Source: Tubiluchus corallicola (Eukaryota; Priapulida; Priapulimorpha; Priapulimorphida; Tubiluchidae). From it: a stretch of 64,000 nucleotides of DNA. This document shows positions 1 through 64,000 of the stretch, piece after piece. Where the stretch lies: positions 101,347 to 165,346 of the forward strand of contig JAQGDQ010000207.1 of the NCBI GenBank assembly GCA_030141605.1, read 5' to 3'. The translations under genes were made by a program, and so were the position numbers. Numbering within the stretch: the first letter of the stretch is position 1; each line of letters opens with the position of its first letter. The notes beneath the pieces are model-generated. The model was not told the origin of the DNA, ran no database searches, and saw only the letters and a program-made list of their open reading frames with translations.

Positions 1-218
1 TTTGAGAAATTGAGAAAGCTGAGACTACTAAAGCGACACGCGACTGCATGGATGAAATAGCATCAATTACGTCTAAATTCGGAGTAATTTGTGACCAAAA
101 TCAATGAACCTAAATTTCTTCAAAGAAGACAACAAATGCAAAAAATGGAAAATAAAACTGATTGCATTTTACTACGTATAAACTCTTGCAAAAACAAAAT
201 ATGTCGTAAGTTTTCACA

Positions 219-465
219 TACAGTAAGTCCTCGATTAACGACGGTGATTCGTTCCAGCAAAACATGTCACTAAAAGAAACAATGCTTTCTGTCAGAAACA
301 ATGTAGTTGCTTGCAGGAGAGAAATCAATGATGCTTGGCTCATAAATTAAACACTTTATAGATTGCTAACAGTTCAACATTATGTATTCGTTTAATTAAA
401 AATAGCTAGCGTCGTTAAAACGAAATGTCGCTAAGCTGGGTGTCATTAACCGAGGTCTTACTGTA
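219..465. mobile_element. Tc1/mariner-type MITE (247 bp)
   Basis: Begins TACAGTAAGTCCTCG and ends CGAGGTCTTACTGTA, imperfect terminal inverted repeats with TA at both ends. The interior has no ORF. It lies in or just beyond the PPTC7 3' UTR. Confidence 0.75.
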
Positions 466-904
466 CGTTCAAGACAAATACTACTTGCCGAAGAGTTGAA
501 AAATGGTTAACATGTAAGTATATGGAATTAAATCAAGACTTAAGAGACTGATGCAGTCCTGTAGGTAAAAATGGTTATTTAAAGAAATTAGAGTAACCTC
601 AGTAAAGAAAAAATGTTGTTCATAACGTTTTCAGGATAAATTAAAGTAGACATGTTTACAAACTAATATTGCAATAACTAAAAGAAAAATGAAAAAAAGA
701 TTTACAAGCCTATTCTACATTGGTTTATGCTCAACTGAATATAGCACAGCATAAATACCAATTATTTATACCATATATACAAAGTTATTCAAGGAGGAAA
801 AGTTTACACATGTTCCAACTATTTGTTCAGCATAACAGAAGGAAAGTTGCATTTCCGGGCAACAAGTCAGCATTTGATGCTAGCGACAAACGTCTGCTCG
901 TATA

Positions 905-960
905 CTAGTCATGTAGTGACACCATCGCTAATAGCACCGTGATGTCATCAGGTTTGCCTC
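905..960 (-). CDS. PPTC7: PPTC7 terminal coding exon 7
   Basis: Acceptor TATTAG|GA. Encodes [17 protein letters not shown] followed by TAG at 905-907. The GKPDDIT motif is the last metal-site signature of PPTC7, and the few residues after it vary in the family. The 3' UTR runs towards position 1; no confident poly(A) signal was found. Confidence 0.92.
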
Positions 961-3900
961 CTAATAAACAAAATGGATAAAGAACTCCTTCGTTATACGT
1001 GCAAATGAGAAAAATGCAAAAAATAACTTGTCTAAAAATAATCTTGTAACTTCAGTGAAGTTGATAAACAAGTGCTGGTTAAGTTTTGAAAGCACCGCAA
1101 AGTTTTTAAACTAGATAGATAGATAGATATTTTATTTATGAAAATCAAATTTTTTACACGGAAATTACAAAATCAACGTATACCAGATGGCTTTATCAGC
1201 GGGCAGAGCTCGGGTAATGATTTTCGGATTATACTAACCATTAGACCCAACATAGCTGCACAAGGTGTACACACAGTTATACAAATTTAGTTTTAAAATC
1301 TATGAAGCAAAAGAAGCTGTTAACTAAACATTTGTACACTTTTGATAAAAAAATATTTTACCTACATGATAATCACAGTGATGCGGTTATATGTCCGCTA
1401 ACAAAAACCTATAGCATTTTACTCAAAATCTATGCATACAGTTGTAAGTGAAATTTCTAATTGACATTAATTATCCGTTAAATAAATTTGCAATGTTGCT
1501 ATAATTTGACGCGTACAGTGATCTTCAAAGTGCATTTTTGGGGCACTCACACAAAAAATGCTCTTCTGTCTGCATTTTTCTGCAAAGACAGCCTGCACTC
1601 ACGAGGTACATTTGCCATACGAGTAATATCTTGACAACTGTACATTTTGCATACGTTCTTTTTGTCTTTTTTAAAGGACAGCACAAGTCACTTAGCATGT
1701 TATGTTCATTTTACTGCTATCACTTAAACTTAGAAAAGTACAACAAAGAAATTTGCAAAAATTGTCTATAAAGCACAAATGGATTTATACTACTGCTGTA
1801 TAGGAATTTTCAGGCGCGGTGGTAGCCGCCATTCATTTGAAAATCATGATGCAGTTGGTGTCTTCGTGACTTTTCACGAGCGCATCGTGAGCTTTCGCAA
1901 GGACATGCCCGTTAAAATAATTCAATCTTCTGCATCTAACCTAGCATTACTATTACCAAAATTAGTTGTCTAATATTTTGCAAAAACTTGTTATATTGAT
2001 GATGTATATTGATACTGCACTGCTTTTCTTCAACCTGTGTACAAGGTCATTGATGGAAGAATGGACGTTCAAAATGGATGCGCCCAAGTACCTAATGATT
2101 GCAACTTCAAAGTGATTTTACTAATTAGGTGAAGCACATATTGCACTTTTAACGTTAATATCACATATTGCACTTTTATTGTTAATATCACATGTTGCAC
2201 TTTTATTGTTAATATCACATGTTGCACTTTTATTGTTAATATCACATATTGCACTTTTATTGTTAATATCACATGTTGCACTTTTATTGTTAATATATTA
2301 CATATTGCACTTTTATTGCTAATACAACATGTTGCACTTTTATTATTAATATCACATATTGCACTTTTATTGCTAATATCACATGTTGCACTTTTATTGT
2401 TAATATCACATATTGCACTTTTATTGTTAATATCTTTTGCAGATTTTGAAATAAATACAACTTCCTAGAAAGGTTGACCTTTCCTTTAACTGTACAGACT
2501 GACAAAACGTCTAAATAACTGAGTGGTCATGTAGCGACACTAACCTTTTATGTTAATCCCATTAGCCCTGGCGTGTCGTGCGAAAGGAGAAATGTAGTCG
2601 GGATCGTGCGCTAACTGCCGAGCCTTTTCCACCAAGTTTCTGGCTATCTGCTGAATACTTTCGTAGCAGCGATCCTGCAAAAATAGTAAGCATTTAATGT
2701 AACAGATGGTTCACAGAAAAAGCTAACTAAGCTGATTGCGTCGGCAAGTGTTGAACAAATAAACAAACGAAAGAGTTAGGATAAATACTACGTACTTGAC
2801 ATAGTAAAACAATATTTAGTTCTAATAATGAAGTCGTCTCTTGTAAATTTTATGTTTTGGTTTAAAGGAATGGCAACAAATAAGACTTAGCTGATTAGAG
2901 GTTGGAGTTAGCATATTTAGTCCTATGACACACCAAAGCGACCAGCATCTGGCTGCTGAAATACAGCATCCTGCATCTATAGTTCACTTAGACTTAGCTG
3001 ATTAGAGATTAGAGTTAGCATATTTAGTCCTATGACACACCAAAGCGTTCAGAATCTGGCTGCTGAAATCCAGCATCCTGCATCTATAGTTCACTTGGTA
3101 GTGAGTTAACATCAAAGTATCTGGCATCAAATCTCAATGTTCTTTGCAGAAAAACAAAACGGACGATAAGAAATTTATTTTTGCAATACTTTCTTTTTTA
3201 CGTTATTGATTCATATGAACAGGTGTTCAAAAAAATTGGAAGAACTTTCCGCGTCCGCTGTTAAAATCTTTGGTTTAATCACCCACTGACAATACATACT
3301 TACACATGTTCATTCTCGTACTCAAATGTTGGACGTTTTGGTTTATCATTGGCTTTGTGAGATCAGTGAGATTTATAAGAAATGTTGCTGCCTTGACACA
3401 ATGAAAGCAAAATTTGTTTGAAGGTGTCACTCAAAGTTCCCGAAGATTGAATTAGCAATAATACAGGGATACAACAGCATCCCTCCCCCTGCATTACCCC
3501 CACCTAACCATAAAGATAGGAGTCTTATGCACATGACTGATAGGGGCATGATCTGCGAGCCATTACGCATGATTTGTATTGACTATTTCCATGTGTCCGT
3601 GAATGCTATGCGTATATATAAAGCCCACGATACTCTTTCTGCCATGTTGGTTCCTTGTTCATGGAGACTGGAAATAATGATTTTTGGAAGTCATGTCTCT
3701 GAAACTTCAAGGTAACAGTAATCAAGAAATAATCTCAGCAGTGTCACTAGCTTATCACTGTCATATTAAATGCAAAATTGAAAAGAAAACACAATTTTTA
3801 CGTGCATAACACTTTACAGGGATAGGAACAATACGATGTGTATAACTACTTGGTGAAGGAATTGCAACTGGATGCAGGACAGCATAATTACCGTATTTTC

Positions 3901-4851
3901 CCATGTATAAGAGACCCTTGTGTATAAGAGACCCCTTCAATTTTTAGGCAAAAATTCTGGAAAAAAGTTTTTTGGTAATGAATAACTTTATTCATCATAG
4001 AAATCATTAAATTCCTCAAGTCTCTTCTCCGTTCTCATTGCTCTCCACCATCTCTCTAGCAATCCTCCTCCCTTGCTCCATGATCATCTTTGTAGACACT
4101 GACAATCCACTCATCCTCTGAGATTGGACCCAGTGTTTCAGTGACTTCTCCAGGTTTGGCCAAGTCGCAGGTTTAGGATAAGAATATCGCTTCATAGTCG
4201 AACGCGACACGCCTTGCTTAAGCTGACTCATCTCGTTGACCTCTGTCGACGTATCAATGACGTCGACGGGCATGCAGAGAGCTTATGCAGATGCGTTGAT
4301 TGGCTGCAGAACAATCGATTTCTCTCCAATACCAAAGAGACATTTAAAAAAATAATAACTTACCCGGTACATTAATTTTATCATTAGAATTTAGCCATGG
4401 AGAAGATTTATTGAAAGGAAACTATAATTATTCGAAATAAAACAGTTGTAGAGCACTTATTTCTTTAAAATCATTAGTGTCACAATTTATGCATCTTATT
4501 GAAAAGACTTACTCCCATGTATAAGAGACCCCCTATTTTTAAAGTGAAAATTCTGAGCAAAAAAGGGTCTCTTATACACGGGAAAATACGGTAGTGCGCT
4601 TCTCCCACCTCTCTAAAACTCAATTGAAGAAACATTACTGCGTGTAGGTCTTGGTCCTGAAGTGACCAACACCTGACCAGGAAGCCAATCAGGGGAAAAA
4701 GTTACAGGAAACTTGAAAACTTGCTAAATCGCCATGGAAATGGCAGTTTCTCATCTGCCTATTGCTGCGTAATGCGTATTCGGGACGAGACCACGTTCGA
4801 GTGGATACAGATCACGCATCGAGCATTATGGGTTGTACATTACATACATAC

Positions 4852-4883
<32 letters not shown>

Positions 4884-7800
4884 AATGATGATAAGTCTTT
4901 ATTAGCCTCTTTTTGCAGACAAATACATCTGTACTAACACAGACACTAGACAGAGTGAATTCTACAATATTACATTTTTGGATTCTGTAATTAGCTTTTC
5001 TAATTTGGGCGTATAACATTTCTTACAGTGATATTACAGTGATAAACAAGAAGTATTGAAGTGCGTGCTAAAATCAAGGTTGTTAATGCAGCAAGTTTCC
5101 TGTGAGGTAACATAAAAATGCAGATAAATTGATATACCAAATTATTAAATTCTAATTCAATGTTTAAATCCACAAGAGTTACAATCAGTAATCTCAAGAA
5201 CTACACAAATTTAATCTCTATTTTACTAGAAATTAACAGCAGGATCTTAAAATAAAAGGGTTCTTTACAAAGTAGGTTAGTGCCGATATTAAATTTTCAA
5301 TTTTGGTCCAATACACAATATTTAAATTCTCATTTCCCATTTGGTTTAGTAGTACATTTCGCCTATTTGCGTCGACTCGAGGACATCGGTATATCAAGTG
5401 TTCTGGATTCTGGGCTTTCATGCCACATTCGCAAAGCTCATCTCTAGCAAATCCAATATGACTCATCAATTCATTGAAATTTCTCTGTCCAGTCAATAAC
5501 CTCACTGCTGCTTCTTCTACTCTTCGTTCGGGTTTTCCAACTTTTAAAGTAAGAGTCGGATCTAAATTTTTATGCGACAAATTGGCTGTAGTTTCAAAAG
5601 TGGAAGTGTTTCCATTACATACACATGGAAACACTTCCACGTATTTAAATTTAAACTGATGTACACACTGAGTACACATCACAGATCACTCACGCGACAC
5701 GGCGTTCTAGCTTAAGACTGCAGTAAAGAACAGCAATACCTTTTATGCTAAACAAAAGGCAACAACTAAACCAATGGAAACGCTTGCATGTTGAAAAGTC
5801 AAATTTCCCACTTTCTAGTCCTAATTTGTGCTGCACGTAGAGTAATTTATGTAGAACTGGATTGTCATAGCCAAATAACCTTGAGCAACATCTAGCATTT
5901 GCACATGATGTAATAAAGATCCTGGACAGAATACTAATTTGGATCATACAAAAATACAGTCAAATCGCATTATAATGACCCTCTTCATAACGCCAACCTT
6001 GCTTAACACCCATATTTTTGGCAAAAGAAAATGTCGATATTTATTTTCATTAATTTGTTTAATGTATTTATTAATGCCCCTTCTTATAATGCCACACTTA
6101 ATACAGAGCCAATTTTTTTGCAGTTCCAATGTAGGCAGCACAAAGAGGTTTGAAGGAAGACCAAACGATTGTTTAGACTCAATCTCATTTTAATTTACTG
6201 TCCAAAATATACATTTTCTTGCCTATAAAAGTTAACAATTGTTCCTTATATTTGAATAATTAGCTTAGAAAGTTAATTAACGGCAACCGAACACAGCTAT
6301 TGCTTACGTCAGAAACTAACCACAGTTTGTGCAGTGGCAGGCATCTCCCTTGCGGATCAAGCACGTTTGCGTAAGTTTTACAGTACTGCTTAAACGCATG
6401 ATGTAACGAAAATGGGCTTACGTCATATGACGCCAAAAACTAACACTGCAGTTCATGACCATATCACAGTGCCACCTTCTATTTGTCGGCCACGCGCACG
6501 TGACAAAAAGGCGCCCCATTGCCAATCTTAGTAGATTCACTGAGCAGCCTCTTTGAAAGTTTAACAAAATTTGAATATCCGAGGTAATTGTTATTCAATC
6601 TAAGCTTTGATTTAAAAAAAGCTTTTGTAGTTTTCAATATTTCAGAGCATTCTTTATTCTGAACTAATATTTACACGAAAATCCAGTTTTGCTTTAAGTA
6701 TATAATATTTAGAAGTTGTGTGCTGGGTTGTGTGACTAGCATGAACAAGTGTAGAAAATGAAAATGTATATTAAATATACATGTGCAGGATCACTGTGAA
6801 AAGGAATGATGAAGGAACTGTGAAAGAAGAGAAAAGCTAATAATAGAAGCTGACATTTATGAAGGTCATAAGACATGCAAACTATGTTACACTCATTTAC
6901 AGAATATTAATTAAGGAATTTATGGTAAAAAATCTCTAAAATTTAATGACGTCTTATTATTTTTACATAATTACCTATTATTAGCCCGTTTGCCCTGGGA
7001 AATAACAAGGCTAGAATGTGGCCGGGTCTCAACTTAATCCTAAGCCATACTGTATTCATGATCGTTTCATAAATTTTATTTCTTTTCAATTGCTCAGAAG
7101 TTAATGTTCATGTAAGTTCACAGCAGTGGGTATGAAAGTCGAAACTCAAAATATACTATGAATGTATGTAAGATAGTCTAACAAAATAGCTTTAGCCATG
7201 CGTAAAGAGGTAAGGTTTTTAGCCGAGTGGTCATACTGCATGTTTAGTAACAACGGTTAAGCAACACCAAGCCTGATCAGAAGCTGGATGGGTGACTGCC
7301 AGGTTCAATACTCTCTCTGGCATTTTCATTCTCCGTACTGATTCTGGCCATTTACCGGTACCTGTGATGCATTTCAAATTAACACCCGAATATGACTAGG
7401 CCGCCTCTACTGGCTCAAAGTCTCATTTTAAAGGATTATACTTGACAAGGAGATCTTGTCATGACCAGAACCATCTACATAAAGTAGGTATCATCACGGA
7501 ATGTGTCAAACTGAACAAAAAATGGTTAGATTGCCGATAAAATGGATGCCAAAGTAAACATTTAAGCACCCACCCCTCGGTCACAGATTAACACTTTCTT
7601 CACAGTTGTTCAAACAGGTAAAACAAATATTTACATTACGCGTTAAACCGACGATTAACATGTATTGATAAACACGCCATTATAATAGAGTTGCAGTTCG
7701 AGGTGAGGATTCTCTACCAGAAAGCGAATTCCGATCGAATAGAATTTGTGACTTTCGAATTCGAATCAAACCGAGTTTCGTCATTTTCGAAACTGAATTG

Positions 7801-10800
7801 AATTCGAATTTTTGAATCACGAATGAAAGCAGTCTCACAAAGATAACTTGATTTTGTTCTGCAGTAAAAACACTAATAGTTTATTTTAAAAATTGTGCAC
7901 AGCTAAGTTGTGCTGAATGCATGATGTTTCAAGCTTTTTAATGATAAAGAGTGAATACACTCATATCTCGGTTTGGTGGACATCGCTTTCACGGATATTG
8001 GAAGAATCGGACAAAACCCAGTGCCCTAAAAAGTCCCGCATACTACGGACATAGCCTGTTGTTTTAGCTGATCGCTAGTTGGCAGGTTGTCACTTTGTTT
8101 ACATCACTACATCAGTGCAACCTCTACGTATAAAAATATAGAATCAATTATGCAGAATCATTTTAGTCAAATGCCGACAGTTTCTATATACTTTTGCATA
8201 GGAGCACCAGGTACTAGACATTTTTGAAACAATTAGGCGATCAATTCTGCATTACCTTGAGTCTAATACATAGGGCCTACTGTATTAGCTTAACATAGAA
8301 GCGCCTGTATTAATGTGGAAGCGTCGCAGAGGAGGTCAACAGAAGCATTTCTGGCATCAAACCAAGAGCGATATTGTGTCTCCTCTTGGGCTCGACCGCT
8401 ACCACCAAGTTTCCGATGATCTCACAGAGCTGCCGTCGTACTTCGAGGACCGGAAGCAGTGGCGTGCGATGGTTCTGGATGCCACCTGTGCCGGCCTGCC
8501 TCCACCTGGTGGGGGCAGCAAGTAATGTAATTAGCTTAGTATCAGTAAATACGGACAACTGAAAAATTCGGACCTACTTCTCCCCACTTTTGTCCAGCAA
8601 ACCGAGATACGAGAATATTTGTACAGACATGAATGTATCAACGATTCTCATTTATAATGCCAAATTCACTTGATAACAAATTTGAAAGATGCAAAATGTT
8701 TATCATACCCTTAATTTGGACAGCTCTCGACAGATCAGCTCTTCTGACATGTTATCAAACAGGCCGTCCGATGCCATGACGATGACATCTCCTTCCTCGA
8801 CGTTGAACGAAGAACTTTCTGCGGCCGAGGGACTACAACAGAAAATATTATTACCAAAACCAGCGCAAAAAAGGTTTACACACTTGCTTAGTACATCTTT
8901 GCAAGAGTTCCGAGGTAAATATAAGTTTTCTTGATTGCTGTCAAAATAATATGTTACGGCAAGTACAATAGGAATAATAACATATAATATTAGTTAGTAA
9001 AACTTAATATTGAAATAGTATTGCTAATTATTAATGATAATTTATTTTTAAAGTGCATAAATCGGCAATTATTGTCACCAGATGGTGCTATAAAACAGGT
9101 CTACAAAAAAATTTAAGCATACAATAAAAAAAAATCACAAGACAACTAATTAAATGATATAGTAAAAATGGGCTTTAAGACTCACGCTAATTTAACGTTA
9201 CAATAAGAAGATGGGTTTAAGATTCATTTTAAAACGATTATAATCAGCAATAGAATGCAAGCTAAATGAAAGTTTATTCCATTCACGCGGAGCTGCACTG
9301 GCAAAAACACTTATTGCACTATATTGCAGGTTTTTACAGTGTAGAGACATTTAATGTGTTAATAAAAGACATTTTTTCAATGCATCTATTTAAAATGTTG
9401 TTTAAACGGGTTGCTTTAAACCCTCAGTTCCCAAACTGGGGTACTAGTACCCCTTGGGGGTACCAGCGAACACCACAAGGGATACATGAGAAGCCTCTTA
9501 GACAATTTTAAAAAAGTGTTTTATAATAATCAGCAGGTGATTCAGACATCTCTGCTGACAGTGCCAACAATCTGTGGTATTTGGCCGAGGTCTTGACCCC
9601 TGTCCACTGTAAAGCTGTTAGTAAACTTCTGTGTGTTTCCTGTGTGAAGCAGGCTTTTCAACGATAGTGACAATCAAGACGAAAGCCCGAAATCGCCTTG
9701 ACATCTGCGAAGACATGAGAGTCAGTCTGTCGAAAAGCGATTAAAAAAGTTGCTTTCTGCCATGCCACAGCAGCCGTCTCATTGAACTCTCACTTAGTGC
9801 ACTTGATTGGAGCAATACGTATAATATATATAATAAAAATATTCGTGACATTACGTCAGTAGTACATGGGTACGTTAGGAACCGGGGCTTTAAACTGCAT
9901 TTGTTGGTATGATATTTTAATTAGTATATACATGAGTATCTTAAATCATTGAACTAAATGATTGGCTGAATGGTTTGCAGAAGACCTACACAAAAGGTTT
10001 TGACATAGAGGCAGTCACAATATGCAAGTGTTAAAATTGTTTAGCTGCTGGACGAACCTACAGTTTGGCAGCCATTAACAAGATGTAAAACTGGTTAATA
10101 TATCGTTGTTAAACAGTCTAGAAATTCATTAGAGTGTTTAAATTAACATCTTACAACACATTTGATAAAATGGTACTTTTTATTTTTAATTTTTAATGTC
10201 TTTAAATTTAATGTTTCTTACAAATTTCAAATGTATTTTATTGCTCAGCTTGCTAAGACTTTAAATGATGCAGTGGATATGATAGTGCGCTATGTAAATA
10301 GATTTTACATTACATTACATTAATAACATTTAGGTCAAAAAACTGCATTTCCAATAACCAGCTGTACAGTTACAAAATTTATTGTATAAATACTTTTTCG
10401 TGTAGTAATTACTTATTTTGCTTAAATATTTTATAATTACTTGCTTTGAAGGGGCTGGGAACTCATACAGGTCGGATTTCTAAAATCAGACGAAGAAAAT
10501 GTTTTCAAAAGTGTGAAAAACTGCAGGCAAAGAACTATTCAAAGACGTCCTAGATAAAAGCTACAGTTAAATGTCAAGGACTTTTAGTGTAACATTCCCG
10601 GAGTCTATCCCATCAGGGAAAATAAACATCCAGAAGGAGAAATATGCACCGAGTAGCTGCCTAGTGCCTTGTGTTCATTATGTACTAGTAACTACTGATT
10701 TATTGACTAAATGTTTAGTTAGTTGCTCAAAGGACAATAAAACTTAAAACTGCATCAGTTAACATTTAATTTTAATTGTAACTAAAAATTAAACGCACGC

Positions 10801-13800
10801 TTAATTTTAAATAAAAGTACTGTTTTGCCTAGCAAAAAACAGATTATTCAATACAAATCACAATGCATATATCACTTTATTGCAAACTTTTCCATACTCG
10901 TAATTCCAATAATAAATTAATAGTCAACATTGTACTGCTACTACCACCACGGCTACCACCACCACTACTAGTACTAGCAATATTATTGGGGTAGCCGAGT
11001 CAAGATGACAGAGACCCGATAAGGTACCCCTTCAACCTACGCAAAGCAACTAAAGATAAATTATAATGTTATACAGTTACATTTTAGCATAATTCATTGT
11101 AGTTATATATTGTACTGATAATTTTTATTAATACAAATACTATATATAATTCAATTCAATTTTTTTATTCGCTAGATAAACAACAGACGCTTTTGCATCA
11201 CAAAGTACATAAATTAATTCTTAAAGTAAGTACAGATACAAACATTAATTTTAGTGTTGGAGACTTAGGAAGCAAAGCTTACAAGAGGCCACCAGAATCA
11301 GTAATGAAAAAATATTAATAACATATTACCGATAGTTATAAAGAGCTATAGAACGCATGTTTTAAAACACGAGACTAAAACAATCTTTTAGAGTTACATC
11401 AGTCATATAGTTATAATTATTATTGTATCGTCGTCGTCATCATCATCAGCTTCTTTGTCGTCGTCATCATCATCATCGTCATTGACATCGTCATCATCAT
11501 CATAATTATATAAGGCAGTATATAAGGGCAGCTGGTTTCTTTTAATACAGATGATACAGTACGACATGACGATGACGCGTCTGCTTATCATTTAGAATAC
11601 AGCGGCCAGATCATATTAAAGACTTCAAAAATGGTACCCGCTGTCACCCTGTCTGACTTTAATGGGTTAAGGGGGTTGATAATAATCTCTCATGTAGTCG
11701 TAGTTTGTTATTTATAGTCGGCAATGAGAGCTGAGTATAAGCCCGCGTTAACACTTGACCCTAACACCAATTTCAAATAAAGATTATTTATATAGTGCCT
11801 GATATTATAAATGAATCATTTTTAGATCACGAATAAAATGTTGAATACCCTTTATGGTGTCACAATAAAGGGTATTAAACATTTCATTGCTGTTAAGCAT
11901 GGTAGGTCTCAAGAAAGCTCTCAGTAAAGTACACTTTTAAGTAATATCTCTTAGATCAGTGGTTCCCAAAGTAGGGGTAAATTACCCCCGGGGGTAATAT
12001 GTTTTTTTGTGGGGTAACGGGCACCCCTCTGAAAATTTTTAAAACTTCGCTCGGAATGCATTTTACGTAGATTTCTTCTTGAGTTGGAGAAGTAGTACTA
12101 GGTGGGGGGTAATGGACACGACCGGGTTTCCCGATTTGGGTAACGGTCAGAGAAAGTTTGGGAACCACTGTCTTAGATAATGAAAGAACTGTCATGTTCA
12201 CAGTATACACTACTGTCATGGCTGCTACACTGCGTATCATGCAGCTTCACAAAAGGCTAGTCTAATAAGCCTTTTCACAGTTCAGGGCCTGATCATGGTC
12301 GCTAAAAGGTCAAAGGTTAAGTGTACCAGACAACACATTTGTTTACACTTGACAAGGCCTCGCAGCCCATGCTATTGTAATAGTAACAGTTAGCTAGAGC
12401 CTTACCTAGTTCATTTTTTCTTGTTCCCAAGCAAGGTCCTGCTAGTAGATCACTCTACGCATAGACTAATGCATAATTAAGTGAAGTTCACGTAAAACAA
12501 TTGAAGCTACTGAACTTTGAGTTACCCATATGTCATCTGACGATTGTAGTTAAGACGCGTTGCTGTGGTACACTTAACCTTTGACCTACAGCAATTGCAC
12601 ATGCGCACAACGAAACTATGAAAAGGCTTATAGAACAGACATCATTATCGTACATGCTTCAGTCACACATGCGCAGAGTCGTTCCGAACGTGATGTCACT
12701 TCCGCTTTCTTCCCGGATTTTTCGTTTTTCGCAAGAAGTCTGTGCGGCGCTAAATTTCAAGTGTTTGAATGCAAGTTTATAAAAAAATAAAGCCGCTTTT
12801 TTGCATGAGGCTAGTCAATAAGGAATTTTGACAGCAAGAGTCTACCAGGGTCAGTGGACCTTCAAGAGCAATGCCATTTCATTGTTTTACTTTGACATGA
12901 CTGATTTATATACAAAAATACAAGCAGAACAAAAATTACACAGAGATTGTAATTAGATGCAGTTACAATTAATTAATTACATAGTCATTACCGAACGCAA
13001 TAAAGACATTCTCTCCATTTTTTTCTAAAGGAAGAAGTAAAGAAAGCATGACATTTATCTAACTGTTTACAAATACCGCTAGTACAAAGACTGAATATGC
13101 ACTTTTGACTGATAACGTTGAAATACTTACAATCGAAATTTGTAGTAACATTTCTAACACTAGCCTTGCAAGTATACAAGATTTTCTAATGGAGATGTTG
13201 TAAGCAACTTTTACTTTGCCCAGCGAAATGTAGCTATAGAGTTAAAACTACTGCAGTAGGAATTGAATACTTCTTAACAGCCAGTGAGGAAAACTTGCCG
13301 AAACGTTTGATTAATTGGTTAACTCTAGAATAATGAATTGTTCTTTCTCTAATAATGACAAGATTGCCTTCATTATTTTCAAAAACAATGTGCCCGAAGT
13401 ATCTGTCCTGTTTGGGGGGGGGGGGGGGGCTTTATACAAACACATTCTATACTGATGAAAGTTTGTGCAACTTTTTTAAAAGCAGGTGACTTTATCGAGG
13501 CCAATTTGGTCTTTTGATCACCCAGCCAATCCTTTCAACAGTACTCACTTGACACATCAAGTAGGGGTTATCCAACGAATTTTACAACTCTCTAGTAACT
13601 TAATGGCTTTTCTATTGAAGAATTTTCTAGGCAGATATCATGTCAACGGAGCAATAAACCTTCACTTAGGCAACATGCCCTGGAATTTCTGAAGTTTATG
13701 ACGTAATTAACTTTACCGACTATCACGAAATAAAGGCTATAAAAGCTCCTTTGGTCGTTTGCCAGAACAATGCGCTGTGTAAAATTGACGTCATAGTTAC

Positions 13801-16800
13801 GCTAAATGACCAAAAGAGCGGAAAGAGAAGTGCGAGAAATATCCTACCTGTCACTGAGAACGAGACCTTCTTGTCCCGGGGGTGGCAGTGCTAACTGGAA
13901 TGGTGTATTAAAGTAGTGCTGTTGCTCTTCCGACCTGTGTACAACTTCCCCCTTTCTCACCTGAAAATTTGAAAAAAATCTTGCAAGAGTGTTCTAACTT
14001 GCAAACGATATTTCACGAGATAGCAACTACTAAACACGAATCAGAACCTGCCTTGACCACAAGAGCTGAGTGGTCTAGCGACTCTTGGACATTGAGCTGG
14101 CCACTTTAAAAGGTCACAGATTTAAGAACTGATTTTTCATAATTCCTTCTTCCAGCAATGATTAGATTTCACAAACTCCACATTTATTCATCAGATACTA
14201 GTTTTCTGTTATGAACTAAAACACAAATGAAACCTAATATTAATATACAGTCTAAAATTACCTATACAAAATAATAATTTATAAGAATTTCCTTTAGGAC
14301 ATAGTCCAAGGTTGCACCATAAGTAACTCAGTGTTTATTTCCTAAGTGGCCCCGATTATTATTGCCCACCTGTTAGTTTGACAAGCCCACATGCTTAGTT
14401 GGAAAACCAGGTGTACCATTTTTAAGTCTTTGATACGACTCAGTCAGGAGTTGAACCCGCGACCCCCCAAGTATTATACCACCTGGTCTTCGGAGTTTAA
14501 AACGTGAGTGCACTCAAGCAGAGGTACAGCCCCAAGTTCGTACTCTCTTACAGACTGAAACCACCAGACATACAATACGTGCGTATAAATTCATTTTGCT
14601 ATTTTGACACTTTCTGACCTCGACTTTGACCTTTTCAATCTAAACGCAATCTGTTTCCAAGGCTGATGATGATGATCTACCCACACGAGGGGATTTTAGC
14701 TTCATCCATTTTGATTTTACTGTGAAGACGGGCACATCGGTCCGTGACTACAAGCTCTACCGATGCGCTTATGAGAATAAAAAACTCATTTTGATAATAA
14801 AAATCATCTGCCTGTCTTCCAATAGCTTCTTGAAACTGCAGCTATTTTTTGTCATACTTAAGTTAGCGGGAACATGCTAATGGTTTCAGATTGTGACACC
14901 AACAGTGGCTAGTTGTCATATAAGTTTTGTATCTATTACGTCTGTGATGAAAAGATTTGAAATTACAAGTTGCAAGTTGAAATCTGAAAGTTCTTAAGTT
15001 TTTATTCCATTCTGCAGTGAAGGCTGCATGCCACATTGGCCCTACGATCACTAGGATGCCACAACGATGGTACTGCGATCATTAGGGAAGTAATGCGATT
15101 GATGTGATCACCAGGCATGACAAAACAATGCAGTGACCACCCACATTAATGCTGAAATCTCCAGCAAATACCTAACACAGGGTTTCCACAGAATTTTAAA
15201 ATAAATTTTCCTGACTTTTCCCTGACCAAATATTGATTTTCCATGACCAAGATAAGCAGAAATTGCATTGCCACTATACATATTCAAACATTTTTGTGTA
15301 TGGGCATTCATACATATACTGTGTGTATATATAATGTGTTGGCCAACTATTATTTTTGTAACAGAAACCAGAACTGGGAGCCTCCCATAGCAAAATTTTA
15401 TTTGAACATGAATTGCTGAAAAATCTGTTTGGAAAAATATCAGTTCACGTTGAGTATTTTTGCAACCCATTTTTATAATTTTCGTGGAATTTTTACCAAA
15501 TAATCCTTTTCTCTGACTTTGCCATGACTTTCCAGGATAGCCTGTATTTTCAAGGATTTTCCAGGATTTTCCCGACCCTGGGAGCCCTGCTGATATATAC
15601 TCCCCCAGAAGAATGAAAAAATGAAAAAACTTAAAAGGTATTTATTTACAAAACTTTAACTAAAATAATCTATCTTGAATTTTGTTTGCAAGATTATCTT
15701 TAAAAGCTATTTCACAGTATTCCAATCATTTTCCATCTATAAAAGTTATTTCACATTAGTCCAATCATTTTCCAAAAAAATAACAATAATATACTTTAAC
15801 CGAACTTTTGTCTACTGAATAATTGAATCTTTCATAAATTTTCGCTTTGTCCTGATATATTTGCTTTGAACGAAGATGTTATAAAATGCAGAACAAAAAC
15901 ACATTAAACTGGGAAATCACAGCAACCTTGAGACAATCATATTTGCAGACACTGATGCACGAGTGATCACAGTTGTAAAACCACTTAAGGCGAAGGTTTT
16001 GCATCTATTCATTTAAGTCAGTCGATGAAACATGGATTAGAAATCGCCGATCCTGATACAACATCATTTTGAGAAAACCGAAGTACTTGCATCTGTCTGT
16101 TGAAATCAAACTCATTAGGCAAAAGCAGCAATCAGAAATGAAAATCTGTCTGAACTGTCGAAATGAATAAAAGTAAGAAAAACTGGCGTAAAACAACAGA
16201 GTTCAGGTTACTGAATATGTTACAGGGTTCCCACAGAATTTTTAGAGTCAACTTCCCTGACTTTTCTATGACTTTTCCCTGACCAAATATTGATTTTCCA
16301 TGACCAAGATCAGCAGAAATTGTATGACCAGTACACATATTCAAACATTTTTGTGTATGGACATTCATACATATACTGATATATAATGTGTAGGCTCAGT
16401 TGCAGCACTGCTAACAAAATTACACTAATCACATTAAATAAACTTTCTTAATCCAATCATTATGTTTGGAGCGAAAATCGAAACTGGGAGCCTGCCATAG
16501 CAAAATTCCATTGGAACACGAATCACTAAAAAAAATTTTTGGAAAAACATCGGTTCACTGCGATTATATTTACAACCCTTTCCAATTTCCTTGACTTTTT
16601 GCCCTATTTTCATCATTTTCTCTAACCTTTCTATCAAATTATCTTTTTCCCTGACTTTTCCATGACTTTCCAGGATAGCCTGTATTTCCAGGATTTCCCC
16701 CGACAGTGGGAATCCTGATATGAGTTTTAATCTTGGCTTTTCTTTCAAGGGGGAATCCAGGTTCAAAGAGAAGGGAGTGGGAAACAGGAAAGGTGAAAAT

Positions 16801-19800
16801 GAGGCAAAATTAACCAAAACAACAGCAGATAGAAAATACAATTATTAAGCGAAGTACAAACGGGTATTAAACTTGGCAACATATACACAAATTTGTTATG
16901 ACTACTGTGTGTATGTAAAAGGTCATAGTTAAAACAGGTTTTGGTCGCATTGTTTTTCCACCCCATTTGTGGACATGTAATGTACACGTAATTTTTATTT
17001 TGGTCAATAAACTAACCAACCAACTCTATATCCAAACTAACAATTTGTAGGCTAATTACATGATCATTTTTGGTGTTTTTTTACAATTCGGCACAATTCA
17101 AGGCAGAATGGCAAAGCTTAGTCTACTTAATGTGGGTGGTTGTGGAAGGACCAATACCTGTCTGATTACCAAGACCGAATGTGTAAGATAAGACACTTGA
17201 GTGAAAAGAATTGTTTTACCCAATCTGAAAATTCATACATCCCTTTTCAACAAGGTGAGCTGGCAGAATGAGTGTTACCCAAGGCAACCGTCCAGTGGTC
17301 AGCTTCACACACTGTGACCACTCGACTTTTCCCTTACCGAGTGATCTGAACGTAATGCGTTTTTTACTCTATATAGATTTACATAACTATGCTCAGTGTG
17401 CACCATACTTACAATTAGATAGCCACTGTCACCTAGGTTGGCCGTGTAAATTGTGCGATTTAATCGATCTAAGACAGCTATGCATACTGTACTGCTTCCT
17501 GCAAAGACATAAAATACAACATACTGGATAAACAAATATCAAAATGTAATATTAACAAAATGTAATATTTATTTAAAAAGAGGAATAAAACGCTATTTTT
17601 AAGTACGCCCCAAAGAACTTTCCACACAAAGTTATATTATTTTGCATTGTGCTTACCTGTTTGAAAGACGTACGTAATTAGAAAAGAAAATTCTTAATAA
17701 TATGAAATATTCGCACCACCTGGTAAAATGTCATGGCATAGCCATCCCAGTGTGCACCACTGATTCACCAAAAACACATCATTGCTATTACTGACAATAT
17801 AAAATAATTTAAACTTTGGCTTAGTTAGCGAAGAGTGCGCAATGAATGTTCTGATTGTTTTTCAAACTTTACGCAATGTTATCTAAACTTATACCAAACG
17901 ACTTACCCTTAAAATGGCTGCAACTAATTGTCATCGCGAGAATTTAAATTTACAAGTGTTATACAGTGTTACTGCTAACGCAAGCCCGTAAGGCAATAAG
18001 GCAGCATTTAAATTTTAAAGGCTATAAAATTTCAAGACGAATTTTTTAAGCTTTACTTATGAGAAGTGTTTTCTTGTGCTTTAAGCAGATGCAATTGCGA
18101 AAAACTTTCAGACGCTACTTCAAAGACATTCAAGGGCAAATGCACAATAATACGATGATAATAATAAGTTTGAAATGTTTAAATTAGATCAAGAGATTAG
18201 TAAGTGCTGTGCCATTCACGAGTAAATAGTGGCAGCAAAGTGCAAAAAATTTGATAGCCTGGCTAACTAAATCAGAGAGCCTGAAGGCTATTTTGCAGAC
18301 AATAATAAAATCCCGAATGGATGTACAATATACTATTTGATAAAAGCCACATACAACAGGGCTATGTAATGCATTGCTACATACAAGGACATTGTTATAT
18401 AGACCACAATGCACTACAAAGCCCTGATGTATGCATTTTTTTTACCAAACATAGACATTTATTTTCTCCAATAATGTCGCACAAATTTCCAGTTTACGCA
18501 GAAAAACAAACTTTACTTTATCCACGGAGATCGGACGAGGAAAGACCATAGGTCATCTAGTCACTCGCCCTTTATAATTTAATATTGTAATAGCAGAAAA
18601 AGAATTGATGACACTGGAAGCAATTATTAGTAATTACTTAAATAAACTGATCAAAATGAAGCAATAACAAAAGGGAAAAAAATGTAAAACAAACACAACA
18701 ATATAAACATTCCAGCCATTAGTGACAATGTGAAAAAGTTGAAATGTGAATCGTTGCATAACAAAGATGAGATAAGTGAAGAAAAAATAATAATAAATGC
18801 AGATGACGAATAAGTATTGCAATAAATAGTTGCAAAATAAATAAAATGGTAATTAGTACTGTACACTGTACACAAGTAATTGCTAATTAGGTATAGTCCT
18901 ACACAAAAAATATGCATTAGCAAATTTTTTAAAACTAATTTTTATAAACAAAACAGTGGTAAAACAAAATGACGATGAAATTAATCACAATGCTGTAGTT
19001 TATGCGGATTTCCCATATTAAACGAATTTACATGGAATATTAGGAACAGTATCTCTGACGTATTACATCATTTAATGCAATAATGCTATTTAATGACATC
19101 AAGCTAAGCCTCCAGAGATTTATACTTAGTCAACAGGCATACCGTATAAATTCACGCACGGATATTTGTTACTACATTGTACGGTACACAAGGCAGTCAT
19201 TAAATATTTACGTAGCTTTACAGAGAAGCTAGATATTGTTACACTGTATTACGAAGTAACTGGTTTACTCTTAAACAAATTTACAATATTTAGGTGACCT
19301 CGAACTCATGATTATATAAATATATGCATGCTAATCCAGGAGCAAATTTGGCTGCCGTTAAAGCTAACTGGATAAGACTAAAAATAAAAAGTAGACCATG
19401 CCCCCAGATGGCATTACAGAGAAATGGGGTAGTCAATTATTCACCCAAAGTTGTAAATATTAGAGAAATATGTTTTTCACAGTTTTGGGTAACCGTTGTT
19501 GAGTTAGTTGGGGGCTTAATAACACTTAATACTGTTAAAGACACTCTGCGAGCTTCAAAATGCGTAATTTTTGGTCAGGGAAGGTTTTAAGCCAATTAGA
19601 CGAATTTGTTCAAACTGGACCCACACACATACTTGAGTGGAAGATGCTAAAATGAATCAGTGAGTGCCCAATGTGCACGAAGTTTCTTGATACTGTGAAG
19701 GGAGTGAAACTATTCAGTCTGTCCTCGTATATTTATGTTTCAATGTGTTTTACAGATCGTTTGTTTATTTGTTTTTGTAATTTTAGTTTATAGTTGCCAT

Positions 19801-22800
19801 TTATCTTTTTAAAAAGGTAACTGGCGAGCTCCATATGCATTAATTAGATCACCATTGCATTTTAATTTTACTAATTTGTCGACGATATTCAAACCTTCAA
19901 CACAGAAAGAACGATGTTAATGAGACTATATAACATAAGGTTTGGAATATAAAGTTGTGTTGTTTGTTAAATATGTTCAAAGTGTTTAAACTGTTCTGTA
20001 GCATTTGCGTGGTAGAGTGTCCCACTAACAACTTTGTAATTAGGCTCCTCACTTCCTAGCACCAGCTCTGTTTTTGTTAATGCTGTAATGCCAACTTATG
20101 TAGTCTACAAGGCCAGATTATCCTATATAGGTTATTATAGGCTGCAATCTAGGGCCCTTGAGGCTTTGGTAACAATTAATATTGGTAAAAAATCTGATAT
20201 TGCACTATGCTTGTGTTGCACAATATATGCTAATTTGGTTTGCAATAAATAGTAAAATAGTGTGACTATTTTAGTTTGTAACTATTTATTGTGATACTTA
20301 TTCATCATCTGCATTTGTTATTATTCTTCTTTTTAATTATGCCATCTTTGTTATGCAACAATTCACATTTCGACATTTTTCACATTGTCACTAATGGCTG
20401 GAATGTTTCATTATTGTTGTGTTTGTTTTATATTTTTTCTCTTTTGTTATTGCTTCATTTTGATCATTTTATTTATATTGCTAAAATAATATTTTTACTG
20501 ACAAACAAATTATAGCTATTGAAGAAGTTTACTTCAAGCTAAATAAATGTCGCTAAAATGTATCACGAGTAAAAATATTCAAAACTCTAACAGTTAGAGG
20601 GTGGCTCCGTGTGAGGAGGGTCCGTAAATTCATTAGCCTAGTGGCCCCAAAAGGTAATAATCCGGCCTTGGCAATCGTCTATTAGATCAGTTAAAATTTG
20701 TAAATTTGATCCTAACAAGTACTGGCTGTTGTCAACTTGACATTTCAAGCATGAATTGAAAAAAAAATATTGAAACAAGTGCCACACATGCGTCTGCCAA
20801 TAATAATAAACAAGCGAAAAACTGCCAAAACGCCGCATTTATCCAGTCAAAAAGCTTGAAAAAACTAAGCTTTTAGCAATATGAGACGAGTTAATCAGTA
20901 AAAGATAGTGCTTTTAGCAATTTAAGATGAGTTAATTAGTTTGCCTGTTAGCTATGTTATGGAGCACTGAACTCAGTATGTCGGTCACACAACTGTGAGA
21001 AACTGCTAACAGAGCTTAATGTTGCATTTGGTAACACTAATGCTATCATACTGCTTATCAACAAACACACACAGATCACAGCTAACATGTTTACATAATG
21101 TATGTATAGATTGTAGAAGCTTCATTGAGTCAAATAAACAGACAATACCAGTAGCTTTGAAAGGATCTAAGTGTAAAAATATGATAAGTTTACATGTGCT
21201 GGGAATACCGGAAAAAATTGCTCAGGTAAAACACGAGTTGCTGGACTAAATATATCAGGTGGTGCAAAAAACGTCCGGAAGTTTTTATCACGATGCTACA
21301 AGAAAATAATGGAAATCCTTGAGAGGCACAATATTGATGTTATAGATGTTTGTGTATAAACAGCAAAAATTTTTGACCATTCCCTTAAATTTATCCAAAG
21401 AAATAGAAGCTTTAAAACGACAAGTCAAAAAAATAAACGCCAGAAAAAACATCGTATCACTAATTGTTATAAATTAATTTACAGCAATGTGCTCTGAGAT
21501 TTCGCTCTTTTCACTGTTTTTTCCAAAAGCTCACGCAGTTTTTTACCTTATCAAGGGGCATTCAGTCGCAGCACTCAACAGTTTTAGCCATTTCCTTTCT
21601 GACGGCTCTGTACACCTGTCATATAAACGTGTTTTCTGGGAGTTCTTAAGTTTCATTTTTTTCTTGACAACAAATTTTTATCAGCACTTTATTTTCTGCG
21701 ATAAATGCCATAATGCAAACTGGTTTATTTCGTTATTATTTTGTTGCCAGGTATTGAGAGTTCTAAATACATCAGCATGACTTTTTTTAATTGAAGATGC
21801 CTAGCTCACATTGTTCTGGATTTAATTTTAAAAGTATTTCATGCAAAAGTATTTCAAAAACAACTTGAAAATTACTAAAACCATAAACTTGTAACTTTCG
21901 CAGGTAAAAGTCAGCGATATTATAACATCATGTTGTGTAATTTCAGCTTCGAAGAACACTTACTTCTATTGTTATTATAACCGAATTTTGGTGCATTTTT
22001 TCCGCACCACCCAATATGTGCAGAGGCACTTGTCAATGCTTTTACAAGTGGATATTCCTAAAGCAGAACAGCTGCTTGTAAATCCAACCCTCCATCCCCA
22101 AGTCTCCTATCTGTGGAACTGTTGATGATAAACAGACCAACGGCTTTTTATCTGAGGTAAATCTAACAGGAGCCAAAAAAAGAAAAAAAGAGAAGCCTAA
22201 GGGACTCGACATTCGATATGAGCTAACAGCACATCAGGGGGGGGGGTAACCAGATCACAATTACATGGAATGTAGATATACATAGATGGGAGTAGCTTTG
22301 TAAGCCCTAGTTGGACTAATGACCTAGCTTCAATTTCTCCAATGAACATGTAAAGAGTGAGGGTGGATAACGGTGCAAGTTTGGTCTTTCTGCAACCGTC
22401 TCCCTTGTTAACTATGTAATCGCAAAGGAATTTTTGTTATAGTTTTTTTAATGTACGAGACGAATAAACTCAAATTTAATTCAATTCAATTTAATTTAAC
22501 CTGATAAGTTTGGAGTTTTTGCATGTCTGTGTAATAAATGCGCTCTACATAGTCTAGGTAAACTTCAGACTTAGAACTCATATGGACACTATTAATCAAT
22601 GCGAAACTAATTACCAGGTACAACGTGAGTAAAGTAATCGCTCTTAATGAGCAGCAACTATTATTTGCTCATAATACATACTGCGGTTTCCTGCCGCGGT
22701 ACATTAATATGTCATCGTCATCAGGTAGATTCCATCGGCTGTAAATCTACAGCAATTTCAGTTCCCGTGATCATTGATCAAGGACTTGGCAAAGTGCGTC

Positions 22801-25128
22801 TGTTTTTAATTCCATTATATACAAATTTGCATTGAATCGTTTGATGTAAAAATGATGTGAAATGTAGAAATGGAGATCATCATCTCATGGCGGGGTTTGG
22901 GGGCAGTACCACAGAGATTTTTTGTATTTTTTTGCAGACAAAATAAACATGGGGAATTTTTAGGTGCTATCAAGCTTTCTTAGGATATTACAGTTCACTA
23001 TTTTTTTGCTTCTTTTGTATACGTGAAAAAATGCTCAATTGCACCCAAAACTGCTTAATTTTAAATTTTGATAATGTTACATACATTGTGAGACACACAA
23101 ATGCTTACTAGTAGTACCACTAATTGCATCGCGGTTGGTACTGATGGTGAAGGAAGCCACTTGATTATGCAAAATTGCCTGGGAAGTTGTGAGATGCATG
23201 AAATATGAAATTTACTACACGTGTGTGTGTGTGTGTGTGGGGGGGGGGGGTGTGCATGCATGAGTGCGTATGTGAAGTATTCAAAGCACATGGGACACAT
23301 TGCATGGGCAAATGAACGAATGACTACACGGCCTAACATGCTGATAAGACTTTTGGCAGTCCTTACTGGTGGTTTTTAAGAAAGGATAAATATTCGGCTT
23401 AACATAATTTTAGGCTTACAGTACTCAATAATAATAATCAATTTATTTCACTCCAGTCATATTTCCCACTGTTTCTTATGTAGGAAGTAAGAAATAGCTC
23501 CAGTTAAAAAATTCTGCAATATATAAAAGTAAGTTATGCACTTGATACTTACCTAAAATAGGAGATTTAGATTCTAATAATTCACTATAACTAGTTGCAA
23601 TAATTTCCACTGGAAACTGAGGAGTAAATTCTCCAAGTTCAACAAGCCGCTCGCATGTTTTCATCAATGACGAGGAAAACAAAGAGGGATCGATGCCGTA
23701 ACGCCTCCAACCCCCAACTCCATCTGCTACTCCTAAGTAAACCAATATGTAAAATTTAATGTTTGAAATTTTAGTACAGTCAACCTCGAATATAAGGTAC
23801 TCGCTTATAAAGGACACTTGCTTATAAGGGACCACCAACACCGGTCCCGATTTTTCGTAACGTTTTTCCTATGTAACAATCTTCGTATATATGTTACTCG
23901 AATACAAGGTACAATATCTTTAGGTCCAACGTAATAGAAACCCAGGTAAATTACCTCGCATATAAGGCACCCTATGATCAAAGTGAAATTGATTGATTTT
24001 TAACCTCAATTTTTCGCAAACTGGGCCTTTGAACAGCTCGATTTCCGTGGTCACATACATCTCGCATCACTGTTTGCACTGAATGTGTAGCAACAATCCA
24101 CAAAAATATGGGTAAAAGTACAGGTCTAGATACATCCTCAGTCTGACTCAACTTCGGCTATAAGGGACATCAGATAAAAGGGACGGTTTTTTCCGGTCCC
24201 TTATATCGAGGTTAACTGTATTTCTAGGTTAATCTAGTTAGATACAACATATAAAAATGATTATAAATACTTATGTAAGTTTATTTTTCTCTTCTGCAAG
24301 AAAAAGTAGCACCTACATAATACCTTTATAACCAAACTGACTCATTTATCACATATTATACTTTATATAAAACTTAAAAAAAGTAGTCAAAACTGACATT
24401 GTTTTAGTCTGACGAATTGCTTTGACTTGCAGCGACTGTGAGTTACATTTGGCAGTTGTTATCGCTCTCTTTTAAGTGATAATTTAATGCACCATTTGAT
24501 TAATTTCTGTTTTGTTTCTTAAATTTACATATCTGGGCTGCACCGGCTGACACAAGATTTTCTTCTTGGTGTCGTCCAGAGGCATACCAGCAGCCTCAAT
24601 GAAAATTATAATTTTATATTAATGTTTTCTGTGTCAAAATTTATGTTAATTTAATGCTTTCTGTGTAAATTGTCATTGTAAATTTGTATGCTCATGCCAT
24701 GGTAAATCTAGTAATAAGTTCTAAAAAAATCTTTTAATCAGCTCTAAACATATAAAAACCAAAGCAATTATTGATGTTATAGTAACTTCTTCAGTGTATA
24801 AATTAAACACAATTTATACACTGTATTGTACTTATAATATAAGCCTAAATAAATATGTCTAAGGACCTGTTATTTAAAACTAAATAAATTCAAATAAACT
24901 AGGTTATTACTTTTACCCACCCAATACATCAGCTGCTTTGTTGGATGCTATAAAACACGCATCATCGCCATGAACATTTCTTCTGTGTATTGCAGCAGGA
25001 GAGCCTAAATCTTTAGCAACACCGCTTGCTGCAGAGATTAATCTGAAAGACTTGCTAGAAACTTGATTGTTGTTTAATCCAGCTAATGCTCGGGCTAGCA
25101 AACGTCCGTACACAACAACTGACTGCAT
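905..25128 (-). CDS. PPTC7: PPTC7-like PP2C phosphatase gene, seven coding exons
   Basis: Complete gene for a PP2C-family protein phosphatase of the PPTC7 type, a Mn/Mg-dependent Ser/Thr phosphatase that acts at mitochondria in known animals. Coding exons, 5' to 3': 25128-24921, 23732-23553, 17498-17413, 13960-13848, 8832-8709, 2674-2545, 960-905. All junctions are GT/AG and keep phase, giving 298 aa; the human protein is 304 aa. Family motifs occur in order: [14 protein letters not shown] (metal-binding Asp), [36 protein letters not shown] and [11 protein letters not shown] near the C-terminus. The start [14 protein letters not shown] matches the family N-terminus; an upstream in-frame ATG at 25143 would add five residues. 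Introns total over 23 kb and are full of repeats. DPH2 lies head-to-head upstream. Assignment is strong; exact mRNA ends are not visible. Confidence 0.93.
2135..2433. repeat. 27-bp minisatellite, about 11 copies
   Basis: Tandem units starting CACATATTGCAC or CACATGTTGCAC and ending TTAATAT. Spacing is 27 bp, with one unit about 2 bp longer near 2297. It lies in the last PPTC7 intron. The open frames across it are a by-product of a unit length divisible by three. Confidence 0.93.
2545..2674 (-). CDS. PPTC7: PPTC7 coding exon 6
   Basis: Acceptor TTGCAG|GAT, donor AAAG|GTTAGT. Encodes [20 protein letters not shown], then a stretch containing [20 protein letters not shown], matching the helical C-terminal part of the family. 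Confidence 0.95.
2884..3097. repeat. Tandem duplication of a 107-bp segment
   Basis: GACTTAGCTGATTAGAG at 2884 recurs at 2991, and the following roughly 100 bp, ending ATCTATAGTTCACTT, are nearly identical. It lies in PPTC7 intron 5; no coding content was seen. Confidence 0.88.
3889..4593 (-). mobile_element. Pogo/Tigger-like transposon remnant with CENP-B-type helix-turn-helix ORF
   Basis: Ends are TACCGTATTTTCCCATGTA and its inverted counterpart TACACGGGAAAATACGGTA, flanked by TA. Inside on the minus strand is a short ORF (4273-4016) with [19 protein letters not shown] and [14 protein letters not shown], resembling the CENP-B-type DNA-binding half of Tigger/pogo transposases. The DDE catalytic part is absent, so the copy is a deletion derivative that would need a transposase in trans. 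It lies within PPTC7 intron 5. Confidence 0.8.
4852..4894. repeat. ATG/GAT trinucleotide microsatellite
   Basis: Uninterrupted GATGATGAT run followed by slightly degenerate units. Confidence 0.9.
5233..5682 (-). pseudogene. LINE C-terminal fragment (RNase H / zinc-finger tail)
   Basis: An ORF without gene context carries [20 protein letters not shown] and then [18 protein letters not shown] followed by R-rich residues. A LTGH/LTGQ segment followed by CxCG...EHLxxxCP is the usual end of I/Jockey-type non-LTR retrotransposon polyproteins. No reverse transcriptase motif lies upstream on this strand, so it is a 5'-truncated dead copy in PPTC7 intron 5. Confidence 0.7.
5600..5640. repeat. Perfect 16-bp inverted repeat (hairpin)
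   Basis: AGTGGAAGTGTTTCCA-type arms (GTGGAAGTGTTTCCA and TGGAAACACTTCCAC) face each other across about 8-10 nt inside the 5' part of the LINE ORF. It may be a small foldback insertion. Confidence 0.75.
5955..6120. mobile_element. Terminal part of a Tc1/pogo-type repeat, truncated
   Basis: TACAGTCAAATCGCATTATA followed by ATGACC is a typical TA-flanked transposon end. No matching opposite terminus was found downstream, so the right limit is approximate. Confidence 0.5.
7214..7330 (+). repeat. 5S rRNA-related SINE-like segment
   Basis: GGTTAAGCAACACCAAGCCT and CTGGATGGGTGACTGCC resemble the internal promoter part (A, IE and C boxes) of animal 5S rRNA. The 5' third is degraded and the 3' end runs into unrelated sequence. 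This fits a 5S-derived SINE or a 5S pseudogene rather than a functional gene. Confidence 0.55.
7959..8612. mobile_element. Terminal-inverted-repeat element carrying a LINE tail
   Basis: CTCATATCTCGGTTTG near 7959 is mirrored by CAAACCGAGATACGAG near 8612. Inside, the plus-strand ORF 8313-8525 reads [20 protein letters not shown] and later [13 protein letters not shown], like the RG(R)P..TW...DRxxW tail of LINE polyproteins. The segment at about 8070-8210 also matches 31.62-31.79 kb. It lies directly beside PPTC7 exon 5. Confidence 0.55.
8709..8832 (-). CDS. PPTC7: PPTC7 coding exon 5
   Basis: Acceptor TTGTAG|TCC, donor AGG|GTATGA. Encodes [20 protein letters not shown] then [20 protein letters not shown], with the conserved ASDGLFDN metal-site motif. 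Confidence 0.95.
9640..9750 (+). pseudogene. hAT transposase C-terminal fragment
   Basis: Plus-frame translation gives [20 protein letters not shown] then [11 protein letters not shown], the conserved C-terminal dimerisation-region block of ZBED/SCAND3-like hAT transposases. The rest of the transposase is missing or frameshifted. A hAT-like end, CAGTTCCCAAACTGGGG, lies at about 9425, so the relic probably spans about 9.42-9.8 kb. Confidence 0.65.
11425..11505. repeat. GTC/ATC trinucleotide repeat cluster
   Basis: Interrupted runs of CGTCGTCATCATCAT type. The poly-Asp ORF on the minus strand is a product of the repeat. Confidence 0.85.
11957..12170. mobile_element. hAT MITE copy A (214 bp), 8-bp TSD
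   Basis: Starts CAGTGGTTCCCAAA and ends TTTGGGAACCACTG. It is flanked by a perfect 8-bp duplication TCTTAGAT (11949-11956 and 12171-12178). It is the inverted, internally deleted relative of the element at 61936-62362. It lies in PPTC7 intron 4. Confidence 0.93.
12305..12587. repeat. Inverted repeat pair, possible MITE
   Basis: AAAGGTCAAAGGTTAAGTGT at 12305 faces ACACTTAACCTTTGACCT near 12570. An outer direct repeat GGCTAGTC occurs at about 12257 and 12809 and may be a target duplication. No ORF. Confidence 0.5.
13743..13820. repeat. Short inverted repeat beside PPTC7 exon 4
   Basis: GCTCCTTTGGTCGTTT at about 13745 mirrors AAATGACCAAAAGAGC at about 13804, giving a roughly 20-bp stem with a 40-bp loop, 28 bp past the exon 4 donor. 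Confidence 0.6.
13848..13960 (-). CDS. PPTC7: PPTC7 coding exon 4
   Basis: Not obvious as a long ORF but clear by translation: acceptor TTTTCAG|GTG, then [20 protein letters not shown] and [17 protein letters not shown], donor AG|GTAGGA. It joins in phase to exons 3 and 5. Confidence 0.94.
14281..14500 (-). repeat. tRNA-derived SINE, copy 1
   Basis: Shares with 36.76-36.96 kb the order GGACATAGTCCA, then GATTATTATTGCCCAC, then GAGTTGAACCCGCGACC. The last block, read on the minus strand, is GGTCGCGGGTTCAACTC, a pol III B-box/T-arm sequence, so the tRNA-like head points along the minus strand. Confidence 0.65.
15178..15589. mobile_element. MITE family M1, copy 1
   Basis: Left end CAGGGTTTCCACAG and right end TGGGAGCCCTG form short inverted termini. 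The interior is full of CCTGACTTTTCC / CATGACTTTCCAGG words. A second copy lies at 16223-16717. No clear target duplication. Both are in PPTC7 intron 3. Confidence 0.72.
16223..16717. mobile_element. MITE family M1, copy 2
   Basis: CAGGGTTCCCACAG to TGGGAATCCTG, same orientation as copy 1 about 1 kb away, with extra interior sequence. Flanks ATATGTTA and ATATGAGT could be a decayed 8-bp target duplication. Confidence 0.72.
17413..17498 (-). CDS. PPTC7: PPTC7 coding exon 3
   Basis: Acceptor TTTGCAG|GA, donor ATT|GTAAGT. Encodes [20 protein letters not shown] then LGDSGYLI, the conserved core strand and GDSG motif of PP2C enzymes. Confidence 0.95.
18566..18850 (-). repeat. Inverted duplicate, left copy
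   Basis: Minus-strand sequence with TTTGTTATGCAACGATTCAC and CACATTGTCACTAATGGCTG closely matches the plus strand at 20.27-20.49 kb. It gives matching but non-functional hydrophobic ORFs in both places. Confidence 0.75.
20108..20670. mobile_element. hAT-like MITE containing the right inverted-duplicate copy
   Basis: Begins CAAGGCCAGATTATCC and ends ATAATCCGGCCTTG, termini related to the element at 37742-38160 (CAGGGCCGGATTATG). No convincing 8-bp target duplication. Its interior (20270-20490) is the inverted partner of 18566-18850. Confidence 0.6.
21258..22011. mobile_element. TIR element, GGTGGTGC termini (about 754 bp)
   Basis: GGTGGTGCAAAAAA at the left faces TTTTTTCCGCACCACC at the right. 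A truncated relative starts at 35429 and shares the GATGTTA..G.TGT..TATAAAC interior. No transposase is recognisable. It lies in PPTC7 intron 2. Confidence 0.6.
23223..23251. repeat. GT then poly-G low-complexity tract
   Basis: (GT)n followed by a run of ten or more G. Other homopolymer G/C runs lie at about 13417, 22240, 27813, 53263, 61870 and 62297. Confidence 0.9.
23553..23732 (-). CDS. PPTC7: PPTC7 coding exon 2
   Basis: Acceptor TTAG|GA, donor G|GTAAGT. Encodes [20 protein letters not shown] and on to SKSPILG, including the metal-binding DG motif. Length 180 nt keeps the phase from exon 1 to exon 3. Confidence 0.95.
23775..24220. mobile_element. Tc1/mariner-type MITE family M2, copy 1
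   Basis: TACAGTCAACCTCGAATATA at the left and TATCGAGGTTAACTGTA at the right, TA at both ends, with repeated CTTATA(A/T)(A/G)GG words. It inserted 42 bp upstream of PPTC7 exon 2, next to the splice acceptor. Copy 2 lies at 38976-39463 in the opposite orientation. Confidence 0.85.
24921..25128 (-). CDS. PPTC7: PPTC7 coding exon 1
   Basis: Encodes [14 protein letters not shown] through [17 protein letters not shown]. The donor is G|GTGGGT, leaving phase 1. The ORF stays open to an earlier ATG at 25143 (MTLHD extension), but the shorter start fits the family better. Confidence 0.9.
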
Positions 25129-25143
25129 ATCATGAAGAGTCAA

Positions 25144-25299
25144 TCAAAACTACGGCAATACATCAATAAGCCGCATAACCAGAAGACCTGCCGTAAAATT
25201 TCGGTTGAACAATCAAAACACATGAAAGTCAATCGCCATGCTTCCCTTCAAGGTGACAGAAATGTTAACGCGAGATTTCACGTGACCGCGAGTTTAAAG
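25144..25299. promoter_or_regulatory. Probable bidirectional promoter of PPTC7 and DPH2
   Basis: Only about 170 bp separate the PPTC7 start region from the inferred DPH2 first-exon ATG at 25300. It holds the palindromic E-box CACGTGAC at 25279-25286, a bHLH-Zip (USF/TFE) type site, in a locally CG-richer stretch (ACGCGAG, GACCGCGAG). No TATA box. Divergent housekeeping genes often share such promoters; that function here is inferred. Confidence 0.55.
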
Positions 25300-25322
25300 A
25301 TGTCAGCACCCGTTACGTGTCG
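25300..25322 (+). other. DPH2: Part of the inferred DPH2 5' non-coding exon with a splice-completed uORF
   Basis: A strong donor CG|GTAAGTG follows 25322 and an acceptor TTTTTTAG|G precedes 26188, 26 bp before the DPH2 start. Joining them makes an eight-codon upstream ORF from ATG at 25300 (MSAPVTCR) whose stop TAG is just past the junction. Inferred from splice motifs only; the exon's 5' end is not known. Confidence 0.45.
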
Positions 25323-25383
25323 GTAAGTGTGACCAATAAATTATGAAAAACTGTTTAAAGAATACTAAAAACTTAATTTTATC

Positions 25384-26165
25384 ACCTCGTACCCACTTCT
25401 CTGATCAAAAACTAGTACTACAATTGTAAAAAACTTGTATTTTCAAATTCCAGTAGTAATTTGTAGAAGCAGGATCGTCTTAATATTGATTTGGATGCGT
25501 GAGACTGTAGACCTTATGAACTGCTTCAAAATAATAAGTGGAAATACTGTTCTGACTAAGACAGTCTTTTTTCCAGGCCTCACAGAGTTCTTCGTGGTCA
25601 TGAGTCTGAGTTATTTGTGCAATCAGCTAGAACCAACATCAGATCACACTTCTTTTGGCATCATGTAGTTCAACCATAGAATCATCTTTCATCATCAACC
25701 ATCAGTGCTTCATCAGTTGACAGTTGCAAAAGGCATATGAGAGAGGACCATTTACAGATAGTTACCATCTAGGTCCTTATTTCTTTGGATAAGGTAGCAG
25801 TCATTTTGCTTCAGATTTTTTCTTTTGCCAAACCCAGATCTTTGTCAGTAAGAGCTATCTACTGAATTTAAACATAACTTCAACTTGTTTTTGAAAAGTC
25901 CATAGCAGCCAATAATTGTGTGGTTGCTAAGTGTTTTGTAGCAACACGACACAAGACAATGGCTAACTTTAACAGCGTTTTTCTCAAAATTATGTTTTTG
26001 AGTGTGCAGCCTGCACCTCAACTTGAACGCGGATTATCTCAGCTTTGAAATAACAAGGAGCATTATGTTTCCTCATGAATGGAGATTCAGGATATGTGAA
26101 TGACTAGAAAATCTTAATTGCTGACTTGTAGAAGATTTTGCTATGCAAATATATATTAACTTCTT
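25384..26165. repeat. Repeat family R, copy 1, interrupted by a LINE tail
   Basis: Two parts, 25384-25460 and about 25798-26165, match the continuous copy at 29072-29520. Shared words include AACTAGTACTACAATTGTAA, AGATCTTTGTCAG, GCAGCCTGCACCTCAACTT and GGAGATTCAGGATAT. The copy lies in the DPH2 5' intron. Confidence 0.8.
25465..25740 (+). pseudogene. LINE C-terminal fragment inserted in repeat R
   Basis: Plus-strand translation across a few frame breaks gives RVLRGHESELFVQSARTNIR then SHFFWHHVVQPWNHLS and SASSVDSCKRHM. This is the RGH..KL...RNFFSxRVVxxWNxLP...FKxxLD tail of non-LTR reverse transcriptase ORFs. Dead fragment. Confidence 0.7.
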
Positions 26166-26213
26166 TTGCATCATTTTGTTTTTTTAGGTAGCAGTTAAGA
26201 AACTTCAAAAAGA

Positions 26214-26360
26214 ATGACAACACGGTTCAGCAGTGATGGATGTGATGTCATTAAGCGACAAGTGACAACAAAGCCGACCGGTGCTTCTCGCCAAAATATT
26301 GCTGAATACTATGAGACTGACCGCTCAGTGACATGGATACTTAGCAATGAGTTTAAAGTG
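26214..26360 (+). CDS. DPH2: DPH2 coding exon A
   Basis: Starts ATGACAACACGG and runs to NEFKV before donor GTATGT. The segment [16 protein letters not shown] matches the family N-terminus before the ALQFPD motif. The exon itself begins at the acceptor at 26188. Confidence 0.9.
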
Positions 26361-26487
26361 GTATGTGTGTCCATTACCTGGCAACATTAGGATTTAGGAT
26401 TTAGCAACAAGACACCACATGCAATACACACGCACGCAGGCAGACCGCACGCAGGCAGACACACACACACACACACACGGAGGGAGG

Positions 26488-26576
<89 letters not shown>

Positions 26577-29500
26577 TAATAAATATTAATTATAAATGTA
26601 TAGCCATTTAACTAAATAGATTTGTTTTGTTTTAGGTAGCTTTGCAATTTCCTGATAATTTATTAAATGATTCTGCATCAGTTACTAAGGAGCTGTCTCA
26701 GAAGATGGAAGGAGTGCAGTTTTTTGTGCTTGGTGACAGTACGTACGGAAGGTAAGAACTTTTGTACAGGTATATTTACATCATATGCCCTTTTTGTGGA
26801 CATTGAGCTGGCAGAATTCTATATTAAATGAAATCTGCTCTCAAGACAGATTTATACACTATACCACAGTAATCCAGCAAAAAAGTAGACTGCTATGCTA
26901 GTGGGTTTTGAAAGCAGTTAGTTTAAGCAACATTTTTATTTGATAAGAAATATCATAAGTACGTTTATAATAAAAACAATGAGCACTTAATCAAACGCTG
27001 ATTGGCTAACAGGTATAACGTATATAAAACCTTTCAGTGAGTAGATACGTCATTTATAACAGGCAAACGATTGCAATCTCTGTTAGTTTTGCGTTAAGTA
27101 AGAGCGAGATTGAGAAGGTTTGTAACTTTTTTTTGAATAGCGGGTGTGTGAAAGGACGGGATGATTTGGTTATGATGTGTTTGATGTTGATGTTAAGCAA
27201 CAAAAATAGAATGAGTGATAGCGAAGCTAATGAAGGAAAGATGAAAGTGTTGGGGTCAGGGGAACGCAAGAGTATAAATAATTTATAACGTAGAAGTAGA
27301 ATTCAAAGATTTTAATGCGCCATAGATTTAATTTTATTAATTACTACTCCCACTTTGTATAATAAACAAGATTTTTGAAAGGATTTAAGATCGTAAAGGA
27401 GTGGAAATCTTTCATTTGTGAAGTGGTGTAGAGGCAACCATTGATTCATAAATAAAATTTAGTGTACTCTAAATACTTTAGTGCTTTATGGTATGTCAAA
27501 TATGAAATTTAGCTATGTTATAATATATATCATGCTTGCAGTGTCTTGTCTTGTCTCACCTGCTTGTTTTTTTTTTAAATTTTAACTAAATGTAGAATTT
27601 GTTTACAGTGCTCAAAACAAATTAAGAAATGTTGACGACTTAATAAATTATGGATAATAAAACAAGAAACTAAATCCTTCTCAAATTGACAACATCAACA
27701 CCCCAAAATTTAAATGTAGAAAATTCAGTGCATCTGGTTCCTACAGGTGGCAGCAGCAAATTGAACATCATGTAAGTTCTATAAATTTATGTGTACTATC
27801 ACTGCTGTTACTTGGGGGGGGGGGGGGCATACAAGTTTAGTTATCTTAGAATTCATAGTGTGTTGAATTTAACTATACTTGTAAGACAGTCTGTTGTTTC
27901 ATCTGTTAAATGAATATACTAGAAATACTGAAGTATCTAGGATGATCTCCGAACTCGGGTGGGAAACACTAGAAATTATACGCCGACAAGCGATACTACG
28001 ATACTAAACATCTTTCGTGATATAATGCATCACAGGATAGGTATAAATTTACCAACTTACATCACCCCATCTCTCAAAGATAACAACAAATTTGTTCAGC
28101 CATCGGCAACAGTTGATATTTATTTATACTCCTTCTACCCCGGAGCGATACATTTGTGGAACAAACTTCCACCGGATATCAGATAAATCACTTTTAGAGA
28201 TCACTTCCGAGCACTAGCACCCTCTGCGGTTTCTACCATGAGGGTGCCATCCCACATAACCTGTGTGTAAATCTAACTGTGTTTTTAGCCCGCACCCACC
28301 ATGTTTGTTTTGCTTGTTTCACCTCTTCTCATAACCTCTAATACCGTCACCAGTTAGCGAGTTGCAGAGTGTATACTAACCATGTGCACCTCAAAACTTC
28401 TAGTATGTTGTCAATGACATTTTAGAAGTATGTTATTCAAGACTTCATCAGATATTATTTCTACATATTTTTTCTTTTTTATGATTTAGTAATTGCAAAC
28501 ATTAAATTTAGTTTAAGCGTAGCTTTATTGTAATAGAAAATTACAGTATAAGGCTTGACGGTTATATGTAAGTAATGAATGTTCTCGCCAATGGAACGTA
28601 ACACTTAGAAGAATGCAGACGATGAACTACATCAGTAGAAGCATTATAGTTTTTTGCTGGCAGTATAGGTACATTTGTAATGTTGACATAACATTAATAT
28701 TACTATGTAAACAATGTAAACTAATACAATGGTTAGAAGCACATAGTTAGAAATACAAATTTCTGTACAAGTTTTAATACTTGAACATTAACAGTTGTAT
28801 GAAAATGTTGATTACCATGAAGAAACAGATAAACGAGTTCATTTGTTGACAGATTATGAATTCTAATGTGTGTTCTTGCAAACCAAAACCGTCCGTAAGT
28901 CGGCATAGTTAAAACTATGTTATGATGTTTCAAAGTAGAAAGCACCAAAACTTTGGTCAAATGTAAATTTTTTGTTTTTTATAAAAACAAATACTAAATA
29001 TATTGAACTTTTATATTCTAGCATCAAATTATCAAAAAAATGTCAAAAACATGTGGAAATTTTTTATTTCATAACCCTGTGCCTACTTTCTGACTAGAAA
29101 CTAGTACTGCAATTGTAAAAAACTCTTATTTTCACACTCCGACAGTAGCTCGTGGAAGCCATCATTTTGCTTCTGGTTTTTCTGTTGACAAGCACAGATC
29201 TTTGTCAGGAAAAGCCATTTACTGGCTATAAACATAACTTCAATCTGCTCTTGCAAAGTCCATAGCAACCACACTTTGTTACAGTTGCTAAGTGTTTTGC
29301 AGAGACGCGACAAAAAACAATGGCTGACTTTAACAGTGATTATCTCAAGAACACGTTTTTCACTGCATAGCCTGCACCTCAACTTTAACGTGGATTATCT
29401 CAGCTTAAAAATAACATAGAGCGATGATCTTGGTACCAAAATGATTACTGTGAAATGGAGATTCAGGATATTTGAATAACTAGAAAAGCTTAATTACCGA

Positions 29501-32500
29501 CTTATGGGTTTTGCTATGTAAGCACACATATTGTATTGACAAAGTTCAGATAGCAAGTTTTCTTGAGGTTGGTGAAATCTTACTATTTTTCATGATGAGC
29601 ATTAAGTACACAGGTATTGCATGTCATTTTCATTTATTTTTGGCAGCTGTTGTGTTGATGAAATTGCCGCCCGACATGTCAATGCAGACTGTATCATACA
29701 CTACGGACGTGCTTGTCTGAGCCCAACAGGTGGCATTCCTGTACTATACGTGTTTGGACGAGAACAACTTGATGTCGACGACTGTTGCAGCAAGTTCCGT
29801 TCTTTGTTCACAGATGTCGCTTCCAGAATTGTCATCATCGGCGATGTAATGTACGATTACTTATTAGGTGAGAATGTCTAACAATCTTGTTCGAATTTGT
29901 GAAAATTTTGTATACCTATTACTTTACCATCCTTGTTTATTGGTTGTATGTGCCTGGATCTGCTAGTGTTTCATGCATTTTAACTTTTCTTTGCTTGTTT
30001 TTTTACGTCTCTTAAAATAGTTTTCTCTTCATAGCTTTGTATATTTTATAATAATTTAGAAATTGACTAAATATGTACTTGTTACCCTGTCAGGGTATCC
30101 ATGCATCCAATGTAACGTGAATTATCTCAGCTTAGAATAACGTACAGCGATGAGCTTGGTATCAAAATGATACCGGTATTGCCGACTTATGGACAATTTT
30201 GCTATGCAAACAAACATATTATTGAAGTACATATTTTCATTACTGAACGAATTGAATTCGAGCTGGTTGTATTTTATAAATCAGAAAGTGAGAGAACCTT
30301 GGAATTTATTGCCTATTAAGGTGAATTCAGGTGAACGTAAAATGTATCAATTCCTAAAAGAAGTATCAGTCAACCATTTTTGACAAAAAACTGCAGTTGG
30401 TGTGTTTGATTTGTATGTGTTTTACTAAGCACTGCAATAACACTTGTAAATGTGACGTATTATACATGCACTACCTTTACCTTCATTTGTGCATTTGGCC
30501 CACAGTTGGAAAGGGAGGCTTGCAGCAAAAGCATTGTTGTCTTTAAGCTTTCTATTAGTCATTTTTTACAGTCTGCCAATATTGTCAGATTTTATTTTTC
30601 TTTTTCAGAAGAAATTTGCTCGCGTTTGTGTTCGAACTATGAGAGTTTAACTGTTGCAAAACTTCAGCACATTTCGTCATCATCCATTGACACTTCCGAT
30701 GAAAGGATAGTGCAAAAATGTGGTAGAACGTTTTCCGTTCCCATAAATTCCGCACTAGAAGATGCTGACATGTTTTACGTAGGTTTGCCGGACTCATCAA
30801 CCATGTTGAACTTAATGTTGACGTTTAACAGGTGTAAGTTTTCTACGTATAACCCTGAGAACAAAGAAGGGCGACGTGAAATTTTGAACGTTAATAAAAT
30901 GCTGATGAGGCGATATTATATGATAGAAAAGGCGAAAGATGCACAAATTGTCGGAATTCTGGTGGGAACACTGGGCGTGGCGAATTACGTAGGCATCATA
31001 GATCAACTGAAATCAGTTATCCGACAAGCGGGAAAGAAGTATTATACCATCAGCGTGGGAAAACTGAATCCGGCTAAATTGGCAAATTTTCTGGAAATAG
31101 ACGTGTTTGTGTTAGTCGCGTGTGCAGAAAACTCTCTGATAGATTCGCAAGATTTCTACAGGCCGATCGTGACGCCGTTTGAAATGGAAATAGCTTGCAA
31201 TCAGCAGCGGACGTGGACCGGTGATTACGTGACTGATTTTCAAGAACTTTTACCAGGTGTGAATTTTGTTTTTGATCTCTTTACAACAGGTGTAATAAGG
31301 CCTGTGGCGGAACAGAATTTGAAAGAGATGTTTTAACTGTGATTGCCCAGAATACTACACCTTTTTATTAAAGAACAATTAGCCGTATGGCAAATTTGTT
31401 ACAGAAAGAAATGATGTGAATACAGCGGGATTTGTACCCAAGATCAGTTATGTCCTCTTGCTCTAACTACCTGAGCCATGTATCCACATGCAGGGATGAG
31501 AATTTTCCGCGGATACGCGGAATTCCGAGTTTTTGCAAGACCAGTAGTGTCATTTTTGTAAATCGCGTAAATTTGTTGAGAGAATTTTTACGGGCCCAGT
31601 ACATTATATCACAAGATGACCGCTAGTTGGCAGTCTGTCACTTTGTTTATGTCACGTAAATCAGTGTAACCACATGTATATCTCTATGTATAAAAATATA
31701 GAATCAATTGTGTGGAGTTATAAAAGTCAATTGCAGACAGTTTTTGTATACTTTTGCATAGGAGCGGCCAGCGTTTTTGAGACAATTAGGTATCATGTAT
31801 CCTTGATAGTTGGGTATTTTAAATTATGCATGAAAGAAGTAATTGAAATTTAAGTCAACTTGGAGGCTCTCTATTTGTCATTGCAAATTGTTGTTGGCTC
31901 CAAGGGGGGTTCACCCCCTTGAACCCCCATGGGGGCCTATGCGGCCCCCAAACCCCCAGCCTGTTTCAGAGTTTTTTGCAATTTGTCATTCTCATCCCTG
32001 CACATGCAAGAAGCAGCCCTGAGTTCTCCTCCCTGCCTATTCAGTACTACTTTCTCAATGTGGGTACATAGTTCAGTGCGTGTAGTTAGTTCACTTAGTT
32101 TAATACATTACACTATGTATAGTATGTTATAATACGTTATAGTTTAATTCTAGTCACATGTTCTAATCATTTCATATCTGCTCAGAATTCAGAAGTATTC
32201 AGAAATATTGGCTTCAGTTCGCACACGTGAAGCCTTAGGCTTTCCTCTATCAGTGAAATGATTTTTATTCTTGCAGACAGGAATCAAATTAAAGTTCATT
32301 AGTTAATTAGCATGCTAGGATGAAGTGCAGAACATCATTATGCAAAAGCTAAATTTGATTTACGCATCTGAAGTTTTCGATTGTCAAATGTTGGAAGTAA
32401 TTACCTAATTTTTTTGTAATTCAATATATCACAGGCTGGAATCCAGCACTTAAATGTAGGGTTGCTCAGCAGTCAATACAGTGTTTGTAGCAAGACTGGA

Positions 32501-34367
32501 ACCTGCCTGATTATCAAGACTGTGTAACTGGTCGGATGATCCATTGAACCAGAAAAGGTGTCTTAACCATGCTTTGATGTGATAATGTTGTGCCTGATCC
32601 CTTTGCAAGTTAAAAAGCTGGAATTGGTATACTGAATGAAGCCACCCTAAGTGAGTAGTGATGATGGTCCCCCATAAGATTATCCAGTCTTGGTGCCATT
32701 CTTAACTTCAGTCACCAAACAGAATGCCGTGACCACTCGCCTATTAAACCCACGTCACAAAATGCAATAATGAACACTTTACTTTTTCAGGTGCAGCAGA
32801 ATTTCTGCCATTAAATCCGGAAAAAAACATGGAAGTGAGCGACGTTTCGTTAATCACGGGACAAATCAGAAGTATCGGTGCACGAACAGAAGCTGAACAG
32901 GACACTTCCCGTCAGTACGCTCTTGTGGAGAAAAAACGAACTATTTTAACTTCTTTATTACCAAGTGCAGGTTGGTACTTTCAAAACAAAATAAGCAGAT
33001 CTCAAAATCTCAATTTTGTTTTCAGTTGAAATAATTTTCCTGTTCAAATACTAGTTGGGGAATCGCGAGTACCAACGGCCTACTATTTTATTGTGCGCAG
33101 GGTTTGTTTGTATTAGGCTGTCCACAAAAAATTGTTTCTGTCTTACCTCATGAGCTCGAAAGATGTCAGTTGGGAGGGAGGGAAATTTTTTTTAGCTTCT
33201 GTGAATGATTAAAGCTGAATCGTAGAATATTTAAAACTAGTTGAAATCAATGTTTGTTTATTTCCAACTGGTTAGCAGTAATGTTTTAAATTTTTTCAAT
33301 GCACATTTTTTCAGTTATGTTTTTTGTTTCTCATTACTAAATTATCGTATAATTATCGATTATTTTATAGTTTCTTTTTGTATCATGAATATGCGTGTTC
33401 TGATAATTATGGTATAAGCGGTAACACTACTCGACCATTAATGCACCGATTTGGTGGAAAATTCCATACTTTTTAGCCTCCAGTACAATGACAATCATAC
33501 AGAATGGCAACCCTAGCCGAGAGTTAGCCATGGAAAAACATGGCCGTGTCCTGCATTCCTGAAAACGACATTATAATAATTATTGCGTTTTACGTTTTAA
33601 ACTAAATACACAGGAATACACTTTTATCTGACTGTGTTTAGTAAATATACAAACTTACAGAAAAACTTTAAAATTCTCGGCCAGGTTCTCGATTAAAAAT
33701 ATTACCTGCACGATTAGACTGAAACAGAAGTATTTTTATTATTGGCCTTAGCAACAATGTTGTGTAAAATGTAAAAATTTAAACTTCTGCTATTGCCAAT
33801 AGATGCAGCCAATTTGACGACAGATCATTTGAGGCAAAGTTTGAAAAAATTTCACATTGCTTCACTAACTGAGCTAAAGTATGAATTTCTGTATCTTGTC
33901 AGTAAGATTAAAAAGATGTTTTAGGTGAGTCCTTGGTGCATACTGGGAAGGTAAGTCAGTGATGCTTTGCCAGTTGGCTAGAACACTTTAAATTACTAAG
34001 AATTTTTTTCTAGTTACATGAGTCTTTCAAGCAAATAAGCATAAAGTTAAGTAATATAATTTTGTGTGGAAAATTTTTTGGGATTTGCCCTGAAATTCCC
34101 TTTTCTTTCCTTTTAAGAATCCTGGTTCAGGTTTTCCGTCCCTTTTTTATTGTACTATGTTATATTTGTAACAAACCTGGATCCGATATTTCAAAATGCA
34201 AAGATGTTTATACGTGTATCTGATAACAAAATATTTTTGCAGATAAATTTTTAAATGAAAGAGCATGGTCTGGGCTGGAGCAGAATTTGGGAGACACACC
34301 CATTCAAAGGGCAAAAGAAGGACAGAAGGGCATAGCTATGGAGTATTCCAGGGAACCTGTGTCTTGA
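26214..34367 (+). CDS. DPH2: DPH2, diphthamide biosynthesis subunit 2, six coding exons
   Basis: Complete coding region for DPH2, cytosolic partner of DPH1. Together they form the [4Fe-4S] radical-SAM-like enzyme that moves the 3-amino-3-carboxypropyl group of SAM onto the eEF2 histidine, the first step of diphthamide synthesis. Coding exons: 26214-26360, 26636-26751, 29647-29867, 30609-31256, 32791-32970, 34243-34367. All junctions are GT/AG and in phase, giving 478 aa (human 489). Diagnostic segments: [24 protein letters not shown] with the first Cys cluster, [65 protein letters not shown] and the C-terminal [19 protein letters not shown] then [20 protein letters not shown] at 34462. Introns contain MITEs, LINE tails and a long GA tract. 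Confidence 0.95.
26428..26575. repeat. Compound (CA)n-(GA)n microsatellite in DPH2 intron
   Basis: CA repeats lead into a near-perfect AG run of over 80 bp ending at about 26573, only about 60 bp before the acceptor of coding exon B. Confidence 0.97.
26636..26751 (+). CDS. DPH2: DPH2 coding exon B
   Basis: Acceptor TTTTAG|GTAGC, donor AG|GTAAG. Encodes [20 protein letters not shown], then [12 protein letters not shown], typical of DPH1/DPH2 domain 1. Confidence 0.95.
27935..28330 (+). pseudogene. LINE C-terminal fragment in DPH2 intron
   Basis: [20 protein letters not shown], then after one frameshift [20 protein letters not shown], then [20 protein letters not shown]. This is the WExLxxRR...YxxSFFPxxIxxWNxLP tail of CR1/Jockey-type reverse transcriptase ORFs. 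Confidence 0.8.
29072..29520. repeat. Repeat family R, copy 2 (continuous)
   Basis: Uninterrupted copy of the repeat at 25.4-26.2 kb, ending about 125 bp before DPH2 coding exon C. No coding potential or clear terminal repeats were seen. Confidence 0.8.
29647..29867 (+). CDS. DPH2: DPH2 coding exon C
   Basis: Acceptor GGCAG|C, donor G|GTGAG. Encodes [20 protein letters not shown], then [18 protein letters not shown]. It holds the first cluster cysteines and the HYGxACLSP motif. Confidence 0.95.
30108..30235. repeat. Repeat family R, copy 3 (3' end only)
   Basis: AACGTGAATTATCTCAGCTT through GCCGACTTATGG and TTTTGCTATGCAAAC matches the last third of copies 1 and 2. Confidence 0.75.
30236..30383 (+). 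pseudogene. Possible LINE tail fragment
   Basis: [20 protein letters not shown] then [19 protein letters not shown] resembles the xRVxxxWNxLP...F.K..L ending of LINE ORFs. Short and diverged, hence uncertain. Confidence 0.4.
30609..31256 (+). CDS. DPH2: DPH2 coding exon D
   Basis: Acceptor TTTTTCAG|AA, donor CCAG|GTGTGA. The longest exon, covering the end of domain 1, all of domain 2 ([33 protein letters not shown]) and most of domain 3 ([41 protein letters not shown]). If the intron is retained the frame stays open to TAA at 31334-31336. Confidence 0.95.
31491..32000. mobile_element. MITE in DPH2 intron (510 bp)
   Basis: CAGGGATGAGAATTTTCC at the left mirrors TTGTCATTCTCATCCCTG at the right. 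CACATG flanks both sides (31485-31490 and 32001-32006). Its interior 31617-31790 is shared with 8070-8210, and it ends in a C/G-rich block (GGGGGGTTCACCCCCTTGAA). Confidence 0.75.
32791..32970 (+). CDS. DPH2: DPH2 coding exon E
   Basis: Acceptor TTTTTCAG|GT, donor GCAG|GTTGGT. Encodes [20 protein letters not shown] then [24 protein letters not shown] is the strongly conserved DPH2 C-terminal motif. Confidence 0.94.
34243..34367 (+). CDS. DPH2: DPH2 terminal coding exon F
   Basis: Acceptor TTTTTGCAG|AT. Encodes [20 protein letters not shown], then [20 protein letters not shown], Ser and TGA at 34365-34367, matching the conserved SRxWxGLE..LG.T end of DPH2. Confidence 0.94.
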
Positions 34368-34461
34368 CTTTAACTTCAGCCTGAGAAAAGAGTATTTTGT
34401 GCTTTTTGTGTTAAAATGATATTGTTGATAGACAACCATGAGTATTGATTAATTTTACATC

Positions 34462-34467
34462 AATAAA
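34462..34467 (+). terminator. DPH2 polyadenylation signal AATAAA
   Basis: Canonical AATAAA about 95 nt after the DPH2 stop, followed by a TGTTGTAATG / GGTACTTTGGTT GU-rich stretch. Confidence 0.75.
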
Positions 34468-34789
34468 CTGTTGTAATGCTCAGGGTACTTTGGTTCCTGT
34501 TAGTTTAAAAGTTCTGTTAGCAGATGGCGATACTGATGCCGTACTAAGGATTGTGAGTAATAATATACAATGCTGTTCGTCCACACAAGAATGTATTAAG
34601 TAACAAGAAATTAAGTCTTAACGTTATCAGCATATTTATGTGCAACAGTGAAACATTGGGTTAAATCATTACTCTAAAAAGCCGTTTGACACATTTCATA
34701 GAAGTCTTCTAATGAAAGTTTTAAAGATAAGACGAGCTATACATAATCAAAAATGAAGATTTATACAGCAGGACAAAAAAATTCCGTGG

Positions 34790-35012
34790 ATTCGAGATCT
34801 TAAGATTAAGATGGCTAGGACATCTTCTAAGTTTACCAAGTGAAGCACCAGTAGGAACTGGCTTAAAGGAAGCCTTAAAACCTTGCAAAAAAGCACCTGG
34901 CAAACCAAAAACAACTTGGATAGCTGCGATACACAAAGATGTTCAACTACTTCAACCAAATCTATCTTTAGGAGTAGAAGAACTTCTGCTGTTACCTGCA
35001 GATAGAAGTAGG
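34790..35012 (+). pseudogene. LINE C-terminal fragment (GRPK..TW type)
   Basis: RWLGHLLSLPSEAPVGTGLK, KAPGKPKTTWIAAIHKDVQ and LLLLPADRSRW follow the LRWxGH...GxPKxTW...L..DRxxW pattern of the endonuclease-proximal tail of some LINEs. Related fragments lie at 51.3 and 52.1 kb. Confidence 0.75.
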
Positions 35013-35428
35013 TAGGTGGAATACTCTAATAAATATTGATACCTCAGTGCCTACAGTAGATGGAATGAGGCTTTTAAATAATGCAATGAAATCTATTGAG
35101 CTGAAAGAGGAAGTGATTATAGCTGGTGTGTATGTAAATAACAATTATTTGTGTTTATTTGTTTGTATAAATTGTTTATTGAATTAAAATATTGTGCTGT
35201 TATAACAAATTGTTTTTTATCATTTGAATATCTCAAGATATCTCAAAATTTAGGATGATTCTGTCTCATTAGATTTTTCTAAAACTTTTGTTTATGCTTT
35301 TCACACTTTTCAATGATCATAGATGGCAGCACAATCACAGAAGTCCTAATGTTCCACTGTAGGACAGTTTGTGTTAACTGGATGGAGGTGCAGGTTGTTA
35401 GGCTTAGGTGGAGGACATGGCTATATCA

Positions 35429-35540
35429 GGTGGAGTAAAAATGTGTTGATCATGATATTTTCAGAAGAAAACAACTAAACCTCTTGAAATTTACCTCATT
35501 GATGTTACAGACGCTTATGTATAAACGCGCGCGCTTATAA
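35429..35540 (+). mobile_element. Truncated relative of the 21.26-kb TIR element
   Basis: ATATCAGGTGGAGTAAAAA and the downstream CTTGAAATTTACCTCATTGA block match 21.25-21.36 kb. No right end. Confidence 0.5.
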
Positions 35541-36689
35541 GGACAGATCTTCTTCTTCATAAACGATTTATTAGTTTTCTTAGCAAAAACAGTAAAAAAA
35601 TGGTATAGAAACTCCTTGCTTTTTTTCACTGAAAACTATGCAGTTGGAGTTTAGCCTCCATTTACTGAACATTGTGCAGACTTTATACAATTGAAAAGCA
35701 AAAAGCATGATAATGGAATGTGAATTGCAAGTCCAAAACTTACCAACTGCGTGATAAGTAACAGAGACCGTTTACACTAACAAAAATGAACAATCGATCA
35801 TCACAGTTACCCAGGATCATTGTTCCTTAGTAACAATTTTTCATTGCATAATACTAAGAGACGTAAATTGCATAATACTAAAAGACATTATACTAATTAG
35901 ACTAAGAGAGTAACGTAAATTCATTTGGAACTCGGAAACTGTAAGCAAAAGAGGCAAGTAGTTTTTGGCCTGCATTTTTATGACCACCTGCTTAATGGAC
36001 TCTTATGAAAGCAAATGAAATAATGTCTCACAGCATAATGTAGCCGACAATGTGCCTGTAATAATAGTAGATGGATTTTAGGTTGTGTCAGTGTGTCTGA
36101 TTTTTATTATTTTTTTCTTGAAGTGTTTTGCTTAACTCTCCTCCAAGCCTGGACAAGGCTGTTAAATGATTAGGATGAGGCATGGGATATTTTTTTGCAC
36201 ATCTGCTTTCCAAACATCTTATGTACGAACACCAAGCATGTTTTGTTTTTCAGTATACCTTCACCATTGCAGAAAACCATTGCCTTCAGTATACATAAAA
36301 TATATACGTCCATTAAGCTGCAAGGACAAAACAAAACTTAATCTGTTAGTATAGTATTACTGTTCCATAAGTCATTCAAGTGGAGTGTATTACATCCTCT
36401 TATCAGTCATGTTTCAAAAGCAAAATGAACCATCAGAATGCCAGCAGTTCGCGTTGACACTGTTTCTGCAGATGACAGACGTCGTTACTGTCTTCACAAG
36501 TCATAACTTTCTGCAAATAATAAAATAAAGTATTCGTAGTTAAATATGAACTCACTCTTTTAATTCAGTAAATTGAAGAATTTAAAAAAATTGTAGTCTC
36601 TAAAATAAATTAACAAGCTCTGAGATGCTCTCTACAGGGCTACTGTTATCCATTGGCAAAATGTTTATGGTTGATCATGTTATTAATAT

Positions 36690-36765
36690 AATAGTAATAA
36701 TAATAATAATAATAATAAAAATAATAATAATAATAAAAACAATAACAACAACAACAATAATAATA
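36690..36765. repeat. AAT trinucleotide microsatellite
   Basis: TAATAATAAT runs with AAC variants, directly next to the SINE copy and probably its expanded A-rich tail. Confidence 0.9.
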
Positions 36766-36955
36766 ATTTCGTTTTGGACATAGTCCAGGGATGACTCACT
36801 ACTTATCCAAGGTGGCCCGATTATTATTACCCACGTTTCTTTGACAACCTGCTTGTTTGGTCGAAAAATCAGCGGTAGCATCATTTTTTAATCTTTGGTG
36901 GTATGACTCGATGGGGAGTTGAACCCGCGACCTCCAGGTAATACCTTAGAGCAGC
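36765..36955 (-). repeat. tRNA-derived SINE, copy 2
   Basis: Same order of blocks as 14281-14500, with GGAGTTGAACCCGCGACCTC. The minus strand reads the pol III B-box-like GGTTCAACTCC. Confidence 0.68.
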
Positions 36956-37439
36956 TCAGGGAATTTATTTTAGTACTGATAAGGCTTAAATATATAGCTA
37001 TCTGCATCATTAGTGATATTAATAATAGAACAATCTTGAAGTTTAGATTATGAATAAATCATATTTAATATGCGTTTATTATCAAACTGAAGTTGATTGA
37101 TTTCTTTTGTTTGCCATAGCATCGTATTTTCAGCCTTGATAATTTATATATTAATATAATGTACAGTAGTTGTAAGGACTGTGAAAAGTGCAAATATCAC
37201 TGTTCATTTATCAGGTTATTGAGGCTTAAAACACGACGCTCTCGATTTTCATTATCAGTATAGTATGTTTTATACAAACAGTACACGAGCACCAATTATA
37301 CAATAATAGATTAAATAAACAAGAATATTCTAGAATCTGAACTTCTGACTTGCGTGTGTGAACCTGATCAGTGAGTGAATAAGTTGATAGAGATTCGACA
37401 CCAGCGAATGTTGCCTACTATTTGATGATGAGCAGCCTG

Positions 37440-37741
37440 TGTCAACTGCACTAGTGTACACTTCAACAGCAAAGCCATTGGTCAACTGCCTGGTGTACAC
37501 TTCAACACAACCATTGGTCAACTGCACGGTACACTTCAACAGCAACCATTGGTCAACCCACACCAACACAAACCACCCACACACCAACCAAACCACAACC
37601 ACACACCACACAAGTCAACTGCACTAGTGTACACTTCAACAGCAGAGCAATTGGTCAACTGCACTGGTGTACTCTTCAACAGCAGAGCCATTGGTCAACT
37701 GCACTGGTGTACACTTCAACAGCATAGCCATTGGTCAATGG
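37440..37741. repeat. 40-bp minisatellite, 6-7 variable units
   Basis: Units of the form GTCAACTGCACTGGTGTACA then CTTCAACAGCAGAGCCATTG, with shortened units and a CACACC-rich interruption at 37557-37615. Confidence 0.88.
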
Positions 37742-38160
37742 CAGGGCCGGATTATGACCTTTTGGGAGCTTGGGATAATGAAATCATGGGGCCCCTTCAG
37801 ATGGAGCCCCTCACTAATGTGCTCGCATTCGTCCCGAATATTTTTACTTGTGATAAATATTATATTTTAGCGACATTTGCATAGCTGGAGGCCCCATATT
37901 TCAAATAAAGGGCTTCAAACGGGCCCTCATATCTAAAACAAATGCCCTCAAAAACCGTCCTTTGTCTGAAATAAAAGGCCTCAAACAAAGATCCTTTATC
38001 TCAAATGAGGATCCACTTTCAAATTGGATTTTCAGACTTCCTAGCCCCTTTTTTAAAGTTGAAACTTTATTTTGTGTTTTATTAATTATTCAGCAAAGGA
38101 AAGCATGGTGCCCCAAGCTGCAGCTTATGCCAACCTAGCCTATAGTGTAATCCTGCCCTG
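37742..38160. mobile_element. hAT MITE (419 bp) with perfect 8-bp TSD
   Basis: Left CAGGGCCGGATTATGAC, right TAGTGTAATCCTGCCCTG. It is flanked by GTCAATGG at 37734-37741 and 38161-38168. It inserted into the last unit of the 40-bp minisatellite. Its termini resemble those of 20108-20670. Confidence 0.92.
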
Positions 38161-38975
38161 GTCAATGGGTAGCCACTCGTACGTGATTACACAGCGGACT
38201 TAGTGTTGCTGTCCTAACTGTGCTCCTCCATATATTTATATCAAAAGAGATTTACTTTGATAAATTATTTGATATCTGAGAAGATAAAAGCAAGTACTTG
38301 TATTATGGACCCGTAAGCACATGTATTTGCGTAGCACATGTATTTGCGTTTGTTTTATTGAATTAGAGGCTTATATGGGTGCCTTAATCAGGCCCACACC
38401 CCACAGTGTCCTGGGTGGAGAGGCAGTGACCTTGGTCCTATTCGAGGATTTAGTTTCTTGCTGTCATCCAAGGTGCACAGTCGTAGGCGCAACCACCGTG
38501 TTGCCCATGGCTACTGTTTACTTACTGTTTACTGTAACTTTTTACTGTTGCTGTTTACTTTTTATTAAGGTATATACTTTAGTGCCTAATAAAAATAAGT
38601 GTCAATTCTGTTATTACTCGGAAAATACAAGCACGTGTGGGCCGATGGGCCTAATGGGCCAACTTGCGAAATGTCCGTTTGTCCCTAGGCCTATGTAGGC
38701 TTGTAGAATATGCGGTTCGGGCCTGCAGTAGTGCTCCTCTGTCATTTTACTGGTAATTTGGAAGAATGCAAACACTTACGAGCTCCATGGATAATGTCTA
38801 TGTTGTATGCAAACACTATGCAAGCACCAATTACACGAGAATCGATATTTTCAGTTGTTACATCCACATTAATGTTAGTACAGTCCGAATTAGACTATAA
38901 TAAGTTTTTCCAATTAACGTGGAAACCATGTTGCAAAAACAGCACTCGGGGTCCTTTTTTCAACAGTTTTTTTGT

Positions 38976-39463
38976 TACAGTTAACCTCGGATATAAGTGA
39001 CACCTCGGGACCGAAAAAAACCGTCCCTTATATCCGATGTCCCTTATAGCCGAAGTTGAGTTAGACCGAGGGTGTATCTGGACCTTTACCTTTCTGTACC
39101 TTTACCCATATTTTTATGCATCATTGCCACACATTCAGTGCAAACGGTATGTAGGAAGCTCCTTCAGTGATGCCAGATGTATGTGACCGCAGAAACTGAG
39201 CTGTTCGAAGGCCGAGTTTGTGAAAATTGAGGTTAAAAATATAGCAGTTTCACTTTGATCATAGAGTCCCTTATATGCGAGGCAATTTAGGGGGGTTTCT
39301 ATTACGTGGGACCTGAAAACATCGTCCCTTATAACCGAAAGTCCCTTATATCTGAGTACCGTATATACGATTATTTTTACATAGGAAAAACGTTACGAAA
39401 AATCGGTCCCTTATAAGCGAGGATCCCTTATAAGCGAGTACCTTATACCCGAGGTTGACTGTA
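38976..39463. mobile_element. Tc1/mariner-type MITE family M2, copy 2
   Basis: TACAGTTAACCTCGGATATA at the left and ATACCCGAGGTTGACTGTA at the right. The interior is the reverse complement of copy 1 at 23775-24220, including the ATATTTTTATGCATCATTG-like core. Confidence 0.85.
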
Positions 39464-40109
39464 TTTTAATTAATAAAACAAGCAGATTTGGTCCTTTTAG
39501 TATCAACTTCTAAAGGCGTTTTCACTTCCAAGACCCGATTACATATAAGTCAGAATAAAACTATATAATCTTCCTCAATTATATACTCAGCTACGTGGGT
39601 CATGGCTTATACATGTAACTGTATATCATCCATTAATTTGTTCTGTTTTCAGTGTTATTTTCTCTTTTATTTAAAGTGCAAAGTTTACTGAGTGTTTTCA
39701 CTTGGTGCTACTGTTGGCTTAGATGTCAAAATGATAAGTAGCTACTGGATCTGTCACATCACTCGTCTATTCACTGATATGGCTGCAACGTGATTAGGCA
39801 AAACTGCGTATTTATGTCTGGCAGGTAGGATGAAATTTGATATTAATTTTATGATAATTAGAATTTTTATGTTTTCTATTCAATGTAAAATCACAAACGC
39901 AAATATTGGTGTCACTAGAAGAACTTTCATTTTACAAGTTTTATACAACTTTGCGTGTTTTGTTGAGGGCAAAAAACAGCGGAGTGTAATGAAAGTAATT
40001 ATACTTTGTTTAATTAATCGTGAAATTGAATTTTGGATACGTACTAGACTTACTTGCAAATCAGTCAAAAGTTAATAAAAACTCTTTATAATAATATAAT
40101 AACAATGTT

Positions 40110-40640
40110 GGCTTAATTGACAATGTCCAAACTTACAGGTCTTCTTAACTAAAACCATCTACAGGTCAAGATAATTGACAATGACCAAACTTACGGGTCT
40201 GCTTAGCTGAAAGCATTTACAGGTTTACTTAATTGACAATTTCCAAACTTACATGTCTACTTAATTGAAGGCATCTACAGGTTTACTTAATTGAGAATGT
40301 CCAAACTTACAGGTTTACTTACAAGTCCATCCACTTGAAAGTGTCCACAGGTCAACTTAGAAGCGTCTGCAGTTCCATTTAATTGCAGCGTCTGAAGGTC
40401 TAATCACTTGAAAGCCAGGGGTTTAGTTGAATGGAAACACCTACGTATTTAGTTAAAAGCGTCTGCTGGTTAAAAGTGTCTACATATCTACACAATTGAA
40501 GATGCCTATAGGTCCGTATGACTGACAGCGTGTACGGGTCTTCTTAAATGAAACTGCCTAGTCTGTTTAATTGAAGGTGGCCAAAGCTCCAATCAACTGA
40601 AAACGTTTAAACGTCCACTTAGTTGATGCAAGGCCGCAAA
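40110..40640. repeat. Degenerate tandem array
   Basis: Recurring words TTAATTGACAATGTCCAAAC, TTACAGGTCT and GCATCTACAGGTTTACTT, alternating about every 28-30 bp and fading to the right. No ORF. Confidence 0.75.
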
Positions 40641-40664
40641 AATCTATTCGGCAGAAATTTATTG

Positions 40665-41129
40665 TTAACCCTTTCATACCCGTTGTATCCCGTGGGATAC
40701 GAGAACATTTTCTGCTTTTAAAATTAATGAAATTTTAAAACTGACAGTTATTTGACATGTTAATAGTTATTTTGATTTAAGTCAATAACAATAGACTAAC
40801 AATGGTGATAAAATGGCAAACTAGAAAATCTACATAGCATAAAAAACTGCGCAAGGTACAGTACTTTAGAGACGACTTTGTACAGATCAGCATAGCATGC
40901 ATACTAAATGTCTTAAATACTTAAAAAAATTATCAACAGTTGCAAAATGAAGCACATTTTATGCTTCCATTGAATCCCAATGTATGTCGTGGGATACAGG
41001 CTATATTTAGCACGTGGGCACAGGTAGAAAAAAATATTTATTATGTGTAAACAAGATGGACATACTGAACAAAAGTACCAAATCAAAAAAAAATTCTTAT
41101 TAAAAATAATTTGGGACGGAAAGGATTAA
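40665..41129. mobile_element. piggyBac-type MITE with TTAA ends
   Basis: TTAACCCTTTCATACCCGTT at the left and GGGACGGAAAGGATTAA at the right, TTAA on both sides. Two internal CGTGGGATAC blocks lie near each end. No transposase. Confidence 0.72.
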
Positions 41130-41824
41130 GAAAACATATTATAATGGAGTTTTTCTTCATTCAAAGGCTCAGCTCTTTATTCCATATAAGTAGTTTCAAC
41201 TAAAGCGTGCTCAAGTCTGTTGCAATGCCAGCGACGGATACAGGCTTTAGAAAAATGGTGGGCTCAATAAAGAAGCAGCTAGGAGGTCTAGCGATCCCCG
41301 TCTACCAATGCATTTTACTGCATTTTAGACTATTTTTCTTACTATTTCCTCAAGCAATGTTTAGAACTCATTATGTCACTTCAAACTTTTGACTCTTAAT
41401 AACACACCAATATACTAGTCTACACACTAGTATAGCATATAATTGGGCACAGTGATATGTTTGCCAAAAACTTCAATTATCACTTAAAGGGCACAAATGT
41501 TTTTACACTGAAATCATTAATGCAGAACTTTTTACTCGATATAAGTCATTAAAAGCTACCACTAAACGTTCTAAAGCTTATAATCCAGAGAAAATATGCA
41601 CTTGGCGTGCTGTAACTGCTACTATGAAAGGGTGGGTCCAGGCCCCTTGGGCTTACCCCCTAAATCCGTCACTGAATGCTATTGTTGTTTTTGGCTCAGA
41701 TGAAAATTTAAGCATTACTTTTTTTTACAGATACTAGTGGTGCCATCTAGTTTCTGTAGTTTCTTGTGGTAATGTTCAACTCTTGTCGGCTCTTCTAGCA
41801 ATTCCCAACAACGCAAGTGTTGCA

Positions 41825-42394
41825 ATGGAGACGACTCCCTATCCACCTCTAACGGGCCACGAACCAAACCCCACAGAAGATGAGTTGCTGTATGTTAAGA
41901 TACACGGAGGAGTGTTAGGTGGAATCCTGTTCTTTGTTGTTATCACGTTTCTGATTGGACAGCTCGTCGCGAAAAAAACGCGGGAAAAGGAACAGGCGGA
42001 GCGACGCAAAAGTTTCGTTCAAGCTAAAGAATTAGAGCAGAAAGAACTGCCGAAACAGCAACCACACCAGCCGGTGCAGAAGAATAAGGAAGTGCAGAAA
42101 GAACTGCCGAAACAGCAACCACACCAGCCGGTGCAGAAGAAGCAGGAAGTGCAGAAAGGAATGCAGATGCAAATGACGGAAATCAGGCCTCATTCAGAAC
42201 AAAGTGACATGAAGAAACTCCCGCCAGCATACCAATCCGCCCTTAATTCAACTCCTGTCGTAAATGACGCAAAGAGTAATACAATTGTTGCAGAAGTGCA
42301 CAACGCCACCTACGATAATCGAGCTTATGCTAAAGACGAAGCAAAGTTTAAAGTTGTTGATGAGTCGATACCTAGTGATGTAGAGCGATTTTAA
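41825..42394 (+). CDS. Small single-pass membrane protein, unrecognised
   Basis: I do not recognise this protein. From ATG 41825 (G at -3, G at +4) it is 189 aa: a short Pro-rich outer segment (METTPYPPLTGHEPNPTEDE), one membrane helix at residues about 28-49 (GGVLGGILFFVVITFLIGQL) followed by KKTREKEQAERRK, then a charged, Gln-rich tail. Positive residues after the helix suggest N-out, C-in topology. Residues about 72-109 are two copies of QKELPKQQPHQPVQKNKEV (57 bp at 42038-42094 and 42095-42151). The tail ends PSDVERF. The frame is open upstream to ATG 41783, but a good acceptor TCTTCTAG|CA at 41798 means it may instead be the last exon of a spliced gene. Codon use looks richer in GC than the flanks, supporting a real exon. 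Confidence 0.7.
   Translation: METTPYPPLTGHEPNPTEDELLYVKIHGGVLGGILFFVVITFLIGQLVAKKTREKEQAERRKSFVQAKELEQKELPKQQPHQPVQKNKEVQKELPKQQPHQPVQKKQEVQKGMQMQMTEIRPHSEQSDMKKLPPAYQSALNSTPVVNDAKSNTIVAEVHNATYDNRAYAKDEAKFKVVDESIPSDVERF
42038..42151 (+). repeat. Two tandem 57-bp coding repeats
   Basis: Two nearly identical 19-codon units inside the membrane protein ORF; differences are confined to the end of the unit (KNKEV versus KKQEV). Looks recent. Confidence 0.93.
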
Positions 42395-42759
42395 CAGACT
42401 TGATATTAATTCCTGACTATAAGCATGCGCGCGCATGTGTGAAGCGTAACTTGAGAAAATTTTACAGCTGGCTTTTCAAACTCAAAAAAGAAGGAAAAAC
42501 AGAACAAACAGAGGAAAAATGGAAACCGTGCTCAAAATAAGCCGAATTTAAGCCCAATGCAGTCATTTTTTCTGATGATGACTGTGCAATATGTTAAAAA
42601 TTTCAGCGCAATCAAGTTTATATGTACAACAAAAGTAGATAAGCATAAATTGCTGAACCAAGCCACGTTTTAAGTCAAAAGCAACTCTTTTCGTTACGAT
42701 AATGTAGATATCTTGTAATTGATTTGCAATCAGACTTTTTTAGTCTCTTTAGTATTATT

Positions 42760-43245
42760 CGGCTCTCTCGCGGCGCGTTGAGACTACCGAGTTTTTCTGT
42801 CGTGAGTTTTCTCTCTGACAGCAAACTCGCAAGTGTGAACCATGGATCCAATCAATTTAAAATAGCACTTTAAGTGATCACTGACTAGTGCACAAATTCG
42901 TGGGAAAAGTGTTTAATTATAGTTAATATTGTAAGTATCCACTGGCCGGAGCGGGACAAAAATACGTGTTGACTGACCGCTGCGAAGACCTGATCTCTCA
43001 TTGCTTTGCGAGTTACTGTCCACAAGTTACTGCAAACTCACCGACAGTTGCAGCCAATTGATTTCCTGCTGGTGTGAACGCCAGTCGGCGAGTTACTCTC
43101 GACAGTTCTCGTAGTGTCAACTCGCGCTTACTGTCGCAGAGTAACTCGCAGCAAGTTTTCTGTCTAGTCTGAACACGCTTGCGAGTTAGTTGACGAGTTA
43201 ACTTGGCGAGAAAATGCCCTAGTCTGAACGCTCCGTAAAACATAA
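42760..43245. mobile_element. Possible inverted-repeat DNA element
   Basis: Left AAACTCGCAAGTGTGAAC and, on the opposite strand at the right, AACTCGCAAGCGTGTTCAGA, with many internal GAGTTACT / AGTAACTC words. Exact ends and target duplication are not visible. Confidence 0.45.
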
Positions 43246-45654
43246 TGCAAAGCTTGCAAGTAAAAACGTTTTCTAAGGAGCGTTTTTAACACTTCCATAT
43301 TTCTATTTTTGCTCACGTCTTGCAAAGAACAACTTAAAGACCTAGGACAAATCAAAAATGTAAGATGTAAACCGAAATTCCTCAAAAACGGAAAAAATAG
43401 AAGCATGATGGATACTTAATTTACTATAATTAGCTTAATTTGATTAAAATGGCCGCGGCTAATATTGACAATGCTGCTCAATATTGATGCTGTTTTTGCA
43501 GCATTTAGTAATAGCATCGTGTAATACTTAAAATAGCTTTAAACACTCGATCGTTTCATGCTTGCTGGCTCCCATTTTCAACGTCAATTTTCCACCAGTG
43601 ACGTCGTTCATTGACTGAAGACCACCAGCGCGCTGTCAAAAGTACAATAACCTTTTACAAAAAAATAAATGACTAACTTTACGATATTTTTGCTTACACA
43701 TTAGGTAAGCTGCAGAAATCTGAATTAGTTTGAGCAGCGCGCGCTCAAGAAAAACCGATATGCGCTTTTGAAACGTCTCCAAGTCCACCAGTTACGTCAC
43801 AATTTTCAAATAAATGGCAGCTACCACCTGAAAGTTTCTATACAGCGGTATTACTAATTAACTTTATGCTTTATAGACAGTTTTTTTTGTAAATGTCTTC
43901 GTTATACTTTATTAAGTTTAAGTGACTTACCCTTTTCTTTAAAAAACTCCAATGTCATGAGACAAAGAACCCAATATATGACCATGATAATTATTAAAAA
44001 ACAAAACGCTTTTTTTGCTATTTATATGCCAGCAAGTTGACTTATATCTAAAAGGTTAGATTGTTAAATAGGCCTGAAATTTTACTGCAGTTCGCTCTTC
44101 TAAAATTTCATTAAAAGCGAAGTTAGGCATAGGCCTGATTGGTAAGACTGTGGTCATAATCTATTTCAAATTTTTATTATTGTAACTTATTTGTCTTACG
44201 ACTTCAATTCTTTTAAGTACTTGCAAATGTTAATTAACACTGTGACGTCAGCAGAGTCATAGATGCAGGATATAGATATAATCTTTAAATGTGTGATTGT
44301 TTGTTATTAAAGTGAATTATACATCAACTAGTTTTACATAGTTTTTAAAAAATACATGTTGAAAACGATAAGTTTTTACTGAGTTTTGTTACTTTTAAAA
44401 AGTTTTCAGCATTTTTTGTATCTTATTCTTTGGTTGGAGCTTTTTCCTCGTGCACCACAACTGAATTGCATAGTTAAAGCTAATGATATCCCAAAAATAA
44501 TTTTGCATCGACACATCAATTACGTCAGTTACCACCCTTTCACAGAGAAAAACAATGGAGCATAAAGCAGTGATTACAACACAAACTAACAAAAGTACTA
44601 TAATTATTAGCAAATTCTAAGAATCGTTTTAGACTGGTTTGTCAAGAACTTATACTTATCGAAGTCAACCAGCGTTAAAGCCCAAATGTTTAATAGGCCG
44701 TATACCTGAGTTGTTTATATTGGGTCCTTATAATAGGCCTGATATTTAATGATTTACTCTAAGACCTTAGTAGGCCCAATATTTTTATGCATAGTGTGGA
44801 ACTCTGCGTCCAGCACACACTCGCAGAAATTACAATAAGTGGATGATTGTGGCAGACGCGGAACCTAGCTCAATATTAACCGTACTAGCTTGAGACAAGC
44901 TCATGTTATTTACCTGCCTGGGAGATTTTTTTCAGCGGCAGATTTGTTTGGGTTTTTTGGCTTGGAAAAACTGAAAAGTTTCGAATCTTTCCAGTTACTA
45001 TACGTCTGCATAACTTTTATCCAAGCTTAATGTAGTATAGTATAATAACATATTTTTTGCCACCACTTTAATGTTTCACCAATATAATTTCTCTGTACTA
45101 ATGCTGGACAAGTTTTAGTTGGAGAAAATAAAAGTTATAATGATAACAGCCATTTGACCTCAACTCTCGACGTAAATTTCAATGTAATTTCTGCACGTGT
45201 TTGTGATCCGCTTTTGTTACGCAACTTAGAAAAAGGAGGAGGCAAGACAAAGGGAGAGCTAACTGGCCGTCACGAGGGGGCTCCCGCTAGGTATGTGAGG
45301 CACACTGGGACGTGAATAAACTACCCGAGTCTCACATACCTTTTTTAAAATGGAGTCAAGATTATTGGTGTCACAGCACCAACAACAATTGGGCTAAAAC
45401 TTTAGTTTAGCTGTTAGATTTTAGTAGTAAAATATTTCGCTTTTGTGTATTGCCAGGCCTTGAACGACGTTCAAAAATTTTCCGTATTTTACTGAAAAAT
45501 TATTATAAAGATAAAAAGAAAACTTATTATGTTTGTTTTCAAGGCCGAGTTGTCGAAATAAAACTGGAAGGATTAGAATGAAAAGGTAAATTACTTGGTT
45601 ATCCAAAGAAAATTTCTTAGAATCACCTGTAATCTTAGAAAAAGAGAACATCTC

Positions 45655-45985
45655 AGTTTAACATGCTTTAAAACTAATAAAATCTTAACTGTTGACGATT
45701 TAATACACATGAATACAGCTACATACATACATGTATAAAACTAAATATAATCTCTTTCCAACGTTCTTTAATAATCCAGTCCAACCAAATAATCGGAGTT
45801 ACGCAACCAGAATGAATGAGTTTGTCGTAAATTTCTGTAGAATAGATGTGGCACGGCAATTCATTGCAAATGTTGGTCCAAGGCTTTGGAATGACATAAA
45901 TGATGAATTAAAAACTGTTCAGCCAATTCAAAAATTTAAAAAGAAATACAGAGCAATGATTCTCAACAAGTACAACACTTCCTAA
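45655..45985 (+). pseudogene. LINE C-terminal fragment
   Basis: ILTVDDLIHMNTATYIHMYK, NRSYATRMNEFVVNFCRIDV, and FIANVGPRLWNDINDELK with FKKKYRAMILNKY match the common NxYxTR....GPxLWNxLPxxIK....FKKxLK end of non-LTR reverse transcriptase ORFs. The stop is at 45983-45985. Everything upstream of the tail is missing. Confidence 0.8.
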
Positions 45986-47707
45986 TTTCCCACACCTACT
46001 GCAGCAGTCATACCACAATCCTGGTACAGATTATGCAAAACAAGGCATCATTGATAAATCTTTAGAGCTGATGTCAACATAGCGCAATCTATTATCTTTC
46101 TTTCTACCATTTCCGCTAACACATCCTTCTACCCTTCCTGGGTGATCTAACCTTTCTCCCAGTTCTTTTTTTGTTCACTCATCCATTCTTTTTTATCGGG
46201 TTCACATGACAGTGGGCTTATACAAGCCTTTGCTTCTCTAGCCCACTGCAGTACAATTATTCTTTTATGATAACGATAGTGTATGAAACATAACAATTTA
46301 ATACAGTTGATGTAATAATTTTAATGTCACTGTGTGCTTAATGTCATTATATTGTACTGAATATGATAATAATAATAAAAAATATAAAAATTAAAAGTAA
46401 ATCTACGTAAATATATCAATAGTTGAGGGGTCGTCCAATTTGATAGAAACAATCAAAAATGCCTCTAGAGTAAACCCATAAAGTTCTGTAGTTGTCTATT
46501 AGACAATTAAAAGACAATCTACACCATTATACTGAAGTAAATCTTTTACAAACATTTAGCTCTGATTGTAAAAACGCCGAAGAAATTTTTCAAGAAAATT
46601 TTATTTGCTGTTTTAAGATGGATTATCTTTTTTGTTTGTAAAAATTTATTATGTTTGTTTTTTGGAAGCCAATTTGTTGAAACAAAACTGGAAAGATTAA
46701 AGTTAAAAATAAAATACTAAATTAAAAGTGACGTAAATATATATCTGTAGCAACTGGTTACAGCCATTTGATAACAAAAAATTAAAAACCACAGTGCTGT
46801 AGTTGTCAAACATTGTAGATGATCATATTGATGTATTTTTTTAGAAATATTTTGTACTGAATTTAAAAAACTTAAAATAGGATTTTTAAAGCATGGTTTT
46901 TAAAGAAAATTTTATTGGGTTTTAAGACAGATTTTTTTGTCGTGTTATATAAGGTTACATCAAATAAAAATTAAATAAGTAACAACAAACAATTGTTATA
47001 TATCTTACTTAAAAAGTAATCATACTTTGTTGTGTGCTATACACTTTTGTAATCTGCATATACTATTATGATATGGTACACCACAGAAATGAAGGAATTA
47101 TTTACTAGACGATTTCGTTTCCATAATGAGATCTTTTATAAAAACTTAATAGAAAGATGAAATCTAGACAATTGCATTTTGAAATTATTCTGAGTTTTTT
47201 ACACAAGAAGCAGTGAACAGCATGATCCGCGAGTAATAGACGTTTCTCATTAATAACAACAAGCAATTTTACTTATGCATAAGAATACACGGGTTTACTC
47301 ATTACTGCAAAGGAAATAAAAGTTACTCAGATTACAAAACAAATGGTTTTTTGATGCTCAGTGAGTCACATACGTCACGATCCGTATTGATGTACATGTG
47401 CAATAAACTTAATGAGAATTTGAATGCAATTCAAACGTCGTTATACGATCTGTGGAAGTTAAGCATTTTTCTGCTTTTAAAGTACGTAGAGTGTTTTTCT
47501 AAAGCTTGATTGTCCACAGTAGATGAGACGCAGCTTTGCGTTATAGTATATCATGTTATACCATGTGTGATACGAGCATGGAATGATATTATTTTATAAA
47601 CAGCAATTACATATAATATATATATACACACAGTTATGACAAATAACTTGAGTTAGTAAGTATTAAATAAAACATGATAATGAATGACTAATAAAAGGAG
47701 ATTAAGA

Positions 47708-49673
47708 TTAGTTGTGATAGCTTCGGCCACCGGTTCTCCCACGATATGGTTGACTGTATCCAGGATAAGTTTGATCACCTTGGTAAGTTGAAGGATACCC
47801 GAAATTTGGAGCTCGCTGTTGGGACGGTTGAGCAGGGTGCAAGTAAATATTATCAGACCTTTCAAATTGTTGCTGTGGCTGTGCTAAGAAGCCATTACCG
47901 TAACCTGTTAGCTGAAGTCCTCGAGAAGCGGAACTGGTGTCATCAGTATCGTCAGAAGTGTCCTCTTGAGACTGCTGAGTGACGTAGCCGTTCTCGTACG
48001 ACCTTGATGGATATCCTTGAGAACCGGAACCAATAGTTGCGTCACTGCTGGTATCGTCAGTCTGGGAAGGGAATCCAGGATAAGTTTGATCACCTTGGTA
48101 AGTTGAAGGATACCCGAAATTTGGGCCTCGCTGTTGGGACGGTTGAGCAGGGTGCAAGTAAATATTATCAGACCTTTCAAATTGTTGCTGTGGCTGTGCT
48201 AAGAAGCCATTACCGTAACCTGTTAGCTGAAGTCCTCGAGAAGCGGAACTGGTGTCATCAGTATCGTCAGAAGTGTCCTCTTGAGACTGCAGAGTGACGT
48301 AGCCGTTCTCGTACGACCTTGATGAATATCCTTGAGAACCGGAACCAATAGTTGTGTCACTGCTGGTATCGTCAGTCTGGGAAGGGAATCCAGGATAAGT
48401 TTGATCACCTTGGTAAGTTGAAGGATACCCGAAATTTGGGCCTCGCTGTTGGGACGGTTGAGCAGGGTGCAAGTAAATATTATCAGACCTTTCAAATTGT
48501 TGCTGTGGCTGTGCTAAGAAGCCATTACTGTAACCTGTTAGCTGAAGTCCTCGAGAAGCGGCACTGGTGTCATCAGTATCGTCAGAAGTGTCCTCTTGAG
48601 ACTGCTGAGTGACGTAGCCGTTCTCGTACGCCCTTGATGGATATCCTTGAGAACCGGAACCAATAGTTGCGCCCCTGCTGGTATCGTCAGTCTGGGAAGG
48701 GAAGCCAATTCCGCCATTACTGTTAAAAAAGTAGTTGAGTGCAGACAATCCGGCGGTTGGTGAACGAGCTCCAGTAGAGAAGGAGGCTCTACTATCGTCA
48801 CTGCCATCGCTGCCGTCGTCGCTTTCGGTTCCCGCAGAAGAGGCTCCGCTATCAAAATCAGAGAAACGTGAGTAACCAGTAAAGCTTCGGCTATCTGATG
48901 CTGTGGTATCTTCCTCTTCTGTTGCTTCTTCCTCTGGAGGTGACTGGCCGACAAATGCATAACCTCCATCAGCGAAGTAGTTGTTAGGATTGAGCGTGAA
49001 TCTGAACGATGCAGATCTTCCATTCTGGGTATCGGAGTCTTCCTCATCGTCATCGGTGTTTGAGGGCAGATCAGATCCGAAAGGGCGCCTGTAGATGCTG
49101 CGAGAGGAATAACCAGATGGCTGCTCCACATCTGTTTCAGCTGTGGAATCCTCAGTGGAATCACTCTCTTCTCTTGCAGCGAGTGAATAACCTTGTTGGA
49201 AGAGATTCAGAGGCGATAGGTTCAGGTTCAGTGGCCTCAGATTGATATTGAATGAGCTGCTATCATCCTCTTCTTCATCACCACTGTCGTCATCGTCATC
49301 GTCTACTTCAATGTCCTCTTCTACCTCTTCCTCTACTTCTGGTGCTTCGGTTGTCGTCTGTTCTTCAGGTGCAGGGATAATATGTGGAATGGCGACGTAC
49401 CCATAATCAGAGCCAAAGAGACGTATACCATTACCACCGATGCTTGCCTGAACGCTAGTTGGTTCCAAATGACCGTAGCCATGGTAACCACCGTAACCAC
49501 CATAGCCGCCGTGATAACCACCAGTACCACCACGACCACCGTAACCACCAGCGCCATATCCACTTCGGCCACGAGCAAATCCACCACCATTTAGTTGATT
49601 ACCAGCAAATCGCCTTCTTCCAGACCCCATTCCAGACCCCGCTGCAGATCCACCTGAACTAGCCCTGAACAGT
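47708..49673 (-). CDS. Secreted protein exon 3 (repeat-bearing)
   Basis: Acceptor TTTTCAG|A, then LFRASSGGSAAGSGMGSGRR and on to the stop just after GRTGGRSYHN. 655 codons without interruption despite extreme composition. GC-rich against AT-rich flanks. Confidence 0.92.
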
Positions 49674-52600
49674 CTGAAAAGTTAACGGACGTTTATCAGT
49701 GGGAGCAAGAATAGTTAAATTGCTAAATGATTTGCGGCGAACATTGGGCAATTGCTGACTAGAAGTGCATTCATGTTTAACGTTATCCAGTACGTTTCTG
49801 AGACTTGGCGGAATTCACCAATAGTAAGGTTAGTGAACACATGTGCACGCGTTCACACCTGTTAACGGGCATAACACTTACAGCAGTTAGCCTAGCTGCC
49901 ACTTAATTGAACACTAGGCACAAAAATTGTGGTACAACGAGGATTTTAACCCGGAATTTAGCTGTTTCAGAGCACAGAGCTTTTCTGCTAACTTAGCATA
50001 CGAGCACACTGACAAGGTCCTACATATATGCTATGTACAAGTGTACACATGTGTATGAAATCAGATATACATGAAGCCTCAAAAATGACTTTAAAAAAGG
50101 CATTTTTATATTGAGACCAGCAGATGTCATTTTCTGGGAGAAAAACATAACATGCTATTCCACCAAATATATTGTCATTCTGTTTATATTCGTGACGTAT
50201 AGTGTATAAGATAATTTTATCAAGATAATAATTCAAAGTCACAATGAACAAATCGAGTTTAACCAGCAAGAAACTATCCCTCAAACGAGGCTGTGACTTT
50301 CTAATGTATATGTAACAAGTATCTTCATGTATGTATATGTAACAAGTATCTTCATGTATGTGTATGTAACAAGTATCTTCATCTATGTATATGTAACAAG
50401 TATCTTCATCTATGTATATGTAACAAGTATCTTCATCTATGTATATGTAACAAGTATCTTCATCTATGTATATGTAACAAGTATCTTCATCTATGTATAT
50501 GTAACAAGTATCTTCATGTATGTATATGTAACAAGTATCTTCATATATGTATATGTTACAAGCATCTTAATCTATGTACATGTAACAAGCATCTTCATCT
50601 ATGTACATGTAACAAGTATCTTCATCTATGTACATGTAACAAGTATCTTCATCTGTGTACATGTAACAAGTATCTTCATCTATGTATATGTAACAAGTAT
50701 CTTCATATATGTATATGTTACAAGCATCTTCATCTATGTACATGTAACAAGTATCTTCATCTATGTACATGTAACAAGTATCTTCATCTATGTACATGTA
50801 ACAAGTATCTTCATCTATGTACATGTAACAAGTATCTTCATCTATGTACATGTAACAAGTATCTTCATCTATGTATATGTAACAAGTATCTTCATATATG
50901 TATATGTTACAAGCATCTTCATCTATGTACATGTAACAAGTATCTTCACCTATGTACATGTAACAAGTATCTTCATCTATTTACATGTAACAAGTATCTT
51001 CATCTATGTACATGTAACAAGTATCTTCATCTATGTACATGTAACAAGTATCTTCATCTATATACATGTAACAAGTATCTTCATCTATGTATATGTAACA
51101 AGTACCTTCATGTATGTATATGTAATAAGTATCTTCATCTATGTATATGTAACAAGTATCTTCATGTACAGCAGTGCAATGTCCGACTTAACTGCAACCC
51201 AGGAAGCAGAAACAAATGCATTTCAGAGGGTCTGCTCAAAAAACCTTAAACTAAAATTGCCATACATCATTTCAATTGAGCAGCTGTAGGACTGAGGATC
51301 TTTGGAACACTAAAATCAGAATAAGAAGGCTAAGATGGGTAGGACAATTAATGACATTGCCAGAACAGCACCAATAAGATAAGCATTAAACCAGGCACGG
51401 AAACCTGCTAAACAAATTGGAGATCAAGAACTAATAAAGATTTACTACAGTTAAGACCAAACTTAAAGCCATAAATAAAAAAAGGTAAGATTAACATTAA
51501 ACAAAGCATTGAAACCTGCTAAAAATGGGTATCAAGAACAATGGCGACTCGTAGGTAAAATTAGTGGGGGTGTTGCAAAACCAAAAATTTTTTAGCCATT
51601 GTTTTAATACTGTGTAAAACGAAACAAACATAATTATTATGTAATCTTAATGGTGTAATTTTACACAAACAAACAAATTTACACATAAACTTGACAAAAC
51701 CCTAAACAAAAATATTGTTTTCTTACGAATAGCCTAAATTGTCGCAGTTCAAGAATATGCCGATACAGGGTTTTTAAACACGTGACAACTGACAAACCGT
51801 ACTGCGACAGTACGCTTTCTACCTAATGTACAGCGTCTTATCTCAGACATGTGCGCATGGCCGCATGCGCACAACAGCCAAACACCACGTTGTTTGGGCT
51901 GTGAAGCAAATTGTACTCCCCTCACATGCTCCGGTTCCGCACAAGTATGTTGAAAGAACTAAAGAAAAAAGATTTATTATATTGACTATTATCGGTAATA
52001 AAGAGTGAAAACAGGGGGTGCTGCAGTACCTACACACGCACCACTGGTTGAGAAATAATAAAGATTTTTAACAGCTGAGACCAAACTTATCAACAGAGTC
52101 ACATGAGCTGAAAATTTTAGCTGCAGACAGGAAACAGTGGGGTGATCTAATAAAGGATAGAGGCTCAATGTCTACAATAATAGATGTTTAGAGCAACAGT
52201 TTGAGAAGTCGTGTTTTTCATTTTTTCTTAAATGTACAATTTTTCATTATTCTAATTCATTAGAATTCATGTTGTTCTTTTTTTCAAAATGAATAAGGGG
52301 AACTTACTCATCGCCAGCGCCACCCTGTCGCTGTTGCCGAGATGTTAGGGCTTGATTGCTGAGACCGATGACATTGCGTCCTCCACCGAATCCTGCCGTC
52401 GCGCCCCCAGCTAAATTGCCCCCTGCGCCCCCGCCTAGCTGAGCAACGCTGATGCCCTGAAATATTGAAAAACACACAGCATATTAGGTAAGATTCATTC
52501 ACATTCAATGACATCATTAAGTCAAGTTTCACGCGCAGCAGTAAGTAAGTAGTTTATCACTGTTTTTATAATAGCAAAATACACAACTAAGTGATTTATG

Positions 52601-52903
52601 TTTCTGTATACAACGTACACTACTATTAAAAAGTTCAAAAATGATTATTGATTAGAGTAGTGAAAGAACTATGAGTTATCCAAGTCAGCCACCCTCTCAG
52701 AATTGTTAGTAATATAATTAATTAATGCGCATGTACCAAGTAATTAAAAATGATCAGATTTTGCATTTAAAGCGATTGTTGATTGAATTATGACACAAAA
52801 GTGTTAGTTTCTAATAAAAATAATGTTCAATTACGGGAAAGAGAAGACAAACGTGATTATATTTAAATATTATGTTAAACTGGATTATTTTACGTATTTA
52901 CAA

Positions 52904-52980
<77 letters not shown>

Positions 52981-54311
52981 GGTGTTATTTGTAGTTATAA
53001 TCATCGACGTCATCGTTGAAATTACTTGGCTCTGAGACAGTCAAACTGAAGTCACAGAGCACATCAATTAGTAACACTAACCATCTTATTATGAGTCGCA
53101 TGGATTTCATATGATTCTTGTAGAGTCTGGGAGAGGTTGGCTTTCTTCCCTCTTGCACGAAATTACGAAATGTGTGAGTGTACATTAGCCATTTATATAC
53201 GTTAGGCATGGAATTTCAATATGAAATGGATGTACCCACAGGAGTACAGGCCGATTTCTGCAAGGGGGGGGGGGGCTGAGCCAGCTTTTGCCCGAGAAAT
53301 ACAGTGCCAATTCGAAGAAAGTTCCGTGTTGGGAATTGCCTCACCCTACCCCATGATAAAAAAATTACGACAACACGGATTTTGGGTATTTCATATGGCG
53401 GCAAGGACAATTTTTATGAATTTCCTTTTTTATGGAAAATATTATTTTATTTTTACGAAACTGTCCGAAAAAGCTGGTGGTTGTCCGAAAAAATGTGTTT
53501 GCTCGAATCTGGGGGAGTGGGAACTGCAGACACCCCTGCCCCCTGGCTCATACGCCTGTGGATGTACTTATTCAGATAGTCAAACATGTGAACATTAGTC
53601 AACTATACGGTAACAGTTGAAAACAGTTTCACCAAAATTATTTAATATCATTATACCTTTAGCTTATTACCCTTAATGCTACACTTTAAACTAGACTTTG
53701 CACTTTCATTATCATTTTTGTAATAGTAATATTTTTATAAAAATAAAAATTGTACCCATAATAGCTACTTGGGTTGCCATGTAAGTTTATGAGCCAAAGT
53801 TGGCGAATTTATGAGAGCAAACTTAATAACAGAATAATTAAAACAATACGCGTGCTTTTACGTGCTTAATGTTATTTATAGTTTAGAGTAAGTTATGTAC
53901 TTTAACGGATATTTTTCAGTAGCCCAATACCTACAACTGTTACGGATTTTAGTAATTATTATATAAGTTCTGCATCCTATTATTAATTGAAGTTTTCTAG
54001 CAGTTTATTAATATTTTACATTGTAAATGAAGAATAAAGGAAGCTGATTATTGCTTATTGAAATGCTTGATTATTGAAACACCTTACCTTGTCTGAAAGA
54101 ACCATGAAATAATAGTATACAATTAATAATTTATGAATATTTATAAGAAAAAGGTACTGTTAAAATAAATGAAACACTTACCACGCAATTTACAAGTGAT
54201 TAAAATTTACTGATTTTTATTAAAGATCGCCATTAAACGCTAATGAATGAATGCTGATTCATAAACACTTACCAGACACAAACTTAAGACAAATCCACTC
54301 AGGTAGTGCAT
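47708..54311 (-). CDS. Secreted Gly/Tyr-rich, acidic repeat protein, three exons
   Basis: Family not recognised. Exons 54311-54273, 52456-52308 and 49673-47708 join in phase to 717 aa. The first splice completes an almost ideal signal peptide, MHYLSGFVLSLCLGISVA before QLGGG, which confirms start and joins. Then come a Gly-rich part (QLGGGAGGNLAGGATAGFGG), a basic RRRF site, a Gly/Tyr/His-rich part at about residues 95-135 (GGYHGGYGGYGGYHGYGH), an acidic run near residue 180-200 (EEDIEVDDDDDDSGDEEEDD), a Ser/Asp/Glu-rich middle, and three near-identical 105-residue repeats at about 386-700 with TDDTSSD, QEDTSDDTDDTSSASRGLQL, QPQQQFERSDNIYLHPAQPS and PNFGYPSTYQGDQTYPG. There is no cysteine in the large exon. 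Composition suggests an extracellular matrix, cuticle/silk, adhesive or biomineral protein; that role is inferred. Confidence 0.85.
47761..48705 (-). repeat. Three 315-bp coding tandem repeats
   Basis: Unit boundaries at 47761, 48076 and 48391 are exactly 315 bp apart, so each unit is 105 codons. Units differ by only a few substitutions (for example Thr/Ala before TIGSGSQG), pointing to recent duplication or gene conversion. Other frames also stay open and give shadow ORFs. Confidence 0.97.
50303..51166. repeat. 27-bp minisatellite, about 32 copies, with higher-order pattern
   Basis: Units are variants of AACAAGTATCTTCATCTATG then TATATGT. A marked variant containing TCATATATGTATATGTTACA recurs at 50541, 50703 and 50892, that is 6 and 7 units apart, so blocks of units were duplicated together. 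It lies in intron 2 of the secreted-protein gene. Confidence 0.95.
51290..51480 (+). pseudogene. LINE tail fragment, same family as 34.8 kb
   Basis: IRIRRLRWVGQLMTLPEQHQ, then a stop, then degraded sequence resembling the 34.8-kb fragment. Intronic. Confidence 0.6.
52072..52190 (+). pseudogene. LINE tail fragment, end of same family
   Basis: RPNLSTESHELKILAADRKQ then WGDLIKDRGSM is the L..L..DRxxWxxLI ending seen at 34.8 kb. It may be the rest of the 51.3-kb copy after an insertion. Confidence 0.6.
52308..52456 (-). CDS. Secreted protein exon 2
   Basis: Acceptor ATTTCAG|GGC, donor GA|GTAAGT. Encodes GISVAQLGGGAGGNLAGGAT, then AGFGGGRNVIGLSNQALTSR and QQRQGGAGDE. Ends in phase 2, matching the A|CTG start of exon 3. 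Confidence 0.85.
52905..52980. repeat. ATT trinucleotide microsatellite
   Basis: About 25 uninterrupted ATT units. The poly-Leu ORF across it is an artefact. Confidence 0.97.
53260..53580. repeat. Possible dispersed-element remnant
   Basis: Starts with a G run and ends in CCCTGCCCCCTGGCTCATAC, a style of sequence common at DNA-transposon ends. Several overlapping short ORFs lack motifs. Weak evidence. Confidence 0.3.
54273..54311 (-). CDS. Secreted protein exon 1 (signal peptide)
   Basis: Thirteen codons, MHYLSGFVLSLCL, before donor CTG|GTAAGTG. Too short to show as an ORF, but supported by the signal peptide formed with exon 2. Confidence 0.82.
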
Positions 54312-55473
54312 GATGACGGTATCTGAGTTCTTGCAAAACGGCAACGATGTCTTTTTTTTCTACCAAGCACCCGACTGTGCTTCAAACTTACGTCTTGGTA
54401 ACAACACCAATGAGACGAAATGAGGTCACAATGTCACCAAAGTGCGGGGCAGTAGCCTGAGCAAGACCTCGTGCTCCATAGCTTTGCGACGTCACCATAA
54501 TAAGACAATTAACTTTCTTCTAGAAGCGAGGAAGTTTTGCTTCTAGCCACTCTCAGGATTGTGTAATATGTAAAGTAGCATCCATTTGTGGGCCAATGAC
54601 TGCTTGGGTGTTTAGAAATTACCTACTTGCTAACAGACTAACTTGGTAATTAGTCTAACAATTTGTTCAGCTAGGCGTATAAATTGGCAGATTTCGTTCA
54701 CGCCGAGACAACATAATTAACAACGTTTTTACGAGATTTATTAAAGTTTGCTACGTGTCGTAAGTTCAAGCGGCTTGTAACTGATTTTTAAGGCTAATCT
54801 GTCGTTTGTTGAGGTTTTTTTAAAACAATTTATTTACCGATACATTGAATAGTAAACTTGGCAGTTTACAATTTAAATACCAAGATTTGATGGATAGTGC
54901 TCTTCTGCGACCTGTCATAGTCATAATCATAAAGAAGTCAAAGTGCCTATCAAGGCTCAATTTTTTTATTTTTCACAGGAACTTTCGTTCTTTCAGCTTT
55001 CAAGATCCAGGCCACACAATTTAATTTCAGTTGTTGAAGTCCGTGAAGTACGAAAGCTCATGTGAAAAATGAGAAATTTCAGACTTAATGGGTACTTTGA
55101 CTACTTTATGACCAAGATTTCATCGTTAAACATTGCCACACAATTTAATTTCAGCTGTTGAAATCCGTGAAGTACGAAAGCTCATGTGAAAAATAAAAAA
55201 TTCACACTAACGGGTACTTTGACTACTTTATAATCAAGGGGTAATCGTTAAACATTTTATTTAGAATATAAAAGTCGTTAAATGAAATTTGTAGTGTAGG
55301 TTAGACTGCCGAATAAAAACCAACATGATGTTCTGCAATGAAAAAGCCCAACCATTCGATAAATGAAGCCGGAAAATCAAAAGCGTCTTGTTATGCAACC
55401 TGTTGGTTTCAGTCAGCCAAGATAATTTGCAAATACAATGTGGTGAATACGTTATGTAACTCCTGGTGATGTT

Positions 55474-55665
55474 TTGCTCTGGGGAAAGAAAATCAGAATC
55501 AGTAACAACGTTAAGTATTTAGGTGACATTTTGTCAGATAATGCAAAAGATGGCGATGATATTCTTAATCAACTTCGTTTATTTTACACGAGAGGAAATG
55601 CCCTTGTAGGTCATTTTTCTCATTGTACGAAGGATGTAAAACGTACGATATCTAAGCCACATTAG
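55474..55665 (+). pseudogene. LINE reverse-transcriptase-distal fragment
   Basis: NNVKYLGDILSDNAKDGDDI then RLFYTRGNALVGHFSHCTKD and VKRTISK matches the VKYLGxxI...DxDI..Q.R..Y.RGNxLxRxF..C...VK segment that follows the RT palm in many LINE ORFs. No YxDD motif is left upstream. Confidence 0.8.
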
Positions 55666-56899
55666 TTTGGACGAATTTTTCCTTGTACATCTTTAATAAG
55701 CTAAAGTCTGCTACACAACAATAGTAATTCTTCAAAATATAGATATTTCTTCAAAATATTCTTGAAAAATTCTTCAAAATATAGATATGCTACTCGAGTT
55801 TCTACAACCTGTGTAGAAAATGATAATAATCATTTCAAAGTTATTTTGCGTGCATGTACATGAAATCTTAGATGCCATGTTTTAAACTCTCCTAATGGTT
55901 TATTAAAACATGTAATTTACAATGGTGATGTTTTTATATGCTCTAAAGTTTCTGCCCATTGTAATGTAAATTTAATGTATTTTAACGTATGTGATTTTTT
56001 TACACATTTTCACTAAATTCTGTTCTTATATTTCCTGTAAATTGTAAGTTTTCGTTTTCAATTAGTTTTTGGTGGTTATCGTATTTTTGTGGCTTAAAAC
56101 TCTGTTTATGAGCTGAAATAAAGAAGAAAAGAAAATAATAATAAGAAATACAGACAACAAAATCCCAATTTCAATGCCAATTTTCGAGAGCCGTACATCT
56201 TAAAAACAAACAATATTATTTATTTGGACACTAACAGCAAAAACAACAGCAAATGTATAACAAACAGGCAAAAAAGTAAGCGAAGATATGTCTCTTAACA
56301 TTTTTGGTCTACAATTCATGTGAAATAATCGTAATGATATAATACACATCTACTTCTTTAATTGCTAAAACATAGAGTTTACATACAATCGTATTTAAAT
56401 TTTTAACATCTAACAAAAATAAATATTTATTATGCACATATTTTTGCCATTTTTAAATAACAATTATACACAGCTAGGTCAATTCAAGCACAATTAAATT
56501 TCATAATCATTGTACAGTACAATGTGTAGGGGGCGGTGGCAAACGTACACACTATATTAAAATTATGTTATTGTAGTATTCAAAAACGTTATGTGAAATT
56601 GCTGCTAAAAGTATGTCCTTTATAATGAATCCAGGTAATAAGATGACAGGTAAAAACAGAAAAAATTCACAAGAAAAAGTCACAGGAAAAAATGAATGAC
56701 ATTAACCCTAAGAACCATAACCCTAAGATTGTATAAAACCTTATGTTTTTCACGTGCATGAAATTCCATGATATATAAATGTAAATGCTATCCATACTGA
56801 TAATGCTCGTCCAAATGACTCTAATAAATTAAGAATGTATAGACTGTTCAAAATCTCAGTATAAACTCGAAAATCATCTTTTGATTACTGATGTTCCTA

Positions 56900-57290
56900 G
56901 AGCACATTTAAAAGGAAACCTACACAAAATTCTATGTTAGCGTGCATAAATTACAAATTGAAGCTGGTCGATATATCAGGCCTAATACACCTGTTGACAT
57001 GAGAAAATTTATTTTATGTAAGATTGTTATGGGAGCACGGAAGATGAATTTCACTTTATTATGCAATGCAATGTTTATTGTCACGAAAGGACTGCGTTTC
57101 TAAATCAAATATCAGACATCTTTTCAGAATTCTCATCCATGTGTGATACTGATAAATTTATATTTTTAAGCAGCTTTAATTACAGATTTATAATTAATGA
57201 AGCCCTGATCGTATATGAAAACGTAGAAAAAACGTTCTGTTTAAATAAAATAATTATGGTGGACATTTTAAATATAGTTTTGTGTTTAAA
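56900..57290 (+). pseudogene. LINE C-terminal fragment
   Basis: LKLVDISGLIHL-like degraded sequence, then IEAGRYIRPNTPVDMRKFIL, then YGSTEDEFHFIMQCNVYCHE and R, matching the EtGR...P.e.R.C..C....DExHFxxxCxxYxxxR tail of LINE ORFs. It may belong to the same broken element as 55474-55665. Confidence 0.72.
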
Positions 57291-57554
57291 GTTGGAACTA
57301 ATTATAATTTTATTATCATATGTAAAAAAGTTACGTCGAAATCCAGTTAAGTTTGAACAAAAATAATACGTTTTGTTCCTCTTCTATAAAGCAGTTTTCG
57401 GTAGGTACTTTATCGTGTCAGTCTAGCAAGACTAATGACTATAAAGCTAGATTAATGACTACATACACAGTAGTCACTAGTCAATACATGAGGTACCAGT
57501 GTTCCTTGAACAGAAAGGCGACAACAGTTTTGAATTCCAACAAAGAAATTACAG

Positions 57555-57690
57555 TTCAGCACATACGAGACAGCCACAGCAATAACAGCAAGTGACAATT
57601 ACTGCCAGAACACCAATTCAGTAGCGCTTTGTGGGAGGAGATTTACTACTTGCAGCATTTAGACGCACTTCTATCGGTTGTGTTTTTCTA
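57555..57690 (+). repeat. Direct repeat, copy 1
   Basis: AGCACATACGAGACAGCCAC through TTTGCAGCATTTAGACGC-like words, repeated at 58.26-58.40 kb at moderate identity. Confidence 0.75.
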
Positions 57691-58138
57691 CAGTAAAAAG
57701 TGGATGGTTTTCAAAAGTGCAGGCGTTCCATAGCAGACAACTTTCAATTATTAGGTCTGTCATATTATGTCCAGATGAATGAAGAAATAGAGGGATGGGG
57801 AAACCAGGCCAGGAATGTATAACAGTAACACATTTTTTGTAATAAGTGGCAAATCATTACTAAACGTTCGTCATTTTCATGTTTCTCCGGCATGTTGATA
57901 CTTGTTGGATACGATAATAGTTGCTGCCGAGTAAGAGTTTGTGAAGCTTAGCCCTGATTGGTGATCTGTGTATTGAAATCGTCCGTTTGTGACGTAGCGA
58001 CAGTAAATGCAACACGTCTTCACTTGGTCTCAGTCTGCTTTGTGGACTAGTGCTTGTCGACGAGATTTCCATTCTGCAGTCAATCTACAAGAATAAAACA
58101 GTGTAATGCTTGTGAGTTAGTAATCGCCTAGTATGTGG

Positions 58139-58210
58139 TTTAGTGACCGGAGTTAAGCAATGCCGATCTGGTTAGTAATAGTATCGGTGACAACTTGGTT
58201 GAATACTATT
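58139..58210 (+). repeat. 5S rRNA-like fragment
   Basis: GGAGTTAAGCAATGCCGATC then TGGTTAGTA and TATCGGTGAC resemble the 5S rRNA internal promoter, more degraded than the 7.2-kb copy. Confidence 0.4.
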
Positions 58211-58256
58211 TTTGGAAAGTTTTGGATTCCAACATGAAAATTCATTTGAAAGAGCT

Positions 58257-58400
58257 CAGCACATAACGACGCAATCACAACAATAACAGCCAGTAACAGT
58301 TACTGTCACAACACTATTTCAGTAGGGTTTGTGGGCGGAGATTTAATATTTGCAGCATTTAGACGCTATTCTGTCAATTAGAACGGTCCTATCAGTTTTA
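58257..58400 (+). repeat. Direct repeat, copy 2
   Basis: Second copy of 57555-57690, with GGGCGGAGATTTAATATTTG and CAGCATTTAGACGC. Confidence 0.75.
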
Positions 58401-58631
58401 TTTTTTATACTGCAGTATATAAAATGTATATAATATAGCTATACTGGTTTTTATTTTTTGTCACACTGAGAGAGACTGTAGTTGAGAGGCTGTATCTGAC
58501 CATGGTTGAGGCTCATTTTGTCAGAGCCTCATCTTAGAAGATTATTCTTGGCAACGACATCAATATCATTTTCGCCATAACCGTTTTCAATGACTGGGCC
58601 CTGTTTAGGATAATGACGCCATAGTGCCCTG

Positions 58632-59282
58632 ATTTGTGACGGATTAACTTCCATGTCAAAGTGCCTGAGGGTCTCAAAATCGTTTAATTTCTGCACGAAA
58701 AATTCTCCTTACGGGTCTCCTCAGCTACAGTGCTGAAGCACAATTAAATGGAGTTTTGAACATGGGGATGAGGGAACCTGACAGGGGCTAAAGCATGGGG
58801 TTGAGGGAACCTGACAGGGGCTAAAGCATGGGGTTGAGGGAACCTGGCAGGGGCTAAAGCATGGGGTTGAGGGAACCTGGCAGGGGCTAAAGCATGGGGT
58901 TGAGGGAACCTGGCAAGGGCTAAAACATGGGGTTGAGGGAACCTGACAGGGGCTAAAGCATGGGGTTGAGGGAACCTGACAGGGGCTAAAGCATTGGGTT
59001 GAGGCAACCTGGCAGGGGCTAAAGCATGGGGTTGAGGGAACCTGACAAGGGCTAAAACATGGGGTTGAGGGACCTGGCAGGGGCAAAAGTTCCTATCAAG
59101 TGAAGTGCATGAACTTAAAACAGGTTTATGAACAGGTTCCCTCAACCCCATGTTCAAAACTCTAGTTTAGTTGTGCTTTAGCACTGTAGCTGACGAGACC
59201 CGTAAGGAGAAATTTTCTTACTAAAATTAAACGATTTTGAGACCCTCAGGCACTTTGACATGAAAGTTAATCTATCACAAAT
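58632..59282. mobile_element. Foldback element: 150-bp inverted arms around a 33-bp minisatellite
   Basis: Left arm 58632-58780 and right arm 59133-59282 are near-perfect reverse complements (AAGTGCCTGAGGGTCTCAAA versus TTTGAGACCCTCAGGCACTT; CCTTACGGGTCTC versus GAGACCCGTAAGG). The loop holds the 33-bp tandem array. No transposase; no clear target duplication. The right arm ends 20 bp past the stop codon of the adjacent receptor exon, so it sits in that gene's 3' UTR. Confidence 0.88.
58761..59089. repeat. 33-bp minisatellite, 10 copies
   Basis: Units CATGGGGTTGAGGGAACCTG then ACAGGGGCTAAAG, alternating GACAGG/GGCAGG and AAGCAT/AAACAT variants. Lies in the loop of the foldback element. Confidence 0.96.
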
Positions 59283-59301
59283 GAACAACGTACCTTGCTT
59301 T

Positions 59302-59724
59302 TTAATCCACATCATCAGCTTCCTCTATTGCATACCCGCCGTCCGTTCCTCTACGGAGTTTGTACATCCTCATCTCGTTGCCGTCGTAACGAGACTTATA
59401 GTTAACGGAAACGGCCGTAGAACGTGTCTGACTCATGGACATTTGCCTATTGTACTTGTACTGTTGGACGTACCGTTTCCCTCTAAAACATGCGCACAGA
59501 GCGTACTTGAAACTCTCCCGAAAGTTTTTAGACATGAATCCGTAAACTATCGGATTCACGCAACTGTTAAAGTACGCCAAGAGGTAGAAACACTGTCTCA
59601 TGGGCTTCAGGTACCCTTCGTTAAGTTGGGGCAGTACGTCCCAAGCTATTAGGACGTGATTGATGAGTATAGGGCCCCAGCAGATGGCGAATAATAATAT
59701 CACAGCAACGAGCATTTTGATCAC
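59302..59724 (-). CDS. Peptide GPCR terminal exon (TM6, TM7, tail)
   Basis: Acceptor ATTACAG|GTG at 59725, stop TAA at 59302-59304. Contains CWGP and NPIVY. Confidence 0.92.
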   Translation of the reverse strand: MIKMLVAVILLFAICWGPILINHVLIAWDVLPQLNEGYLKPMRQCFYLLAYFNSCVNPIVYGFMSKNFRESFKYALCACFRGKRYVQQYKYNRQMSMSQTRSTAVSVNYKSRYDGNEMRMYKLRRGTDGGYAIEEADDVD

Positions 59725-62700
59725 CTGTAATAGAAAAACAAACCGATGCAGGAAAGGCAATCATATTTTTTGTACAGTACAGTTCTGGATGGTGCATTAT
59801 TTACCTGCACCCCCTAATAAATCAATGAAACTAAACTAGTTGTTATGTTTAGTGTCGTAGTTACTTCCAAGCTTGCCCTACAGGGGCCAATGTAAATAAT
59901 TCCATATGCTTAATATGACCCGTGGGCTGTACTGAGTTTAACACAGTTGAATTGTCAATCGGTTGTGACAATTCTTTAGCGTCTGGTATGATCACTGAAG
60001 AGTCCAGAGAAGAACTCTGCCAACCGCCACATGGTCTAGCGGTTGATGGCAATGTTTCCAAAGAATATGGCATTTTGGACGATCCTAAGGATTCCAACGA
60101 CAATCTAAAATGATCTGAGTTGTATGGTGTCTGTGTAAGTGTACTTGTGTTTGACTTTGCAACACATTTTGAGGTGTTCAAGTGAGCTGGTATCACAGGA
60201 CGTTGTGATGGCTTTAACACCGAGGACTGGGACGTTGTTACGGAGTTCTCAGCTGCGCTTGTGGTACCAAAGAGCTGACCCGAACCATTGCAGGCTAGCA
60301 TTTGTTTAAAAGCCAGACGAAAGTCTTTGTTCTTCCAAGCGTAAATGAGTGGATTGAGAAAGGAGTTGGAAAACGCCATGATGTAGCTTAGTCGACGTAT
60401 CTGCACGTAGAATGGTTGATACGTTGTGGTCAGACACAGTATGCTGAACAACGTCACAGGCAGCCAACACACCACAAAAGATCCTACAACGATTGACAGA
60501 ATCTTTGCAGCTTTTGCATTTTTTCGGTTCGTGCGACTTTGATTAGCATCGACGCCCATCTGTTTCAAGTGGCTGTTAGCTATTGACACGAGTTTCACGT
60601 ACATGACGACCATGATGAAAGCAATGATCAAGAAGTGACTACAGATCATCATTGACACTCCGCGGTTAACGACAAACTCGTAGATGCAAAATCCGGTGTC
60701 GTTTGGCGGATAACTGAAGAACTGCCAACTGCTGGTCATGATCGAGTACGTCCAGGTGCAGAGAATGGTGATGGCAGTGACACTGCGATTGACAATGATG
60801 GGGTAGTGAAGAGGATACTTAATGGCGATGAATCGATCAACGGTAACGGCTAGTAGCGTTGTCAGCGATTCCATCATGAAAATGTTGATAAAGAAGAACA
60901 TCGACAGACAGCCCAGTTCTGAGATATCAACAGACTTTCCTCCGATGAACAAGACGGATTGCACGATTTGTATGTAAACACCCGTGAGTAAGTCGGTTGT
61001 TGCCAAATTCGCCACGTAACAGTTGGCATAAGTCCTCAGCCTTTGATACTTGAACACTGATATGATGACGAGAATGTTTAGCACTTCGATGAACAATCCC
61101 AGCGAGTAGTAAACGGAGAGATTGAGAATAATAGTTTGCAGAGAGGCGTCTTCAACAAGTGAGTCAATTTCGCTGATGTTGGTATCTTTGCTGTCTCTTA
61201 TATTCGACAGATTGCCGGCTACAGTAGAAACTACATTGTTTGTAGAAATCATTATGGTTTCAAATCTTTCTTCCCAGTAACAGCCTCAGAAGTAGGTAAA
61301 TCCGAGAAAAAACTTCATCAGATTAAGAATTTGTTACATATCTTCACTATTTTCTTATTTTTCCGTATCAGGTGTGATCATTAATACGCATGCTCTTGGT
61401 GTGACGTAATGAAATCTATAAATAGATGACATGGGAATTCATCTCTTGCTTCTTTTTCTTCGAGGAAATGTTTTCATAAAACATTTATCGAATATATCAA
61501 CTAATGGTGTAATTGTTAAAGCATCACGTACGCAACTCATAAGTGACTAGTGTTTAGTGTTAAAAAGAACAGAAAAAGTTTGTTCAATAAAGAACAATTC
61601 AGAATAATTACATCGCGAAAAATCTACAGAAATGGTGCAAAATCTTTGCAAAGGTACTTGCCTTTGAATTACACTCGCAATTCTTTATTTGGGGACGAAA
61701 GTTTTTGACCGATTTGATTTAAATCTCAGTGTTTTTACGCGTGTTAACTATTGATAAAATAATACACTGGGCGACGTTAAAACGGAAAAGATTTTACACA
61801 AAAAGAACCGTAATGCACCGAACGAAAATGCAAACTGGAACAATGGCTGAACGGGGTCGGATTAAGGCGGGGGGGGGGGGGGCAGGTCTCCCACATAGTT
61901 AAACCAGCTCTGTGGCTGAACGCTTAACATTAGAACAGTGGTTCCCAAACTTTCTCGGACCGTTACCCAAATCGGGAAACCCGGTCGTGTCCATTACCCC
62001 CCACCTAGTACTACTTCTCCAACTCAAAAAGTAAACACACGTATATGCCACAAGCAAGCAAAATTATTTGTGTTTGTTCGTGACATAAATAAATTTCCAG
62101 GTGTTGTTGTTGTATTGTTGCCAAAACAAGAATTACAATTACTGAACCTGCTCATTACTGAGTGATCGTGGGAACGTGCGAATCATGGACCCCGTGACAC
62201 AGTGTTGCCTGCCGGAGGCAGTCTCTTCAAGAAGAAAACTACGTAAAATGCATTCCGAGCGAAGTTTTAAAAATTTTCAGAGGGGTGCCCATTACCCCCC
62301 CCCCCCCCAAAAAAACCATACAACCCTCGGGGGGTAATTTACCCCTACTTTGGGAACCACTGCATTAGAATATCTACTTTTCTTATTGTGTTTTTTTTTG
62401 TAACTCATTAAGTGCCACGATGTACTCAGGTCAGACATTGAGTAGTTGTACCCGTGTAACAATGGCATTTTCTGAGCTACAACAGTCGAGGTGTACAAGT
62501 CATTTGTATTCATAATGTATTGCAAGAAGTAATTCCTCTAGTCTTCCTTAGAAGTATGGTAAACATTAAAATAGTCTATCATCATCTCTAGTTGTAACAC
62601 TTTAAAACCACTTTGTTCTTGTTAAGATCGTATACAAGGCGATAACGACTGCTGGTGGACAAGTCTTCGATATCTGGTATTGTTACAATCTGGTGTTTAA

Positions 62701-63771
62701 GCTCATTACTAAGACTAAGACTTGGTAATGAGGTCGTCTCTTGGAAGTTTGTACACAATAACACCTCTTAAGAACAAATAAAGTAACTTTTATCAAGTGC
62801 ATTTGGAGCGATTTATGGAATCCAGGTAAAAAGTCACAGGTAAAAAAGTCACAGGTAAAAAGTCACAGGTAAAAAGTCACAGGTAAAAAAAGTCACAGGT
62901 AAAAAGTCACAGGTAAAAAAGTCATAGGAAAAAAAGTCATAGGAAAAAAGCCACAGAAAGGTAACTTTAACAAAAATCCTAGCCAAAATTGTGCCTTTTT
63001 CCCTGTGACTTTTCTCCCAGCCAAAGTTGTGACTTTTCCCGTGGCTTTTTTCCCGTGACTTTTCTCCCAGCCAAAGTTGTGACTTTTCCTGTGGGTTTTT
63101 TCCTGTGACTTTTCTCCCAGCCAAAGTTGTGACTTTCCCGGTGGCTTTTTTCCTGTGACTTTTCTCCCAGCCAAAGTTGTGACTTTCCCGGTGGCTTTTA
63201 TCCTGTGACTTTATTACAGGTCACCGATTTATCGATTATTTCACTAGTTACTACAGTTGTAATGAAACTGCAGTAAAAGAACTTCAACCTGCCGTACTTT
63301 CAGCTTACGAATGGCTTGAGAAAACTCGTCTGTTGTTACGGTAGCTCAAAAGACACCATTGTAATATGAATAAAGCTATTTAAAGCAAAACCGGACCCAA
63401 TCTTAAACTTTAGGTCAAATATATATCTACGTATAAAAAATAAATAAATTGATATAAATATATATAATATATAAAAATACACTACATATTAATGCCCAAT
63501 ACGTATATATGTATATAGACATGTGTATAGATACTATATATACGTATTGGGCATTAATATGCAACGTATTTTTATATGTTTTGTGCACCCCTACCCTGCA
63601 AATGGAGGGTTTTGTGTCCTTTTATTTTGAAACTAAATGAGGTTTAATAAATAAAATACCTGCTTCCGAGTTTGATTGTCATCCTTGGCAGGCTTCTTTT
63701 GCAAAGGAGATTTGTCAACCATTAAAGTGCCATTTGTGGTTGTGTTCGTAACGACAGGAGGCGTCTGACTA
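59302..63771 (-). CDS. Peptide-type class A GPCR, last two exons (5' part beyond window)
   Basis: Seven-helix receptor gene running off the right edge. The exon at 63771-63660 encodes a polar third intracellular loop (SQTPPVVTNTTTNGTLMVDK, SPLQKKPAKDDNQTRKQ) and joins in phase to 59724-59302: VIKMLVAVILLFAICWGP (TM6 with CWxP), INHVLIAWDVLPQLNEGYLK, then FYLLAYFNSCVNPIVYGF (TM7 with NPxxY), KNFRESFKYALCACF (helix 8 and likely palmitoylation cysteines) and a polar tail ending EEADDVD. The RKQVxKML...CWxP and NSCVNPIVYGFMSKNFR patterns are those of neuropeptide receptors (TRH-, QRFP- or galanin-like), but the ligand cannot be read from this part. The roughly 3.9-kb intron contains a second complete GPCR gene. 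The start, TM1-TM5 and the DRY region are outside the window. Confidence 0.85.
59861..61252 (-). CDS. Intronless class A GPCR nested in the intron of another GPCR
   Basis: Complete 463-aa receptor in one exon. N-terminus with glycosylation sites N14 (NLS) and N25 (NIS). TM1 about 43-66; NLATTDLL in TM2; C115 and ESLTTLLAVTVDRFIAIKYP in TM3, with DRF in place of DRY (139-141); W167 in TM4; C189 in loop 2; TM5 about 199-224 lacks the usual proline; AKAAKILSIVVGSFVVCWLP (CWLP 262-265) in TM6; NSFLNPLIYAWKNKDFRLAF (NPxxY 300-304) in TM7; C321 after helix 8; then a 140-residue Ser/Thr-rich tail. KAAKxL...CWLP and NPLIYAWKNKDFR recall the amine/adenosine/melanocortin side of the family, so it is not a near copy of its host gene. 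Ligand unknown. Same strand as the host gene. Confidence 0.9.
   Translation of the reverse strand: MISTNNVVSTVAGNLSNIRDSKDTNISEIDSLVEDASLQTIILNLSVYYSLGLFIEVLNILVIISVFKYQRLRTYANCYVANLATTDLLTGVYIQIVQSVLFIGGKSVDISELGCLSMFFFINIFMMESLTTLLAVTVDRFIAIKYPLHYPIIVNRSVTAITILCTWTYSIMTSSWQFFSYPPNDTGFCIYEFVVNRGVSMMICSHFLIIAFIMVVMYVKLVSIANSHLKQMGVDANQSRTNRKNAKAAKILSIVVGSFVVCWLPVTLFSILCLTTTYQPFYVQIRRLSYIMAFSNSFLNPLIYAWKNKDFRLAFKQMLACNGSGQLFGTTSAAENSVTTSQSSVLKPSQRPVIPAHLNTSKCVAKSNTSTLTQTPYNSDHFRLSLESLGSSKMPYSLETLPSTARPCGGWQSSSLDSSVIIPDAKELSQPIDNSTVLNSVQPTGHIKHMELFTLAPVGQAWK
61936..62362. mobile_element. hAT MITE copy B (427 bp), 8-bp TSD
   Basis: CAGTGGTTCCCAAACTTTCT to TTTGGGAACCACTG, flanked by CATTAGAA at 61928-61935 and 62363-62370. 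It contains all of copy A (11957-12170) in inverse orientation plus about 190 bp of extra interior (about 62030-62225). Lies in the GPCR intron. Confidence 0.93.
62826..63215. repeat. Opposed tandem arrays (GTCACAGG / CCTGTGAC)
   Basis: At 62826-62950 about eight units of AAAAGTCACAGGTA face, at 63000-63215, four roughly 60-bp units of CTGTGACTTTTCTCCCAGCC then AAAGTTGTGACTTTCCC. The motifs are mutually inverted, so the region can fold back. A related short copy begins GAATCCAGGTAA at 56.63 kb. Confidence 0.8.
63466..63583. repeat. Long near-perfect hairpin in GPCR intron
   Basis: Arms ATATTAATGCCCAATACGTA at 63486-63505 and TACGTATTGGGCATTAATAT at 63541-63560, extended outward by AAAAATAC / GTATTTTT. 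This gives about 45-bp arms and a loop of about 25 bp. Size is compatible with a miRNA precursor or a palindromic MITE. Confidence 0.85.
63660..63771 (-). CDS. Peptide GPCR third-intracellular-loop exon
   Basis: Acceptor TTTCAG|T, donor CAG|GTATTTT, 112 nt. The open frame ends DDNQTRKQ, which continues naturally into VIKML of the TM6 exon. Confidence 0.83.
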
Positions 63772-64000
63772 CTGAAAGAAAAAAAGGTGCTGTGAAGTCG
63801 CAATTTTTAAAACAGGGAAAAGGAAGAGAAAGAAAAATGGATAAGGCAGGAGAAGAAGGAGAGAAAAATTATGAGCTTAGAAAACATTGACAGTTACTGA
63901 GTCACTTCTTCAAATAAGCTTGCAGACTGTTTCGATCATACGTCGGAGATGCTTAAAGGAGAAGGAAAACGGGCACCTGGAGAAGGAAAAGGAAGTAGGT

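Follow-up and report, generated by a model that had tools for sequence, protein, structure and literature searches.

In the priapulid Tubiluchus corallicola, a complete intronless class A GPCR gene is nested on the same strand within a single intron of a second class A GPCR gene. The nesting that we observe is real, and is confirmed by the layout of the exons and by a homologous gene elsewhere in the assembly. Very probably these are two independent class A GPCR genes that share a strand, the inner one belonging to a mostly intronless family and the host being a multi-exon gene of the peptide-receptor type. Throughout, the window denotes the whole stretch of 64,000 nucleotides of DNA that was analysed.

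Organization of the nested locus

All components of the pair are read from the minus strand. The host is represented by two coding exons. The first encodes the third intracellular loop (ICL3; 63660-63771, 112 nt) and needs two bases from a preceding exon; the second is the terminal coding exon (59302-59724, 423 nt) and encodes TM6 (CWGP), TM7 (NPIVY), the C-tail and the stop. They are separated by an intron of 3,935 bp with GT...AG ends (59725-63659), and wholly within this intron lies the inner receptor, a complete single-exon class A GPCR of 463 aa (59861-61252). The sequence-only reading had claimed that the third-loop and TM6/TM7 exons join in phase and that a full 463-aa seven-helix open reading frame (ORF) sits between them on the same strand; both parts hold, the first on the open frame of the joined exons and on a same-phase homologous exon pair on contig C744, the second on the ORF itself. 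It had also taken CWxP and NPxxY motifs to mark both genes as class A, in agreement with the motifs of the inner receptor (CWLP in TM6, NPLIY in TM7) and of the host, and with matches of both to the Pfam profile 7tm_1. For the inner ORF this match stands at 1.6e-38 and covers profile positions 2-260 of 260, and for the joined host fragment it stands at 7.4e-14.

The host exons are bounded by ...TTTCAG/T, CAG/GTATTT and ...TTACAG/GTG (slashes mark exon boundaries), and joining them gives a single open frame of 177 aa, with many stops in the other two frames. When the minus-strand splice sites of the window were ranked with a weight matrix, the two host acceptors came 10th and 5th among 3,391 AGs, and the donor was weaker, at 162nd among 3,844 GTs. 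The ICL3 exon ends in [KR][KR]x, which resembles the basic residues preceding TM6 in aligned peptide receptors. Across 59725-64000, with the inner ORF excluded, 63660 was the only one of 83 GT sites with an open in-phase pseudo-exon (30-300 nt) to show this ending, a motif that was picked after the exon was known.

Two other measures were uninformative. A gain in 7tm_1 score was dropped as proof of the join, since it is largely unspecific: the rise is from 38.9 or 40.5 bits to 52.3 with the real exon (exon 2 alone, 38.9), and joining control peptides also raises the score (nine control joins, 38.4-50.4). By codon usage the ICL3 exon (37 codons) does not stand out: its score is equalled by 110 of 895 intergenic open windows, which overlap one another, and one wrong frame outscores the right one. 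The top-ranked acceptor-like site, at 63976, was tried as the start of a further exon and rejected, as by eye no frame from it reaches a good donor in the required phase.

The host receptor and its relative on contig C744

Searching the assembly with the host fragment returned one close relative, on contig C744, with 59% identity over the TM6-7 exon (78 of 134 aligned residues); the next match to another gene reaches 36%. The C744 gene has exons for TM1-2, TM3, TM4, TM5, ICL3 and TM6-7, in that order and on one strand, so that TM1 to TM7 are found, with the N-terminal part falling outside the identified exons. Its ICL3 exon ends KPPADDSTRQRKQ/VIKML where that of the host ends KKPAKDDNQTRKQ/VIKML, in the same phase; the TM5 exon on C744 leaves two spare bases and the ICL3 exon adds one, as the host ICL3 exon does. 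The existence of this homologous, same-phase pair is the strongest check on the host join, and an independent one, and is the reason that the join is accepted. The C744 ICL3 donor was also the only one in its intron region whose open candidate ended in [KR][KR]x. Aligning the two ICL3 exons gave a score unreached in 2,000 shuffles, a result that is overstated because the C744 exon had been chosen as the best-scoring open candidate.

The ICL3 acceptor of the C744 gene is uncertain, at either 208906 (rank 497 of 2,389) or 208915 (rank 382 of 2,389); the ICL3 donor ranks 74th of 2,251 and the TM6-7 acceptor 23rd of 2,389. Codon differences between host and relative over the TM6-7 exon number 41, 35 and 79 at first, second and third positions (134 codons), which points to purifying selection on the protein. 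Over the ICL3 exons they number 19, 19 and 21 (33 codons), with no constraint visible except at the exon end. Points that weigh against our preferred reading of two independent genes include the mediocre host donor, the poorly scoring ICL3 acceptor on C744 and this lack of codon-position constraint in the ICL3 exons.

The best solved relative of the joined host fragment is the QRFP receptor (QRFPR; 1.6e-14); melatonin receptors are likewise among its top matches. For the C744 protein, queried with approximate junction residues and a missing N-terminus, the nearest solved structures are QRFPR (1e-42), KISS1R (3.7e-39) and OX1R (1.1e-38). On these matches the host is predicted to be a class A peptide-type receptor, similar to those for QRFP (pyroglutamylated RFamide), KISS1 and orexin, with the distinction that these receptors are nearest to its C744 relative, whereas the host itself is read only as the ICL3 and TM6-7 exons.

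The host is visible only in part, none of its TM1-TM5 exons being in the window, a point that the sequence-only reading had passed over. Of the roughly 60 kb upstream, some of which reads as N, the readable sequence was searched with the exons of the C744 gene and a profile of receptors from the same genome, and no convincing TM1-TM5 exon turned up (best upstream E-values ≥ 0.19). Because no such exon was found there, the host could be a 3′ fragment, a truncated duplicate of which the ICL3 and TM6-7 exons survive, and the inner gene would then merely lie beside a piece of a receptor. We consider this unlikely: both exons retain open frames, splice signals and phase, and the differences between the TM6-7 exon and its relative fall mostly at third codon positions. 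In addition, part of the sequence upstream reads as N, and on C744 no more than about 4 kb separates the exons for TM3 to TM5 from the ICL3 exon.

The inner receptor and its family

The inner receptor carries DRF at the end of TM3, where E/DRY is expected. Among solved structures, adrenergic, histamine H2 and adenosine A2a receptors are closest to it. Counting back by hand from DRF on an alignment to the beta-1 receptor places isoleucine at position 3.32. An aminergic identity was therefore rejected, and because isoleucine replaces the aminergic Asp 3.32 despite these structural neighbours, the gene is provisionally called an orphan class A receptor. Over TM6-TM7 it shares 27% identity with the host (26 of 98 residues). 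AlphaFold, run on the single sequence, returned a mean pLDDT of 40.7 and a pTM of 0.27, and the model was set aside.

A search of the same genome with the inner protein gave at least 93 matches, itself included, a lower bound in which a single gene on contig C1356 accounts for two rows, as separate pieces; 76 of the 93 have no internal stop, and most of the matches listed span nearly the whole seven-helix region. The nearest paralogue among these, on contig C1209, has 57% identity and consists of one uninterrupted frame of 384 codons. Codon differences between the two number 111, 69 and 175 at positions 1, 2 and 3 (300 codons), and show the pattern of purifying selection. Near this closest paralogue, at locus L060, lies a leucine-rich-repeat ORF of 391 aa (7660-8832, plus strand; Pfam LRR_8, 5.9e-15). 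Many of the matches to the inner protein are clustered, on contigs C1518, C1525, C52, C2272, C401, C2114 and C1770; these clusters of single-frame class A receptors, mostly of about 300-370 aa, are possible chemoreceptor-type expansions.

For phylogenetic placement, receptor ORFs of at least 280 aa were recovered from 38 of 44 loci (L019, L021, L023, L024, L031 and L052 had none). The tree was built from 37 proteins, comprising these 38 plus the inner receptor and the C744 gene, minus L022, L026 and L029. The C744 relative stands in for the host, and the 19 inner-type rows were chosen as the best matches to the inner protein. Because the program warned of long branches, that of the C744 host relative included, the main split alone is used: the 19 inner-type rows fall on one side of a branch with 100/99 support, and the C744 relative falls on the other. 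The inner and C1209 genes are themselves joined at 100/99. The phylogenetic check proposed in the sequence-only reading, carried out with the C744 relative for the host, thus separates the two receptors, and its suggestion that they come from different branches is borne out both by this split and by their different nearest neighbours in the PDB.

Origin of the nesting

On C744 the ICL3-TM6 intron measures 379 bp (208788-208410), and no receptor ORF was found in the TM5-TM6 interval. As this intron is short and without a receptor, the nested gene is specific to the host copy on contig C1779, and was either gained there or lost from C744. Gain in the host copy is the simpler of the two, because the inner family is spread across many contigs. 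A gene from this large and mostly intronless group of GPCRs would have settled in the ICL3-TM6 intron of the host after the split from the C744 gene, unless it was lost from the latter.

How the inner gene came to be intronless is a separate matter. It had been suggested to be either retrotransposed or originally intronless. Retroposition of a spliced receptor mRNA into the intron would explain the absence of introns from the inner gene, and single-coding-exon nested genes are, in the account of PMC3933685, presumably derived from retrotransposition. Such an origin is nevertheless unlikely here, as neither the family nor the flanks bear the marks of a retrogene. The nearest paralogue is itself a single open frame, as are most of the own-genome matches listed; the inner gene carries no 3′ poly(A) tract (longest A run, 6); and no convincing target-site duplication surrounds it, the longest word shared by the flanks being 10 nt, a length reached in 41 of 300 shuffles. 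Of the two suggestions, the originally intronless state is the one favoured, by the 76 of 93 matches without a stop and the single-frame paralogue, and the retrotransposed state is disfavoured by the missing tract and the non-significant repeat. Because the family is mostly single-frame and neither tract nor duplication is present, the intronless state of the inner gene is most simply seen as inherited from its family, and a recent retroposition would be unnecessary. Retroposition at an earlier date may still have played a part, and the family may trace back to a first intronless member that was a retrogene.

It is very improbable that 63660-63771 comes from another gene than the TM6-7 exon, which would make the nesting illusory: the 7tm_1 gain and codon usage fail to prove the join, but on C744 a homologous pair of exons shares both the phase and the end sequence.

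Transcription and the 3′ end

Because the start of the inner gene lies 2.4 kb past the host donor, we infer that it would be transcribed from its own promoter. The host transcript would remove it by normal splicing, and each receptor would then be translated from its own mRNA.

The 3′ ends may be less separate. Only 136 nt lie between the inner stop and the host acceptor, and they contain neither AATAAA nor ATTAAA; the first such hexamer downstream of the inner stop is an ATTAAA that overlaps the host stop (59301-59306, minus strand) and is a hypothetical shared 3′ end. A non-canonical candidate signal, ACTAAA, is present at 59853. In addition, a donor-like CAG/GTAAAT at 59804, which ranks 21st of 3,844 GTs with the weight matrix, could be spliced to the host acceptor, forming a hypothetical 80-nt intron in the 3′UTR of the inner transcript (59725-59804, minus strand). 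Given the short distance and the lack of a canonical hexamer in it, we consider it an even chance that the inner mRNA would run into the host terminal exon and end at a poly(A) site of the host, whether or not the 80 nt from 59804 to 59725 are spliced out. The missing hexamer in itself says little, because only 10 of 38 sampled receptors from the same genome (one of them without a readable 3′ flank) have one within 136 nt of the stop.

The sequence-only reading had also raised co-regulation with the host, or transcriptional interference, as possibilities. Same-strand nested genes in humans can cause host exonization, intron retention and cryptic polyadenylation, effects noted in PMC3192792. 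It is improbable that the two receptors form a linked unit, in which a shared terminal exon and poly(A) site would serve as coding sequence for one and 3′UTR for the other, and use of one promoter would lower the output of the other. If they did, the locus would switch between expression of a peptide receptor and of an orphan one.

Parallels in other genomes

OPN3 is a class A GPCR, and P2RY12, P2RY13 and CXCR6 have intronless coding regions; to our knowledge, MED12L and FYCO1 are not GPCRs. Human nested protein-coding genes include 53 of 158 called tandem, 31 of which withstood a second evaluation, and single-exon genes make up about 41% of nested genes, as given in PMC3192792 from earlier work. 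Among the examples in that source are KTI12 in TXNDC12 and CHML in OPN3, each a single-exon coding gene in a host intron, as here, with KTI12 also in tandem orientation (PMC3192792); the present inner gene differs in being a GPCR as well. GPCR genes nested in a host, as in the present locus, are found in the pairs of P2RY12 and P2RY13 in MED12L and of CXCR6 in FYCO1, listed in PMC3933685 as different-strand pairs, whereas the two receptors described here share a strand. Cases in which a GPCR gene is nested in another gene, or in which a GPCR (OPN3) is the host, are thus already on record. A limited literature search found no published case of one GPCR gene lying inside another in the same orientation, and one may be in print.

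The inner family also has a counterpart in lineage-specific families such as the candidate chemoreceptors of Aplysia, described in PMC2700072 as chiefly single-exon, clustered rhodopsin-type GPCRs. Those of subfamily b measure about 320-360 aa (PMC2700072), and many relatives of the inner gene are alike in exon number, clustering and length.

Because the intronless receptor family is large and dispersed, the landing of one member in the intron of another receptor would not be surprising. The pair represents ordinary nested-gene biology and poses no challenge to the understanding of GPCRs or of nested genes. It offers a clean example of how a dispersed intronless receptor family can yield a nested gene pair, with the C744 relative, which has no insert, as an internal control. 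Gene predictors may fuse two such receptors or drop one of them.

Repeats and other features of the window

The host intron is a site of accumulated insertions, so called because it holds a MITE, minisatellites and a palindrome, all given here on the minus strand. The first is a short element at 61936-62362 with CAGTGGTTCCC terminal repeats and an 8-bp TTCTAATG flanking duplication, which we take to be a hAT-like MITE; a second copy is found at 11957-12170 of the window, in two pieces that align at 87.5% and 97% identity. Minisatellite arrays, partly in opposite orientations, occupy 62823-63220, and the palindrome spans 115 bp at 63466-63580 with 45-nt arms that are 91% complementary. Beyond the intron, about 20 bp past the host stop, a foldback element (58632-59282, minus strand) has 117-nt arms, also 91% complementary, that enclose a 33-bp minisatellite.

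Rfam and tRNA scans of the 64-kb window gave no match. Elsewhere in it, a 640-aa low-complexity ORF (47708-49630, minus strand), rich in Gly, Asp and Ser by eye, contains three 315-bp repeats with a 97% match and has a sub-threshold Pfam match only. A 27-bp minisatellite of about 32 copies (94% match) at 50304-51165 has long open frames on both strands. The open frame at 5233-5685 (minus strand) has no Pfam match at 0.01; from a motif, it presumably resembles the C-terminal part of a LINE-type protein. An exon of a diphthamide synthesis gene of the DPH1/DPH2 type is present at 30452-31336 on the plus strand (Pfam, 1.2e-56).
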